Assembly: GCA_900095095.1 (NCBI GenBank)
Contig: FMBT01000306.1
Location: 474,233-538,232 of the forward strand
Source: Fragilariopsis cylindrus CCMP1102
Taxonomy: Eukaryota; Bacillariophyta; Bacillariophyceae; Bacillariales; Bacillariaceae
Length of the DNA: 64,000 nt
Direction of reading: 5' to 3'
In this document: in pieces, positions 1 to 64,000 of the stretch
Layout of the letters: each line of letters begins with the position of its first letter
How positions within the stretch are numbered: the first letter of the stretch is position 1
Program-made: the position numbers and the translations under genes
Notes under the pieces: generated by a model
Told to the model about the DNA's origin: nothing
Database searches by the model: none
Seen by the model: only the letters and a program-made list of their open reading frames with translations

Positions 1-121
1 GTTGTTTGCTATTTTTTCTAAAGATCTAGCCAGTAGTATCATTGTTAATATTATTATGCCCTATTTGTAGTCAATGATTATGAAATATTCTACACCAATC
101 GGTCAATAACGGGTTGTATTA

Positions 122-1752
122 CTACTGCTGTATTTCTTGTACCTTTGCCCAAACAGCTTTTAAAAACCCATCAGCTTCTTCTTCCAAAACAACCTGTAAT
201 TCCTGGAGAAGTTCCGAGGTAGCCTTGCCCTGTAAGATATGAGAGTATATAAAATCGATTAGGGTAGCCTCCTCTACTCCCATAGATTCCTGGACTTGAT
301 TCGCTAAGAATTGGCGTAGCATGGCGTGAGAGGATTGTGGTAACGTGGAAGGAAAATGAGAAGGATACGTGGAGGAAGAAGAATCCTCCGTCTTGATTTT
401 TTTGGATATTGGCTCGTCCTCGGGTTGTTGTTGTGTCATCCATGCTGGAAGATTAGATCGACCACGTTTGCCTGAATCAGCTGATGATCCACCACGTTCC
501 GCTCCCTGCATCGGAGGAGGAGGTAATCCCAGTGACGGAGGAGGTGGCGGTGGTCCACCACCAGGAAGTGGAGGTTGAGGAAGAGAAGTTTGAGGTGGAA
601 CCGGTAGAGGAACTGGTGGTGGCGGTACCCGTAGTCCAGCTCCCGGTGGTAGTCCTGCTCCTGTTCCTCCTCCGTCTTGTTGTCGTTGTTGCCGAGTCTT
701 CTTTTCACTTTCGACCATTGCTTGAATTCTAGGCCGAAGTTCGTTCAATTTTTTGCCACCATTTCTGCTCGTTGTGTTTTCTGATTCCCATGAGTTCTAT
801 CAAGTTTGCGCCGAAATTCCTTCACAGCCGCAAGTACATTTGGTGCATTCAGTGGATCTTCATCAGCATCGTACGCACCTCCCGCGGCGGCTGCTACCTT
901 ATCCGCATCGAGGAGTTTCGGTTCATCGTCATCGTTCATGTTATTTTCGGTATTGCGTCATTCGTTGCATTATTCCCCTCTGTTGTTTTAGTTGATGTTC
1001 CAGCTTTATCGTTACTGTTATCTCCACTACTACTTTCATTTTGGCTTGTATGGTTGCTTCATAGGTAGTAAAATTATTTAACAACTTTTTGCCTAATAGA
1101 GTCGTATTGCCCCATTCACAAACGGTGGAGGCAATGGAACATCTGGCGACGAAGGTATCATATAGCACCTGATATCTTTATACTTATCATCTAAGTAACG
1201 AATGAAATTCTTGAAAGCGACAACGACTTTCAAAGCCTGATCGGGATTGAGCATAGTCACGAGAACGGTTACTTTCTTTTTACTTTTATCTTTACCATCA
1301 TTCGTTGTTGTCATCATTGTATCATTGCCGTCATTATTGGTCATCGTTATGTCGGCGTCTCCTGCTGTTTCTTCTCCCTTAATCTTTTTATTGTGCTTTT
1401 TTGGAACACGTGGATTGAACACACATGACTTAACAGTTCCGCATGGATATAAAAACTCTCGAATTTGTTGGTATCCGTGAAAGAAATATGGAACGTTTGT
1501 AATTAAAACGGTGTTCGTAAAGGGTGATCGCATTCCTCCATGACCACCACCACCACGTCCAACAGGAATGTTAACGATCGGATGGTGCTGAGGAGGATGT
1601 TGGGGAATAGGAAACTGATTAATAACAGGAGTATGAGTAGGAATGAGAGGAGGTGGCAGTCCTGTAGGCATCGGCGGAGGCAAATTGCCAGCCATCGGTA
1701 GAGGAGGAGGAGGACCTCCCATAGGAAGAGGTGGAGGTGCTATGCCGGACAT
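122..1752 (-). CDS. RRM + C-terminal PWI-like protein (RBM25/Snu71-like splicing factor)
   Basis: A probable nuclear RNA-binding protein of the U1-associated RBM25/Snu71 type. The N-terminus is Pro/Gly-rich (about 70 residues). An RRM follows, with an RNP2-like strand (TVLITNVPYF) and an RNP1-like region interrupted by a Thr/Asn/Asp insert. Then come an acidic Ser/Asn linker, a short helical segment, a proline-rich stretch and a C-terminal helical domain (ATLIDFIYSHILQGKATSEL...AVWAKVQEIQQ) resembling the PWI fold at the end of RBM25. Exon 1 is 1124-1752 and exon 2 is 122-1056; a 67-bp GTTTGT...AAG intron joins PPP to NHTSQ. Two 1-bp losses break exon 2: near 955 (IPK to TENN) and in an A6 tract near 752 (VAK to KLNELRP). 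The start is the first ATG. RBM25 identity is inferred from architecture only. Confidence 0.62.
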
Positions 1753-2002
1753 TGCAGCTAGTTTTATTTATAAAGGAACGGAACAAATTTTCAAAAGTTG
1801 TTGTGATCGTTGTGTGTCTATGTTGTTGTTGTTGTTGTTGCTTGATGGTGAATGGCAGCACAGACCTCTACGACTCGACTCGTGAATTGAAATAATAACC
1901 GTACTACGCTTAACGATTTTGAGTAAGATTCATTCCCATCTTAATCTTTCGATCTTCGTCATTCATCACATAAAATCGAATAAAACAATCACAATCACTT
2001 TC

Positions 2003-2027
2003 GACGACGACGACGACGACGACGACG
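2003..2027 (+). repeat. (GAC)n trinucleotide tract touching the start codon
   Basis: A run of CGA/GAC triplets ends exactly at the ATG of the YgfZ-like gene, so it lies in the 5' leader of its mRNA. Confidence 0.8.
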
Positions 2028-4103
2028 ATGGCCGTTTCAACTGGTAACAAGATTGCTGTCGACAAGATTGCTACCTGCTATCTACTTACGGGGATCATAA
2101 CATTTATCGCTTCTTTTCATGGTGCCGTCGCATTTGTACCAGTTCGTCGTCATACGAGTAGCAACAAAAGAATAAGCAGTAGTAACAAATCCATCAACCG
2201 AATAATAATAAGTCCTATAGTACAATATTCTACTTCAAGTAGTTATGAATATCTCCCACCCAATCCAGATTCACCCCCTGGAGTGTTTCATATTCCAACA
2301 TTAAAATCGTCGTATCCAAAAAATACACCGGCAGGACTGAGAGGCGAGGCTGTCCGATCCGCTTTACTGACAACGGAACGATGTATCGGTTGGGATTTAG
2401 CAACAAATGTAGAAACCTCCATGGGTGGACTATTAGAAATTTCTGGACGTGGAACAATTGATTTCTTGAACGGAAAATTAACGACTTCAATCGATAATAG
2501 CATCAGTAACAATAATGTGTACCGTGAAGGTTGTTTGTTGGATGCGAAGGGACGGTTGATTGATATACTAAGAGTTACTATAGTCGATGACAGTTTTCGT
2601 GCCTTAATTATGACATCTCCAGGACATTCCAGTACTAACTTGATGAAACGATTAGATCCTTTTGTCTTTCCTATGGATGAAGTCGTACTTACCAATTTTG
2701 TTGGTAACAGTTACGATGATAATAATGATGGCAACAATAATGATAATAGTAACCGCTCCTTTGGGTTTACGTTGGCCTCAACGCAATACAAACACGTACA
2801 GAAGGTGATGCGAGAACAATCGAATTTATTAGATGGACTTGAGAACGATATGTCTTTCCCGGGTCGTTCTCAAGGCGTCGTTTGGAAGTACCGAAACGAT
2901 GGTACAGAAATTCTAGTCGTACCATCCACGGGACTTTCCTCGGTAGCATGCGTAGGATATACTTTCGTATTTTTTGGTAATAAATCTACTGGTTCGGATG
3001 CCTTAGAACTAGGACAACGAGTTTGGAAACACCTAATCAGTGACGGCAATGTAGATGGTCCGATTGAGGTGGGAGCGTTAGAGTATGAAACTCTCCGAGT
3101 CGAAGCTGGACAACCGGCATATGGATGTGAATACGGAATCGATCGTACGAAAAGTAAGGATAAAGAAGAAGAAGTAGCAAAAATCTGCAGGAAAAAGCGT
3201 AGTAACTGAAGTAGATAATGAAAACAACAATAACAACAGTCAGAAAAAGAGGAAGAAAAAATCCATGTCTAGTATTATCAAAACCAGTCCCATAGAATTC
3301 CATTTAAACTCGTTGATTGATGAAAATAAAGGATGTTATCTTGGTCAAGAAGGGATCGCTTCTGTTCTAAAAAATCCTCGGGGGCCACCACGAAAACTTT
3401 ACGCTGTTGTATTCGAAGATGATTCCAACATATATGATGCCCAATCAAGTGGGGATAAATCTGACTTTGATAATTTAACAACTTTACCCAAACCGGGTCA
3501 AAAATTATATGCTCTTGGAAGTAACGAAGAACTACAAGTAGGTACTTTGACGTCTGTAGGAGAATCGGGTGGTACGGGAAGTACGCATACCGTCGCGTTG
3601 GCCTTAATCAAGCGATCCGATAGTATCCGAAAACAAATGAAACAATTCGATTTAGAAATTCCAAGAGATCCTGATGATTTTTTGGATGTTGACTTGTCTA
3701 GTGGGAGTGGTATATACAACCACCGTCCTTGGATCCTTTGGAGGGTCTAGAGGTAATTGTGGAGGGTACATTCACCGTTGGAATTTTGAAATGTGTACCG
3801 AGTCGACGATCAGGGATTGGAATAAATCGTAACATGTTTGACGAGGACATCATAGTGGAAGGAATTCCTGAACATGAAGTGGAAATACCGTCGTCTAGGA
3901 ACACGAGTGTTGACTTTGAAGTGGATGACGAGAATGATGACTCTTCCGCATCATTGGAAGATCTGGAGGCCGAAGTAAAACTAGCTGCTGTCGAAGCAGA
4001 AACCGCAGCTGCTGAAGCAAACCGAAAAGCCGAAAAGATGGCACTATTACAACAACGCGCTAAAGAAGCTATGGAAAGACGGAAACAAAAGAAAAAAGAA
4101 TAA
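2028..4103 (+). CDS. Plastid-type YgfZ/IBA57-like folate-binding protein
   Basis: A GcvT-superfamily folate-binding protein of the YgfZ/IBA57 group, which supports Fe-S cluster assembly or repair. The signature is KGCYLGQE, seen here as NKGCYLGQEG, with a GcvT-like N-terminal body (LLEISGRGTIDFLNGKLTTS, then GCLLDAKGRLIDILRV). The N-terminus has a hydrophobic signal segment followed by AVAFVPVRR, a diatom ASAFAP-like plastid motif, so plastid import is likely. The C-terminus after about residue 600 is acidic, then an Ala/Glu/Lys coiled coil, which is longer than usual for the family. The frame breaks twice: one extra A in an A5 run near 3178 (EEEVAK to SAGKSVV) and one missing base near 3714 in TATATA. 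With both corrected the span is 692 codons. No intron is needed. Confidence 0.82.
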
Positions 4104-4284
4104 ATTTGATGTCAAAATCTATCATGTTTCTATTTATTTTATGTTTGTATTCTCTTTTTTCTTCGTTGACTTAATATAGAAAGAAATCCCATAACGAGTG
4201 GAAGCTGCCATGAGGATTTCGTTACCTCGTCACTTCTAACTATTTGTGTACGCAATATCTCACTTTCGATTCTTTCGAGATGAT

Positions 4285-5771
4285 TTACATGATAGTACAA
4301 GCAAAACATTCCTTCTCCTTCTCCAATTTACCGATGAGAAGAGAATGCTCGTTATCCCTCTTCTGGTTTTCAATGCATGTGTTATCATCATGATATGGGC
4401 CGTTGACGTTGAGATATTTGTCCATGCTGACGCGGTAATATGAGGAATTGTACTCGTCTTCATTAGTCTCATCAAAATTGGCAGAAGATTGTAGACCTTG
4501 AAGAGTGGTGGTAAAGTGGTGATTATAATCTTCGCATTCGCGTTCCATTTGACCTCGAATATCGAATATTTGGTTATATGAGGAATTATATTTGTCTTCA
4601 TTAGTCTCATCAAAATTGGCAGAAGATTGTAGACCTTTAAGAGTGGTGGTAAAGTGGCGATTACAATCTTCGCCTTCGCGTTCCCTTTGGCCTCGAATGT
4701 CAAATGCTTCGTCGCACCCGAGGAGGATTTCCTGCTGTGGTCTACCGCTGCTATTATTTTCACTGTTATCAATAATTTCATACTTACCGCTATCATGAAA
4801 CGAAAAAACCGTAGTGCCATCATGACGAGTCTCTGAAGACGAAACATCAGTCACATTTGTCGATTCGGTCTCCATCGTCATTGAGGGTTTCAAATCATCA
4901 CAGTAACAAAGTCCTTTGGGATCGTTGTCTTCGTTATCTTGACCGTTTGCTGCCTTCCGTATTTTCGATCCAGCTACGTTATTGTTACTGTTTTGATTAT
5001 GATTATGACTATGATATAAGAAACAGTCCCCTGCATTCAAAGATGACGATAGTATCCATTCTTCATTCGCATTGATATTCTCATTGCTATTGCCGTTCCA
5101 ACTTTTACTTTTTCCATAATTATTTGTCGCATTCGCATTAGTATTAATAGCCATGGTAGTTCTTCTTCTACTAGTATAGCAAACTGGTGGTGACATTTGA
5201 CTCGAAGAAATTTGATTTTGATGTTGGTTTTTGTAGTATTCCGTCCTGACAGTCGAATAATCCTCAGCTTTGTATCGATGCAAAAATTCTTTAGCTTTTT
5301 GGGTATTGTAACGATCACGCTCTACTGATTCCTTCTTCCGTTCTAGTTCTTTATTAACAACTTGATTGTCAGCCCGATAATTGTTCAAGTACATCCTTGC
5401 CTCCTGAAATTGGATCTTCTCTTTTCGATTGCTTATTTGTTGTTTTGTTTTGAAATTATTTGGTGTCATCATTTCATTTGACACATTGGTGGCATCTCTC
5501 AATCTAGTTGCTATTTTTTATGGATGATAAATAATATATTGAAATATTTTGTGGTGAGAATCAGAGCTTAGAGCTTCTATAAGAGCTTCTATAAGAGCTT
5601 CTATAAGAACAACACCAGTATCGCGACAACGACAACAACAACAATATATCGTCTAAAAGCATGACGTCGATTTGAATGAATTAGCTTACCCTGACTTGTC
5701 GCCAACGATCTTCTTCTCAGCTTTTCAAGCTCTACTTTTCTTTCTTTCACAGCCTCGGACTCTTGAAACAT
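4285..5771 (-). CDS. Unrecognised Asn/Glu-rich protein with tandem repeat and CaaX end
   Basis: Not recognised. Exon 1 (5690-5771) starts at ATG with MFQESEAVKERKVELEKL. A 179-bp GTAAGC...TAG intron (5511-5689) follows, and exon 2 is 4285-5510; SQ joins to ATRLRDA in frame, giving about 435 residues. The N-terminal part is charged and probably coiled coil, with two related segments (FQEARMYLNNYRAD and QKAKEFLHRYKAED). The middle is Asn/Ser-rich. The C-terminal part holds two copies of a 46-residue repeat starting FDIRGQ. The last four residues are CTIM, a good CaaX box predicting farnesylation and membrane attachment. No ATG lies in frame upstream of the chosen start before a stop. Confidence 0.6.
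4441..4716 (-). repeat. Direct 138-bp tandem duplication inside the CaaX gene
   Basis: Two adjacent copies (about 4441-4578 and 4579-4716) differ by few bases and keep the frame, encoding two 46-residue units. Low divergence suggests a recent duplication. Confidence 0.85.
5571..5606. repeat. Three perfect 12-bp tandem units
   Basis: GAGCTTCTATAA is repeated three times within the intron of the CaaX-ended gene; a partial unit precedes it. Confidence 0.9.
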
Positions 5772-6374
5772 TTGGTTGTTATCGGGTTGGATATTCTGGT
5801 CATACTTGCATTTTCCTCTTGTCTTTGTGTCATTTTGTGGGTTTAACACAAATATATGAAGTTTTCCTTGAGAAGTTTAAGTATATCGTTTTTGATTACT
5901 TCTCCGTGCAACGGAAGTTTTCTACAAGCTATCGCGTGAACTTCCACACTGTGAAAGGGCGGTAATCGAGAGAATAAATAAAAAATGTCAAAAAGCGTTC
6001 GATTCAACTCACTCATTCTCGTAGTTTTATTGCTTAAACGTTTTTATCACGCTTAGTTTCGTAAATAAAATTCGTTGCACGGCGGAGTATCACGTAAAAT
6101 AAAATAATGTGTCGTTTGTTTCGATCATGAGATTTTTTATTTTTTAGCTAATTGTTTGAACAGTTTGAAGTTTGAGTTCGCTATTGTAAGTCCCGCGTGA
6201 ATCAATTTCAAATTGATTGAGCGAGACGCAATTAGAAGATATTCTTGTTTCTTTCATGTGAAATAAAGGTTTTTTAATGATGTTAAATTGAATGATAGAG
6301 ATAGTAAACAATAAGGAGATAGCCATTGATCTCAGCACCATTACTGATTACATCATCAGCAAGAACATTTGATC
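5772..6374. other. Divergent intergenic region
   Basis: This AT-rich stretch lies between the starts of the CaaX gene (-) and the MINDY-like gene (+) and so should hold both promoters. I see no clear motif or gene in it. Confidence 0.5.
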
Positions 6375-6461
6375 ATGAGCAACGACCCTCTCATTTCATC
6401 GCCATCGGGGAATTCTCCTCGTGGTGTTGATGGTGGCGGACAGCCTCTGGGAACAGGTTCT

Positions 6462-6495
<34 letters not shown>

Positions 6496-9400
6496 AGAAT
6501 ACCCCACTGTCACCGCAACAGCTACGAGAACAACGATTGTCACGTTTTGGAGGAGGTGGAGGGAAAGTAAAATCGCCATCGTCAATGTCACCGGATAAAT
6601 CGAAACAACTAGCAACGCCGTCGACGACGACGATAAAGAACGTAACCGACACGAAACATACTAACAACGACGTTACTTCTAACAACAGCAAGTCAATCGA
6701 CACTATCATACCGTCCTTAAAAGATCAGCCACCCACGCCTAAAGATAAAACTGACAGTTCTGACAGCAGTGATATCACCAGTATTGAAAATGTTTGTATG
6801 AACGGTAGTACACCTTTGAAAGAGGAAGCAGCAGCAGCTACGAATACTGCTGATGTAAATAATGTGATGGCGGTGGCGGCAGTGGCGGATCCGGATGACG
6901 AAAACGACGAGAACTTACAGGCCGCTCTTGCTCTTTCCTTAGGATTACCACAACCTAAATTCGACATCCTTCAACCGTTACCAGCATTTGGGGACGAAAA
7001 ATGTGATGAAATGTCGTTAGGCGCTCATGCAACAACGACGACTCTAGACAATGTACAATTAGCTGCGGTGGTAGCATCAACGGCTATGGAGATCGAGGAT
7101 CAACAAGACAATGACGTACTCATGTCAAACGACGATCGGAAACCAGCCGCGATCGATACGACTGCTGCAGCAAAAACTGCCACTGGTCCTCCAATGTCGC
7201 CTAGTAGAATTTTACGTACTAATCCAAAGCATTTTAGTGGACGAATCCGTACGTGGTATGAAAGTGCATCGCCGTGCAACCTCCTTGATTTTCATTGTTG
7301 TATGTGGGAAGAAATGGTGACAACACGAAATGATCAAAAACGATGGTTGGCTCAAGCAATACAATTTAAGGAGGAACATGCCGATCACAGTAATGCTAAT
7401 GCTTCGACGAATACTACAGATACATCGTCGTTGCTTGCGGCTATCATTTCAGGTCCTGGGGGTGAGTAAATCGACTAGTAGGATCGGGTCTATCAGGATA
7501 ATTTATTCGTTGTTAACGTTGCGTTGATCTGTTCTGACGATTACAATGCTCTGTAATAATTCTCTTGCATCTGCTAACTTCTGCCGTAATTCGTTTGCAA
7601 ATGGAAATCTCACTACTTTTTCATTACATTTTTATTTGAATCTTTACGACGCCGATCGACTCGATGTAACAATCTTGATGTTCAAATAACATGATACACC
7701 GTTTCGTTTCTTGTAATCCTTCGTGTACTTTCATTTTCTAAAAATTGAATTCGTTTGACTCGATCATTAAAATAATTGATATCCACTTTTAGTTTGGTGC
7801 CTTACACAACAGCATGGAGGACCGTGTGGCGTCCTTGCAGCGATTCAAGCTGAACTTTTGAAGATTTTGCTGTTTGGACCTCGAACGGTTCATCCCTTGT
7901 CAATGACAAGTATTGATTTTCCAACACATCTGACAAATGAATTTACGAAGGCTCCACTTGACATGTCACGCCAAAAAATGAGGCAAGCGCTAGCTTTAAG
8001 TATGGGTATTATCCTGGCAAGGTGCAGCCTTATGCCAGCGGCTACCCTACAAGATGATACGACTGTCGGAAGCGGAAGCAAAGACAAAGACAACCAGTCA
8101 GTATGTCTTCCAAGTTCCGAGGCAACCGTCCGACTAGTTTTACCTAAACACGAACTATGGGACACAACAACTTGTTTGGATTGGCAACATTTGAGACCTT
8201 GGCATAGTAACGACGGAGGTGGAGGACTATCGAAAAACTTGCTAACCTATACAATATCCCTGAATCGCAATATTCCAACGGGCGAAACAGCGCTGAAACG
8301 ACAAAAACGTAGTGGCGAAGAAGTCGATAATGGTAATGATTTTGATCATTTGGTTACGGAACTTGCCCATGCGACGGCACAGTTTTTACTTGAAACAAAT
8401 AGCCTCAATTGGTTCCAGCGTCCTGGGGGTGTCCTTTTGATGGTTATGAGTATAGCTTTCAGTCGGGGGATTCCAAAAACGCAGGGTGATATGGATGATC
8501 TCACTGCCAAACTAACATCAAATTTTGGACATTGCTCGCAGGAATTAATTAATCTCCTCCTTACAGGACAAGCAGGTATGTGTGCATATGTTCGCGTATA
8601 CGAGCATATCAACAGAACATATAGGTACTACACATTCATTTATCCTCATTTCATATATATTTCCCCCTAATTTTATGTATACCTATGGATATACCAAAAA
8701 ATGCTTTAAAAAAACAGTTTCCAACGTGTTTGATCATACGCTTCGACCTTCGGGAGAATTGATTTGTCGTGGAATACAATCCCGTCCAGGTATCGGATAC
8801 TTGACACAACTCGAAGCAATGCGATACTTGGAAGTTGGTGGGTTTTACAAGACACCTCAATTCCCCATTTGGGTAATAGGCAGTACCAGCCATTTTACTG
8901 TAATGTTTGGAGATGCTACAGCACTGAAAGAGTCTGCTTCGGATATACTTCTTGAGAGAGTTCGACGTGCCTTCAAACGAATGGATGGTGGAGCAGAAGA
9001 AAACGGATTCATTCAGAATAGTCAGTTAGGGAGCTTCCTGCAAAGCTTGGGACTAAACAGCATTTCTGAGCAAGGGGTACATACACTCGCAGCTTTAATA
9101 GAAGTGAATGGTGCAGGTATTATTCTTTGGGAGGATTTATGGAAACAGACTAGTCGCCTTTTGTCGGGCGCCAGTCTCGAATCCATCTTAGATACAGACG
9201 AGGATGCGAACCGCAGCACATCCACCAATCAATACGAAGGAGTTTTTGATATGCCAGCACTTGAGGCCGCGACTAATGATGTCCCATTATCAGACGAGGA
9301 ATTGGCTCGTAAATTGCAGGCGGAATGGAATGGAGAAGTTGTAGATTCGACAGGAACTTCTGCAACGACAACGACAACGGCTACTACGATTCCGACTACC

Positions 9401-9652
9401 ACTCCCGAAAAATTTGGTCATACATTCCAACTATATCACTACAATGGTCTTCGGGGTGGTAACTTTAAGCCATTTCGTGTTACACGATTAAGCGCAGATG
9501 AGGCTATTGGAGCAAGTGTCTCTTTGGGAGTTTCCAACCAGGCGTCACATAATATAGGTGGTTTTGGAGGAGAATTGGATGGTGTTTTAAGAACAAAATG
9601 GCCATCGTGCAAGATAAAATGGCCCAATGATGGGCCACCAAGCATAGATTGA
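6375..9652 (+). CDS. MINDY-3/4-type (DUF4205) deubiquitinase with N-terminal UIM-like helix
   Basis: Cysteine deubiquitinase of the MINDY family; known members trim K48-linked ubiquitin chains. Exons are 6375-7461, 7793-8575 and 8718-9652. Introns are 331 bp (GTGAGT) and 142 bp (GTATGT), both phase 1, giving 934 residues without any frame break. The catalytic cysteine is in LTQQHGGPCGVLAAIQAELL at the start of exon 2. The likely catalytic histidine is in GSTSHFTVMFGD. An EF-hand-like segment (RRAFKRMDGGAEENGFI) and the C-terminal FQLYHYNGLRGGN...RTKWPSCKIKW blocks match MINDY-3 order. The 360-residue N-terminal extension is Ser/Thr/Asn-rich and carries a UIM-like helix (ENLQAALALSLGL). Another helical motif is DEELARKLQAEW. 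The start is the ATG at 6375, giving MSNDPL. Confidence 0.88.
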
Positions 9653-9740
9653 TTCCGATATCCCACGCACTTTATGCGTTGTAAAAATACTTCTCCTCGA
9701 AATTCTCATTGTTAATACAAATTGTTTGCTTTCTATTCAT

Positions 9741-9770
9741 ATGCATGCATGCATGCATGCATGCATGCAT
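9741..9770. repeat. (ATGC)n microsatellite
   Basis: Seven or more perfect ATGC units lie in the short spacer between convergent genes. Confidence 0.95.
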
Positions 9771-9913
9771 ATTGCATTTACATTTTAATATTAAGAAATT
9801 GTCAATGTAAATTGGTGAGTTCACATGAAATATAGTAATACAATCCAATATCATTATTCAAATAGCTTATTGACAACATAGCAAGATATTTTAGTAAATG
9901 ATGAGTCAATGCT

Positions 9914-9934
9914 TATATATATATATATATATAT
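9914..9934. repeat. (TA)n tract
   Basis: A perfect TA dinucleotide run lies just beyond the 3' end of the acyl-CoA synthetase gene. Confidence 0.95.
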
Positions 9935-9944
9935 GCGGTACAAT

Positions 9945-12346
9945 TTAATTGAAGACTCCCTTCTTTTTAGCTTCTTCAAACTCATTTGGGAATTGCTCAA
10001 TTACTGTTCTGCGTTGGAGCTTGTTGGCAGCCGTAAGGCAGCCATTCTCAGGAGTCCACGCAGATGTAAGGAGAACGAAGCCACTGATTTTTTCGATACG
10101 ACTTAATTCACTTCTTTTGTGTTCAGCCAAGAGAGAAGCCATGACGGACCTGAGGAATTCTTCATTTTCCTTCACGGTTTCAACACCTCCAGAAACTTTC
10201 TTTTCCCTAGCCCATTCCCGAGCTTTACTCATGTTCAATTGAACAAGAAGGACGGGTCTATCCATGTCTCCATCCGCATAAGCACATACTCCTCCAGATA
10301 GAGCATCGACAAAGTCTGAGTTGCCATAAACAGTTTCCATCTTTTCCAAAGCGACGTATTCGCCACCATTAAGCTTAACTAGATTCTTTTTGCGGTCAAC
10401 GATGCTAATACTGCCATCTTCTAGGAATTGACCTATATCGCCCGTTGCGAACCATCCACCTTCCAAAAATTCCTCCTTGGTTTTTTCTGGCTGCATGTAG
10501 TAACCTTTTGCGATGTTCATACCTTTGATAAAAATTTCTCCCCGTCCCCAGCATGGATTTCCGTTCACATCAGTTCGGTCAGTCGACAAGTAGGGTAGTC
10601 CACCTTTATCAGTGATTTCCGGAGTCGAAACGAGCTTGATTTCACAGGAAGGAAACGGATATCCTTGTACGCCACCTCTTAAATCATTTAAGTCTTGAGC
10701 CGATACAGTACCACATGATTCTGTCAACCCATACCCTTGGATCAATACTGCGCCAAATGCAACTCGAATAAACATTTGAGTTTCGCCGCTAAGTGGACCT
10801 CCACCACTCAACGTAAGTTCTAGATGCCCGCCTACATTCTTTTTCAGCAATTTGAAGATAGTAGCATTTAGAAGAGGTGTGTCAAATCCATTCGAAATCG
10901 CAAAAGTACGCCATTCTATTGCGGTATTGATCAAGGCTTGTACGATAGGAGATGTCTTGCTGACATATACCTGCACACCCTTTCGGATCGTGTCCCAAAT
11001 TTTGGGAACACCCTTCAGTATGAAGGATAACAGAATGAAAGATGAGAGAGCGGCAAAGAAAAAGTGAGCTAAAATATGATACAATACAATACAATACAAT
11101 ACAAAAAGGATCGACTGGTGCAATAGACACATACCACCATCACATGTGGTTTATAAAATTCCATCGCTCCCGTGGGATAAGCTCCCGAACTTGATAACGT
11201 TCTTGGATCGGCAAAATTAAGTGAACATCCATTCATAACCATAGTAAGTTCCACCACGAGTTCAAGAATATGAGCCAAGGGTAGGTATGCTAAATAACGA
11301 TGTCTGGGCGAAAAATCAATAATATAATCAGGATTTGACATAGCTGCTACAACATTCGCATGGGTCATTATGACGCCTTTTGGTTTACCGGTAGAACCAC
11401 TGTGTACATAACGACAGCAGTCGTTTCAGGAGAAGGAGGAACGGCTGGATAAGCATCTGTATCGCCCAATCTAAAAATGATTCAAAGGAGAAGACCTCAA
11501 CACCCTTTGGTGGCGAAGGCAACTCAGTCGAAATATCATCGGAAGCAATCGAATCGTTAGTATACACAATCACTTTTAAAGATGGCATATCTTTTGCTTT
11601 TTCAAGGATTGTTTTGACATTGGTTTTGTTACAAACGATGGTTGTAATTGTATTATCGTTGATTGAATCTCCAACAGCATCAACTCCTAAAGTGGCGTAT
11701 ACGGTTACAACAGCAACACTCTGTGTCATAGCACCCAGCATAGCAATCATCCACTCTGGACAGGTATTTTCGAATATAGCCATACGGCACGGTGCGGTAT
11801 TTTTTTCCAAATTCGTCATTGTTGGAGAGGGAACCATACCCTTACTACGAAGAGCAGAACCAAACTTATGCGACATCTCTCCCACTTGTCTGTATGTATA
11901 TTCGATAGGATCCGGTGCAAATTCCTTTACTCGAGATGACTTCATACGGAGAAATTTTCTATTTCTGAAGCAAATTTTATTAGGATATTTTTGAATCGAA
12001 TGTAAAATAATTTCATACAATGTAGAAGCACCCGATGAAGGCTTGGTATGCAAACCTTGAACGAAATCGGGATGGACACGATCCGATGGATCGTCTCCAA
12101 TAGGAACTGAACGGATCGGTTTGGTTGCCAATATGGCTTTTTTCACGGCATCAATCCATGTAAACGTAACTAGAGTGATCTATGTGATGTTCGAATGTAT
12201 ATATATAAAGGACTGTGAGATCTTGAAATTCCACGCAGGAAAAAAAAGAAAAAGAAAATATATTACAGCATCATCTATCTTCTTACCAAAAAATCAAGCC
12301 CGATCAAGATAATCTTCAAAGGGAGAAAGAGGATTTCAGAATCCAT
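9945..12346 (-). CDS. Long-chain acyl-CoA synthetase
   Basis: AMP-forming fatty acid:CoA ligase (fatty acid + ATP + CoA to acyl-CoA + AMP + PPi), probably membrane-bound. Exon 1 (12287-12346) encodes a 20-residue hydrophobic start, MDSEILFLPLKIILIGLDFL, and exon 2 continues with ITLVTFTWIDAVKK, giving a signal anchor. Exon 2 is 11135-12179 and exon 3 is 9945-11012. The introns are 107 bp (GTAAGA) and 122 bp (GTATGT). Motifs are the AMP-binding YTSGSTGKPKG (after frame correction), YLPLAHILE, GYGLTESCG, GGWFATGDIG and DRKKNLVKLNGGEYV. Two 1-bp losses lie in exon 2: GGG near 11470 and ACAGT near 11402, inside the AMP motif itself. Corrected length is about 724 residues, normal for the family. 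Without exon 1 there is no ATG in frame. Confidence 0.92.
11081..11104. repeat. (ACAAT)n pentanucleotide repeat
   Basis: About five ACAAT units lie within the second intron of the acyl-CoA synthetase gene. Confidence 0.9.
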
Positions 12347-13043
12347 GTTGTAATAATGATATTAAAGACTGATAGCAGAAATCTCTTCTTAACAACAATA
12401 TTAAATGCTTTGGCGTTCTTATTTGATTTCAGGAAAGGCGAATGGCAAATAATTGAAACAAGCACAATCAATGTACAATTTATGAACTATGAGCACACTA
12501 ATTTACAATACTTTTAAACTTGTATTTTATAAAATGAATAAAGATTTTAGACACTCAATCCGCGATACAACTGATAACGCCGATGATTCTTGTATAACGA
12601 CAAGAATGATAATTAAGTCGTGAACATACTGGGGGAAACAATCGCCGACCACCCCTTTTTGATTTTATCTCAACTAAATTACACCCAAACCCTTTTTCAT
12701 CAGGTTGAAAACGGAGCGATCACGAAAAAAAGAAAATTGCTTATTAGTTTGAGATTTTGCGGTGAACAAAGTTTGTTGGCACGCTGCTACTTGTATTCGT
12801 TCTAGTTAGCTAGCCAGCTACTACTTAGAGAGTATACACAAAAATGTGTTACAAATGCTACAACCTCTGAGTGAACACGCTGGTGCAAGCAATACAGTAC
12901 CGTACCTTATTCCGTTCGCAGTTTGACTTAGATTATTCATGATATTTTATTACTGGACCAGTTATGCATTAGTTGATCTATTCCATAAAATCAAAGAACG
13001 AAAGGGATTTGAAAAAACCGTATTCAACAAAAACCTTCCAACA
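12347..13043. other. Divergent intergenic region
   Basis: AT-rich spacer between the starts of the acyl-CoA synthetase (-) and the winged-helix-like gene (+). It must carry both promoters. I see no coding signal. Confidence 0.45.
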
Positions 13044-13625
13044 ATGGTCGTCGCAAAAGCCGCAAAAGCTACCAAAGCAAACAAAAGCAAAGCAAGTGCT
13101 AAGCATTCAAAGAGTAGCTACAGTGGAGGAGCATCTCAATGTCTTCTCGATGTCATCGCAACCCTTATGACCGAACCAAAGTTTTCGTCTTCCAGCTTCA
13201 TTCCTCGAGAGAAGATTGATGCGTATATGAAACTTCAAGGTATTAATGGAGCATCGACAATTCGAAACGCTGTAGCAAAATCGAAGAAGGATGATTTGAT
13301 CGTTGTCGAAGGCAAAACCGTTGCATTGACCGAAAAAGGAATGAATAATTCTAATCGTCTTGCTCATATGTCTTCAAATTCGAACGAAGAGTACCAAAAG
13401 AAGAAGATTGATGACGCAAAGCTCAATACGAAGATGAGAATGCTCCTGGATTATCTTAAGGATGGAAAAGCTTATAGCAAGACAGAGTTGCTCACTGAGC
13501 TTGATATGACAGCCAATAGTACATGGCGCAATATGATTGCAAAATTGAAGAACGAAGGATTCATCAAGATCAAAACAACATTGATCGAACTATCTGATGA
13601 AATGTTTCCTCTCGGTCGCGAGTAA
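13044..13625 (+). CDS. Lysine-rich protein with two winged-helix-like repeats
   Basis: Not assigned to a named family. The 193-residue protein starts at the ATG in MVVAKAAKATKANKSK; the longer upstream frame has no convincing role. Residues 1-30 are a Lys/Ala tail like those of linker histones and other chromatin proteins. Two similar modules follow. The first (about 32-100) has QCLLDVIATLMTEPKF and STIRNAVAKSKKDDLIVVEG. The second (about 130-190) has MRMLLDYLKDGKAYSKTELL and STWRNMIAKLKNEGFIKIK. Each reads as helix, helix-turn-helix and wing. A DNA-binding or chromatin role is inferred. No intron or frame break is present. Confidence 0.7.
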   Translation: MVVAKAAKATKANKSKASAKHSKSSYSGGASQCLLDVIATLMTEPKFSSSSFIPREKIDAYMKLQGINGASTIRNAVAKSKKDDLIVVEGKTVALTEKGMNNSNRLAHMSSNSNEEYQKKKIDDAKLNTKMRMLLDYLKDGKAYSKTELLTELDMTANSTWRNMIAKLKNEGFIKIKTTLIELSDEMFPLGRE

Positions 13626-14101
13626 AATTTAACTATCAAACGACCGATGATATACTCGTTACGTTGTTCACGGTTATACAAATTAACAAATTAGGATATA
13701 ATATGATAAAGTATTTCAATTGAATTCAAACTACTGCAATACTCAAAAACTCATCGTAGCTTTTCCATTTTTAGACGGAAGTGATCCGTGTCGTCTATGG
13801 TTGGTGAATTAATAATATTTTCCTTTTTAGTTGTCTTCACGAAGCATCGCACTGGCTGCTTTATTCTCTTAATTGGGGGAAATACTAATATTGGTAAAAT
13901 ATCCTATAAGGGGGGCTGTACCTGCCCCATTATAAAAGAGCTCGTGAAACTTGCGCGAGCTCCCAATCGTTATGTTGGTGTTGAAAACGCACATTTTGAG
14001 AGAAGCACTATGTTAGTAGCGATGGTTAGTACATCGACAACGAACAACATGCATAAAACACATAAACAAAAAAGTAATAACAACAACAAACAATCAATAA
14101 G
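13626..14101. other. Intergenic region
   Basis: Spacer upstream of the small membrane protein gene. No coding or repeat signal was seen. Confidence 0.4.
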
Positions 14102-14542
14102 ATGGGCTTGACAGTTTGGTATGAACCCCCTCCCGGTGCTCCACGATCGAACTTAAATCGTGGTGGTTACTATGTTGAGAGTGCCAGAACTCCCGCATTC
14201 ATAACGAAGCTGAGTAAGGCACGACCAATTACCATTATTCCAGTAGCCGTCTGTACAATCGCTGCTTTCTGCTTCGTACCACTAAGTAAGTACCCCGTAT
14301 ATATTGTTCTCCAAATAAATATTTACAGTCTAAGATTTAACTTACAACCATTTTCTTTTCCCTTCCTTGATAATGACAAAATATAAACAACAACTGCGAT
14401 ATCAGTGGGCCAAAAAGGGCTTCCTTCTACAATGAGTCCTGAACACGTCGCGGCACAGAGAGCATACATGCGTTACCATAACATGAATCCTATATTTGGA
14501 ATTTCTAGCAAGCGTGCTCGAGCTGCCGATCCTGATCCGTAA
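14102..14542 (+). CDS. Small single-pass membrane protein, unknown
   Basis: Not recognised. Exons 14102-14285 and 14406-14542 flank a 120-bp GTAAGT...CAG intron that splits an ATG codon, giving 106 residues. The N-terminus is soluble and Pro/Gly-rich (MGLTVWYEPPPGAPR). One transmembrane helix lies at about residues 43-61 (TIIPVAVCTIAAFCFVPL). The C-terminal tail contains MSPEHVAAQRAYMRYHNMNP and ends ARAADPDP. Size and layout resemble accessory subunits of mitochondrial respiratory complexes, but that is only a guess. Splicing is supported because both flanking frames are short and join cleanly. Confidence 0.6.
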
Positions 14543-15406
14543 ATAGAATAAATCAGCATATTGTTATTATTATAATTATGATCATTATTATACGTCAAGA
14601 TTATTCCGAAGCAGTACCAGTAGGTTGCATTTTTTCGAAAAAGAAAGTGTGAAATGTGGAATATTTATTATTCGAATATTACGGAATATTGAATATTATT
14701 CGAATATTATTACTATGGGATTAAGATTGGATCGGATAGTGGAAATTGTATGGAAAAATATTGAATCTACGCGAATTTACGATCGATAAATTGATGGTGT
14801 ATTCATAGTATTATTTATTATGGTATAAGAAAATACTATATTTTTAAATTCTCAAGATAAAAACAAAATTAAGTCAACTCTTTATATATTACTAGCTAGA
14901 TGAGAGGGATGTAAACACGATGAGTCCTCTCCGTCTAATCCACGAAAGCGTTGAAAATTGACTTGTGAACTTGTAAGCCATTTATTTGATTATTATATTT
15001 GATATTGAATTGATTTCAAAATGTAAGGATTCACAGCAAATACTTACTTCATTACTCTGTTTAAAAATTGAAAAGTCGCACAGTCTAGCACTAGAGTACT
15101 TTCATCGTGGGAGAATAGAAGCTCATCAATATTTTCAATGTACAAGTCAGGTAGATATTGTACATCCTTTCTTTCAATGGCCCTTCTTTTCAATCTTGTA
15201 TTGACAATTAGCTATCACCTAACATTTAGTGGCGTAGGACCTAACTCGATAATATTATTTTTGAATCTAGATATAGCCGAAAAAGTCTAGTTACCTATTT
15301 CTTCTTCTTCCCTACTACACGTAGTCTAGTATACATGCGGATACAATGTACAAGGACTGCACACACACAAAATGATTGCTGTTTTGTTTTTTGTTCTGTT
15401 ACGTTT
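14543..15406. other. AT-rich spacer between convergent genes, with GAATATT repeats
   Basis: At 14660-14710 the motif TATTATTCGAATATTA occurs twice and is itself palindromic (AATATTCGAATATT). A short CA run lies near 15360. No gene was seen. Confidence 0.5.
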
Positions 15407-16513
15407 CTAATCCCCAAACACCACGCAACGGTTCCCATGAACAATGATACGATCATCTAAATGTGCCTCGATTGCTTTTAGTAGCACATTACGTTCTAGG
15501 ACACGTCCCTTCTTAACTAATTGTTGTACAGAATCACGATGAGAACAATTTATAACGTCCTGTTCAATAATCGGTCCATCATCGAGAACTTCTGTTGTGA
15601 AGTGAGCTGTGGCGCCAATAAGTTTCACACCACGTTCATGTGCCTGACGATGTGGACTCCCACCAAGAAATGCAGGTAAAAATGAATGATGGATATTAAT
15701 TATCCCATCCTTTGGAAATTGTTTCAAAAATTCAGAACTTAATACCTGCATATACCGTGCAAGGATAACAACATCAACATCCTTTAACAATTCGAGTTGT
15801 TGTACCTCATGATGAGGTAATGTTGATGACGTCTCGTCTGTCGCTGATACTTTTGTCGGTGAAATCACATGATAAGGTATTCCAAATGTTTCAGCGACTG
15901 GACGTAATGTTTCATGATTTGAAATAACAACAGATATATCCGCATCGAGTTCTCTCGCCTTATGTCGTAATAATAATTCCCACAAACAATGATCGTACTT
16001 TGATACTAATATACCTATTTTCTTTCGTCGATCTCTCCAATCCCATAATGCCTTTAACGTAGGAGTTTTTCGATGTAAATCCATCAAATCTTGTTCACAA
16101 GCAATCTTATCGACGATGCCATTATTATTATCATTATTATTACTATTACCATTACTATTTTCATTACTATCATCACCATCACCATTAGCAACACCGTTGT
16201 AGTGAAAACTAACTCTCTGGAAGCATATATTTTCTCGAGTATCAGTCCATTGTTCACTTTTCAAAATGTTACACCCATGATGATTTAATACTTGTGTTGA
16301 TGCTGCCAACAATCCAACACCATCTGGTCCTACAACACGCAAAGTGCCCAATCGTTTAACCACAGCGTTACTACTAAACATACATTTTCTATTGACAAGA
16401 AAAGAAGACGTATAAGAATTACTCGCCGCCGCCGCCGATGCCGATGATGCCCTAAAAGCCGAAGAAGTAAGGCGGCGAGGAAAAGCGACAATCGCTGATG
16501 ATGATAACATCAT
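15407..16513 (-). CDS. purU: Formyltetrahydrofolate deformylase (PurU)
   Basis: Hydrolyses 10-formyl-THF to THF and formate, and so balances one-carbon pools. The first 35 residues are Ser/Ala/Arg-rich without acids, suggesting organelle (mitochondrial) import. An ACT domain follows (RLGTLRVVGPDGVGLLAAST, about 53-160), carrying an Asn/Asp/Gly insert. The formyltransferase fold starts at KIGILVSKYDHCLWELLLRH. The catalytic Asn-His pair is in GIINIHHSFLPAF and the Asp in VLDDGPIIEQDVI. The C-terminus (GRVLERNVLLKAI...VHGNRCVVF) matches bacterial PurU closely. After SFLPAF the loop reads LGGSPHRQA where the E. coli form has an IGARPYHQA-type loop. The single exon of 368 residues is unbroken. 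Confidence 0.93.
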   Translation of the reverse strand: MMLSSSAIVAFPRRLTSSAFRASSASAAAASNSYTSSFLVNRKCMFSSNAVVKRLGTLRVVGPDGVGLLAASTQVLNHHGCNILKSEQWTDTRENICFQRVSFHYNGVANGDGDDSNENSNGNSNNNDNNNGIVDKIACEQDLMDLHRKTPTLKALWDWRDRRKKIGILVSKYDHCLWELLLRHKARELDADISVVISNHETLRPVAETFGIPYHVISPTKVSATDETSSTLPHHEVQQLELLKDVDVVILARYMQVLSSEFLKQFPKDGIINIHHSFLPAFLGGSPHRQAHERGVKLIGATAHFTTEVLDDGPIIEQDVINCSHRDSVQQLVKKGRVLERNVLLKAIEAHLDDRIIVHGNRCVVFGD

Positions 16514-16900
16514 TTTTCTGGATTTTTTTTTTTTTTTTTAGAATGCGATGATTCGAATGATCTACAGTATGTGGCTGGTTATGTGGTTTTGTCGAGAACC
16601 ATGGTTAAATCTCATCGATGGAAAGGAAATTTTATGAAAAGTGCGCATTTTGAATTTGTTTGAGAGAGTGAGAGTTTGAGTGATGTCGTGCTTTTAACGG
16701 GTCAAAAAGCAGTATTAAATAGTTAGATAAATAATAATAAATCAATGCTTCATTCTCTACAGTGAACAGTTCCTTCTACAAATAAATAAATAAATAGCTA
16801 GCTAGTTGAATTTCTCCTCTAGCATAGATATTTTTGAAATGCCAGATAAAATAAACTTTTTGTATTTAAAGTTCGAACCTCGTTTAAAAGCATATTCATT
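16514..16900. other. Spacer between two minus-strand genes
   Basis: Upstream of the deformylase gene there is a T-run (about 16517-16540), then AT-rich sequence with AAATAAATAAATA near 16780. No gene was seen. Confidence 0.4.
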
Positions 16901-19900
16901 CTACATTAGCCATCGACAAATATTTTCTCCCTCACTGAAATCCTGCGCTCTCAAGAGCTTCAGCTTTTGCGAGGCTGTGCTAGAGATGGTCATCCCTTCT
17001 TTTAGTGTTAAAACCTGCAACTTGAAGTGGGAGGTCTGGTGCAAAGCTTCGGCCAAGAAGGAACCCATGGGAACGGAATAAGTCGCAGGAATGATGTCGA
17101 GAGTATTGTCTGATAGCTGCTCTTCGCTTGCCTTGCAAGAAGAAAAAATATGTTCGATCTTTTCGAGGCCTTCCAGCAGCATCGGTGCAGTTTTTTCGAT
17201 CTCTTCCCTTTTACACCCCTCCAGAAAATGAATTTGGTCATAAATTTCAAAGAATGTTGAGATAGCCCATACCAATGATTCATTTTCTTCAGATAAATAG
17301 AGATCATCTAACAGCTGAAGTACGGCTTCTTGTTTTTCCCTGTTGTTGAAGAGAATGTTAGGAACGAGAGTCCTCTCAATGACCTTAGTCCCCTTGACTT
17401 CATCTAACTTGAATTGGTGTGTAATGTATCCGAGTACATCACCAGTTGCATTAGAGCGGTAACACATAGCTTCCTCAAACCAGTTAGATGGTACCTCCAA
17501 ACCCTTTTCAAGAAACAGTCTTTTCTTATTACTTTCGTCGTCATTATTAAAGTTTTGTAATACCAAAGACTTGGCATGCTGGATTCGCCAGGAAGATGAC
17601 AAGGACGATTCACCACCAGATAATACACACAAGAATACATAAACTGCCCATTCCCATAGACCTAGCGATTGCAGTTGAAATGCGTATCCATCCAAAATAG
17701 TATATTCTTCTTCAGGGGTCAAGGATGGCAAACGATACATTGCAGTAATACATGACGTCAAATGAAACGAAAGAGAAAAATTCTTCGAATCTTGAGTATA
17801 ACCAAGAGGATCAACAATATTTGAAAGCGATAATTCTGGAATTGAATTCACCTCAGACCCTAGCTTTAGTAACCGATACAATAGACTTTCAACAGTATTG
17901 TTGTCATTGTGGTGAGCTGATGGAAATGGAGAAATCCCTTTCGAAACATCCGCATCATACATTGAGATAGCAGATTTGAGTGTTTTACAAGCCTGCGATG
18001 AGTACGTAAGTTTCATAACCATTCGTCGTCTCCAGTCAAAAGTATCGTTTCCGTCTCTTGAATGTTTGTACACGTTTTCTTCCATCCCAAGATCTCCAGC
18101 AATAAGACGATAAGTACGCAACAGATTTTCTGGTATTCTCGTGGAATTTTGATTTCCTCTCCACGCCATAATTTCCTTGAAAATATCTTCCCTGGCTTCC
18201 GGACCTGATGCTAGTAAAATTGAAAGCTCTGTTAGGTTGTCTTCTTCGGCTATCTTCGCAGCTGTGGAGAGGTCACCCCCGCTAACTGCACTTAAAAGCG
18301 CCTTGTACCGTCCTTGATTTGATCTAGCCTGACGAATCTCATAGTCAACTTCAGGAGAACACGAAGCAATGAGCCAACGCGTGATAGATACCATACACTG
18401 ATTATCAATAGCATGATCTGTTGCTGGCTTGTTTGCACCTCCACCTCCAAACGTAGCGTCTTGGTTGTTACTGTGGTTCTGTCGCACTGTTTGCGTAGCA
18501 TGTAAAACCTTCAGCAAAGAGAATGCCGATTTCGAAACAGAACTGATGCTTCCTCCTCCTTCTATATTTTTGACGGCTTCCGAATACGATTCGAGAGTGT
18601 TCTCGATAGGACTTGTATTTCCGTTGGCACCATTTGACGAAAGTGAGAAAAGAGGACAGTTATCTTCCTTTTTAACCCTATTATGATGAGATCGATGAGT
18701 TTCCAATACCTTCAGCTCTGATTCAATATTTATATTATCTTCAAACTTAGGCTTGGACCGAATAAGAACTCCGTTTTCCCCCAGTGAAAGAAAAGATCCA
18801 TCAGGACTCCAGCCGACTCGAAATGATCTCCCCATCCGCAATCCAAAATCAATGTTGCTTGAAGTTTTCTTTGATGTCGATTTTAAAAGCTTCGATGGAA
18901 AACTAGGCATGGAAGCTGCTGATCGAAAGTCCAATGAATTTGGGACATACCTGTAGCAGGTATTTTGCGATGTTTCGTTGTTGTCCTCCGGACCTTCTTC
19001 GGGAAATAGGGCTGTATCTTTTTCGATTCTCTTCTTAATCGCAACAACCTCGTTATCTTTTTCTAATGTCATCTGCATTTGGTTGAATGCTGTCTCTGCT
19101 TCCTCCATTATCGAGGCTTCCGTCATCACAACATCTCTAGTCGTTTCCATAGCATTATCGCTGACCTCCACGACATCGTGTTCGCTTAATACATAATTAC
19201 CTTTCGGCTTATACGGCGTGTCTTGTCGTTTCATTCCTCCTCTCTTCAAACCATCATCCTTGATTGATAACGGAGATCGCCCACCACGATCCCCGACACT
19301 AAAATCCACCTTTCGTTCTGTTTGCTGCTGTTCCTGCTGCATCTCTTCGTCGTCGTCCGAGTCATCATCATCGAGCCCATAACGACTGAAATGGTCTACG
19401 AGTAAAAGCCATGATCCACTTTGAGGATCGTAGTTAATAAGTTCGGCACCCATGTTCACGGTTGCAGCAGCTACTTTCCTTTTGAATTTTTCATTAGCAT
19501 TGGGAGCATCACGATTCTTAGGAAAGACATTTTCCATTGTCAGTTTGGCGGGACGATTAAGTTTTGTACCGCGTGGTGGTTTAAGACCCATCTTTTCCTC
19601 GTCCGTGTAGATAGAAACTTCGCTTTGTTCGATGACCACAATCGAGTCTAAATCAGCTCCGCGGACGTCCACAGCACCTTGCCATTCAACTTTACCTACA
19701 CCTTCTCTCGTCACGGAAAAGTTCGCAATCGCGGCTAAGTCCGCTGGGTTCATCCGTTGAAGTTCGGCAATCGATGGACTGCAGCTGTATCCGTCTTTAG
19801 AAAGAGTCGGTGCCCAATCATTACCTCCCGGAGTCCCCCTTGAAGCATGCACACCTGCTGCCTCATCCGGTGATCGAATCACGTTTTGGTAATATTCTTC

Positions 19901-22756
19901 AGCTGGATCCACGCGTCTCGGCGTTGTACCTGTATTCCTTGGAGTGGTAACGGGTTCGGGGGTATTCATGACTGATTTCTGGACTGACCCGAGACCTACA
20001 TTATATTATTATTGTTATTGTTATTGTTATTATAAACTCCATTGATCTGCCTGAAAGGAGTCGAGTTTGATGATGTATTATTAACGTTCCTCTTTACACC
20101 ACCTCCGAACGCAAGTTTCAGTTTGGGTTTTGGGGAAGGCGCAATGATCAAATTAGTCCTAGAAGCGGCCGCAACTGTTTCGGGTGCCGCCATAGGCTTT
20201 CCTCCCCCCAACTTACTCAATGACTGGGGCATATTGTTGTATTTTGCATCTGATGGAGGAGAAGCAAATCCTCGTGGTCGAATCTTCACATTCGACGATG
20301 GAGATGCTCGATACGTGGAAATCTTTGTTGAAGAAACTGGAAGAATGTTTCTACTTTCCCTCTGGCTGATAGCAGTAATTGCAGATGAGCGAGTTGATCT
20401 ATTTCGAAAGTTATCCTTCTGCTCGAGTTCCTTGCGTTTTGCATCGAGTGCTGCTAATTGGGAAGTCATGATTTCGTTGACAGCGGGGGCAATCACCGAG
20501 CCAAGTGGAGGAGCTGCATGCATTTGCATTACAGAAGAAGCTTGAGGTTGAGCTCCATATCCATATGCGGGTGCCGCTGTTGGTGCGCCGAATAAACCAC
20601 CTGCAGGTGGTGCTGGAGCTGAATTACCGAATAAACCTCCAGCGGCAGGTGCACCGAAAGCGCTAGGCGCCGGCGATGGTGCTCCAAAAAGGCCTCCTCC
20701 TGCTGGTGCGGGTGGGGCACCGAATAAACCTCCTCCTGCTGGGGCTCCTATCGAAAGAAGAAACAATTGCGTACGTGCGAGCGGGCGTAATAATAGTACA
20801 TAATAGATTCTGTGAGCACAAATATGTTTCTGAAAAAGATATCGCATCAAGAAACCAAGTCAAGCCCAAGATACTTCAAGTACCAACAAACAAAAAATAA
20901 CAAACACTAAACGTACCAAAAGCTGCCGGTGCGGGAGCTCCAAAAAGGCCTCCTGCTGGAGCTGCGGGTGCGGCACCAAATAATCCTCCTCCTGCAATGG
21001 GTGCAGGACTTCCAAACGCTCCTGCTGGTGCAGGGGCGGCTCCGAATAAACCCCCTCCTACTGGTGCGGGTGCAGCACCAAACAACCCTGGTGCTGGTGC
21101 GGCACCGAAAGCTCCTACTGGAGCAGGGGCTACTCCGAATAAACCTCCTCCTACTGGTGCGGGAGCGGCTCCGAAACCTACTTGTGCTGGTTGTCCCCCA
21201 AAATTATTCTGTGCCGCTGGACTACCAAACGCTGTTGCTGGTGCAGGTGCTGCTCCAAATAAACCTCCTCCTACTGGTGCAGGAGCGGCTCCGAATCCAC
21301 CTAATGGTGCTGCTGCGGGTTGTCCTCCAAACAAACCTCCTGCTGGTGCAGCTGCGGGTTGTCCTCCAAACAAGCCTCCAGTTGTTCCTGGTTGTTGTGC
21401 CCCGAAGCCACCAGTCGGCCCAGGAGTTGCACTCCCTTTATTACCCTGACTATAATCTTCGAATCTTAATTCTTCAAAAGATTTATTCTCATATTGTTGC
21501 ATGGCTGAAATGGATTGCAAATTGATATTGGTGGATCCATCTTGTCGTGATTGTGCTTGGAAAGGAGCAATTCTTGTTCCTCCTCCTCCTGTACTAGCAG
21601 CGGGAGACCCAAATGCATTGTTTCCTCCAGGTGGGGCTTGAGTGGGTGCGCCGAACATACCTCCAGAAGCTTGAGGTTGTCCTCCAAACGCATTGTTTGT
21701 GGTTGCACCACCAAATCCTCCTCCGGTATTACTACCAAAAGCACCTCCAGTTGCCGGTGCAGGAGCGCTTCCAAACAAACCTCCAGTTGCCGGTGCAGGA
21801 GCACTTCCAAACATACCAGGAGCCTGTGGCGGTGCTCCAAAGGCTGTTGGCTGTGCTGAACTCGCTCCAAAACCTGTCGATGGGGCACCACCGAAACCAG
21901 TGTTTGCAGAAGGAGCACCAAATCCGACGGATGCACTAGGTGCTCCTATTTATGAAAATATGAAAATAAATAAAATCTAGTGAGCAAGAAATAAAAGAAT
22001 AAAATCATATCAAGACATTAAAGGAATAAAAAACCACAAAAAACACGAAGAAATGATCATTCATTCTGTTGACATACCAAAAGCTCCTCCTTGTGACGGT
22101 GCTGGAGCTCCGAAACCTCCTCCTTGTGCAGGCGCACCACCGAACAAGCCTCCCGTTGCAGGTGCAGGAGCCGCTCCGAAGGGACTACTTGATGCCGACG
22201 GTTGTCCACCGAAACCTGTGTTAGTGTTGGGTTGCCCTCCAAACCCTCCCGATGCAGCAGGAGCACCACCAAAACCAGTCGACGGTGCACCTCCGAACCC
22301 GCTGGCTGCAGGTGTTGCTTGTCCTCCAAAACCACCAAATCCTCCTGGTGCTGGAGAAGGAGCACCGAACGCTAATTTTTATAAAATTGATTTATATTTT
22401 ATTTTTTCGTCGTCGTTGTGACGTGCAAGTTAAAAGAGTTCAAGTTAGTAATGAATACCAGGAATGATTAATTATATAAGTACAAATGAACATGTTGACA
22501 CCGTCACCCGTCACACACCGATCGATACACAAAAAGTAAAATGAAATTCATTGGAATAATTATTATTAATCAACAATAAAAAAGTGTGGCATAAAATATA
22601 AAACGTACTATTACCTCCAAAACCCCCACCACCAGCTGGGGCTTGTCCAAATGGTGCAGGTGCTGGACTTCCAAATCCACCAGGCGCAGATGGTTGTCCG
22701 AAGCCACCACCACCGGCTGGGGATCCGAATGGTGTTTGACTTGCTCCACCAAACAT
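16901..22756 (-). CDS. NUP98: NUP98-NUP96 nucleoporin precursor
   Basis: A single precursor for two nuclear pore proteins: FG-repeat NUP98 and scaffold NUP96 of the Y-complex. Exons are 22609-22756, 22078-22371, 20917-21945 and 16901-20747; introns are 237, 132 and 169 bp, all phase 1. Exons 1-4 encode dense FG/GLFG repeats. Exon 3 also holds a GLEBS-type Gle2/Rae1-binding motif (ISAMQQYENKSFEELRFEDY). A linker with KLKLAFGGGVKRN leads to the autoproteolytic domain (about 19330-19950), which ends LLVDHFSRYGL; cleavage between F and S in HFS (19385-19393) would release NUP96. The rest is helical NUP96. One base is missing in an AAT/AAC repeat near 20000, producing a false TAG before MNTPEPV. 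Corrected length is about 1772 residues. Confidence 0.93.
19385..19393 (-). other. NUP98 autoproteolysis site codons (His-Phe-Ser)
   Basis: The HFS triad is the conserved self-cleavage site of the NUP98 autoproteolytic domain. Here it is preceded by LLLVD and followed by RYGLDDD. Confidence 0.88.
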
Positions 22757-23362
22757 ATTATTGTTGTTGACCTTTAAATTTTGTTGTTGTTTGCCGTCGT
22801 TTTGTCCTTGTGGCTAGCTTGTTAATGCCGTTGCTTGTTGTTGAAATGTGAATTGTCTTCTTCTATAGGTTGCTACTCTACTTCTAGAACAAGAAAGACA
22901 TCCAATAATTACAACAATGAAGTTGTTGAATGTGGATGTTGTTGTTTGAAATTAAATTTGTCGTCGACACAAACTCAAAATCAATGCAGTGCATTGTTAT
23001 CGTGCTACAGTACGGTCGCTACAGCGAAAAAATCCGACTCATTCGAATGAATAATTTTTCTCCGTTCATACGTGGATAAATAATATGAAATCGAATTCTG
23101 CTCTGCATTATATAAAATAATGTGAGATATTGGATATTGGACAACTTCTCACTACCTAGTAGATAGATAATATTGTTGATTACTCGACAGTAAAAGCTAC
23201 TATATTCTATCTTCTTCCAGCAAGAAAGAAAAGAAAGGAACCATTTCTTGTGTTGCTAAAGAATATTGTCGTATTAAAATTATAGATAATCTAGAACACT
23301 CTTAATACTTTTTCTACTTGTTTTCCTTACTTGTACAGTGTAGTGTGTGTTTCTCGCTATAT
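22757..23362. other. Intergenic region upstream of NUP98-NUP96
   Basis: It holds the NUP98 5' leader/promoter and the 3' end of the DHHC gene. TTG/GTT-rich near 22757-22860, otherwise AT-rich. No gene was seen. Confidence 0.4.
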
Positions 23363-25529
23363 TCATACCTGATCTTCCACGATTTTTTCTAGTTCCTTGT
23401 TCTTTCTGGTGACTCCCGCTTTCTCCCCATTGGTAGGAGTTTCAATGGGAGAGGACATGGAATCGTTTTTACTACTACTATTATCTTTTGATCCTGCGAT
23501 ACAAAGTTCCTCGGATCTGTTAATGTTGTTGTCATCACTCTTTCCAGTACCGGCGCTCACTGATGCCTTCGCCGCCTCCAATTTTCTCGATGATACATCA
23601 CCTCCCTCTTCATTATCATCATTCCAAACCATTTCTGGTCGCGTTTCGTAGTCAGTTATTACCTGTGAACTCATATCTATTGGCAATCGCGACACGGGAC
23701 AAGGTTTACAGGCCGCTATATACCAGTTATGACAACATCCTTCATCGGCGTTGTTCTCAACCTGTCCAAATCGGTAGACGCCACGAACACGTTCGTTGGT
23801 TGTTTGAGCGACGGATATGATCATTCCATGAAAGCATAGAAGACTCGTTAAGGACCAGGCACAAAGCAAGGTAAAGCTTCCGAATAAGAATGTTAGTTTT
23901 ACTGATAGAATAGCCTTCCAAAGACGTTGCATATTCGAGATATTAATAGTTGTACCATCGTTATTGGTTACACTTTGAGACGTGTTTTGAAATGAATCTA
24001 CCAACACTTCAAAGGCACAAATTGTTGTAAGAATCGTCATAGCCGAAATACAAACTAAAAAGATAAAGAAGAATCGATGATTACGTTCTCCGATGCAGTT
24101 TCCTACCCACGGACAGTGGCTAATGAATTGAAAGAAAAGAACAGACAAACGATGGAAATAATTAGTAAATGAAAACAATTACATATTATAGTTGAAAGGA
24201 AAGGAAAAAGAAAACAGTCAGAAATATCATTATCAATATCCAAGAAAAAAGAAAATGATAGCTAAAAAATAAACGAGATGCGAACAAAATAATAATAGAT
24301 ACGTACTGATCAAATTTTGAAACACAAACATTGCACGAGTTACAATGTTTTGATCGGGGTGGTCGAAAAATGTTACAGGTACTGCAATACCGATACCCTA
24401 ATGGACCACCGAGAGGAACACCTTCCGGAACGGGAGCCTTAACTGGACTCGAAACGGGTGGAAGGATACCAGGATCCATCAATGCGGATACCCACAACAT
24501 GATCACCGATAAGGATCCTAATGCTACACTCCACCAAAAGAGTGGTTGTACGTGCCAATGCCATCCAGCACTATAATTATTATCATTATCATTATCAGAA
24601 TCGTTTCCGCTATTACTAGCAGAAATCTGCAGAATTGTCATTAACCAACCCGATCCGGGTACGACGTTATGTCCTAATTCTTCCATATGAGTCAATCGTG
24701 GTAATACGATGCAGAAATGTAATACGTATCCTAATGCAATTAATAGATTAGTAAATACTAATGAGGGTGCATCACTACCCAACATTAATTTACCACCACA
24801 AGCGAAGGCATGATTACCCATCCATGCTTCTGTTGCTGCAAATTTATCGGCTAATGTAAAACCACTAAAGTGTTGTCGCAGTGATTTTTTACGTGCCCAT
24901 CCAGAACGGCCACCAACAGAAACTAATATCCAATCACCTGATATGTCCGTTCCGTGTGAAGGAACTACTGCAGATCGACGTAATAATCCTGTTACGCCCG
25001 ATGTAACAACTGCAGCATTGCTCTGACTACCATTATTAGTACCTGACGAGGACGCACCAGGTCTTTTGTGTAATGCAACAATTGGTGTAATTGGTGTAGC
25101 ATTGAATCTATAATATCGTTGTACGGTTGGATTACTAGTATTAAAGTACAAATCGTGCGCCGATGGTGGCCGAGAAGGAAGTGGATGAACAAGATTGTCA
25201 CAGTTGCAGTTGTTGTTATTGTTTTCAGTATTGTTAACATTAGCTGTAGCACTTCCATTGGCGGTACCGTTGCCGTTGCCGTTGCTGCTGCTAGTAGACG
25301 TAGTGTGTTGTGAATATTGTCCATCGATGGTTGCACTTCCACCACCGAGTAAAGATGTCTTTTCTGTGACGGGTTCACCATTATTTTCCCCTTCTTCATT
25401 TGATAGGGACTTTTGTTTCATTGATGATGACGACGACGTCGACGACGACATCGTTGTATTATTATTGGAATTAACAACACCGTCATCTCCAGTTGCGGTC
25501 GAAAAGTAACTATTCAAATATGAATACAT
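23363..25529 (-). CDS. DHHC-type protein S-palmitoyltransferase
   Basis: Membrane S-acyltransferase that transfers palmitate to protein cysteines. Exon 1 is 24307-25529, the intron is 24120-24306 (GTACGT...TAG), and exon 2 is 23363-24119. The catalytic motif is built across the splice: KFDQ-side GAT CA joins C CAC TGT, giving [20 protein letters not shown]. The Cys-rich zinc domain before it is complete (YCSTCNIFRPPRSKHCNSCNVC). Four transmembrane helices flank the domain: two upstream (LIALGYVLHFCIVL, VALGSLSVIMLWVSAL) and two downstream. TTNERVRGVY is the family TTxE motif. The N-terminus (about 150 residues) is cytosolic, Asn/Ser-rich and low complexity. The C-terminus is acidic/Ser-rich and ends EDQV; a GTATGA after CAG leaves open a further 3' exon. 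Confidence 0.93.
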
Positions 25530-26288
25530 CACAAATTATAAATTAGTAGTCTGGCTGGGAATGGAATGGAATGAATAAAATAAATGAATGGATGAATGAA
25601 TGAATGATGACCAATCGATTGATTGGCAATTGGGAGAACCGATTTCTCGCTGTGGTACTGATTAAATTATTAGAGTCAGTTTATTGCTATGTCCTAAGTC
25701 GGCTTTATTGTTTTAGTTGAATTGAATTATCTTGTTTCGTTCCTCCGACCTCTTGATGTGCAGTACCGGTAGAGATAAATATTATCTCCTTACGCCGGAG
25801 ACTGGAGATTGGTTCTTCCTTCTTCCATTCATTTTGCTTTTGGTACAGTATGCCTTGCTGAGATCCAGGATTTTGTTTAAGCAAAAAAGCTACGTGCTGC
25901 TTGCTTTACGTCAACGAAATTTCAAATTGGGGTTGAGTTTTGGGGGATGAATTACGGAGTTTCTTCGGGCGATTTCTCAAGGGAATTTAAAATTCTTTTT
26001 GAGTGAGTCGCTGACAAAAATAAATCAACCCCTCGCCCCTTTGACTTTCGACGTCGGCGATGACACACAACTAATAACTTTACAAAAAAAAATCTATTGC
26101 TTTATGAATTATTGAATATGCAAAAAAAAAGTATTCTGACACCATAACTTGTCTTGTAATCAATCTCAAGAGCATCTGTACCGTACGTAGTGCTCCTACA
26201 AGTCAAGTCGAGAAGAACGAAATAAAGCAAAATCAAAAAAGAAGCAAAGAGGAGATCGACGACGAAGGAAAAAGAAAAAGAAAAAACT
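25530..26288. other. Divergent intergenic region
   Basis: It separates the DHHC gene (-) and the Rab gene (+). GAATGAATGAATGA tracts lie near 25565-25610 and poly-A stretches near 26080-26130. No convincing gene was seen. Confidence 0.45.
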
Positions 26289-27293
26289 ATGTCTTACAAC
26301 AACGCCCCTTACAACAACAACAACAACAACAACAACAATAGTAACAATAATTACAACATCAACAATGCAACAATGGTGGTATATAGTAATTACAAGAAGA
26401 CGCTCAAGATCGTTATATTAGGTGATTCTGGTGTTGGTAAAACATCATTAATGAATCGATATTCTACTGGAACATTTACAGGTCAATATAAGGCAACGAT
26501 CGGTGCTGACTTTTTAAGTAAAGATAATGTTGTTGTTACAGATAATTTATTTGGGACACGAACACTAACGACATTACAAATTTGGGATACAGCTGGTCAA
26601 GAACGATTCCAATCACTCGGAGTTGGTTTTTATCGTGGTGCTGATGCATGCTTATTAGTATATGATATAACTGATCCACATTCACTTGATAATTTAGATC
26701 ATTGGAGGAAAGAATTTTTAGATCAAGTGGGTGGTGGTATACAAGGATTAGGTGACGCATCAACACAATTCCCATTTGTCGTTGTTGGAAATAAAATGGA
26801 TAAGGTAAGTGAAACTGTAGTTGGGTTTGCGATGTACGATGTACTATACGTTGACATAAAATGATCTATTTCCAGTTAATGTTTCTCCCTTCTACATAAA
26901 CTGTTCTGCTCTTTTCTGTTCAATTTCTCTAACAAATATAATATGTGCATATTGTAAATTCAAATAATAAATGTTGCATCAATCCAAACTATTGAAATAT
27001 ATATATAGGCCCAAGATCGGTTGGTATCACGTGAACAGGCAGCTGATTGGTGTCGGTCGGCAGCGAGTAATACTATTATGGGATCACATCCATTACCACA
27101 CTTTGAAGCATCCGCAAAGACATCAGAATCCGTTGAGGAGGCATTCCAGGAAGCAGCGAGACGAGCATTAGTATATGAGGAATACAAAAAAAAATCACAA
27201 CCACAACTTTTTATTCCTCCTCCAATCAATTTACGGGGCCATAATAACAATGGTGGAAGTGGAAATACCAAGTCTCAACAACAATGTTGTTAA
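26289..27293 (+). CDS. Rab7-like small GTPase
   Basis: Rab GTPase for late endosome/vacuole traffic. Exons 26289-26804 and 27009-27293 (204-bp GTAAGT intron, phase 0) give 266 residues. The P-loop is [14 protein letters not shown]. The switch I region [13 protein letters not shown] and the switch II region [21 protein letters not shown] are both strongly Rab7-like. NKMDK fills the NKxD motif and EASAKTSE the SAK motif. The C-terminus ends QQQCC, a double-cysteine geranylgeranylation site. An unusual 28-residue Asn-rich leader precedes a second ATG at 26373 ([14 protein letters not shown]), which would give a normal Rab N-terminus; either could be used. The family's usual length is about 205 residues, and the excess lies in the leader and an extended insert before NKMD. 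Confidence 0.92.
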
Positions 27294-27683
27294 AATTTAC
27301 TTTTATTATTGTCTTAAAAATCTATAGAAAAGAACAGGATAATGTAGAATAAATATCCTGTACCCATCAGCGAAGCATTGAGTGAGGAAGAAGATCAATC
27401 TTACGATGCTTAACTACGGGATCTACGTAGGTTATTTGTTGCGACCACGATGGATGCAAATGAACCATATTTCGTTGTTGTGACAAAAGAATGAGAGTAA
27501 AGTTTGATTTGATGATAGAAAAATTGAATTTCAAGTAATGTGCAATAGTGTAAATCACAGAAAATAATATTTTTTTGGAAAATTGGATTTATTTAAAATG
27601 ATATTCTATTGGTTGATTGATATGATAGTAAAATGATATTGAATAGTAGAGTAGGACAGCTTTCGTTGATTACTGCTTTTGCC
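27294..27683. other. Spacer between convergent Rab and pyruvate carboxylase genes
   Basis: AT-rich 3' flanks of both genes. No gene or repeat of note. Confidence 0.4.
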
Positions 27684-30600
27684 TTATTCAATTTCGATCA
27701 ATAAATCGTCGCCATCAACCTTATCACCGACATTTACGACGATTCTCGTTACCACACCAGTTGATGTTGCTGGAACCGATGTTTCCATTTTCATGGCTGA
27801 AAGGGTGGCAACAGTATCTCCCTCTTTGATTTTATCTCCGACCTTGACTTTGATACCAACAACAACCCCGGGCATAGGACTGCCTACGGTTCCAGGTGCT
27901 CCTGCCTTTTCTCTGACCCCACCCTCAACTTCTGCGCTATGGTCTGTCACGGACATATAGTATGGTTCACCGTTAACCTCGAACAAGACTTCGCGCGATC
28001 CATTTTCATCTACGTCTTGAATGGCAACCATTTTGATAACTCTTGATCGTCCCTTGCCCAATTCAAGATCGACTTCCTGACCGACTTTCATTGGATTCAA
28101 AAATAATTCTGTAGGAAGAATATCAGTATCACCATATACTACTTGGTAGTCCTTCCAATCTTTAAACACCCCAGGATAGAGTGCGTACGAAAGCAAATCC
28201 TTTTCATCGATATTTTCTTCGCCATATGCCTTATACAAAGCTTCACGTTCTTTTTCAAAATCGTAATCCTTGAGGAAACTTCCGGGTCGACCTTCGACGG
28301 GTTCCAACCCACGTGATTTCAAGACCTTCGTACGGAGTGGTTCTGGGAAACCACCAGGTGGAATACCAATATCTCCTCGCAAGAAGTTCACAACCGAATC
28401 GGGAAACGCCAAAGTTTCTGCTTGATCCAATACGTCTTTACCCTCAAGATTCTGTTGGACCATGAACTGTGCCAAATCCCCAACAACCTTTGAAGAAGGA
28501 GTGACCTTGGGGATATCACCCAATACAATATTTGCCTCGGCATATTTACGCTTGATTTCAGGCCATCGTTCAGTCAATCCAAGTTGTTTCGATTGGAAGA
28601 GTAGATTGGTGTATTGTCCACCGGGAATTTCATGCTGGTAAACGTCCGAACTTCCACTTAACTGACCTGATTCGAATGGAGCGTACAGAGAACGAACGTT
28701 CTCCCAATATGTGTTGAGTGGTGCCAGTTGTGCCATCTCTAGTCCGGTATCAAGATCGGTACCTCGTAGATTAGCAGCAATTGCACCAATGGATGGCTGA
28801 GAGGTCATGCCTGACATGGCATCAATAGCTCCATCAACAACATCGGCACCGGCCTCGGCAGCAGCCAACATGGAAGCGACACCACTACCAGCTGTGTCGT
28901 GCGTGTGAACATGGATCGGAATGTCTGGAAATTCTGCTCGCAATGCGGAAACCAAAAGCGTAGCCGCTCTTGGCGTGAGAAGCCCAGCCATATCCTAACA
29001 AACAAGGCAAACACATTTTGTTAGTATCGTTGCAATTCAGTCCATTGAAAAGTGATAACCGTTTCTCTATCTCTCAGTGAGATAATATCGAAATTGAATT
29101 ATTATAGTCAGTTAAATTTTTGCGCGTACCTTGATAGCCAAAGAATGAGAACCCATATCGACCAACTCCCGTCCAAGTTTCATGTAGTATTCTAAATTGT
29201 ATTTTCCCTTGGACGGATCGGCAACGTCACCGGTATAACTCATGGTACCCTCAACAAATCCACCAGCCTTACCTGCGGCGTCGACACCTAATTTCAAGTT
29301 ATCAAGGTAATTCAATGAGTCAAAGACACGGAAAACATCAATTCCAGAGTCTTTTGCCTGCTGGCAAAACTTATAATTGACATTGTCAGCATAGTTAGTG
29401 TAGCCAACAGCGTTAGCACCGCGCAACAACATTTGAAAGGGAATATCGGGAACCTTCTCTCTGAGTGATTCCAACCGCTTCCATGGGCATTCATGTAGGA
29501 AACGCATGGCCACGTCAAATGTCGCACCTAAACAGCAAAAATGATTGAGTAGCAATATGTCGCAACGTTAGAAAGATCAGAACTATAATGACAATGATGG
29601 AGGATATTACCTAGAGAAATTTTCACACTTACCACCCCACATTTCAAGAGAAAAAGCATTCGCCATGGCCTCGTTGGTAGCTTCTGAGCATCGTTCGAAT
29701 TCTTGCGTTCGCATACGAGTGGCAAGTAACGATTGATGAGCGTCACGCCAGGTCGTATCCATGATCAAAAGTCCCTTGTTGTCCCGAACGGCCTTCGCCA
29801 TACCTTCAGGACCTTCATTCAGCAGAATACTACGCAAACTTCTTTCCTTTTTAACACTAGTAGATTTAGGAACAACAGGACGAGGGATACTCGTTGTGGC
29901 TCCAGATGCGAGTCTGTTGACATCAACGCCTAGTTCAGGTGGATGTCCATTGACGGCTAGATTAGCCAAGTAGCGGAGACGGCGTTCAGAAGAACCTAGC
30001 TTTTTAGGGTCAGCTTGGAATTCGTTGGCGAATTGCCACATTGATGTGGATGTTTTTTTCAGTCCAGGGTGTTCGTCAATAAATGCGGTGGTAAGTTCTC
30101 CATTTGTGAAATCTGGATGTTGGAGGCAATTCAATAGGAACGGGATGTTAGTCTTGACACCGCGGATACGACATTCCTGCAACACACGGCTCATACGCGC
30201 CGTTGCTTCCTCAAAGTTCGATCCTCTAACCGTGTACTTGACGATCATGGAATCGAAGAAGGGAGTAATTTTAAGGCCCGAATATCCAACACCGTCCATT
30301 CGAACACCACAACCAGCCGCGTGACGGTAGAGGGAAATGGTACCAGTATCTGGAGCGAAATCACGCTCGGGGTTTTCCGTAGTAATTCGACATTGAATAG
30401 CCACGCCTCTGCAACAAAAAGAAAGTTAAGGGGGGTAACAGGAACCATTGAGTCTCAAAGAATACAATATGCTAAGATACAACCGCTTTGTTGTGAAGAA
30501 GTAGTTCATCTGATATCAAATTTTCGAACAAAAGCACCAATAGCACAAATACCAACAAAAGCGAGAAAGGCGTACAAGCACACACACACACACAAATAAT

Positions 30601-31890
30601 CATCATCGTATTCGTATAATTACAGTAGGAAGTAAAATATCAACGTTACGATCACAAAATATGAGCTAATATTTACGTACCTTGCCGAGATATTTTCTTG
30701 GATAAGACCAGCTTCCTCCAACGTTGCACCAGCGGCAATTTTCATTGAGCTTGAACCAAATCAATACCGGTAACTTCTTCTGTGACAGTATGTTCGACTT
30801 GGATTCGTGGATTGACCTCAATGAAGTATGGACGCATTTCTGATCGACCAAAAATTCGACCGTTCCAGCGTTCTTGTACTTAGCCTCCGACGTAATTTGA
30901 CAGCGTAGTCTTGAAGTTGTACCCGTAATTCCATTGGTAATGTAAAGGCTGGTGCCATTTCAATGACCTTTTGATGACGACGTTGAATGGAGCAATCACG
31001 TTCCCACAAATGAACGACGTTACCAGTTCCGTCACCGATGACTTGTACCTCAATATGACGGGGTCGATCAACGAATCGTTCGATGAAGACAGATCCGTCT
31101 CCAAAACTGGTAAGGGCTTCCGAACTAGCGGATTCGAATAACGAAACCAAATCTTCCATCCTTTTAACAACTCGCATACCTTTACCACCACCTCCCATGG
31201 AGGCCTTAATAATGACGGTAGTCCAATCCCCTCAACGAATTCGACAACCTCCTCTGAAGTTCTCAATGCACCGTCACTTCCTGGAACGACTGGCACTCCA
31301 GCATTGATGGCAGCTATTCGTGCCGATGTTTTATCAGCAAATCGATTTAAATTTTCAACGGTCGGTCCAACAAACGCGATATCGGCATCAGCACAAGCTT
31401 GTGCAAATTCGGGTGATTCAGAAAGGAATCCATACCCAGGATGGATCGCATCAACATCCGCATCCTTCGCAATCTGAATAATTTGATCAATATCAAGATA
31501 TGCAGATATCGGTGTTGCGTCATCTTCCTTTTCCAACAAAAAGGATCGATCAGCACCCCATCTGTGTTGCGAATATTTATCTTCATTAACATAAATACCG
31601 ACCGTTCCAGCATTCATTTCTGTGGCGGCTCGCATGATACGGACAGCAATTTCGGCACGATTGGCCGCCATAATGTTCTTAAAGAAGAATTTTTCGGACG
31701 ATGGAGAAGATACCGACGGTGCGGAGGATGTTGCTTCCTTCTCTACTGTTTCACGAAGCAACGTCGGCGACGACGACGATACCTTCGAACCGACTGAAGA
31801 AAATGGACCCGTGAAGGCATCCACTGCGTTGTTATTGTTGTTGCATAGAGCCAAAGTGGCAAGGAACGCCGCAGATAATTTCCACATCAT
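27684..31890 (-). CDS. Pyruvate carboxylase (biotin enzyme), probably plastid- or ER-routed
   Basis: Converts pyruvate, bicarbonate and ATP to oxaloacetate. Exons are 30681-31890, 29633-30408, 29130-29527 and 27684-28994; introns are 272, 105 and 135 bp (GTACGT, GTAAGT, GTACGC). Biotin carboxylase comes first ([30 protein letters not shown], then ATP-binding [10 protein letters not shown]). The carboxyltransferase follows ([17 protein letters not shown], and LAIKDMAGLL with the carboxylated Lys across an intron). The biotinyl domain ends [12 protein letters not shown]. The N-terminus is a signal peptide followed by AVDAFTGPF, an ASAFAP-like plastid motif. Exon 1 carries four 1-bp losses (near 31222, 30893, 30839, 30750). 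With these corrected the protein is about 1232 residues, normal for the family. Confidence 0.95.
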
Positions 31891-32671
31891 GGTACAAGTA
31901 CAGTAGGTGGTAACTACACAAACGAAAGATAGTCGACAACTATGCTATGTCGTCGAGTGGACTCGAATCAACCAGGTAAAGGGAACTGGTATGATCTTTT
32001 CTGTCTATATTTAATGATCACTAACGTACTGCAAACAATAATTGAAGTTTCAATCGAAAGCAGAATACCGGCAGCTAGTAGTAGGCTAGACGACAATCAA
32101 TCTATTTTTCTTGAATTTTGTTGAGTGCAACGGTCGAATCATCGAATCAAAAAATGCTTCACCGATAGTCTTCATTGGCAGATTACGACATGATGCGTAT
32201 TTATACGTAGATTGCCGATTAAAAAACATAAAAGTAAAAATAAAAACAAAGATGTGTGGTAGAAAATAGGCTTCAAATAAATGGCTTCCCGTACATATTC
32301 TACTGACGTCATATAACAGAACAAACCTTGTTAACTTATGCCGGAAGACGGTATTCGCGGCATTATGGCGCGAATGAATGAATCTTGTGAGGGGGTACTC
32401 GGGATTGATTCGATTCACCTTTCATCGACTGATCAATTATTATATAGCCATTCGATAAGCCGGTTATGGCACGGTATGATCATATATATTATTTGAACTA
32501 TGTTTATGTTGTTTTGTTTCGGCTTATTACGAATACTGGTATGGCTAATTTTATGTCAAATCAATAATCCAAGCCAAGCGCCAAGCCCAACACACAACAC
32601 AAAAGTCAGTGCACTTGAATTGCCCACTTAATCTTTGATCTTTTGTCTTCGCCTTGTCTTGCCTTTAGCGA
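31891..32671. other. Divergent intergenic region
   Basis: It lies between the starts of pyruvate carboxylase (-) and the MntP-like carrier (+). AT-rich; no gene was seen. Confidence 0.4.
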
Positions 32672-33712
32672 ATGGATTTGATCATTAAAATTTTGTCTTA
32701 CCGGCCAGTGCTTGCTGCTGAAAAAGCCAATAATAAATCGACGATTGATTCATCTAATTGTTCGATAATGGTTCTTTATTTAGAGGCATTCATATTAGCG
32801 TTGGCCTCATCGACTGATAATTTCATGGTTGGTTTATCTGTTGGTATTACAAATCGTCATCTTTCAGTGAGTGTGAACGTATTGATCTCAATATGTAATG
32901 CAGCAGGTGCTTGGTTGGCAAGTATTGGAGGTAATATAATAGGTGAAAATCTTCCATCATTTGTATCACCCCTATTATCGGCTATAACATTCGGCGGATT
33001 AGCATTACAAGAATTTTTAGAATTTATACGAACAGTACAAAGAAAAAAACAACGTCGACGACAGAAACAACAACGGGGAAACGAGAACAACGACGTTATT
33101 GCAAAAATAATTTCAGTGACATTTCCAACAGTAGCAGCCGCTGTGATAGTGGCACAAGCTTGGATATTTCCCGTGCGTTGCAATTGGCTTTCCCTATGAA
33201 ATAAATAATTTAGCTGGTGGTGTGGCAGGTACGTGGTTTTATCATATAATATAAGCAGTTGTGAATGCAGATTCAAATGCAATTTTTAAAATGTAGTTTT
33301 CTGTTTTCTGAAGTATACATATATTACCTTTCATTTCGTTTGTGCTTGGTTCGCCTCGCCCTTTTCCATTATTTCTACCTATTTTTGCTCACTATTTTTC
33401 TTGTCGTAAAATGTAATCATCTTTAATTTACCTTTCTATCGATTTTGGTTTGTAGGTGGTGCGATCGGTGTTTCTCCTTTACAGGCGGGTATTTTTGGAT
33501 TACTAGCATCATTCTTAACAATGGCACTCGGTCATTCGATTGGACTGTATTTCACAAGGTTATCGAATAATAATAATGATAAAAATAAAAATGAAACACC
33601 CGGTGCTTCTCGAAGTATACTGCTGGATCCGTCATTAGTGAGTGCCAGTTTATTAGGAATACTTTGTCTCGTGTCATTACAAGAGCTGCTGTCGTCATTA
33701 ACATCGCCGTGA
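32672..33712 (+). CDS. MntP/YtaF-type (DUF204) transporter
   Basis: Six-helix carrier of the family that includes bacterial MntP manganese exporters; the substrate here is inferred. Exons 32672-33228 and 33456-33712 flank a 227-bp GTACGT intron. The first repeat carries LEAFILALASSTDNFMVGLS, with the family Asp/Asn pair, and the second carries LQAGIFGLLASFLTMALGHS. The junction helix reads INNLAGGVAGGAIGVSP, highly typical. A basic loop (KKQRRRQKQQRG) separates the repeats. Two 1-bp losses near 33160 (GCTTGG) and 33198 (CCTATGAAA) break exon 1; corrected, the sequence reads QALDISRALQLAFPMEINN. The leader before MVLYLEAF (about 32 residues) has no clear targeting signal. The family is mostly prokaryotic, so old transfer is possible, but the intron shows nuclear residence. 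Confidence 0.8.
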
Positions 33713-34312
33713 AGGAAAACTCAAGTTATCATGCTGGGAATGTATACATGAAATAGTGAAACAGTACGAACAAATCCAATATATATGCGACGACGACGCT
33801 CTCGTATAATACACAACAAATACAGCATACATCATACAGTGTAATCAGGCCGAAGAAGGAAAATTTCAAAATAAACTGTTGCATCCTGGACAAGTAATGC
33901 CTACTACGGAAGAGATATATAGTTGTATCCTACTATTACATTGGTTCATTTGTATCGAAGGTTTCGCTGTACGAAGTTTCGAATCGAATATTCAAGATGA
34001 ACTTGTCGTCGTCGTCGTCGTCGTATTAGTAGTGTTAGCCCTCCCATTAATCGAGATGATTTTCTCCTTCCGAGGAATGATGAAAATCCTAACCTATTTA
34101 CATCTAAATCGCTTATATACAGTTGGTAGTATTTTAAATACAGTACAGCGAGAAAGCTAGTCTAAGAATTCCTAACGTTACTATCTTGTAATAATAATAT
34201 TACTACTGATTTTTATTTTTACATCTATTTTATAATGTACTTCGCGCAATATGCATGCCTGGCCGTTCCTTTCTTATCAGTCCTTCGCGCTATTTCGCAT
34301 GTAACTGTAAAG
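33713..34312. other. Spacer between convergent genes
   Basis: It contains a GTC run near 34008-34025 and otherwise AT-rich sequence. The minus strand was checked for a continuation of the RNase II-like gene and none was found. Confidence 0.45.
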
Positions 34313-35035
34313 TTAGACCAAGCAAATGTCGTTTTGTGCATGGTCTGCATCCATACAAAATGCTCTCTTAGTAGTTTCGACTGTCTTTCTTGCCTTAACT
34401 TTGAACGATGAGATACGTCCATGATCTTTCAAATCCTTGAAGAAGATATGCGCGACATCACTCTGTAATAAACGCCATGCCTTGTACGTTTCGATAGCTG
34501 ATGCAGAATGCGAATGAACGAGCTCGATTAGGTCGTTGGGTGTAACATCATGATCATCTGCAGTTTCTAATGCATCTTCCCATGCAAGTTCTAAAATTTC
34601 TGGTGAAATATCCAACTGTGTTTGTAATTCATCATCGGATGCCTTTTGTGCATCACAAAATTCTTGATATAACTTATTAGCAGGTCCAGGTGAATTAGGT
34701 GGAATCATTGTAAAATGGACAGCCTTATCGGCAATTTGAAAATGTTTCCCATCACTGTCTGTAACATCATAACGAGTACCACCGTTTGATTTGTGTTCAA
34801 TGTTTGTAATCTTTCCAATATGTGTACGATGTTTCTTTTCTTCAAATTCAACAAATGTACCAACTGGAAATGAAGGTTGATAATTTTGTTTCGTGTCCGA
34901 TGATGATCCTTCATCGGCATTTTTCTTAGAATCCAAGCATAAAATCCGATTATGATTCCTGGTAGACACAGGAAGAAAAGATCGAACAGAACCTAAAGCT
35001 AGGAACGATAGAGTCAGAAAGGTTCTCGTAAACAT
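34313..35035 (-). CDS. Plastid-type protein with RNase II/R N-terminal region only
   Basis: The 240-residue product starts at MFTRTFLTLSFLALG, a signal peptide followed by SVRSFLPVSTR, a plastid-type motif. The mature part begins with a small beta-barrel-like module (GTFVEFEEKKHRTHIGKITN...YDVTDSDGKHFQI). A helical region follows (ISPEILELAWEDALE...TPNDLIELVHSHSASAIETYKAWRLLQSDVAHIFF). This order matches the N-terminal part of plant plastid and cyanobacterial RNase II/R enzymes. The catalytic RNB domain is absent: the frame ends DICLV-stop and nothing like RNB follows on this strand before 33.7 kb. It may be a truncated gene, a split gene or a stand-alone adaptor. Assignment rests on remembered family sequence patterns. 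Confidence 0.55.
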   Translation of the reverse strand: MFTRTFLTLSFLALGSVRSFLPVSTRNHNRILCLDSKKNADEGSSSDTKQNYQPSFPVGTFVEFEEKKHRTHIGKITNIEHKSNGGTRYDVTDSDGKHFQIADKAVHFTMIPPNSPGPANKLYQEFCDAQKASDDELQTQLDISPEILELAWEDALETADDHDVTPNDLIELVHSHSASAIETYKAWRLLQSDVAHIFFKDLKDHGRISSFKVKARKTVETTKRAFCMDADHAQNDICLV

Positions 35036-36378
35036 GATTGTATTTGTTCTGTTTGGTGTAGTTTTTCGGCGTCGATTGGCAGAGTAATTAAAATTGTGAG
35101 AACTGGTCCAAGTAGCACTGTTATGAAAATGGTATGCCGATATCCGTTTTAGATAGATAGATATCCATTTTAGATAGACAGACGGAACATTGTTTTGGTT
35201 TGATTGCATTGAACATCGTTATCTTCCAGCCGCCTCAAATGCATAACGAGAAGAGTCAACGGTCCAATCAGTTGTCGCAATATTCGAATATGAGAAGCCG
35301 AGATCTTTTCAAAGAAGAAAAACATCACCAAGAAAACTGTGACAGAAATATGTCAAAATTAACAGCCGTATTTATTGATGATCACATTTATCACAAACAC
35401 GACTGCATGACGCGGTCGCGGTTCGCAAATGTTGCTTAGCTTGATTCGGGTGACTTGTACTTTAGCTCAGCAGAAAACATATCTTGATAAAGACTACAAA
35501 ATAATATGATCTTAGTTTATCATAATTATTATGTATCACTATAACAGAGATGCTAAGCCATGCTATTGAACCCCTTTACAGTCACTGGAGCGCTTCAATT
35601 TAATATCTTGAACTATTTGCATTGTTTGAATTGGTCTTTGTGCAACCCCCTCATAATTATTGTTGTTATTTTAGTCTATTATAGTTTAACAGATTCATAT
35701 TTATAGTATTAGTTCTATGTTGTTGTCATGACTTGAAAAATGCTATCAAGGTATCTCTATTGCTACTGCTCTAAGAAATACAACAGAAGTACCGGTATGT
35801 AGCGTTAAAACAAAGAAATTAACTATATAAGGTTTCTTAAATGAGTAAGAGAACTAAATAGTACTAATCTTATTATTGGTATAAGATTTTAAAATATCGA
35901 CTCACTCAATGGTATAGCATTAATAGTTTCTAAAACATAGTGGTTTAGTAATTTATTATATCATTCAACTTTTATGTTGCATTTTGTTTGCTTTTCCTTC
36001 TTTTGCCGCAAAAAAACTTCTTTATTATTATATCTTTTGAAGAAAAGCACATCACATCATGTAAATCGTCCCTCTAACAGTCAACCCATCCTAGTAGCTA
36101 GCTGATTGATTTGTTAAAATTCATAGGATGGATCCAATACAAAAATCCCAGTAGTTATGATATGTTCCGTAACTGTATTATTTTATTGCTTCAGGTCCTG
36201 AATGGCGCAGAGTATCAGATATCTGTTGACGATCTTGATAGCAGACTGGTTGTATTCATACAGATACCTTTAGTACTATCGTGTATTCGATTCCCCCCTA
36301 AATAATATCACCTGGTACCTTCGAAATAATGGAAAGATGATGCATCCAGTGTTGGAGTTGTCTCTTCTTTTTCCTAGT
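35036..36378. other. Long AT-rich spacer
   Basis: About 1.3 kb without coding signal on either strand. Short open frames near 35200 and 36111 lack supported starts or recognisable content. Confidence 0.5.
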
Positions 36379-37097
36379 TCATTTAGTATTTATTTGGTTA
36401 ACATGCTTTGCGCTTTTATCGTGTACGACGGTACTTGGGGCTCTACCAAAATCTTCCGGCAGAGCATTTGATGGAAGTAATTTTAAAGTATGCGTTGTAA
36501 TGATTTTCACCATTGCCAAATGATGGATAGTATGATGAGCCGCAAATCCAAGTTCCCGTCCAATTGTACTTGATAACATATATTCACCCTCGGCAGGATC
36601 TCCCGATAACATAAAACAAGCTAGAACAGGTTTGTTATTGTTGCCTTCTCTTCTTCTTCTTCTTCTTCTTCTTCTTCTTCTTCTTCTTCTTTATTATTAC
36701 TATTATTATTGACCTTTACAATTTCCTGCGAGGAGGAGGATTCCAACGCGTCAATACCTTCTTCAAGCAATCGTTTCACTCCTAGAATTCGTTCTTCTGC
36801 AGCATCCATATTTGATTCGTCATCTCGACCTCGTACACGGATGTCATAATGTATCTCAACGATTTTGTTATTGTATTCTTTATTCTCTTTATTTTCCGCT
36901 ATATTGTTGACAACGAGTTCCATATGATCAATACTATGACGAAAATGTTGCCCAACACTCGCTCCAACGATAGGACAAACCTCGGCGAAACGAATACTAG
37001 CTTGTTTCGGTCCAAATTTCTGCTGCAATGCGGTTATAAGGTCTAATTTTTGTTTCAGTACACCAATGTTGGCACGAAGGAGGGAGGTTGTCGCCAT
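36379..37097 (-). CDS. DinB-like superfamily protein
   Basis: Four-helix metal-binding fold of the DinB/YfiT type; function unknown. Helix 1 and 2 motifs are LLRANIGVLKQKLDLITAL and ASVGQHFRHSIDHMELV. The C-terminal helix is GFAAHHTIHHLAMVK. Together they give the His set expected to bind a metal. An acidic Glu run of about 15 residues from a (GAA)n tract sits in the middle. One base is missing in that tract near 36650; corrected, EEE continues to GNNNKPVLACFMLSGD and the product is 239 residues. Breakage inside a microsatellite could be real length variation rather than error. Start is the ATG in MATTSLLRAN. Confidence 0.72.
36645..36691. repeat. (CTT/GAA)n trinucleotide tract, coding
   Basis: It encodes the Glu run of the DinB-like protein on the minus strand and holds that gene's frame break. 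Confidence 0.92.
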
Positions 37098-37607
37098 GAT
37101 AGTTGTTTCATTTGTCGTTGCTGCTTACTTGGCTGTATTTACGGCATGCCTTTGATGTGTTTGTGGTGTTTAATTCACGTCGCGATATTTTCAATTTCCC
37201 TTGTTTTTTGCGATCAAAAAGAAACTAAAGTATGCCGTATTCAAATTCAAATCAGTTAAATTTGATGTGATAAGAAAAGTGTCAATAAAAGTATTCGTTG
37301 ACAACCGTACGTGGTAAGGAATTATCTGTTGAATAGTGTACTACAGTATACTAAATGAAATTAAAAGATTTATTGTGAAGCATTTATTAAAAAGGAAAAA
37401 GAATATTCTTTGAATATTGTGGATATTGTTTTGAATTTTTGGTTTACTTTCCAGATTTATATGTATAGATAGAGAGACGACAGACAGTATGTGTGGTTAT
37501 GGTATGGTATTTCTTTTTTATCGTAATTTGTATATGGTAGTCAGGGGATATAGTGAAACAGTATTGACTTATACTGTGTTTTCCAAAAGGAAACAATGTG
37601 CGTAAAA
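37098..37607. other. Intergenic region
   Basis: It lies upstream of the DinB-like gene and downstream of the LPMO-FAS1 gene. AT-rich with GA-rich stretches; no gene was seen. Confidence 0.4.
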
Positions 37608-39865
37608 TTAACCAAATTTGGGGAACATTACTCCGTCGACAACATGAGCAACTCCATTGCCTACAATGAAGTGATAATAAAAGGAGAAAGAAGTAAAAGT
37701 TGGAAATAGAGAGAGAGAAATGAGATGTCGATGGAAAGTGTACCAATTGAAAAGACAAAGGCAAAAGCAGGTACTTTAGATAGAAACGTACAGAATTTGA
37801 TATCAGTTTGAATGATCTGAGGAGAAGACATTAATTGAGTATTCCCGGCACCATTCTGATACATCGCACTGTTGATGCATTTGGTACGGCTTGAATCACC
37901 GTTGAACATTTCAATTTTTTCTCCACACTTGAGGTCATCACTGTTGAGGATTTTACCAGGAATGGCATGGAACATAAGCTAGAGAGAGGAAGACAAGTGA
38001 TAAAACAAAAGATGTACGTGGTTAGCAAGTTTCTTGTTTGTTAAAAGCATTGATAGAAATATACCAAACAAAAGAACACATCAACGTACGATATTGTTCA
38101 CAGTATCATTGGACAATGGTTCAAGTGTCTCTCCAGCTTTCTCAAAAGCATCATCATTGGGAATGAAAAATGTCCACGTTTCTTTGTCAAAGGAGGAATC
38201 TAATTTAGCAGCCTTTGAGGCATCACAGAAAAGAATAAAATCCTTGCCATCGCAAACAATGTCATCTATTAATATTCATGAATTAATAGAGAACAAGAAG
38301 TGTGTTAGTAGAAGCATCAACTGTGTTCGATAATGAAATGTATTCGAAGGAGCAATGGATTATAAATATGAGACGCATACAAACTTACCGAGTGATTTGC
38401 ACTTGTCACTGTTGTTGTCATTGTCGTCACTATCACCATCTCCTAGCATATTCTCAGGATCAACAATTGTGACAATAGCACACTGTGTCCAAACCTGTGG
38501 TGTTTGTTCGGAATCCCATCTCCAGCTAACAACGTAATCACCATTGAGACCTTCGGGAACCTTCAATTCGTCAACAACTTTCCAATGATATAGAACAGCT
38601 TCCAAATCAGGAGAATTTCCAAAGGCACCATAACCATAATATCCCGGAGGAGCGTGATCCGTGAACTGCGGTTCCGTGCAATTTCCAGAAAAACTGCCGT
38701 CATTGTTTTGTGATATGTTTTTGCATGGAGGGATACCAAGTTTCCTCCATGTGCTACCCTTTGGCATAACACCATCAGTATTATCGTCATTGATATCCAT
38801 GGCGTCAAATGTAATGTTTACGGTGGTGGTGCCGTCATCAGATGTGACAATGAATAAAGATTTATCACTGGCAAATTCCATCACGGTTGCTTGAAAGCAG
38901 GTTTCGTCAAGTGTGTTGTTAATCAAGTTATCAAGAGGACAGAGACGATATTGATGTCCTCCTCCGTGGTTGGCATTGATGGCATATGATCCTTCAACAA
39001 TCTCTCCTGAGGTCCAAACAGTTGGATATGCAGCTACCGAGTCACCCTGTGCATTTTGCATCAGCATGTTCACCTCCCAGGATAGAACGGTAGATCCTAA
39101 AGTGCCGGCAGGAGGGTCCATATTCTTAGGCGGCCTATCTCTGTTGACGATTCCACCTTCACCATGGGTAACAAGATAGAAACCGTCGCCGGGTCCAGCA
39201 ATGTAATCTCTTGCATCTGAAAATTTCCACCCACCAAGAACGCCGCAAGAATCTACGAGGGGTGCAGTTCCAGGAACAAACCACGGATTGCCTGCATAAA
39301 TTGATGCCGAAATATTGCCTTTGTCTACCTCGTTCTGCCTATATTCCATATCCTTTGCACACACTTTGGTATTATTTTTATAATGCCTGGCTGCGACCGG
39401 ACCGTCGCAGTCACCATCAAAGTAGAACTTCGGGTTCGAAAGCTGGTCGATACTTTTCAAAGTAGGTTCCAACAATTCTTCGCAGAACCCCCCCCCACTG
39501 TCCGTTTGGATTTTCACCCTACAAAGAGAAAAAGGAAGATAGGAAGAGAAAGTAGAACAAGGCCAGGTGATGAGTTTGCAATGGCGGAAAAGTTCATGTT
39601 ACATATTCACAAGGATTATTGTTCTATTAACATAGTCATAACATAAAGGAGTACGTACAGTTGCCTTGCATCCTGGCGCTGTTCCGGTTGTAAACCAATT
39701 AACATTGTAGGGATCTACCCCATCTACAGCACATTCACCACTGCAAGGGTTTATCATCCGCTTTGGACCCTCAGGATCAACCAGTCTAGCATGTCCTAAC
39801 ACGGATAGAACCACAGAAGAAGTGATTGCGATTCGAAGAAGGCAAGCATTACTAAACTTCATCAT
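37608..39865 (-). CDS. Secreted LPMO-like protein fused to a fasciclin (FAS1) domain
   Basis: Five exons: 39659-39865, 38389-39518, 38090-38265, 37792-37978 and 37608-37660; introns are 140, 123, 111 and 131 bp. The signal peptide ends VVLSVLG, so the mature chain starts HARLVDP; an N-terminal His is the first ligand of the LPMO copper site. A second His candidate is in ANHGGGHQYRLCPLDN, and a family-like end is SWRWDSEQTPQVWTQCA. Many paired Cys suggest an extracellular fold. After an Asp/Asn linker (GDGDSDDNDNN) comes a FAS1 domain (TWTFFIPNDDAFEKAGE, LMFHAIPGKI, HVVDGVMFPKFG). One extra G in a G9 run (39489-39497) breaks the frame; with eight the join reads NGQWGGFCEELL. Corrected length is about 583 residues. 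Substrate and copper activity are inferred. Confidence 0.78.
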
Positions 39866-40657
39866 CGTTGTATTGTTTTATTGATATTTGTTTATCGGAA
39901 AAGAAAGATATAAAACGAAGCCAAGATTCATATTATGTACAGTAGTGGATCGATGTGAAGGAAGGAAAAAAAATTAAGTACAATGTAGTAACGCATAAAC
40001 GTACTTCAAAATTCGTATGACTTTATTTTTGATTGTCGCGCTATGTAACGTAACGTAACGTAACGTTACTATTATTACTTCACACTACAGTACTACTACC
40101 ACATTGTAGCAATTATTCGCTCTTACAGTACACGCTTGGGAGCGTTCTTCAAAGTGCAATCTTCGGTCAAGTCAAAACAAATACTCCGAGAGCGAAAAAA
40201 ACTTTCATTTTTCAAATCTTCTCTTTCCTATTTCGCGCTACTGTAGCATGTGTATTTTTTCGCGTTCCGATTTATGTCATGATCAGGAACTCTTTAAATT
40301 AGGCATCACGGAAGATTGATCACCGAAGATTGCTTTAGCATGTGTATGTTTTCGCGTTCTTCTTTTTCGGAAAATTCTGTACATAACTGATGTTGATACA
40401 TTTATTTACTAGATGAATGAATTCAGTGAGCCATAATTAGAAATTAAATTCCTAATTTCTTCTTTAAAATTCGGTTCATAATTAAATTACATGAATCCAG
40501 TTTCACGCTACCAGTTTCGCGCTACCAGGGGCATGCGCTTCACTGGGCGTTTTGCAGTTATAAGTGGTCCAAAGCTCGGGTTCAAGTTGGATTGAAAATG
40601 ATAAAATCCTTCTTTCAATAAGTACTGCCGCTACCAATAGGTCCATTCGCCACCATC
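39866..40657. other. Spacer with short repeats
   Basis: A (CGTAA)n run of four units lies at 40045-40067. GCATGTGTAT-TTTTTCGCGTTC occurs twice (near 40245 and 40337), and TTTCGCGCTAC-type words recur near 40220 and 40500-40530. No gene was seen. Confidence 0.5.
40045..40067. repeat. (CGTAA)n pentanucleotide repeat
   Basis: Four consecutive GTAAC/CGTAA units, perfect. Confidence 0.92.
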
Positions 40658-41107
40658 TTATTTGGGTCGAATGACACCACTATTCGTCCTGTGCAAGCGG
40701 CATGGAAGATAGTGCTGTAATTCTCTTGGAAACATGCTGGCTACCCAGGGCCAACCTGGTTTCTCATCTACTGCTGCTGATTTCTTAGTATTCGCAGTCG
40801 TATTCGCCGTGGTCGTATTATTCGTAGTCACATTTGTATTCGTATTCGTATTATTCGCAATAATAAATGACGACAACATCATAGGATATTCAAAATAAAG
40901 GGATGGAGGACTCCTATCATCTGTTGGTGTTAGGAAGAAAAGACTGTAGATAATTGCAATCGTAGTTAATAGTAATGCGATTAATATCATTACCATCGCT
41001 GCTGGACTATTTTTTGTTACGCTTTGTTTCTCCTTCTTCTTCTTCTTCTTCTGCTGCTGCGCCTGATTATGCTTCTGATGCTGCTTCTTATTCTTCATCA
41101 TCATCAT
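40658..41107 (-). CDS. Small single-pass membrane protein, unknown
   Basis: Not recognised. The 149-residue frame starts with MMMMKNKKQHQK and a Lys/Gln-rich basic tail. One transmembrane helix follows (AAMVMILIALLLTTIAIIYSL). The tail is Asn/Thr-rich with several N-x-T sequons (NNTTTANTTANT) and ends KPGWPWVASMFPRELQHYLP...GVIRPK. Topology looks type II: basic cytosolic N-terminus and glycosylated lumenal C-terminus. Coding status rests on this coherent layout only. Confidence 0.45.
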   Translation of the reverse strand: MMMMKNKKQHQKHNQAQQQKKKKKKEKQSVTKNSPAAMVMILIALLLTTIAIIYSLFFLTPTDDRSPPSLYFEYPMMLSSFIIANNTNTNTNVTTNNTTTANTTANTKKSAAVDEKPGWPWVASMFPRELQHYLPCRLHRTNSGVIRPK

Positions 41108-41550
41108 CGTCGTTGTCGTCGTCGTCCTTTTATTACTGCTACTTCTTCTTTGTCTTCCAATTCAGCAGCTTTCTAGCATGAATCCTAGCAGTACTGGATA
41201 TTGATAATAGCTTCCTTTTAAATAATTCTATCAATATATTTTTACCATCTAATCTTCTTTGATGAAAGTTTTTAGCCGTCGAGAGGAAAAACCTAGATAA
41301 AGTCTACTTCGAAGATCCCACCCTAATATATCGAGTCGCTCAATCAAGGGAATCGTTAATTTCTGAGAAGGAGTACCAACACCCACCCTAATATTAGTAG
41401 TCACCTTGTCAATGGAAGTACTATTGAATAAATTGTTAACTTCAATGTATGTTCTATGTGAAAACGTTAAGAAAAACGAAATAATATGAATATGTCAGTT
41501 GTTTGTTCTGCAGTAAACGGATGAAAATAATAATGGATGAATAATACTTC
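41108..41550. other. Intergenic region
   Basis: Spacer upstream of the small membrane protein gene. ACCCACCCTAATAT-like words occur near 41320 and 41385. No gene was seen. Confidence 0.4.
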
Positions 41551-43154
41551 CTACTCATTAAAACAGAATGATACTCGGGCGTACCTTCGCAAGAGACTAG
41601 CATTGAACTTTACTTTTTCACTTTCGAATCCTCCACGAGCATCGCCCGATAACAACATTTGAATCAATAGTGCATGTACGTAGGCCTGTAATTCATCCCT
41701 CATGGTTGCTCCTGCCTTCAACCAGACATAAATAGCGGAGTTGATACCGTACCCAATCACGTATAGCAAACTATCTCGTTCCTCAAAGTCAGACAGGTAG
41801 AGTGTACAGTTTTGCAGACGATTCCAATCAAGAGTTCTCGATACACGAATCGACGGAAAGACAAGGTGCCATATGGAGGAAAGCAAAGACTCTTGAATAG
41901 ATTCAGGAGAGTCAAAGTCGTGAATAGATTCTAACAATTCCGGTGATATTGATGCCGCTTTGATGTGATCGTCACGATCGTTTTTGCTATTCTGATTTTT
42001 TGACGTCATCGTTGCCGTTATCGCCGTCTTTTTCTGTTGTCGTACTTGATTGGCCATAATGACGATCGATTGTCGAAATAGTTGTCGCGTTCGTTCTGGA
42101 TTGAGTGTCCTTAGTTTTAATAATGAAACGGCCTTATAATTCGCAAATACATGAATTACTGTTAAGATTCCAAATAATAGCCACGTCCAAAAGAAGGGAT
42201 TATTTTGACCATGTCGATCCAGTAATTTCGCTACCCAAACACCTCCAATCATTCCTAGAAGACTTACTAACGTCTCTTGCGTTGATTCCTTAGCAGTTAG
42301 ATCTGCTACATTCCCACCGTCTTTTGCAAAATGCTGCGTAATATGTCCCTTGGTAGCACCTGCAGTAATCCCACAAATTGTTTTCCCGATCGTACTTAAA
42401 CCTAAGATCCATATCGACCAATCCTGACCAAAATATGGAGCGACCATATCTAGTGTCAAAGCAACATCGTTAATAACGTCTGCCAGTAATAATCGAAACT
42501 CTTTAGCATGCGAATCGAAGTACGATCCAGCGAAATAGGAATAAACAAGACCCCCAATCATTCCTGTTCCATCCCGTAATGCCCAACTTAAAGCTGCTGA
42601 CAATGCTGTAGCTTCAGCATTACCAACTCCAGCAGCTTCAAAGACTGCCTTCGCAGACACAACACCTCTCCAATATGAGCTTTTTTTGTTTTATTTATGG
42701 TGCGTGAGATAGAATATCATATGTTGTACCAGAATAGTTTTCTAGTAACAGAATCAAGGTGGATCAAAAATTGATAATTTGCAACTTACCATAATCCCTG
42801 TAAGCCATCGTACATTTGATATGGTAGATACGTCGAACCAACCGAATGGGGATATCCCAATGGTAAAAATAGTTGTCGTAATACTTTAACTGGAGAACGA
42901 AAAATATCACCTGTAGGAATCATCTTCTTCTTCGTCATCTTCGTCACTCGTCTATTATTACTCATTATCACCTTGCTATTGCTACCATTACTGTTGTTGG
43001 ATACTATTTCTTCTACTTGTAACGTATATTCACATACGGGTTGTTGTTGTTCTCGCGACGACGACGAATCTGCTTCACCTTCGTCAGCGTCGGTGCTGTT
43101 TTTACCCTTCAGAATCGAAGGATCCTCCTCATATTCGAGAACCGTTACCTTCAT
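41551..43154 (-). CDS. RUS (root UV-B sensitive, DUF647) family protein
   Basis: Exon 1 is 42790-43154 and exon 2 is 41551-42679, with a 110-bp GTAAGT intron (phase 2). The junction restores the conserved LQGLCSYWRGVVSAKAVFEA. The DUF647 core is clear: FLPLGYPHSVGSTYLPYQMYD, then ALSWALRDGTGMIGGLVYSYF, then KEFRLLLADVINDVALTLDM, then ITQHFAKDGGNVADLTAKES, with several membrane-associated segments. The N-terminal 85 residues are acidic, Ser/Asn-rich and low complexity, and a Lys/Thr/Asn insert lies in the C-terminal half. Plant RUS proteins act in vitamin B6-linked growth and auxin transport; the role in algae is unknown. No frame break in about 490 residues. Confidence 0.92.
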
Positions 43155-43563
43155 TCTGCCTCTCCTACTTTTCGACTTTGTCGGCGGTAGGAATACTGTA
43201 CTACTGCTATATCTAGTCTATTTCTTAATGTAACGTTGACAATAATAAATAATGACAAACCATGATGTCGAAAGAAAAAATGAAAAGATCATGATGAGAC
43301 CGTGACTGACACAAAAATTATTCATTGTAACGCGCTAATTGCGCGCTTTCTGATCAATCAGAAGATATCGTACTAGTATCAGTATATCTGTAATAATACG
43401 AGTATTCGAGTATATTCTGTAATATACAATACTTGTATATGTTCGTACACGATGCGAGATCCAAAAATCAAAAGCCAATACATAGCATCGAAGCACTTTT
43501 GTTCGATTGATTGTACATTGTTCTCGAAAAAGGGACAACAAAGCCAGCGACAGCGAAGGAGCA
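43155..43563. other. Divergent intergenic region
   Basis: Shared upstream region of the RUS gene (-) and the hotdog gene (+). It includes CGCGCTAATTGCGCGC near 43330 and AT-rich sequence. Confidence 0.4.
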
Positions 43564-45041
43564 ATGAAGCGTTCCATCCCTGTTGCTAAAGCCTCTTATG
43601 TTACGAAGAAAAGTGAAAATGGCGTTATCCGAAGTTTAATGGACTTTTTGCGTTTGCAATCTCGATTGGAGGCAAAGAATGGCAAACCAACATACGCGCA
43701 TTTTCTGGGTCTGTCGGCATCGCCGGTAATAATGAACAACGACGGCGTATTTGATGATGACAATGATCCATCATTCGTTCAAGAAAATCAATTTTCTTTC
43801 TTAGAAAAATCAAATACTGATGAGCAAAAGAAAGAGCCACCATCATTGGTTTTTCGGTATCGTTTTCCATCGAATGATCGGTTACGATATCTATTCGAAG
43901 ATCCACATTATTACGAAGATGAACAATCGCGTGCTGGAATAAGGTCGCAACAACAGCAGCAGCAGCATCTTCGATACCGTCATCGTCGTCATAATCTCTC
44001 CACATACATGAGTATCATGGATGAGGTAACAACGTTTGGTCTTATCTCAGCAACTCCACAACATCCAAGGCCTGGTGTTAGTGTGACAATGCAATCTCAA
44101 TGGGGACCACAGAAGGTGGGGTCGTCGTCATCGTCGTCGTCGGTAGAAACAGCAACGGATAATGACAATGATGATAATGATGCATCATCGTCGATGATTC
44201 TAGGAGAAGAAGTTGATATCGTTACAACCATCACAAAAATGGGACGAAATCTTGGATTTGTTCGTGCTGAAGTACGAGATCCATCGACAGGTGGAGTTAT
44301 TTGCTTTTTTGATCAGGTTAAATATTTACCACCCGGATGGTTCTTTAGTATAATACTAACGCCAATTGGTAGATGGTTTATTGATAATATTTATCTAAGA
44401 TATAATAATAATAATGTTCATCATAAGAGAAGCGTTATTGCACCAACCCAAAATAGTAATAATGACCACAGTAATGACGATAATAATAATGGGAACGACT
44501 ATAGTGGGATTACGGATTCCTTTCATATAACAAGTGATACGACGGCATCATTTCGATTCGGACCACAACATACGAATGGGTTTGGTGGATTGCATGGTGG
44601 ATTCCAAGCAATTCTTATGGAACGTTTAGGACAAGCAGTCGCACGGAATGAATTCTTACAGCTGTTCAATACTACTAGTAACAGTAGCAGTAGTAGTACT
44701 ACCACTGATGATCCTTCTGGTGATGATGTATCAACTATCACAACAATAACGTCGGCGTCGACCTTGACGTTGAATGCGAACGAATGCAAGTATCATATCA
44801 ATCATCTGCGTCTACTAGAAGGTTAGAATTATGTGCATATGTGATAGACCCACCACGACTTGATCGACCTTCTATTACTCTTCGAATAGAAATTTTGCGA
44901 CACAGCAAACAACCCAGAGATAATAGTAATCACCGAAAAGCAGTTGTTGTCAGCGAGGGAATTTTAACCTTTGTAGAAAAAACTTCCTACTCGAAAACAC
45001 TAAAGAACAAACAATGTATTAATACAGAACAAGACAGATAA
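43564..45041 (+). CDS. Hotdog-fold thioesterase-like protein (4HBT/PaaI type)
   Basis: Probable acyl-CoA thioesterase-family protein; substrate unknown. It starts at the ATG giving MKRSIPVAKASYVTKK; the frame extends upstream without an ATG. One hotdog-like block (about residues 160-260) reads MDEVTTFGLISATPQHPRPG, then VDIVTTITKMGRNLGFVRAE, then GVICFFDQVKYLPPGW. A second block carries NGFGGLHGGFQAILMERLGQ, the HGG-helix typical of hotdog enzymes. Poly-Ser, Asn and Asp inserts separate the blocks. A 1-bp loss near 44823 creates a false TAG; the other frame continues LELCAYVIDPPRLDRPS and ends EQDR. Corrected length is 492 residues. Confidence 0.72.
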
Positions 45042-45495
45042 GTTTTGATTTAATTCGTAAAATAATATTATTATAGAAGTACATATTAAATATTGGCATT
45101 TTTTTATATGTAGCGAGTTTGAACATATCATTATTGTATAACAATTATACATATTGTATAGCAATTATATATATTGTATAACGATATCAAATGATATCGG
45201 TATCGATTGGTTCGTTCAGTAGTAGAAATAAATTTCCACTGTATGTGCATGCATATATATATATCGAATAGTAGTAAACAACCTACGTATGAAAAATATC
45301 TCTCGTTCCCTGCTTACGGTTCAATTGACCGACGAGTGCGACCAACGTTGTGTGCATGGGGTAGGCAGGTACGCCTAAGAAGGTTTACTGGGATATACTC
45401 TTCCTAGTTGCAATTGATATAACGTGACGCTTTCTTCACCTATCGTTGTCCTTCTGCTTTTTCCATTTCCCTCTCTTTCTTCTTCTTCTACTTAA
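45042..45495. other. Spacer between convergent genes
   Basis: AT-rich, with the 20-bp tandem repeat listed separately. No gene was seen. Confidence 0.4.
45133..45188. repeat. 20-bp tandem repeat, about 2.7 copies
   Basis: The unit ATTGTATAACAATTATACAT is repeated with few changes; each unit is also partly self-complementary. Confidence 0.85.
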
Positions 45496-46299
45496 TTAGA
45501 ACCAGGAAGATTCCTGCTTCGATTGATTTCTTGGCCTTGTCGATAATCGACGGAGGATTTGTGCCTCATGTGGATGACCGTGTTCACGTGCAGATCGTGC
45601 CTTAATGGCAGAACCAGGATCCATTCCTGCAAAGGCCACATTTTCTTCCTTTTGTTTACTATCACGACGAATGATACTCGAACGAAATCCATCAAATTTA
45701 AACATTCATTAGGAAATTCAAAATCAGATGGTACATGTTTCTTTAATAATAAAGATGAACAAAACTGTTTAGATACCACATGTGATTTCTCTAGAAAGTA
45801 GTAGTATTAGAGAATAGAAAACAACAGCAAATGAGAATTGATAATACAATTTTTGGGAGTTTATATCATAATTAGTATGTTACATACTGTACTGACCTTC
45901 TTCCAAATAGTTCTCCTCTATGTATACAATATAGAATAGATATTAGTGACAGTGACAGTGATAGTCCAAGTACGATATTGAATATGCAGGCACGAATGAA
46001 TGTATATTATTCAGTATAATATGATATAACATAATCGTTAAAGATGATAGAATATTCGTTAGAGATTGATGAATGACTTAATATACTCGAATACGGGTTT
46101 CCGAAAACATATATTTATATTATTTATACATCACATTGACTTTGGATCAATGACAAGAAACACGATCGACACTTTTTGTATCTGTGAAATACTGCATTCA
46201 GAAACATTAGGAAAACTTACGTAAATGATCGTTTGCATTCCTTGCGCTACCCTTTCTAGGGAAATTCATAGCTCTAGCAGGATGGTTGTCGTTACTCAT
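45496..46299 (-). CDS. Small basic protein, unknown, with candidate 21-nt microexon
   Basis: Not recognised. Exon 1 (46221-46299) encodes MSNDNHPARAMNFPRKGSAR and ends at a GTAAGT donor. The last exon (45496-45790) follows CTTTCTAG and encodes KSHVVSKQFCSSLLLKKHV, then after a 1-bp loss near 45706 (GAATG for GAAATG) FKFDGFRSSIIRRDSKQ and a C-terminus AKE-like in layout: IKARSAREHGHPHEAQILRR...QESSWF. Between them a 21-nt segment (45897-45917, ENYLEE) is flanked by ATAG and GTCAGT and keeps the frame, so it may be a microexon. Length is 124 or 131 residues. The total is a multiple of three only when the lost base is restored. Confidence 0.5.
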
Positions 46300-47206
46300 T
46301 TTATTACTACTACTATTTATTATTACTATTACTACTGTTGCTGCTGCTGTTTTTCTTGCTATTTGATGAATGAATGAATCGAATCGAATTGAATTGTTTT
46401 CGGTTTGCTTAGTCCAACAATTTGTGTTGCAATGACGATGACTATGACGAGTGACAAAATAGTAGAATCTTCTGAACGGCTACAGTACTACAGTGTTGTG
46501 TACGTTGCACGATCTTTCTGGACAATCTTCGTTACTGCACTAATAGCTGCTACGTAGCACGATCTTTTTTTTTCGCAACCTACCATCTAATAAGATATCC
46601 TTCTTGGGTGCTTGTACACTCGCTCGTGTACATCAAACATCGTGCATCATGACAACTCTCTATCCAATCAAATGAAGCAAGCATGAAGCAATGAAGCAAT
46701 AATGAAGCATGCAATCAAATAATTAAAGAATCAAGAATCAAAGAAGCAAATTAAGAATTTGATGTGCCTTCTTCTTGATTTTGTGATTGAAATCAATCAA
46801 TTTTTCTGGCGCGAATGAATCCGTACAAATATACGAAATATAAAGACTACTGTAGTACTCACATGCATGAGTACGATAATATTATATACTTTTTAACACC
46901 ACTGACGTTAGCTATAGTAGTAGAGTTTCTTCTCAGCATATCTACTTTGATATATTGTATTATAAACCTATCTACGGGTGAGGCATGAAGAGGTTTTCTT
47001 ATTGCTCACAATAACCATGGTTCATACCTAGTACTTTTATAGTAGATTACTCCACTCTCAGCACTCTAAAAAATACCTGTCATCATAATTCATTCTAAAA
47101 TACTCCTTGTTATTGCCCTTATTCCCTTTCTGGTCCTACTGCAGCTAGCACTACTAGTATATTGTTGTGATATCTGGTCTATGTGGGTTCTAAAATTGAC
47201 AAGGCT
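46300..47206. other. Intergenic region with short direct repeats
   Basis: GAATC/GAATT words repeat near 46370-46395 and GAAGCAAT/CATGAAGC words near 46670-46745. No gene was seen. Confidence 0.4.
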
Positions 47207-47458
47207 TCACTCAAGACTTTCATCTGCAAGCTGCCCTTTGCAATCTGCAAGGCTGTGCTTTGCAATGATGGGACTATCATTACGGGCTTTATTGTACTCT
47301 TCATGGCATTTACCCATTAAGGAATAGAATTCTGAGAAATGAACACTACCCAAATCACCTACATCAATGCAAACCCAAAGGGCATTAAAGTCGGACCTAC
47401 ATCATGATCTGGCTAATGAAGGGTAAAAAGGTTGTAACTCCGTAGAGAGTGGATCCAT
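47207..47458 (-). pseudogene. Short coding-like frame with internal TGA (gene or element remnant)
   Basis: An ATG at 47458 opens MDPLSTELQPFYPSLARS, then TGA (47402-47404), then CRSDFNALWVCIDVGDLGSV and further protein-like sequence (YSLMGKCHEEYNKARND, DCKGQLADESLE) to a stop. Composition is protein-like, without the low complexity of nearby spacers. It has no neighbours that extend it. It could be a decayed gene or transposable element fragment. Low confidence. Confidence 0.3.
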
Positions 47459-47758
47459 CAATATTCAAAGTCTTGGGTAGGGTACTAGCTTAGTTGTTAA
47501 GGTTAACAAGACTCAAGCTTATTCGAGAGCACGAATAAACTTGTTTCTTCGATTGGAAAAAGCAAATCTTCCCAATCAAGAAGAAAAAAATAAGACCAAA
47601 AACAGCACATCGAAACATCGGAACACGACTCCTCTACTAATATTCAAAATAGAGCTGGACAATTGCTGGACAATACTTTTGAGGAGACACTAAACAGAAA
47701 AAGACTTTTGTATTTGTTAGGTATTAGTCCTACCTGCCGCCCTGTAAATTCACCAACC
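47459..47758. other. Spacer upstream of the SAM-domain membrane protein
   Basis: It contains an imperfect tRNA-like A-box word (TAGCTTAGTTGTTAAGG, near 47487), discussed under rejected items. Probably the promoter/leader of the next gene. Confidence 0.35.
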
Positions 47759-49802
47759 ATGACTAGTACGACGACGGCCGTCGACGACATGACCACTACT
47801 ACTACGAGCTGCTTCAGTCTCTTTCTTTTTTCGGTACTTCCTATTATTCTTCTAATTACATCCTCAATTATACTGGATGTTTCCTTACGTTACGAAAAGA
47901 TAGTAAATCGATGTCAGTGTCAAATAGGGATGTGGTTAGTATTAGCGTTGTTGATGTCACGACTACAAATACAAACACAAATACAGACCACCAGCAGTAA
48001 TAACGACGACGACTACGACTACAGTAACATCATCAATAATAATTCAGATAAACAAACACAACCACCATCACAACAACAACACCAACAACAACAATATGAT
48101 ATTGAATATCAATATAATATGCTCATCAATATACAAATTGTTTTTTTAGTATGGGCAAACATCACTTTATTTTTTAATTTATTAAAAATTCTGGCAGAAG
48201 CTGCTGTATTACAAAATCGTTTTTTGAGAAGCATTCTGGCAATAAGGTCAAAACGACGACAAGTATTAGACGTATTACAACTATTTCCTATCTCATCGTG
48301 GGGATCCATGATAGTTACGGGGTTCTCGATTTTCTGGTCCTCATCATCATCGTCATCATCATCGTCAACAAAAACAACGTCAACGTCAACATCAACAAGC
48401 ACACCTTATACCGCAACAGTATTATTGCTGTTTGGATTATCCCTTTGGACATTCATGGGAACATTTTTCGTTCTTTTAATGATTCGATTTTATTTGAATC
48501 GTCATCGACGTCATAAAATTTTCTCAAGAAACATTCAAGATTCATCATCTTTTACAATTAATTCAACTACAGCTAATACCATTGACCATAATGGTGGCAT
48601 AATGTCTCGATTGTGTGGTTCTCATATAAATACTACTGTAGATCCGTCGTCTTTTTGTTTGGACGAGAGTCAGTGGTACACATGGACAAGAATACAAACA
48701 ATACAATGGTTCACTCAACAATTATCGATGACAAATAATGATATCAACAATAACAGCAACAGCAACAACAACAAACAACAACAACATATATATGGGGGTG
48801 GTTTACAACGTGACGGTTTAGTAAAAACAAATCTGTTTGACCCTGCTGAATTAGAAGAAGAACAAGATATGATAGTAACGATTTTGACTCCACATCGTAT
48901 CACAGGAAATGTTTTAGATATGCTGGATGTTTCGCAACTTGTCGCTTTGGGTGTACCGTATGGAATTGCCGCCCACCTTTCTAATTCGATCGCACATTTA
49001 ATTGAGAAATATCCAACACCACTACTACCATTCAGTACACAAAACACGACGACAACAACGAAAAATAGGAAGAAGAATCATCATCAACATTTGGAAGGGA
49101 TCGTATATGATGATGAAAATCCCAATTCGTCGTATTCATTGGACCTTCATGATGATGAATACAATTCACTTGGTAGATCTCGACAGCAGGTAATGAAGAA
49201 GATAAGAGGAGGAGGAGGACCACACGATGAGGAAATTCAGATGCAACAACAACAACAACAACAACGTCATCCCGTGTCATCACAACATGAGATGGATATA
49301 GATCACCAGCATCAGCATCAGTATCAGCAACATCATGAATCTATTACGCCCGAAGAAGGAGGAATGACAGATGAATTACACCAACAACTGAATGATGTTA
49401 TGAAAGAACGATTCGGATTGGAATTACCAAAGTTAAAAGCTGCTGATTTCTATGCAGCCACTCAATTATTAGCTGGTAAGGAATCAAATCGGATGTCGTC
49501 ACATCCATTGGCTACCAACATAACGCCTAATACTGATGCTCGTGGTAATGGTAATGTATTGGTATGGTAATGGCCACATCAAAACGAATCAACCTCGATC
49601 AGATTCATCAATAGGTGGTGGTGGTGGTAGTGGTGGTGGTGGTTCGTCGCCTAATATTCTGGAAAATATGTTAGACGGAATGCCACCACACTTGAGAGAA
49701 ATTGCAAAACGTCGGCCCGATTTGATGGAGAAAATCTTGAATCAAAAGCAGGGACAAGTAATACAGCAAAATCCACATGCAACAACATGCTCCCCATGGT
49801 AA
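47759..49802 (+). CDS. Polytopic membrane protein with SAM-like domain
   Basis: Not a named family. The start is the ATG giving MTSTTTAVDDM; the frame runs on upstream without ATG. Four to five transmembrane helices lie in the first 250 residues (FSLFLFSVLPIILLITSSII, WLVLALLMSRL, IQIVFLVWANITLFFNLLKI, VLLLFGLSLWTFMGTFFVLL). A SAM-like region follows (WTRIQTIQWFTQQL; HRITGNVLDMLDVSQLVALG; IAAHLSNSIAHLIEKY), suggesting protein oligomerisation. The C-terminal third is Gln/His/Gly-rich and ends with a helical segment (LREIAKRRPDLMEKILNQK). One extra base near 49553 breaks the frame (GNGN to YWYGNGHIK); corrected length is 680 residues. Poly-Gln, Asn and Ser tracts occur throughout. Confidence 0.62.
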
Positions 49803-50257
49803 CAGAAGGTACAGGTAACGACGACGATGATGAGATGATGATGATGGTAATGGTGACGAAACAACAAGTTTAATCCAAAGAAACGACAATAATGAAGTTC
49901 CTCCAATACGGTACAAATCTATTGACAAGCCAAACTTAAATATCGTATAGACAATAGAAATAGGGTGACTATAATACAACTATGCACGACATGCACGACA
50001 CAAAAATTCACTCATTGAAATAGTAAAATAAGTGATGAAAGTACGAAGAAAAAGTATTCAGCTTAATTAAGACAGCATCTAGACGAAGGAAGTAGCTACT
50101 AATACCATGTTCAACTACTATTATTTTAAAATTTGTAATAGATTGTCGAAAACATTTATCTAGCTCGCTATGTAGGTTACGGAATTTTTTATTATGGTAT
50201 GTATTAATTAGGCAATTTGTAGTAATATGTAGTTTGAAGAAGTAATGTACGGTATTG

Positions 50258-50288
<31 letters not shown>

Positions 50289-50457
50289 TGTCTATTCATC
50301 ACTGCTGTCTTATGGACTAACTATCATAAGGGGTGTACAACTCTAGGGTAAAGGAGAGTAACCATAGGGAGGAAGGAGAAGGAGAATTATAGTACTCGTG
50401 TGGCAACTTCCTTTCGTTGTCGTTGTTGTTACGAATTGGTGGCGCGGTGGTGGTGGA
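49803..50457. other. Intergenic region
   Basis: AT-rich spacer between convergent genes, with one (AT)n run. No gene was seen. Confidence 0.4.
50259..50285. repeat. (TA)n tract
   Basis: A perfect TA dinucleotide run of about 13 units. Confidence 0.95.
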
Positions 50458-51117
50458 TTAGAAAGGAGAGCGAGGATCAAATGGAAGAAGAGGACGACCA
50501 GGAGGTGGTGGTAGACGACGACCTGTCGCTCTACTTATGTTGACGCCTGGGTTGGGGCAAGGTGGACCGCCATTTACTTCTTCGAGGCGTGATCTTTTAC
50601 TGGGATGATAGACCCCTCATCAGTACCAAAGACTTGACCACGATTGTCGACCAGGGTAGACGTTGCCATCTGCCAATCCGTCTGGTCGTTCGTCCACGTT
50701 TTGATTATCGGTCCGTTTGCTCCTTGTATCTTTTTTTGCGATGACGACGGAAGAGAGACGAAGTTGTCCTTGACGCTACGTTCTTGTAGTTTTTCAACTT
50801 GATTTTGTACATGTACAATCATATCTTCGTCACGACGACTTTCTTCTTGTAAACGACGAATGTCAGTTCGTTGATTAATCCGTTGATTATGTAGGAATGA
50901 AATTGAGTCGGCATGGTGATTTTTCATATCAAACAATCGATCGATACTGTCGGTATGATTGCGATCACCACTCAACAGTCGACGAAGGACACTATGCTGA
51001 TAATCGACAGTATCTTGTAACTCACGATTAGTACCTTGTAACTCACGGTTACTACCTTCAAGGATGGTTAATCGTTCTTCGATGACAATTTTGACGAGAC
51101 GATGATGAGGAGCTCAT
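50458..51117 (-). CDS. Coiled-coil protein, unknown
   Basis: Not recognised. The likely start is ATG at 51117 (MSSSSSSRQN); one extra T near 51088 then shifts to VIEERLTILEGSNRELQG. A short heptad-like repeat follows (NRELQGTNRELQDT) and a long charged helix (RRLQEESRRDEDMIVHVQNQ). The C-terminal part is non-helical (ANGPIIKTWTNDQTDW). A 1-bp loss near 50603 shifts to SKRSRLEEVNGGPP, and the protein ends with a Pro/Arg-rich tail RRLPPPPGRPLLPFDPRSPF. Corrected length is about 219 residues. The 5' end is the least certain part. Confidence 0.5.
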
Positions 51118-52864
51118 TCTAATTTAATTTTGCCGTAGTTGTTTTGTTGGTGCGATTCGTGTAATAGCGTATAGACAAGCCTTTTGAACTTTATCAAAAA
51201 TGAAAATTATGACAAGAGAATAAAAACAACTGATGAAAATAGAAAGCGAGATTTGTATATTCATAGTAAATAGTAGTAGAAGAGACATGATTCAAGCATA
51301 TTATTTTTAAAAACTTCGTTCGGCGATGATTGGAAACCAATACCATGAAAGATAAAACGTCTATTTTTTAATCGACGACGACGCCGTTTCTTTTTCTTCG
51401 ATGAAATGAAATGAACACGATCAGGTTTTATTTAGCCGACAACGAACGGAAAAAAAAAACCTGATAATTGTTCTTCGCTCTATACGACGTCGAACACAAC
51501 CGTCATGATATATTATCGGGACGGCCCATCATATCTGGCATGCAGTCTATATGAACATTGCCATCTCGACTACAATTGTTGTTTTGCTGAGTTGATGAAC
51601 ACCTTGTTATGTATATTGTCATTTTTCGTGTTGCTTTCTTTGTTGATTGTTTTGTCATTCCTTTACACGAAAAATGAATCCCGTGTGACTCATTCAAAAA
51701 CAACAAAATTTGCTTCTCTCATGAATAATTTCTACTAAAAGTTACAGTATATCATAATCACCTCAAAAATTCTATCAGCAGGGCTGCAGCTGTATTATAT
51801 CTAGTACAGTAAGGGGAAACTCCCCAGTCGTTTTTTTGTTTTCTTCTATTGAAGCTGAAAATACGGTTTTAGATTGATGTTTTACAATGTTGTGCTCTTC
51901 AAGCAAATTAATTTCATAATTTAGCGGCGAATAATAATAGTATCTTTGAAAATTTAGGGTATTCAGATCACACTAAATGAACTGTTTCCAGCGCACATCA
52001 ATCACATAACATCCACATCCACAAGGAGGACCAAAGAGCTAAAACAGCATAATAGAAAACAACTACTGTACTGTACAACATACACACAATAGGGACGCTG
52101 CATTAAACATACAAAATACTATAATATATATTATATTATGACTTATATTATACTTCCTTATGCATTTACTATGATTTGTTATCGTGTAAAAGGGCATCAA
52201 TCATATAACATACACGTCAACACTTGTTCTATTTTATTCCCAAAAGATGAAACAGCATAAAAGAAAACAACAAGATAAGTAAATACAGTAACGAGACGCT
52301 TCGACAGGCGATAATCTATGCACTGCTCAATTAAAAAACTTTTGTTTGAAGAACTCAGGACGTCTTGTTAAAAAAAAACTTCAACTCAATACCGCTTTAA
52401 TTAACGATTAAAAATTATTTATACGCACTACCAAAATTTTCCAGTCATAAAAAGAAAAACTTCAATACCAAATTTCATAAACGGCATTAAGATTTATAGG
52501 ACCTACGGCGCTTGTAGATCTAATAGGATCATGCATGACCAAGAATCTTAATTAATTATAAATAATATTTCATCTAGATTGTTAAACAAATTAAAATTTG
52601 TCCGTCGCGTGAACTACGTCTTAGCGTTAGACGAAGTTGTAAAACTTTGTTTTTTTTTCCTCCGCAAATAACGAAAAACATTTCTTTCCCTCAATACCGC
52701 AAATAACGCACAACATGAGCGATATACAACTGTTGTTGTAGTTTGCTTTTTTGATCATTACAATTGCATGAGCTGCAAATCTGTTTCTTAATTGTGGAAG
52801 GAAAAGCACATAAATTCAGGGTAGTAATAATAGATAAGGTATTCTATAAACGATTAGAATAACA
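51118..52864. other. Long AT-rich spacer with a diverged duplication
   Basis: 1.7 kb without a supported gene. It carries the dispersed pair at 51993-52099 and 52193-52301 (listed separately), and CCGCAAATAACG words near 52662 and 52698. Confidence 0.5.
51993..52301 (+). repeat. Two diverged direct copies of a ~105-bp segment
   Basis: Copies at about 51993-52099 and 52193-52301 share CATCAATCA-ATAACAT, AAACAGCATAA-AGAAAACAAC and GACGCT blocks in the same order, about 200 bp apart. It is an old tandem duplication or element relic. Confidence 0.6.
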
Positions 52865-53521
52865 ATGCCAATATCAAAGCTACAAGACGACCATCATGAG
52901 CATCATGAGCATCATGATCATGATCAACATCGAAACAACCACAGCAATCATAATAATGTAGAATACCGGTATTCATTGGAAAAGAATAGGGATTGTACTA
53001 CTACTATGAATACTACTACCGATAATTGTCTCGAAAGTATGTTTCATCAAAAGAAGATGATACAAAGTAGTAGTAGTAGTAGTTGTAGTAGATCTTTACC
53101 ATCCCAATTTGAGATCCCAAAGACTCTCATGAGGAACGACAGCATTAGCAATGACAATAATAATATTAATGATAGTGAAAAGTCAATGAAATTTCTTCGA
53201 GGATTATATAGTACGCTTCCTGGTATAAGAGAGAAACAACAAAGACGTGGTACTAAACGTGATGATGATGATGATGATGACGATGAGGAAGAAATTACGA
53301 CTATACCAATCCAATATGATAACTATGTTGATAAACGACAAATAATATCAAAAAATAAAACATCTATTGCTGGTAAACGTCGTAATGAATTACTTTTAGA
53401 TGACGCGTCAGAAATATATGATGCTATACAGGCAATGAAATCAGAATTTGAAGGATTATCATCTGGTGATGTTGAAATATTATTATCTGGTGATGAAGAA
53501 GATAATGATGAGATGACATGA
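52865..53521 (+). CDS. His/Asp-rich low-complexity protein, unknown
   Basis: Not recognised. Intronless 218-residue frame from MPISKLQDDHHEHHEHHDHD. The N-terminus is a His/Asp/Asn cluster that could bind metal. Ser and Asn runs follow, then SEKSMKFLRGLYSTLPGIRE, an Asp8-Glu3 run, and a better-ordered C-terminus (LLLDDASEIYDAIQAMKSEF, GDVEILLSGDEEDNDEMT). The acidic C-terminal helix might be a protein-binding motif. Coding status rests on length and a clean start and stop. Confidence 0.5.
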   Translation: MPISKLQDDHHEHHEHHDHDQHRNNHSNHNNVEYRYSLEKNRDCTTTMNTTTDNCLESMFHQKKMIQSSSSSSCSRSLPSQFEIPKTLMRNDSISNDNNNINDSEKSMKFLRGLYSTLPGIREKQQRRGTKRDDDDDDDDEEEITTIPIQYDNYVDKRQIISKNKTSIAGKRRNELLLDDASEIYDAIQAMKSEFEGLSSGDVEILLSGDEEDNDEMT

Positions 53522-53832
53522 TGACGATGACGATGATGAGATAATAATGTTATGATCTATGACTACGATGATGATCTATGAAAACTACCAGAACTTAAAT
53601 AGTTTCTCTATCTCTCCTCCCCCATCACTGCCAATAATATTAATAATACATGTATGTATGGTAGAATCCTAAACATGAGTAAGCTAAGTTTTGAACCAAG
53701 AATATATCATATCATAGAATCGAAATAATAATATTAACATGGTAGTGCAATAGTATAATACAATGCACTTTTACAGTAGTCGTTTTTACTATTAAAGTTT
53801 TTAAACTTATTTTACATGGCGTTAAATTCCTT
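53522..53832. other. Spacer between convergent genes
   Basis: GAT-rich just after the preceding stop, then AT-rich. No gene was seen. Confidence 0.4.
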
Positions 53833-56800
53833 TCATTCCTCATTAGTATGATGTTTCAAGAGGAACAAAAGTTCGATAATATCATGTTTGGTCTTCTGCT
53901 CGTGCTGCGTATTATCGACTAAATCGATAAAAACTCGAAGAGCGGAATGAATCGTTGGATGCATTAAGAACGAAGAAGAAGAAACGAGTAGTAGTTGTTC
54001 GGCTGAGTTTCGGATCTTTGTTCGTAAACGTAGTACTGATCGTAATAAAGATATATCGCTCTCGTTGCTACTACTGTCGCCGTTGTGGTTACTACTGCTG
54101 CTGCTGCTTCTACTCCCCCCATGAGATATACTGACGCAATACTCGCCAAAGGATACTATGAAGAGATGGGAAAACAGTAGGAAATCGTGTAATTTCATGA
54201 ACCATACCACCACCGGTTTTTTGACTCTCAAGTAGTAGATTAAGAACAGAATCACACATTATCAATACATCATGGATCAAGTTAGCTGGTAGCAGAAAAT
54301 TGAATTGGCTGCTGCTGCAGCTGTTGCCCCGGTGTTGTTACCAATACCAAATCCAAATCCAAAAGGGAATGGATTGCCAATTGATTTAATAAGATCTTTT
54401 CTTGGAAGGGATTAGGATCTTCTTCTTCAAAAATCATCCGAGTCGTATTGACATTGACCAAGAGTTTTAAACCACTATTATTATAACACAAAATTGATTC
54501 GTATGACGGAATTCATCCTGTACATTCTTGATAATATCGATGATACCACGACAATGATCAAGGATCATCCCATCAATGTTTCCGTTGTGGAATATTGTTT
54601 CGACATTTTCTAGCATCATCGGAGCAAACGTCGAAGGAAATGTCCTTTCAAGTGTCCATTCGGGAAGAAGCAGATGATGGCAAGATGATGATGGCATATG
54701 ATTTTGATCTTGTACGCATTGTCCTCTCTTTCTATTAAACTTTGTAGCAGCACGAACAGCTACCGTTCGGACGTCGGGATCAGAATCTTGTAGCAATTTC
54801 AATATATGGATCAGAATTTTTCGTCGTAGGATTACTCGTTGGTCCTCGTTCTCATCGTCGTCGACCTCGTTGTCATCATTACTACTCAACACTACGTGGC
54901 AGCATCTTTCCAGTGAAAGAGCTGCACTATATCTCGACCTCCAAGAACACACGGGGTCATTCAAACCGTCAACCACCACTAAAAGAACTTTTATACGCTC
55001 ATAATAATGACAGCCTTCTGTTCCGTTCTCACTTTCAACGAGACCATCATTATTATTATTATGTCCCATTACAATAGCTAGAGCCATCATTTCAGCTGCA
55101 TTACTAGACAGTACTGTACCCCCGTTGGACTCTAAAGCGTTACCTGTGCCTTCCGTCGAAAACAAAGACTCTTCTCTTTCTACAATCTTATTGGATACCG
55201 ACCATACTAGTTCAGAACAGTTCAAAGTGGATAAAACAGGCGTCGGAATTGCATCCACAGTTTCCAGGAAGCATCTCGAAAGACGGCGAAGTGTTGGAAC
55301 ATGAGCACCTCCTCCTATATTTTCTATTATATCGCGATTCAATTCATCCGCTACGCAGTCTAAAAGCATCTTGGCTAATCCAACCAGGATTGTATCCGGT
55401 GAAAGTATAACGGTGACATCTTCAGTGACATCCATCGCATTGTTCTCAGCCATATTTATTCGATCTAAATTGTCGTATATACCTTTCTTGAAGCATTTTA
55501 CTCCATAAAGTCGGATATCAATTATATTGCTGACGAAAATATTTTTCAAATGTGATAAACTATTTTCCGAAGCTAATTCACTCTTTGGTTCCCATAGATC
55601 ACCCTGGTACATACGACACAATGCTTCCGATGCCGTTTTATATAGAATACTTCCACCAATCATAAGCATAGACCCAATTCTATCGCATTTGGAAATTTCC
55701 TCGCAGGCGCGACACACTGCATTGTCGCCAATTTCAATATAGGTCGACGACGACAGTAGTATTGCCAAGGCACGGCTCCTACATGGAGGAGGAACCCCAT
55801 TCGAATTTACGATTTTCATGAGGTTTTGTTGCGTCTTCATATCGAAAAGCTCGTTATTGGATGATGAAAGATCCAAGGAATCCATAACAAGTAGCATGCC
55901 ATCCAAACGGTTCCAATCATGATGCATACTGTTGCATGCCACTCTCTCGATATACTGCTTGCAGTCAGACAAAACAACGACAGAGGTATCTTTTGAACTC
56001 AAATTAGCTAGAGATCGTGCCGCTGCATGTCGAATACCATTATCTTTGCTTCCTAGACATCGGAAAAGAAGTGGAACGAATTCCTCCGATATTGCGGCAC
56101 TAGAGTCTATGACTGGCTGCACTCTTGAAAGTAGCAAGAGGATTGGGAACATTTTCGATTTGACATTCCCTTTATATTCCATCTCTTCAAGACATATTCG
56201 AAGGACGGAAGGGATAAATGCAGCAAGTGGAGGGTAACGTCGGAATAGCTCAGTTAGAGTGATTGCGTTGCTGGACGTTCTGCCACTATTCGACGCGTTT
56301 TTGTCTGAATCGATCACTCGTAACATGGCTGCTGCAAAAACCATCGTCGATGAATTACGAATAGCCCATGAAGGATCGTCGTACCCAAGAATCGAAGCTA
56401 TGATCGTATCTCCTACCAATGGACCTATTACGGATGCTAAAGGGGCGTCAAGAATTATCATTCTTAGTACATTCAAGGCGTGAACACGACATCGAGTCTG
56501 GGTATTGGTGCATACACGAGTCGTTAGTAATTAATATAACAAGTTAAGAACTATTGCTGATAAATATTGGCTGTTGCAGCCTACGTACCTCATATTGACT
56601 ATCAAGTATGTATGGCTGGAGCATGCACGAAGTCGTAGCATATACAAAATTTGGCTTGGATTAATCTTGTCTTCGGACATATTCAATTTCACCAATGCTT
56701 CTTCGGTTCTCCTTTCTGGTGGCAATGATAACTTAAAAAGCTGTTGCAATATATAGTTGCATATATTGCATGGTTCGGATTTATTAGCTACATCAGATCT

Positions 56801-59800
56801 CATTATGGCAAGAAATCCCAATGCATAGCCCGTGCTTCTTCGAAGAGTAGAATTGCGGACCTTTTCATTCAAAGATATTTCATCTATGAGACGACGCGAC
56901 CATGTATCGGGAAGAAAACGAATATCTAAGGGTTTATTTTGATGTAAGGATTCGTAGCAATCAGTTGCAAAGCATCACGGGCAGAAAATGCTGCACCCGC
57001 ATGTTTCAGGGTTGTCAGTGTGCTGAGTAAGAGCTGTCCAACCTTCGAAACTAAGATTTGACTTGCTACATACCCTTCCACCGTGATAACAACGGACAAC
57101 GCAGCGCAGGTCTCCTTGGTTAATAGCCAACTTCCAACCTGAAGATATACAACAAGATCAAAACAAATATGAGAAAAGTCAATACGAATGGGTTAGACCA
57201 ACGGAGGAAGACAAGATTTACGCACCACTATTCTTTGCATCGCAAGACGTGCTTGTGTCTCTTCTGTATTCGTTGCAGAAACTGAAGAAAATGTACCATT
57301 TGCACCAATAGCACCAGTGTTGACATTGAGAGGCGTCGAGTCAGAAAGCGCTTCTTCGTCGATGCCATCGACAGTTTCCCCGTCTCTCACGTCAGCAACA
57401 ACGGACAACGAAAGTTGCAGTGCTTGCAGAATACTTCAATCATCGATTCATTTAGGTTGACATTATTATTGTTTGGAGCCGCAGAGCGTAGTCTCCGTGA
57501 AGTTTTGTCGTGTTCGATACACAGGCGGATAGCGTGAATCAAACCGTGCGCAAGTGGAAGACAAGAACCATCACTATTCTTCGTCGAAGCTGATTTACCG
57601 AATATCTTCGTATCATTCAATGCGCTTTTCATAGACGAAACACGATCCATTGAAATATCGATTATGTAGCAAGAAATGAATCTTTATCGGCTCTCTCGGT
57701 AAGGAGGCATATAAGAAGCAAAGTATCCGAGCGCCAGTGTCGGATTCTCTTTGACGGGGGGATGACGCTAGATAAACACCACGAGCAAGGAGATGCCTTC
57801 TTTGATTTTGGTCACAATATTCTGCCGCTAGCGCCAACTTTCTCGATTGACAGGCAACTACCATTTTGATCAAGTACTGGAAGGACATTTCCCGAGTATT
57901 GTCCCACACAGAATGTAGCAGTCCAAATAAAGAAGACAGTACATCTCTGTTTACAAGTACTTTCAGTATCTCATTCATAGTAGCTTTTTCTTTCGGTAAC
58001 CGCTTTCGATTGAAAATTGCATTTTTCTTAACGATTGTGTTGTCACCACTAAAGGATTCATCTTGTAGTGCAAATGCCAACAAACAGTCCAATAGAGAAA
58101 CTCCAAATATTTCCTTGTCAGCAATCGTACCAGAGTACGCTCCTTTATCAAGAATTACATCACCAACAAGAAAATCAACGACAAAAGCATTAACAACAGG
58201 AAGTACATCACATCCTGAATCCGCATTGCTTTCAGCTTCACACATGGATAAACGATCCAAGAAGTGACAGAGACACTGGAGTAAATTAGAGAGAAATTCC
58301 TTGCTCTCTGTCGTTTTGATCGAATAGGGAAGGGCAAATTTCCACATTATCGCTTCCTCCTCGAGTCCTCGAGTGCTGTCGTAAGACGAAACAACGTATT
58401 TCATTGCTTTAAACGCAACTATACGGACGAAAGGTAGAGAATGCACCAATGCGAATTGAAATCTTTCCCTTGGTAAGCTTCTCGATATTGTTTCCTCTAA
58501 TCTTCATCGGAAACTTTCATCAAAGATGAATACCTCGCGATCTATAAGGAAAGATAAAATGTTAGAATCGTATTATTCTATAACGTCAGGCGTATTGGTC
58601 TTCTTTTCCTTTTTTTTAATCTTAAAACTCACCTCCAATTGAGCCCAAAGAATTCGGTCTGAAAGACTATCAAATAAATATGTGGTCTTAAAAGTAGAAA
58701 CATGGAGAGATTCTGCCAAATACGTCTCGATTTCATTTAGTAATCCTACAAATACAAGAGGTATTTGAACTTTCAAGCTCTCAATCTCCCGCATCAAATC
58801 AACAATACGAGGTATACAGAAGGCAATGACTTGTTTTCTACGATTCAGACTTGGAACGAGGATTGCTTGACAGAATGAAGGTATCCAATAGCATTTCCAT
58901 TTATCAAAAGAGTCACTAAATGCACTGGCTGTCGCGTCATTTTGAGAGATTTCATTCCAAGCGCGTTTCAACATCTTAATCCACAAGTTAGCGATAGAAC
59001 CAGCGTTGGAGCCTTTCGATCCTATTCCTTCCAGCAAAGATTCTACAGGGATCATTGCAGAGGAGGATGACGGTTGTTCTTGCCCACTTGTGATAGGGAT
59101 ATAGGGAAGTAAGATTTCCAGTGCCAAGTATCGTCCCTTCCGATTTTGTGGTTGGTCTAAAACTTGCTGGCACAAACCTTGAAGTGATTTCTGTGGCAAC
59201 AGCTGGACCAAAGCTTTAAATAGACCCGGGATTGCCATACCAAGTTTACGTAGAGGTGGATTCTCCCAGGAATTAAAGACAAGGACAAGAGTTTTTTGAA
59301 TCAAGGTTCCATAGTGAAAATGTTGCTGCTGATCATCAGATGACAAAATACTATTCGACTGTCTGACATCAGTGTTTTTAATCGCACTGGTTTGCATTTT
59401 GGATTGTTGCTGTTTCCATCGACCTGCTAATGTAGAAAGTCCTTTGAGAGCGGCCCATCGAACTAGAGGATCAGTCGATGTTTGACCTACTTGGAGAGAG
59501 TAAGTCCAACAAACTTCAAGAGGGGATGACGACGATGATGACGACGATGATGATAATGACGACGATGACGACAAGTTTGCCTCGTCTACGGGTTTCGACA
59601 TCAACAAAATATCAGCATCTAAGGTTGCCGCAATTCCTTGTACCATAGAAAGACGGGCTAGAGGTGACAAGCTTTCATACTCCTGCTTATTCGAACCCAA
59701 TGCAGCTACCGTATTATTGCATAACTCAATCATTTTCATCGTCGTCGTTGGTGTTTTCTCTCTTGGCTCGGTACCGGAACCGGAACCGATGCTCAAGATA

Positions 59801-60855
59801 AGAAGTTTACCGTATAATATACCCAGTGCATTAAATCCATCACTTGGTAAATTTGAGCAGGTCAAAAGTGCAAAGACGAAGGCTTCAAACCTTTCCAACA
59901 ATAGACGTGAATCGTTTTCTGTTCCTGTTCCTGTCGAAAAGGCGTTCGTGTCTAAACTCCCTAGTAAAACCTTCAGCATGGTAACAATATACAGCGCATC
60001 ATCGACTACTTGTGACGACAAAGAAGCTGTCGATAACGATGATGACTTTTTTTCCTTTTGTATATCTACTTCTAATAAAATATTAGATACTGGTCGGCAT
60101 TGACCAAGAAATGACAAACAGTCTGCCAGTAGATAATGATTGTTCGACAGTAATATTTTCTCTCGCAGTTGTACGTGATTCACAGAAACGTCCAACGAAT
60201 GCAATGGATCCTCCCATTTCTCTGGTGTTTTCCATATCGATTCCAGAACCTCCTGACAGATTGTATTATCGTCTTCGATAGAAATTATAGAAGATCCGAG
60301 AGTTTTTAGATTCGATTGAATAGCACGTTGAAATGGAAGTGGTGTAATTTTTGATAAAGACCATTCCAATAGTAGCCGATACAATCCAATAGCAAAATTT
60401 AGATCTTCACGGGACGACAACTCCTCCTTGACGCCCTTCGCTAATTGTTGTTGTTTCGATAAATTGAGGGAGCTGCATTTATATAATTGTAATGCCTGTA
60501 GTTGCTCTTTCGTTGTGGTGTTGGTTTTTTGAAGACTTCGAATTAAATTAATAATTAATAGAGCATTTTCACTACTACGGTAACTGTCACAGGTGTCATC
60601 ATCGTCGACATTATTATCACTGCAAATATCAAGAACCCATACAGCCAATTCGAGTGAGCTATCTTGTCGTACGAATAAGGACAATGTATGGTGCTTGTCT
60701 TGATGATGACGACTATTATTATAATGGCGAAAGACCGGACCGTCGTGTGGAAAGGGAATTGGTACGTTCGATTTTTGTTTGCCGTTCGTCTTGGTTCGGC
60801 CCATTGTATCTGTGCGTCTTTTTTTTCTCGCTCTCTGTTCAAAGACTATAGTCAT
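53833..60855 (-). CDS. THADA/Trm732 homologue (DUF2428, tRNA 2'-O-methylation partner)
   Basis: Large armadillo/HEAT-like protein; yeast Trm732 helps Trm7 methylate tRNA position 32. Exons are 58633-60855, 57226-58541, 56589-57138 and 53833-56497; introns are 91, 87 and 91 bp (GTGAGT, GTGCGT, GTACGT). The DUF2428 signature is strong: VHALNVLRMIILDAPLASVI, then DDPSWAIRNSSTMVFAAAML, then RRYPPLAAFIPSVL, preceded by NSTLRRSTGYALGFLAIMRS and GSWLLTKETCAAL. A HEAT-like DSDPDVRTVAVRAATKFN lies in exon 4. Exon 1 (741 codons) is intact. Eight single-base breaks lie downstream, near 58512, 57640, 57428, 56948, 56625, 54477, 54301 and 54118. With all corrected, every exon fits and the product is about 2251 residues, somewhat longer than the human protein. 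Confidence 0.88.
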
Positions 60856-61205
60856 CTATCCATATATATATTATTTCCAGTAGCACAGTATCGTAGCTAC
60901 CTTATTGTCAGTCTGTCTATTCGATATTATTCTTGTCGAATAAATAATTACGAAATTGTTAGAAAATAGAATTTGAATAATCGAAAATAATGAAACCAAA
61001 TCATTGAGTCGTCGTTATGTGGTTCAACTTACGAGATACAGACTTCTTCCACGTTTGAACAAGTAATTATAGGCAAAAACAAGAAACTTGAAATTCTGAG
61101 ATTTTAAAAAAAACAAGCTCTAGTTAAAATTATTAATTTACGTGTACAATCAACGGCTTGAGAGATGAATGTGCTTTGCTTGTACAACATACGAATGAGG
61201 TACAA
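60856..61205. other. Spacer upstream of the THADA-like gene
   Basis: AT-rich, with a short TATATATATTAT stretch near 60865. No gene was seen. Confidence 0.4.
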
Positions 61206-64000
61206 TTACAAACGACGATAGGGTGTAGCAGAATGAGGTTGATTATGTCCATACTGTAGTTGTTGTTGAGGATACGATCCAGCCGGTGGTGGAGCAGCAA
61301 ACTGCTGTTGAGGTTGTTGAGTAACCTGATGAGATACAGAATATTCCATTTGTTTACCTTGATTAGGAGAATAAGACATTCGCGCAACGTGTTGAGTACT
61401 CTGCTGATAGATAGGTTGCTGTTGTTGTTGATACACCACTTGTTGCTGTTGTTGAGGTTGTTGTTGATACACCACTTGTTGCAGTTGTTGAGATTCTTGT
61501 TGATACACCACTTGTTGCTGTTGAGGAGCTGGAGTAGAATAATATACTGGTGCTGGAGCAGGATTCGTATATAAAACTGGTTGAGAAGCATTAGAAGGAT
61601 TAAAATGCTGATGTTGTTGTTGTTGTTGTGAAAGGTACGTATGTTGAGGAGTAGGATGATATGGTTGTTGTTGTTGTTGTGGAGGATACGACTGATGAAC
61701 AGGTTCAGGAGTAGGATGATACTGTTGTCTTGGAAGAGACCGTCGTGGAGGATACAGCTGTTCTTTTTGCTGTAATAGCAATTGCATTTGGTCATCAATA
61801 GACAATTCTGCAACAGGTGCACGATGATACGACTGACGAACAGGTGCAGGACGATGATATGGTTGACGATGTACAAGCTGTTGTTGTAGTGGAGAAGACT
61901 TGATACTAACTGGATGATACAGCTGTTTCTTTTGCTGAAGTAAAGATTGAATTTGGTCGTCAATAGACAATTCAGCATCAGGCGCAGGTGCACGATGATA
62001 CGGTTCGTGAGAATGATGTTGATGTGGAGTCGTATTGATAGGAACAGAATGATGCAGCTGTTTTCTTTCCTGTAATAGGAGATGAATCTCTTCATCGGAC
62101 ATATCAGCAGCAAATACAGCAGTAGGTGGATTCCCAGTAGATTTACTCCGTCCTGTAGAATTGGTTACAATTATAGAAATAATAGATAGAAAAATGAGTT
62201 AGATGATATATGATATAGAACAGGTAGATAGATACGCACCTCGTGCCTCAAAGAGACATAGGGGAGGCATGCAAAGTAAGCTACATAAGGGAACGTACCT
62301 CGGTTGGTTACAGAACCAGATAGAGAGTGTTGACGCGACATGCTTGTAGGTCTTCCAGTAGACTGAATGGCATTGCTAAATAATGGGTTATCATTACCAT
62401 GTGAAGATGCAGGCACCGATTTGCATTCCTTCTCTTCAGTTTTATCTGTATGGGAGAGATGGTTGCGATAATTAGCAATTCTGAAGGGAATGAACCAATC
62501 TGCTGGATGAAGGTTGGCTACCCGATAAATCTTTCCCGCATCACCCCATAAAAGACTAATAAGGGGAGGACCGGGAGTGTACATGTCTACTTCGTCATTA
62601 TCATTTCCGAAAATTCCTCCACTGTGTCCGTTGTCTCCATCCTCAAATAGCAAGAGTACATCTTCATCCTCCACGACGTTTTCTCTAAGGAGACCAAAGT
62701 TTTGGTCGTTCTTAAACTTGACGAAAGATTCATCCGCTTCGTAGTCGTCATCATCTTCGGCCCATACTAATGATGTTGTGAAGGGCCATCTCCTCGCCAG
62801 TGCAATTAGGAGAAGGAGCAAGCCCCTTGGATAGCCTCGCAGCAATTCTCATGTGACACTCCACGAATGCCTTCCGCCACATGGGTGATTTTTTGTAGAA
62901 TGGTATCGCAATCTTTGGGAGTTTGCCTGTATACCAAGGTTCGTCAATCGTATCTAAGTGAAGCTGTGCCATATCACGAGCTTGACAGTGGAGATTGTTT
63001 GCCATCTGGGGAGTCAGCCACGAGCCGTCAAACCTATCTTCGTCGTTGTCGTCATAGTACCCTTCTGGGCAACGGAGAAGTGGCGAGCCCAATGATTATG
63101 TTCACCACTACCATTATTTACGTCGACGCATCTGGGCCAATGAGGCACGAGCGATACCGACTTGTCGTAGTATTGCTGTGGTGGTTCTTGGTTAGTATCT
63201 GTAGTAGTATCGTTGCCGATCTTCGAGTTTGTTCGCAACATGAGTGAATTTGACCAACTAGCAAATCGAAGGCAAAACCAATGAATATAAACATTGCATT
63301 CTTGCTGCACGGGGCAAGTGTGCTATAGCCAAAATAACCGTCTCGAGCCAACGTCAGCGCCGCCGTATATTTGTCAAAATCCTTTGTCTCAAAGGATCCG
63401 AACTGCAGTACCTTCAGTTTACCATTGCACTTGAAAACTCACGCTTAAAACGATCTATCCCATTTATAACCAATTTCTGGCCATATTGGCACACACGGTG
63501 TTGACATAGTCATTGCAGATAGAGGACAAGAACGGCTGGATGTTTTGCACAGCATCTACTAAGGTAATAGTTGTGTTGATTGCATCACCGTCATCTTCGA
63601 CTTCACCGTCGCTGTTGTGTGACCTATTTCGTGCCCGTCGTTATCGGAGTCATCCATAAGCGCGAATCTCTCCAAGCGACCATCCGCTCCAGGCCTTTTC
63701 GACCGTTCAGAGGCGTTTTCAGATATATCGGGGGCGATATTGAACGTGTCGGCATCGCAAATTGACGTACTATCGCTTGAAGGTCAATATACCACAGTAT
63801 CCATCATCATGACACGGCGTAATTTCTAGATCGAGACGCTCACACACATGACGGCCGTGCCGAAAGGAGAGAAGATTGTCTGCCCCCCAGAAGGAAGGGA
63901 CCCGGACATGGCCAGACAACTTCATTCGGAAATTTCCCAGACCTGTCGCCAATGCTGTCCGGTCATCTTGGTGACAGTAGTCGCATCCGCCGGAGGAGCT
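61206..64000 (-). CDS. Unrecognised protein with Gln-rich repeat C-terminus (5' end beyond window)
   Basis: Partial: the frame is open through base 64000. The last exon is 61206-62152, preceded by a 146-bp GTACGT intron (62153-62298); TNR joins GRSKSTG. The N-terminal region in view has Cys pairs (GGCDYCHQDD, ITPCHDDGYCG). It is followed by TLVDAVQNIQPFLSSICNDY, then KYTAALTLARDGYFGYSTLA, then FIFIGFAFDLLVG, then PKIAIPFYKKSPMWRKAFVE. The C-terminal 300 residues hold three copies of a helix-like motif (ELSIDDQIQSLLQQKKQLYH and relatives) and then Gln/Tyr/Pro-rich VVYQQ repeats of prion-like composition. Seven single-base breaks fall between 62762 and 63779 (near 62762, 63088, 63251, 63430, 63480, 63634, 63779), the densest cluster in the window. 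Downstream of 62760 the gene is intact. Confidence 0.55.

Follow-up and report, generated by a model that had tools for sequence, protein, structure and literature searches.

A diatom gene family predicted to join a histidine-brace LPMO-like domain to a fasciclin domain, with Trp at the predicted axial place

In AA13 LPMOs, the copper site consists of the N-terminal His, His91 and Tyr224; the accessible text of Lo Leggio and colleagues (PMC4338556) describes His91 and Tyr224 as invariant and the AA13 surface as grooved. The axial residue is Tyr in AA9, whereas it is Phe in most AA10 members and Tyr in about 10 percent of them (PMC11087555). For AA15, which has been reported in Bacillariophyceae and other algae, the available passages name Tyr184 as the axial residue of TdAA15A and give Y, F or T at this place for the species mapped, a pattern not stated there as family-defining (PMC5823890). 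Both the stability of LPMOs and radical formation have been connected with the aromatic residue next to the copper, and in an AA10 LPMO a nearby, non-axial Trp accepts holes from the copper (PMC11087555, in the part available). An LPMO with an axial Trp was not described in the literature passages on AA9, AA10, AA13 and AA15 axial residues. Fasciclins, in turn, are among the proteins reported from the adhesion trails of diatoms (PMC10939406, in the part available).

The window analyzed here comprises 64,000 nucleotides of the Fragilariopsis cylindrus CCMP1102 genome. A preliminary description had placed an LPMO-like copper monooxygenase fused to a fasciclin (FAS1) domain at positions 37608..39865, and these boundaries were borne out exactly: spliced reading of the window gave a five-exon gene on the minus strand, with the ATG at 39865 and the stop codon ending at 37608. 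All four introns (140, 123, 111, and 131 nt) are of the GT-AG type. Exons 1 and 2 meet at KAT / GENP, matching the reading in the relatives P0005 and P0010. The LPMO-like region contains ANHGGGHQYRLCP and RWDSEQTPQVWTQC, and no hydrophobic tail was seen by eye at the C-terminus. An alternative donor for intron 1, GTAACA, also keeps the frame open, but it would introduce extra residues without counterpart in the homologues and was not preferred.

Features of the LPMO-like/FAS1 gene (window positions)
Feature	Position	Strand	Evidence or remark
Exon 1: leader and N-terminal His region (MMKFSNACLLRIAITSSVVLSVLG, then HARLVDPEG...GCKAT)	39659..39865	-	donor GTACGT
Codon of predicted mature N-terminal His (His1)	39791..39793	-	column conservation and alignment of the P0001 model
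Intron 1, GT-AG, 140 nt	39519..39658	-	acceptor context common to L013 and L015
Exon 2: most of LPMO-like domain and acidic linker	38389..39518	-	open from 39517
Run of nine G (C on the + strand), one-base frame break relative to relatives	39488..39496	-	spliced translation
Codon of second brace His (NHGGG His in ANHGGGHQYRLCP)	38966..38968	-	conservation and AoAA13 alignment
Trp codon in QTPQVWTQC, place of axial Tyr224 of AA13	38489..38491	-	HMMER alignment and conservation
Acidic linker MLGDGDSDDNDNNSDKCKSL between LPMO-like and FAS1 domains	38390..38449	-	spliced translation
Exon 3: FAS1, first part	38090..38265	-	translation and Pfam profile match
Exon 4: FAS1, middle	37792..37978	-	translation and Pfam profile match
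Exon 5: FAS1 end (NGVAHVVDGVMFPKFG, then stop)	37608..37660	-	translation and Pfam profile match

The putative leader MMKFSNACLLRIAITSSVVLSVLG carries a hydrophobic stretch and ends in VLSVLG, which puts a Gly directly ahead of HARLVDP. Conservation was assessed over 232 distinct relatives pooled from three protein searches. The His1 column is gapped in 62 of these; among the 170 listed relatives with a letter there, 169 have His, the sole exception (P0192) being apparently truncated at its N-terminus. In 168 of 169 relatives the residue ahead of His1 is G, A or S. Judged from these columns, a His at the N-terminus after the predicted leader is conserved beyond chance. The earlier prediction that His comes first in the mature protein agrees with this placement of the leader and with a structure model of the relative P0001, whose first residue aligned to solved LPMOs, His26, falls on mature residue 1 of AA13 and AA15; placement on AA10 is alike. 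In the model of P0039 (mean pLDDT 66), the best alignment begins at residue 20 while its own His is residue 19, an offset of one residue inside a low-confidence stretch. A profile alignment to AA13 placed His1 in a stretch scoring −3.0 bits, which is not significant, and a second profile search contained no such stretch. The second His that the preliminary description had named as needed for a brace also held up: the conserved residue is the NHGGG His, found in 231 of the 232 listed relatives and aligned with His91 of AoAA13 in HMMER profile alignments (printed chain positions). An Arg, a Glu and a Gln are likewise near-invariant over this set, together with the second His and the Trp considered below.

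At the position of the axial residue, the window protein and AA13 part company. The Trp of QVW was aligned with Tyr224 of AoAA13 in two profile alignments. Across the listed relatives this column holds Trp in 227/232 and Phe in three (P0127, P0134, P0151), P0010 shows D, P0171 is gapped, and Tyr occurs in none of the 232; as the relatives were collected by likeness to Trp-bearing queries, this sample favors Trp, and a more distant branch with Tyr could be missed. A Gln two positions ahead of the axial Trp is retained in 229/232. In the AA10 case cited above, the hole-accepting Trp lies near the copper but is not axial, whereas in the diatom family a Trp seemingly occupies the axial place itself. 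Since the axial residue is neither Tyr nor Phe and the literature passages on axial residues describe no LPMO with Trp there, activity should not be assumed. A natural family in which 227/232 of the listed members carry Trp at this place would offer a direct test of the proposed link to stability and radical formation.

With respect to fold, the P0001 model showed the immunoglobulin-like beta-sandwich for the LPMO-like domain. The starch-active LPMO AoAA13 (4opb) was the best match by both sequence profile and structure, and the QTxQ(I/V)xxxCAD strand aligns with it. Foldseek's own superposition of P0001 on 4opb was poor (E 9.3e-6, TM 0.40 by target, rmsd 12), and only the realignment with VIA was good; the second row of the Foldseek listing was an unrelated glycosidase. 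The LPMO-like domain of P0001 spans about 396 residues, against 233 in AoAA13, and we do not claim membership in AA13 for the diatom family. AA15 (TdAA15A, 5msz) ranked second in the profile searches and was also the second LPMO in the fold comparison: a single AA15 chain was matched with E 7e-4 and 1.3e-5 in two profile searches, weaker than AA13. In the AA15 species mapped, the axial residue is Tyr, Phe or Thr rather than Trp, and the available text describes no FAS1 fusion for AA15. AA10, covered by the Pfam profile LPMO_10 (PF03067), shares the fold, but the window protein reached only 16.8 bits against a cut-off of 23, and P0002 (18.7) and P0005 (18.5) also stayed below it, whereas some relatives, such as P0039 at 28.4 bits, passed. 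Of the checks that the preliminary description had proposed, structure prediction thus produced an LPMO fold for a relative and the profile search confirmed FAS1 while leaving LPMO_10 below its cut-off. Whether the two His lie close together, the point on which the preliminary description had rested its refutation, was judged indirectly, from superposition and alignment. The label of an LPMO-like copper monooxygenase is backed in part by the fold match and the two conserved His and weakened by the sub-threshold LPMO_10 score and the replacement of the axial Tyr by Trp. The preliminary description had the domain order right; it was silent on the LPMO_10 score, on AA13 as the closest family, on the axial Trp and on the frame break described below.

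The C-terminal FAS1 domain (PF02469) is complete, covering profile positions 3-123 of 123 (E 2.7e-18, full-length, above the cut-off of 22 bits). This confirms the adhesion domain as first described, and the P0001 model adds a fold match, its FAS1 part being of low confidence (block means 42-77). A complete FAS1 domain with a matching fold is shared with periostin, TGFBIp and the diatom fasciclins; unlike those, the diatom protein has a single FAS1 domain appended to a metalloenzyme-like domain. FAS1 was detected in 11 of the 120 relatives listed in one search; among the 57 listed in another it was detected in these 11 again, and they are also the only ones of all 232 listed relatives to show a FAS1-type end motif. 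Judging from the sequences, conservation of the domain order in relatives is real. The earlier statement that no characterized enzyme with this order is known agrees with a literature word search, in which no paper describing an LPMO-FAS1 fusion surfaced; most subscription papers lie outside the reach of that search, and the texts it covered mention LPMO and fasciclin types separately. Other C-termini occur in the family. In P0062, P0067, and P0137, a Cys-rich module (CC...SNCTxCLNDKTGDCAYCW...GCxxCW) replaces FAS1, and many such relatives were seen by eye; in P0137 it is followed by a hydrophobic segment, and no Pfam match to the module was listed. In the closely related P0006 (68 percent), a tail that is P/T-rich and basic stands where FAS1 would be, so that the C-terminal module seems exchangeable.

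A search of the F. cylindrus genome with the LPMO-like exon returned 20 matches. Seven loci have FAS1 downstream (L010-L016, with L022-L025 being pieces of L015 and L016), whereas around five others (L017-L021) none was found within about 1.5 kb on either side; FAS1 presence was checked at L010-L022. Small fragments lie at three places (L026/L029, L027, and L028). L017 and L018 have identical scores on two contigs, so certain loci may represent alleles or contigs present in duplicate. Among protein entries, P0002 (F. cylindrus CCMP1102) is identical to L012 over 544 residues, and the pieces of P0005 match L013 at 90-100 percent, as would be expected of DNA from F. cylindrus or a strain very near to it. 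All five F. cylindrus entries that were found bear names of fasciclin, FAS1-domain or hypothetical proteins, so routine annotation gives no hint of the metalloenzyme-like part. AA13 is assigned to Pezizomycotina (PMC10952591, in the part available), whereas the named relatives of the diatom family are algae, including Alexandrium monilatum, Effrenium voratum, and Pycnococcus provasolii; most others are environmental sequences. Searches for prokaryotic or viral relatives confirmed none. A metatranscriptome study reports, in its accessible text, high expression of AA13-annotated sequences in heterotrophic flagellates and, among its phototrophs, a single such sequence in P. provasolii (PMC10268365); these sequences probably belong to the present family.

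The explanation that we favor, with a probability of roughly 0.6, is that this diatom gene family encodes a predicted secreted histidine-brace domain of the LPMO superfamily, an acidic linker and FAS1, and that the product would act as an oxidase held in the matrix. Removal of the signal peptide would make His the N-terminus, and His1 and the NHGGG His would together hold one copper, with Trp at the place of the Tyr/Phe axial residue and the conserved Gln two residues before it. Once reduced, the copper site would use H2O2 or O2 to oxidize C-H bonds in an extracellular polysaccharide, while the axial Trp might carry holes away from the copper and FAS1 would retain the enzyme within the matrix of the cell surface or of the exopolymer. 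LPMO-like copper chemistry appears the likeliest mechanism, and the likeness to AA13 suggests that the diatom domain might have a grooved surface. Since diatoms store chrysolaminarin, not starch, starch is not assumed as the substrate. Through fusion to FAS1, an oxidase could be anchored in the surface matrix of an alga. More tentatively, the relatives could form a large marine eukaryotic LPMO family distinct from AA13 and AA15, with a redox-active Trp by the copper, in which the Fragilariopsis FAS1 fusion would be a matrix-tethered oxidase remodeling the alga's own or sea-ice exopolymer.

A brace that binds copper need not belong to an oxygenase, and the protein could instead bind or deliver copper at the cell surface, as suggested for X325, with FAS1 as its anchor. 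We consider this unlikely, since AA13 and AA15 match better and 229/232 relatives retain the Gln that precedes the axial position. X325, according to the text available, uses Asp as the fourth copper ligand. Even less probable is a purely structural role, in which the LPMO fold would serve only as a glycan-binding module of a matrix adhesive with a vestigial metal site. Such a role would suit the description of fasciclins as adhesive in diatoms (PMC10939406, in the part available) and the abundance of FAS1 in this genome, where at least 150 matches exceeded the cut-off (best 150 of 222 candidates scored). However, the second His, Arg, Glu, Gln, and Trp are near-invariant over the 232 relatives, as is His1 where present, and only 11 of these relatives have the FAS1-type end motif; near-invariance of the site residues in relatives mostly lacking that motif points to a working site.

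A different question concerns the window copy itself, and its answer can coexist with the matrix-held oxidase, which is a reading of the whole family. Exons 1 and 2 join one base out of frame at a run of nine G: past the run the frame of exon 2 agrees with the homologues, but ahead of it the frame departs from them. The paralogues L013 and L015 have five G at this place and the same intron acceptor, and the F. cylindrus proteins P0005, P0007, P0008, and P0010 read straight across it in a single frame (GQWGGFCEE in P0010). The copy may thus be a decaying pseudogene or contain a homopolymer assembly error, and as assembled it would encode no full protein; we regard the chances for this as about even. 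In its favor, P0010, the closest F. cylindrus entry around the G run, is itself odd, beginning at an unrelated MLIGLQP and, by eye, not following the window protein over two stretches in its interior, and other copies (L015/L022, L016/L023-L025, and L020) show frame changes or internal stops in the assembly. Over the LPMO-like exon, dN/dS was 0.25-0.49 among the ten pairs of five loci (L010-L014 of twelve main loci; L015-L021 were set aside, some of them for being broken) and 0.29-0.49 between the window copy and the four chosen paralogues. The value against L012 (0.49), the highest of the ten pairs, points toward decay, while those against the other three (0.29-0.33) speak against decay, but low values are compatible with recent decay of this copy. 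The remainder of the gene is open and its splice sites are intact, which also argues against a pseudogene. Because of the frame break, production of a protein from the window copy is not assumed.

Further observations were made in the same genome and window. Locus L009 (C604:9442-10104, minus strand) encodes a single-frame protein with a His-first LPMO_10 match (58.5 bits) and a GH18 chitinase match (42.2 bits), together with a weak match to chitin-binding type 1 (22.1 bits, cut-off 27.8); by its profile matches, it is a predicted LPMO-chitinase fusion in a diatom. Within the window, positions 41551-42660 on the minus strand encode a RUS1-type UVB-sensitive protein (PF04884, E 2.6e-56), and two minus-strand ORFs at 19996-20850 and 20876-21814 are rich in GGLFGAP-type repeats and, by eye, have the look of an FG nucleoporin.
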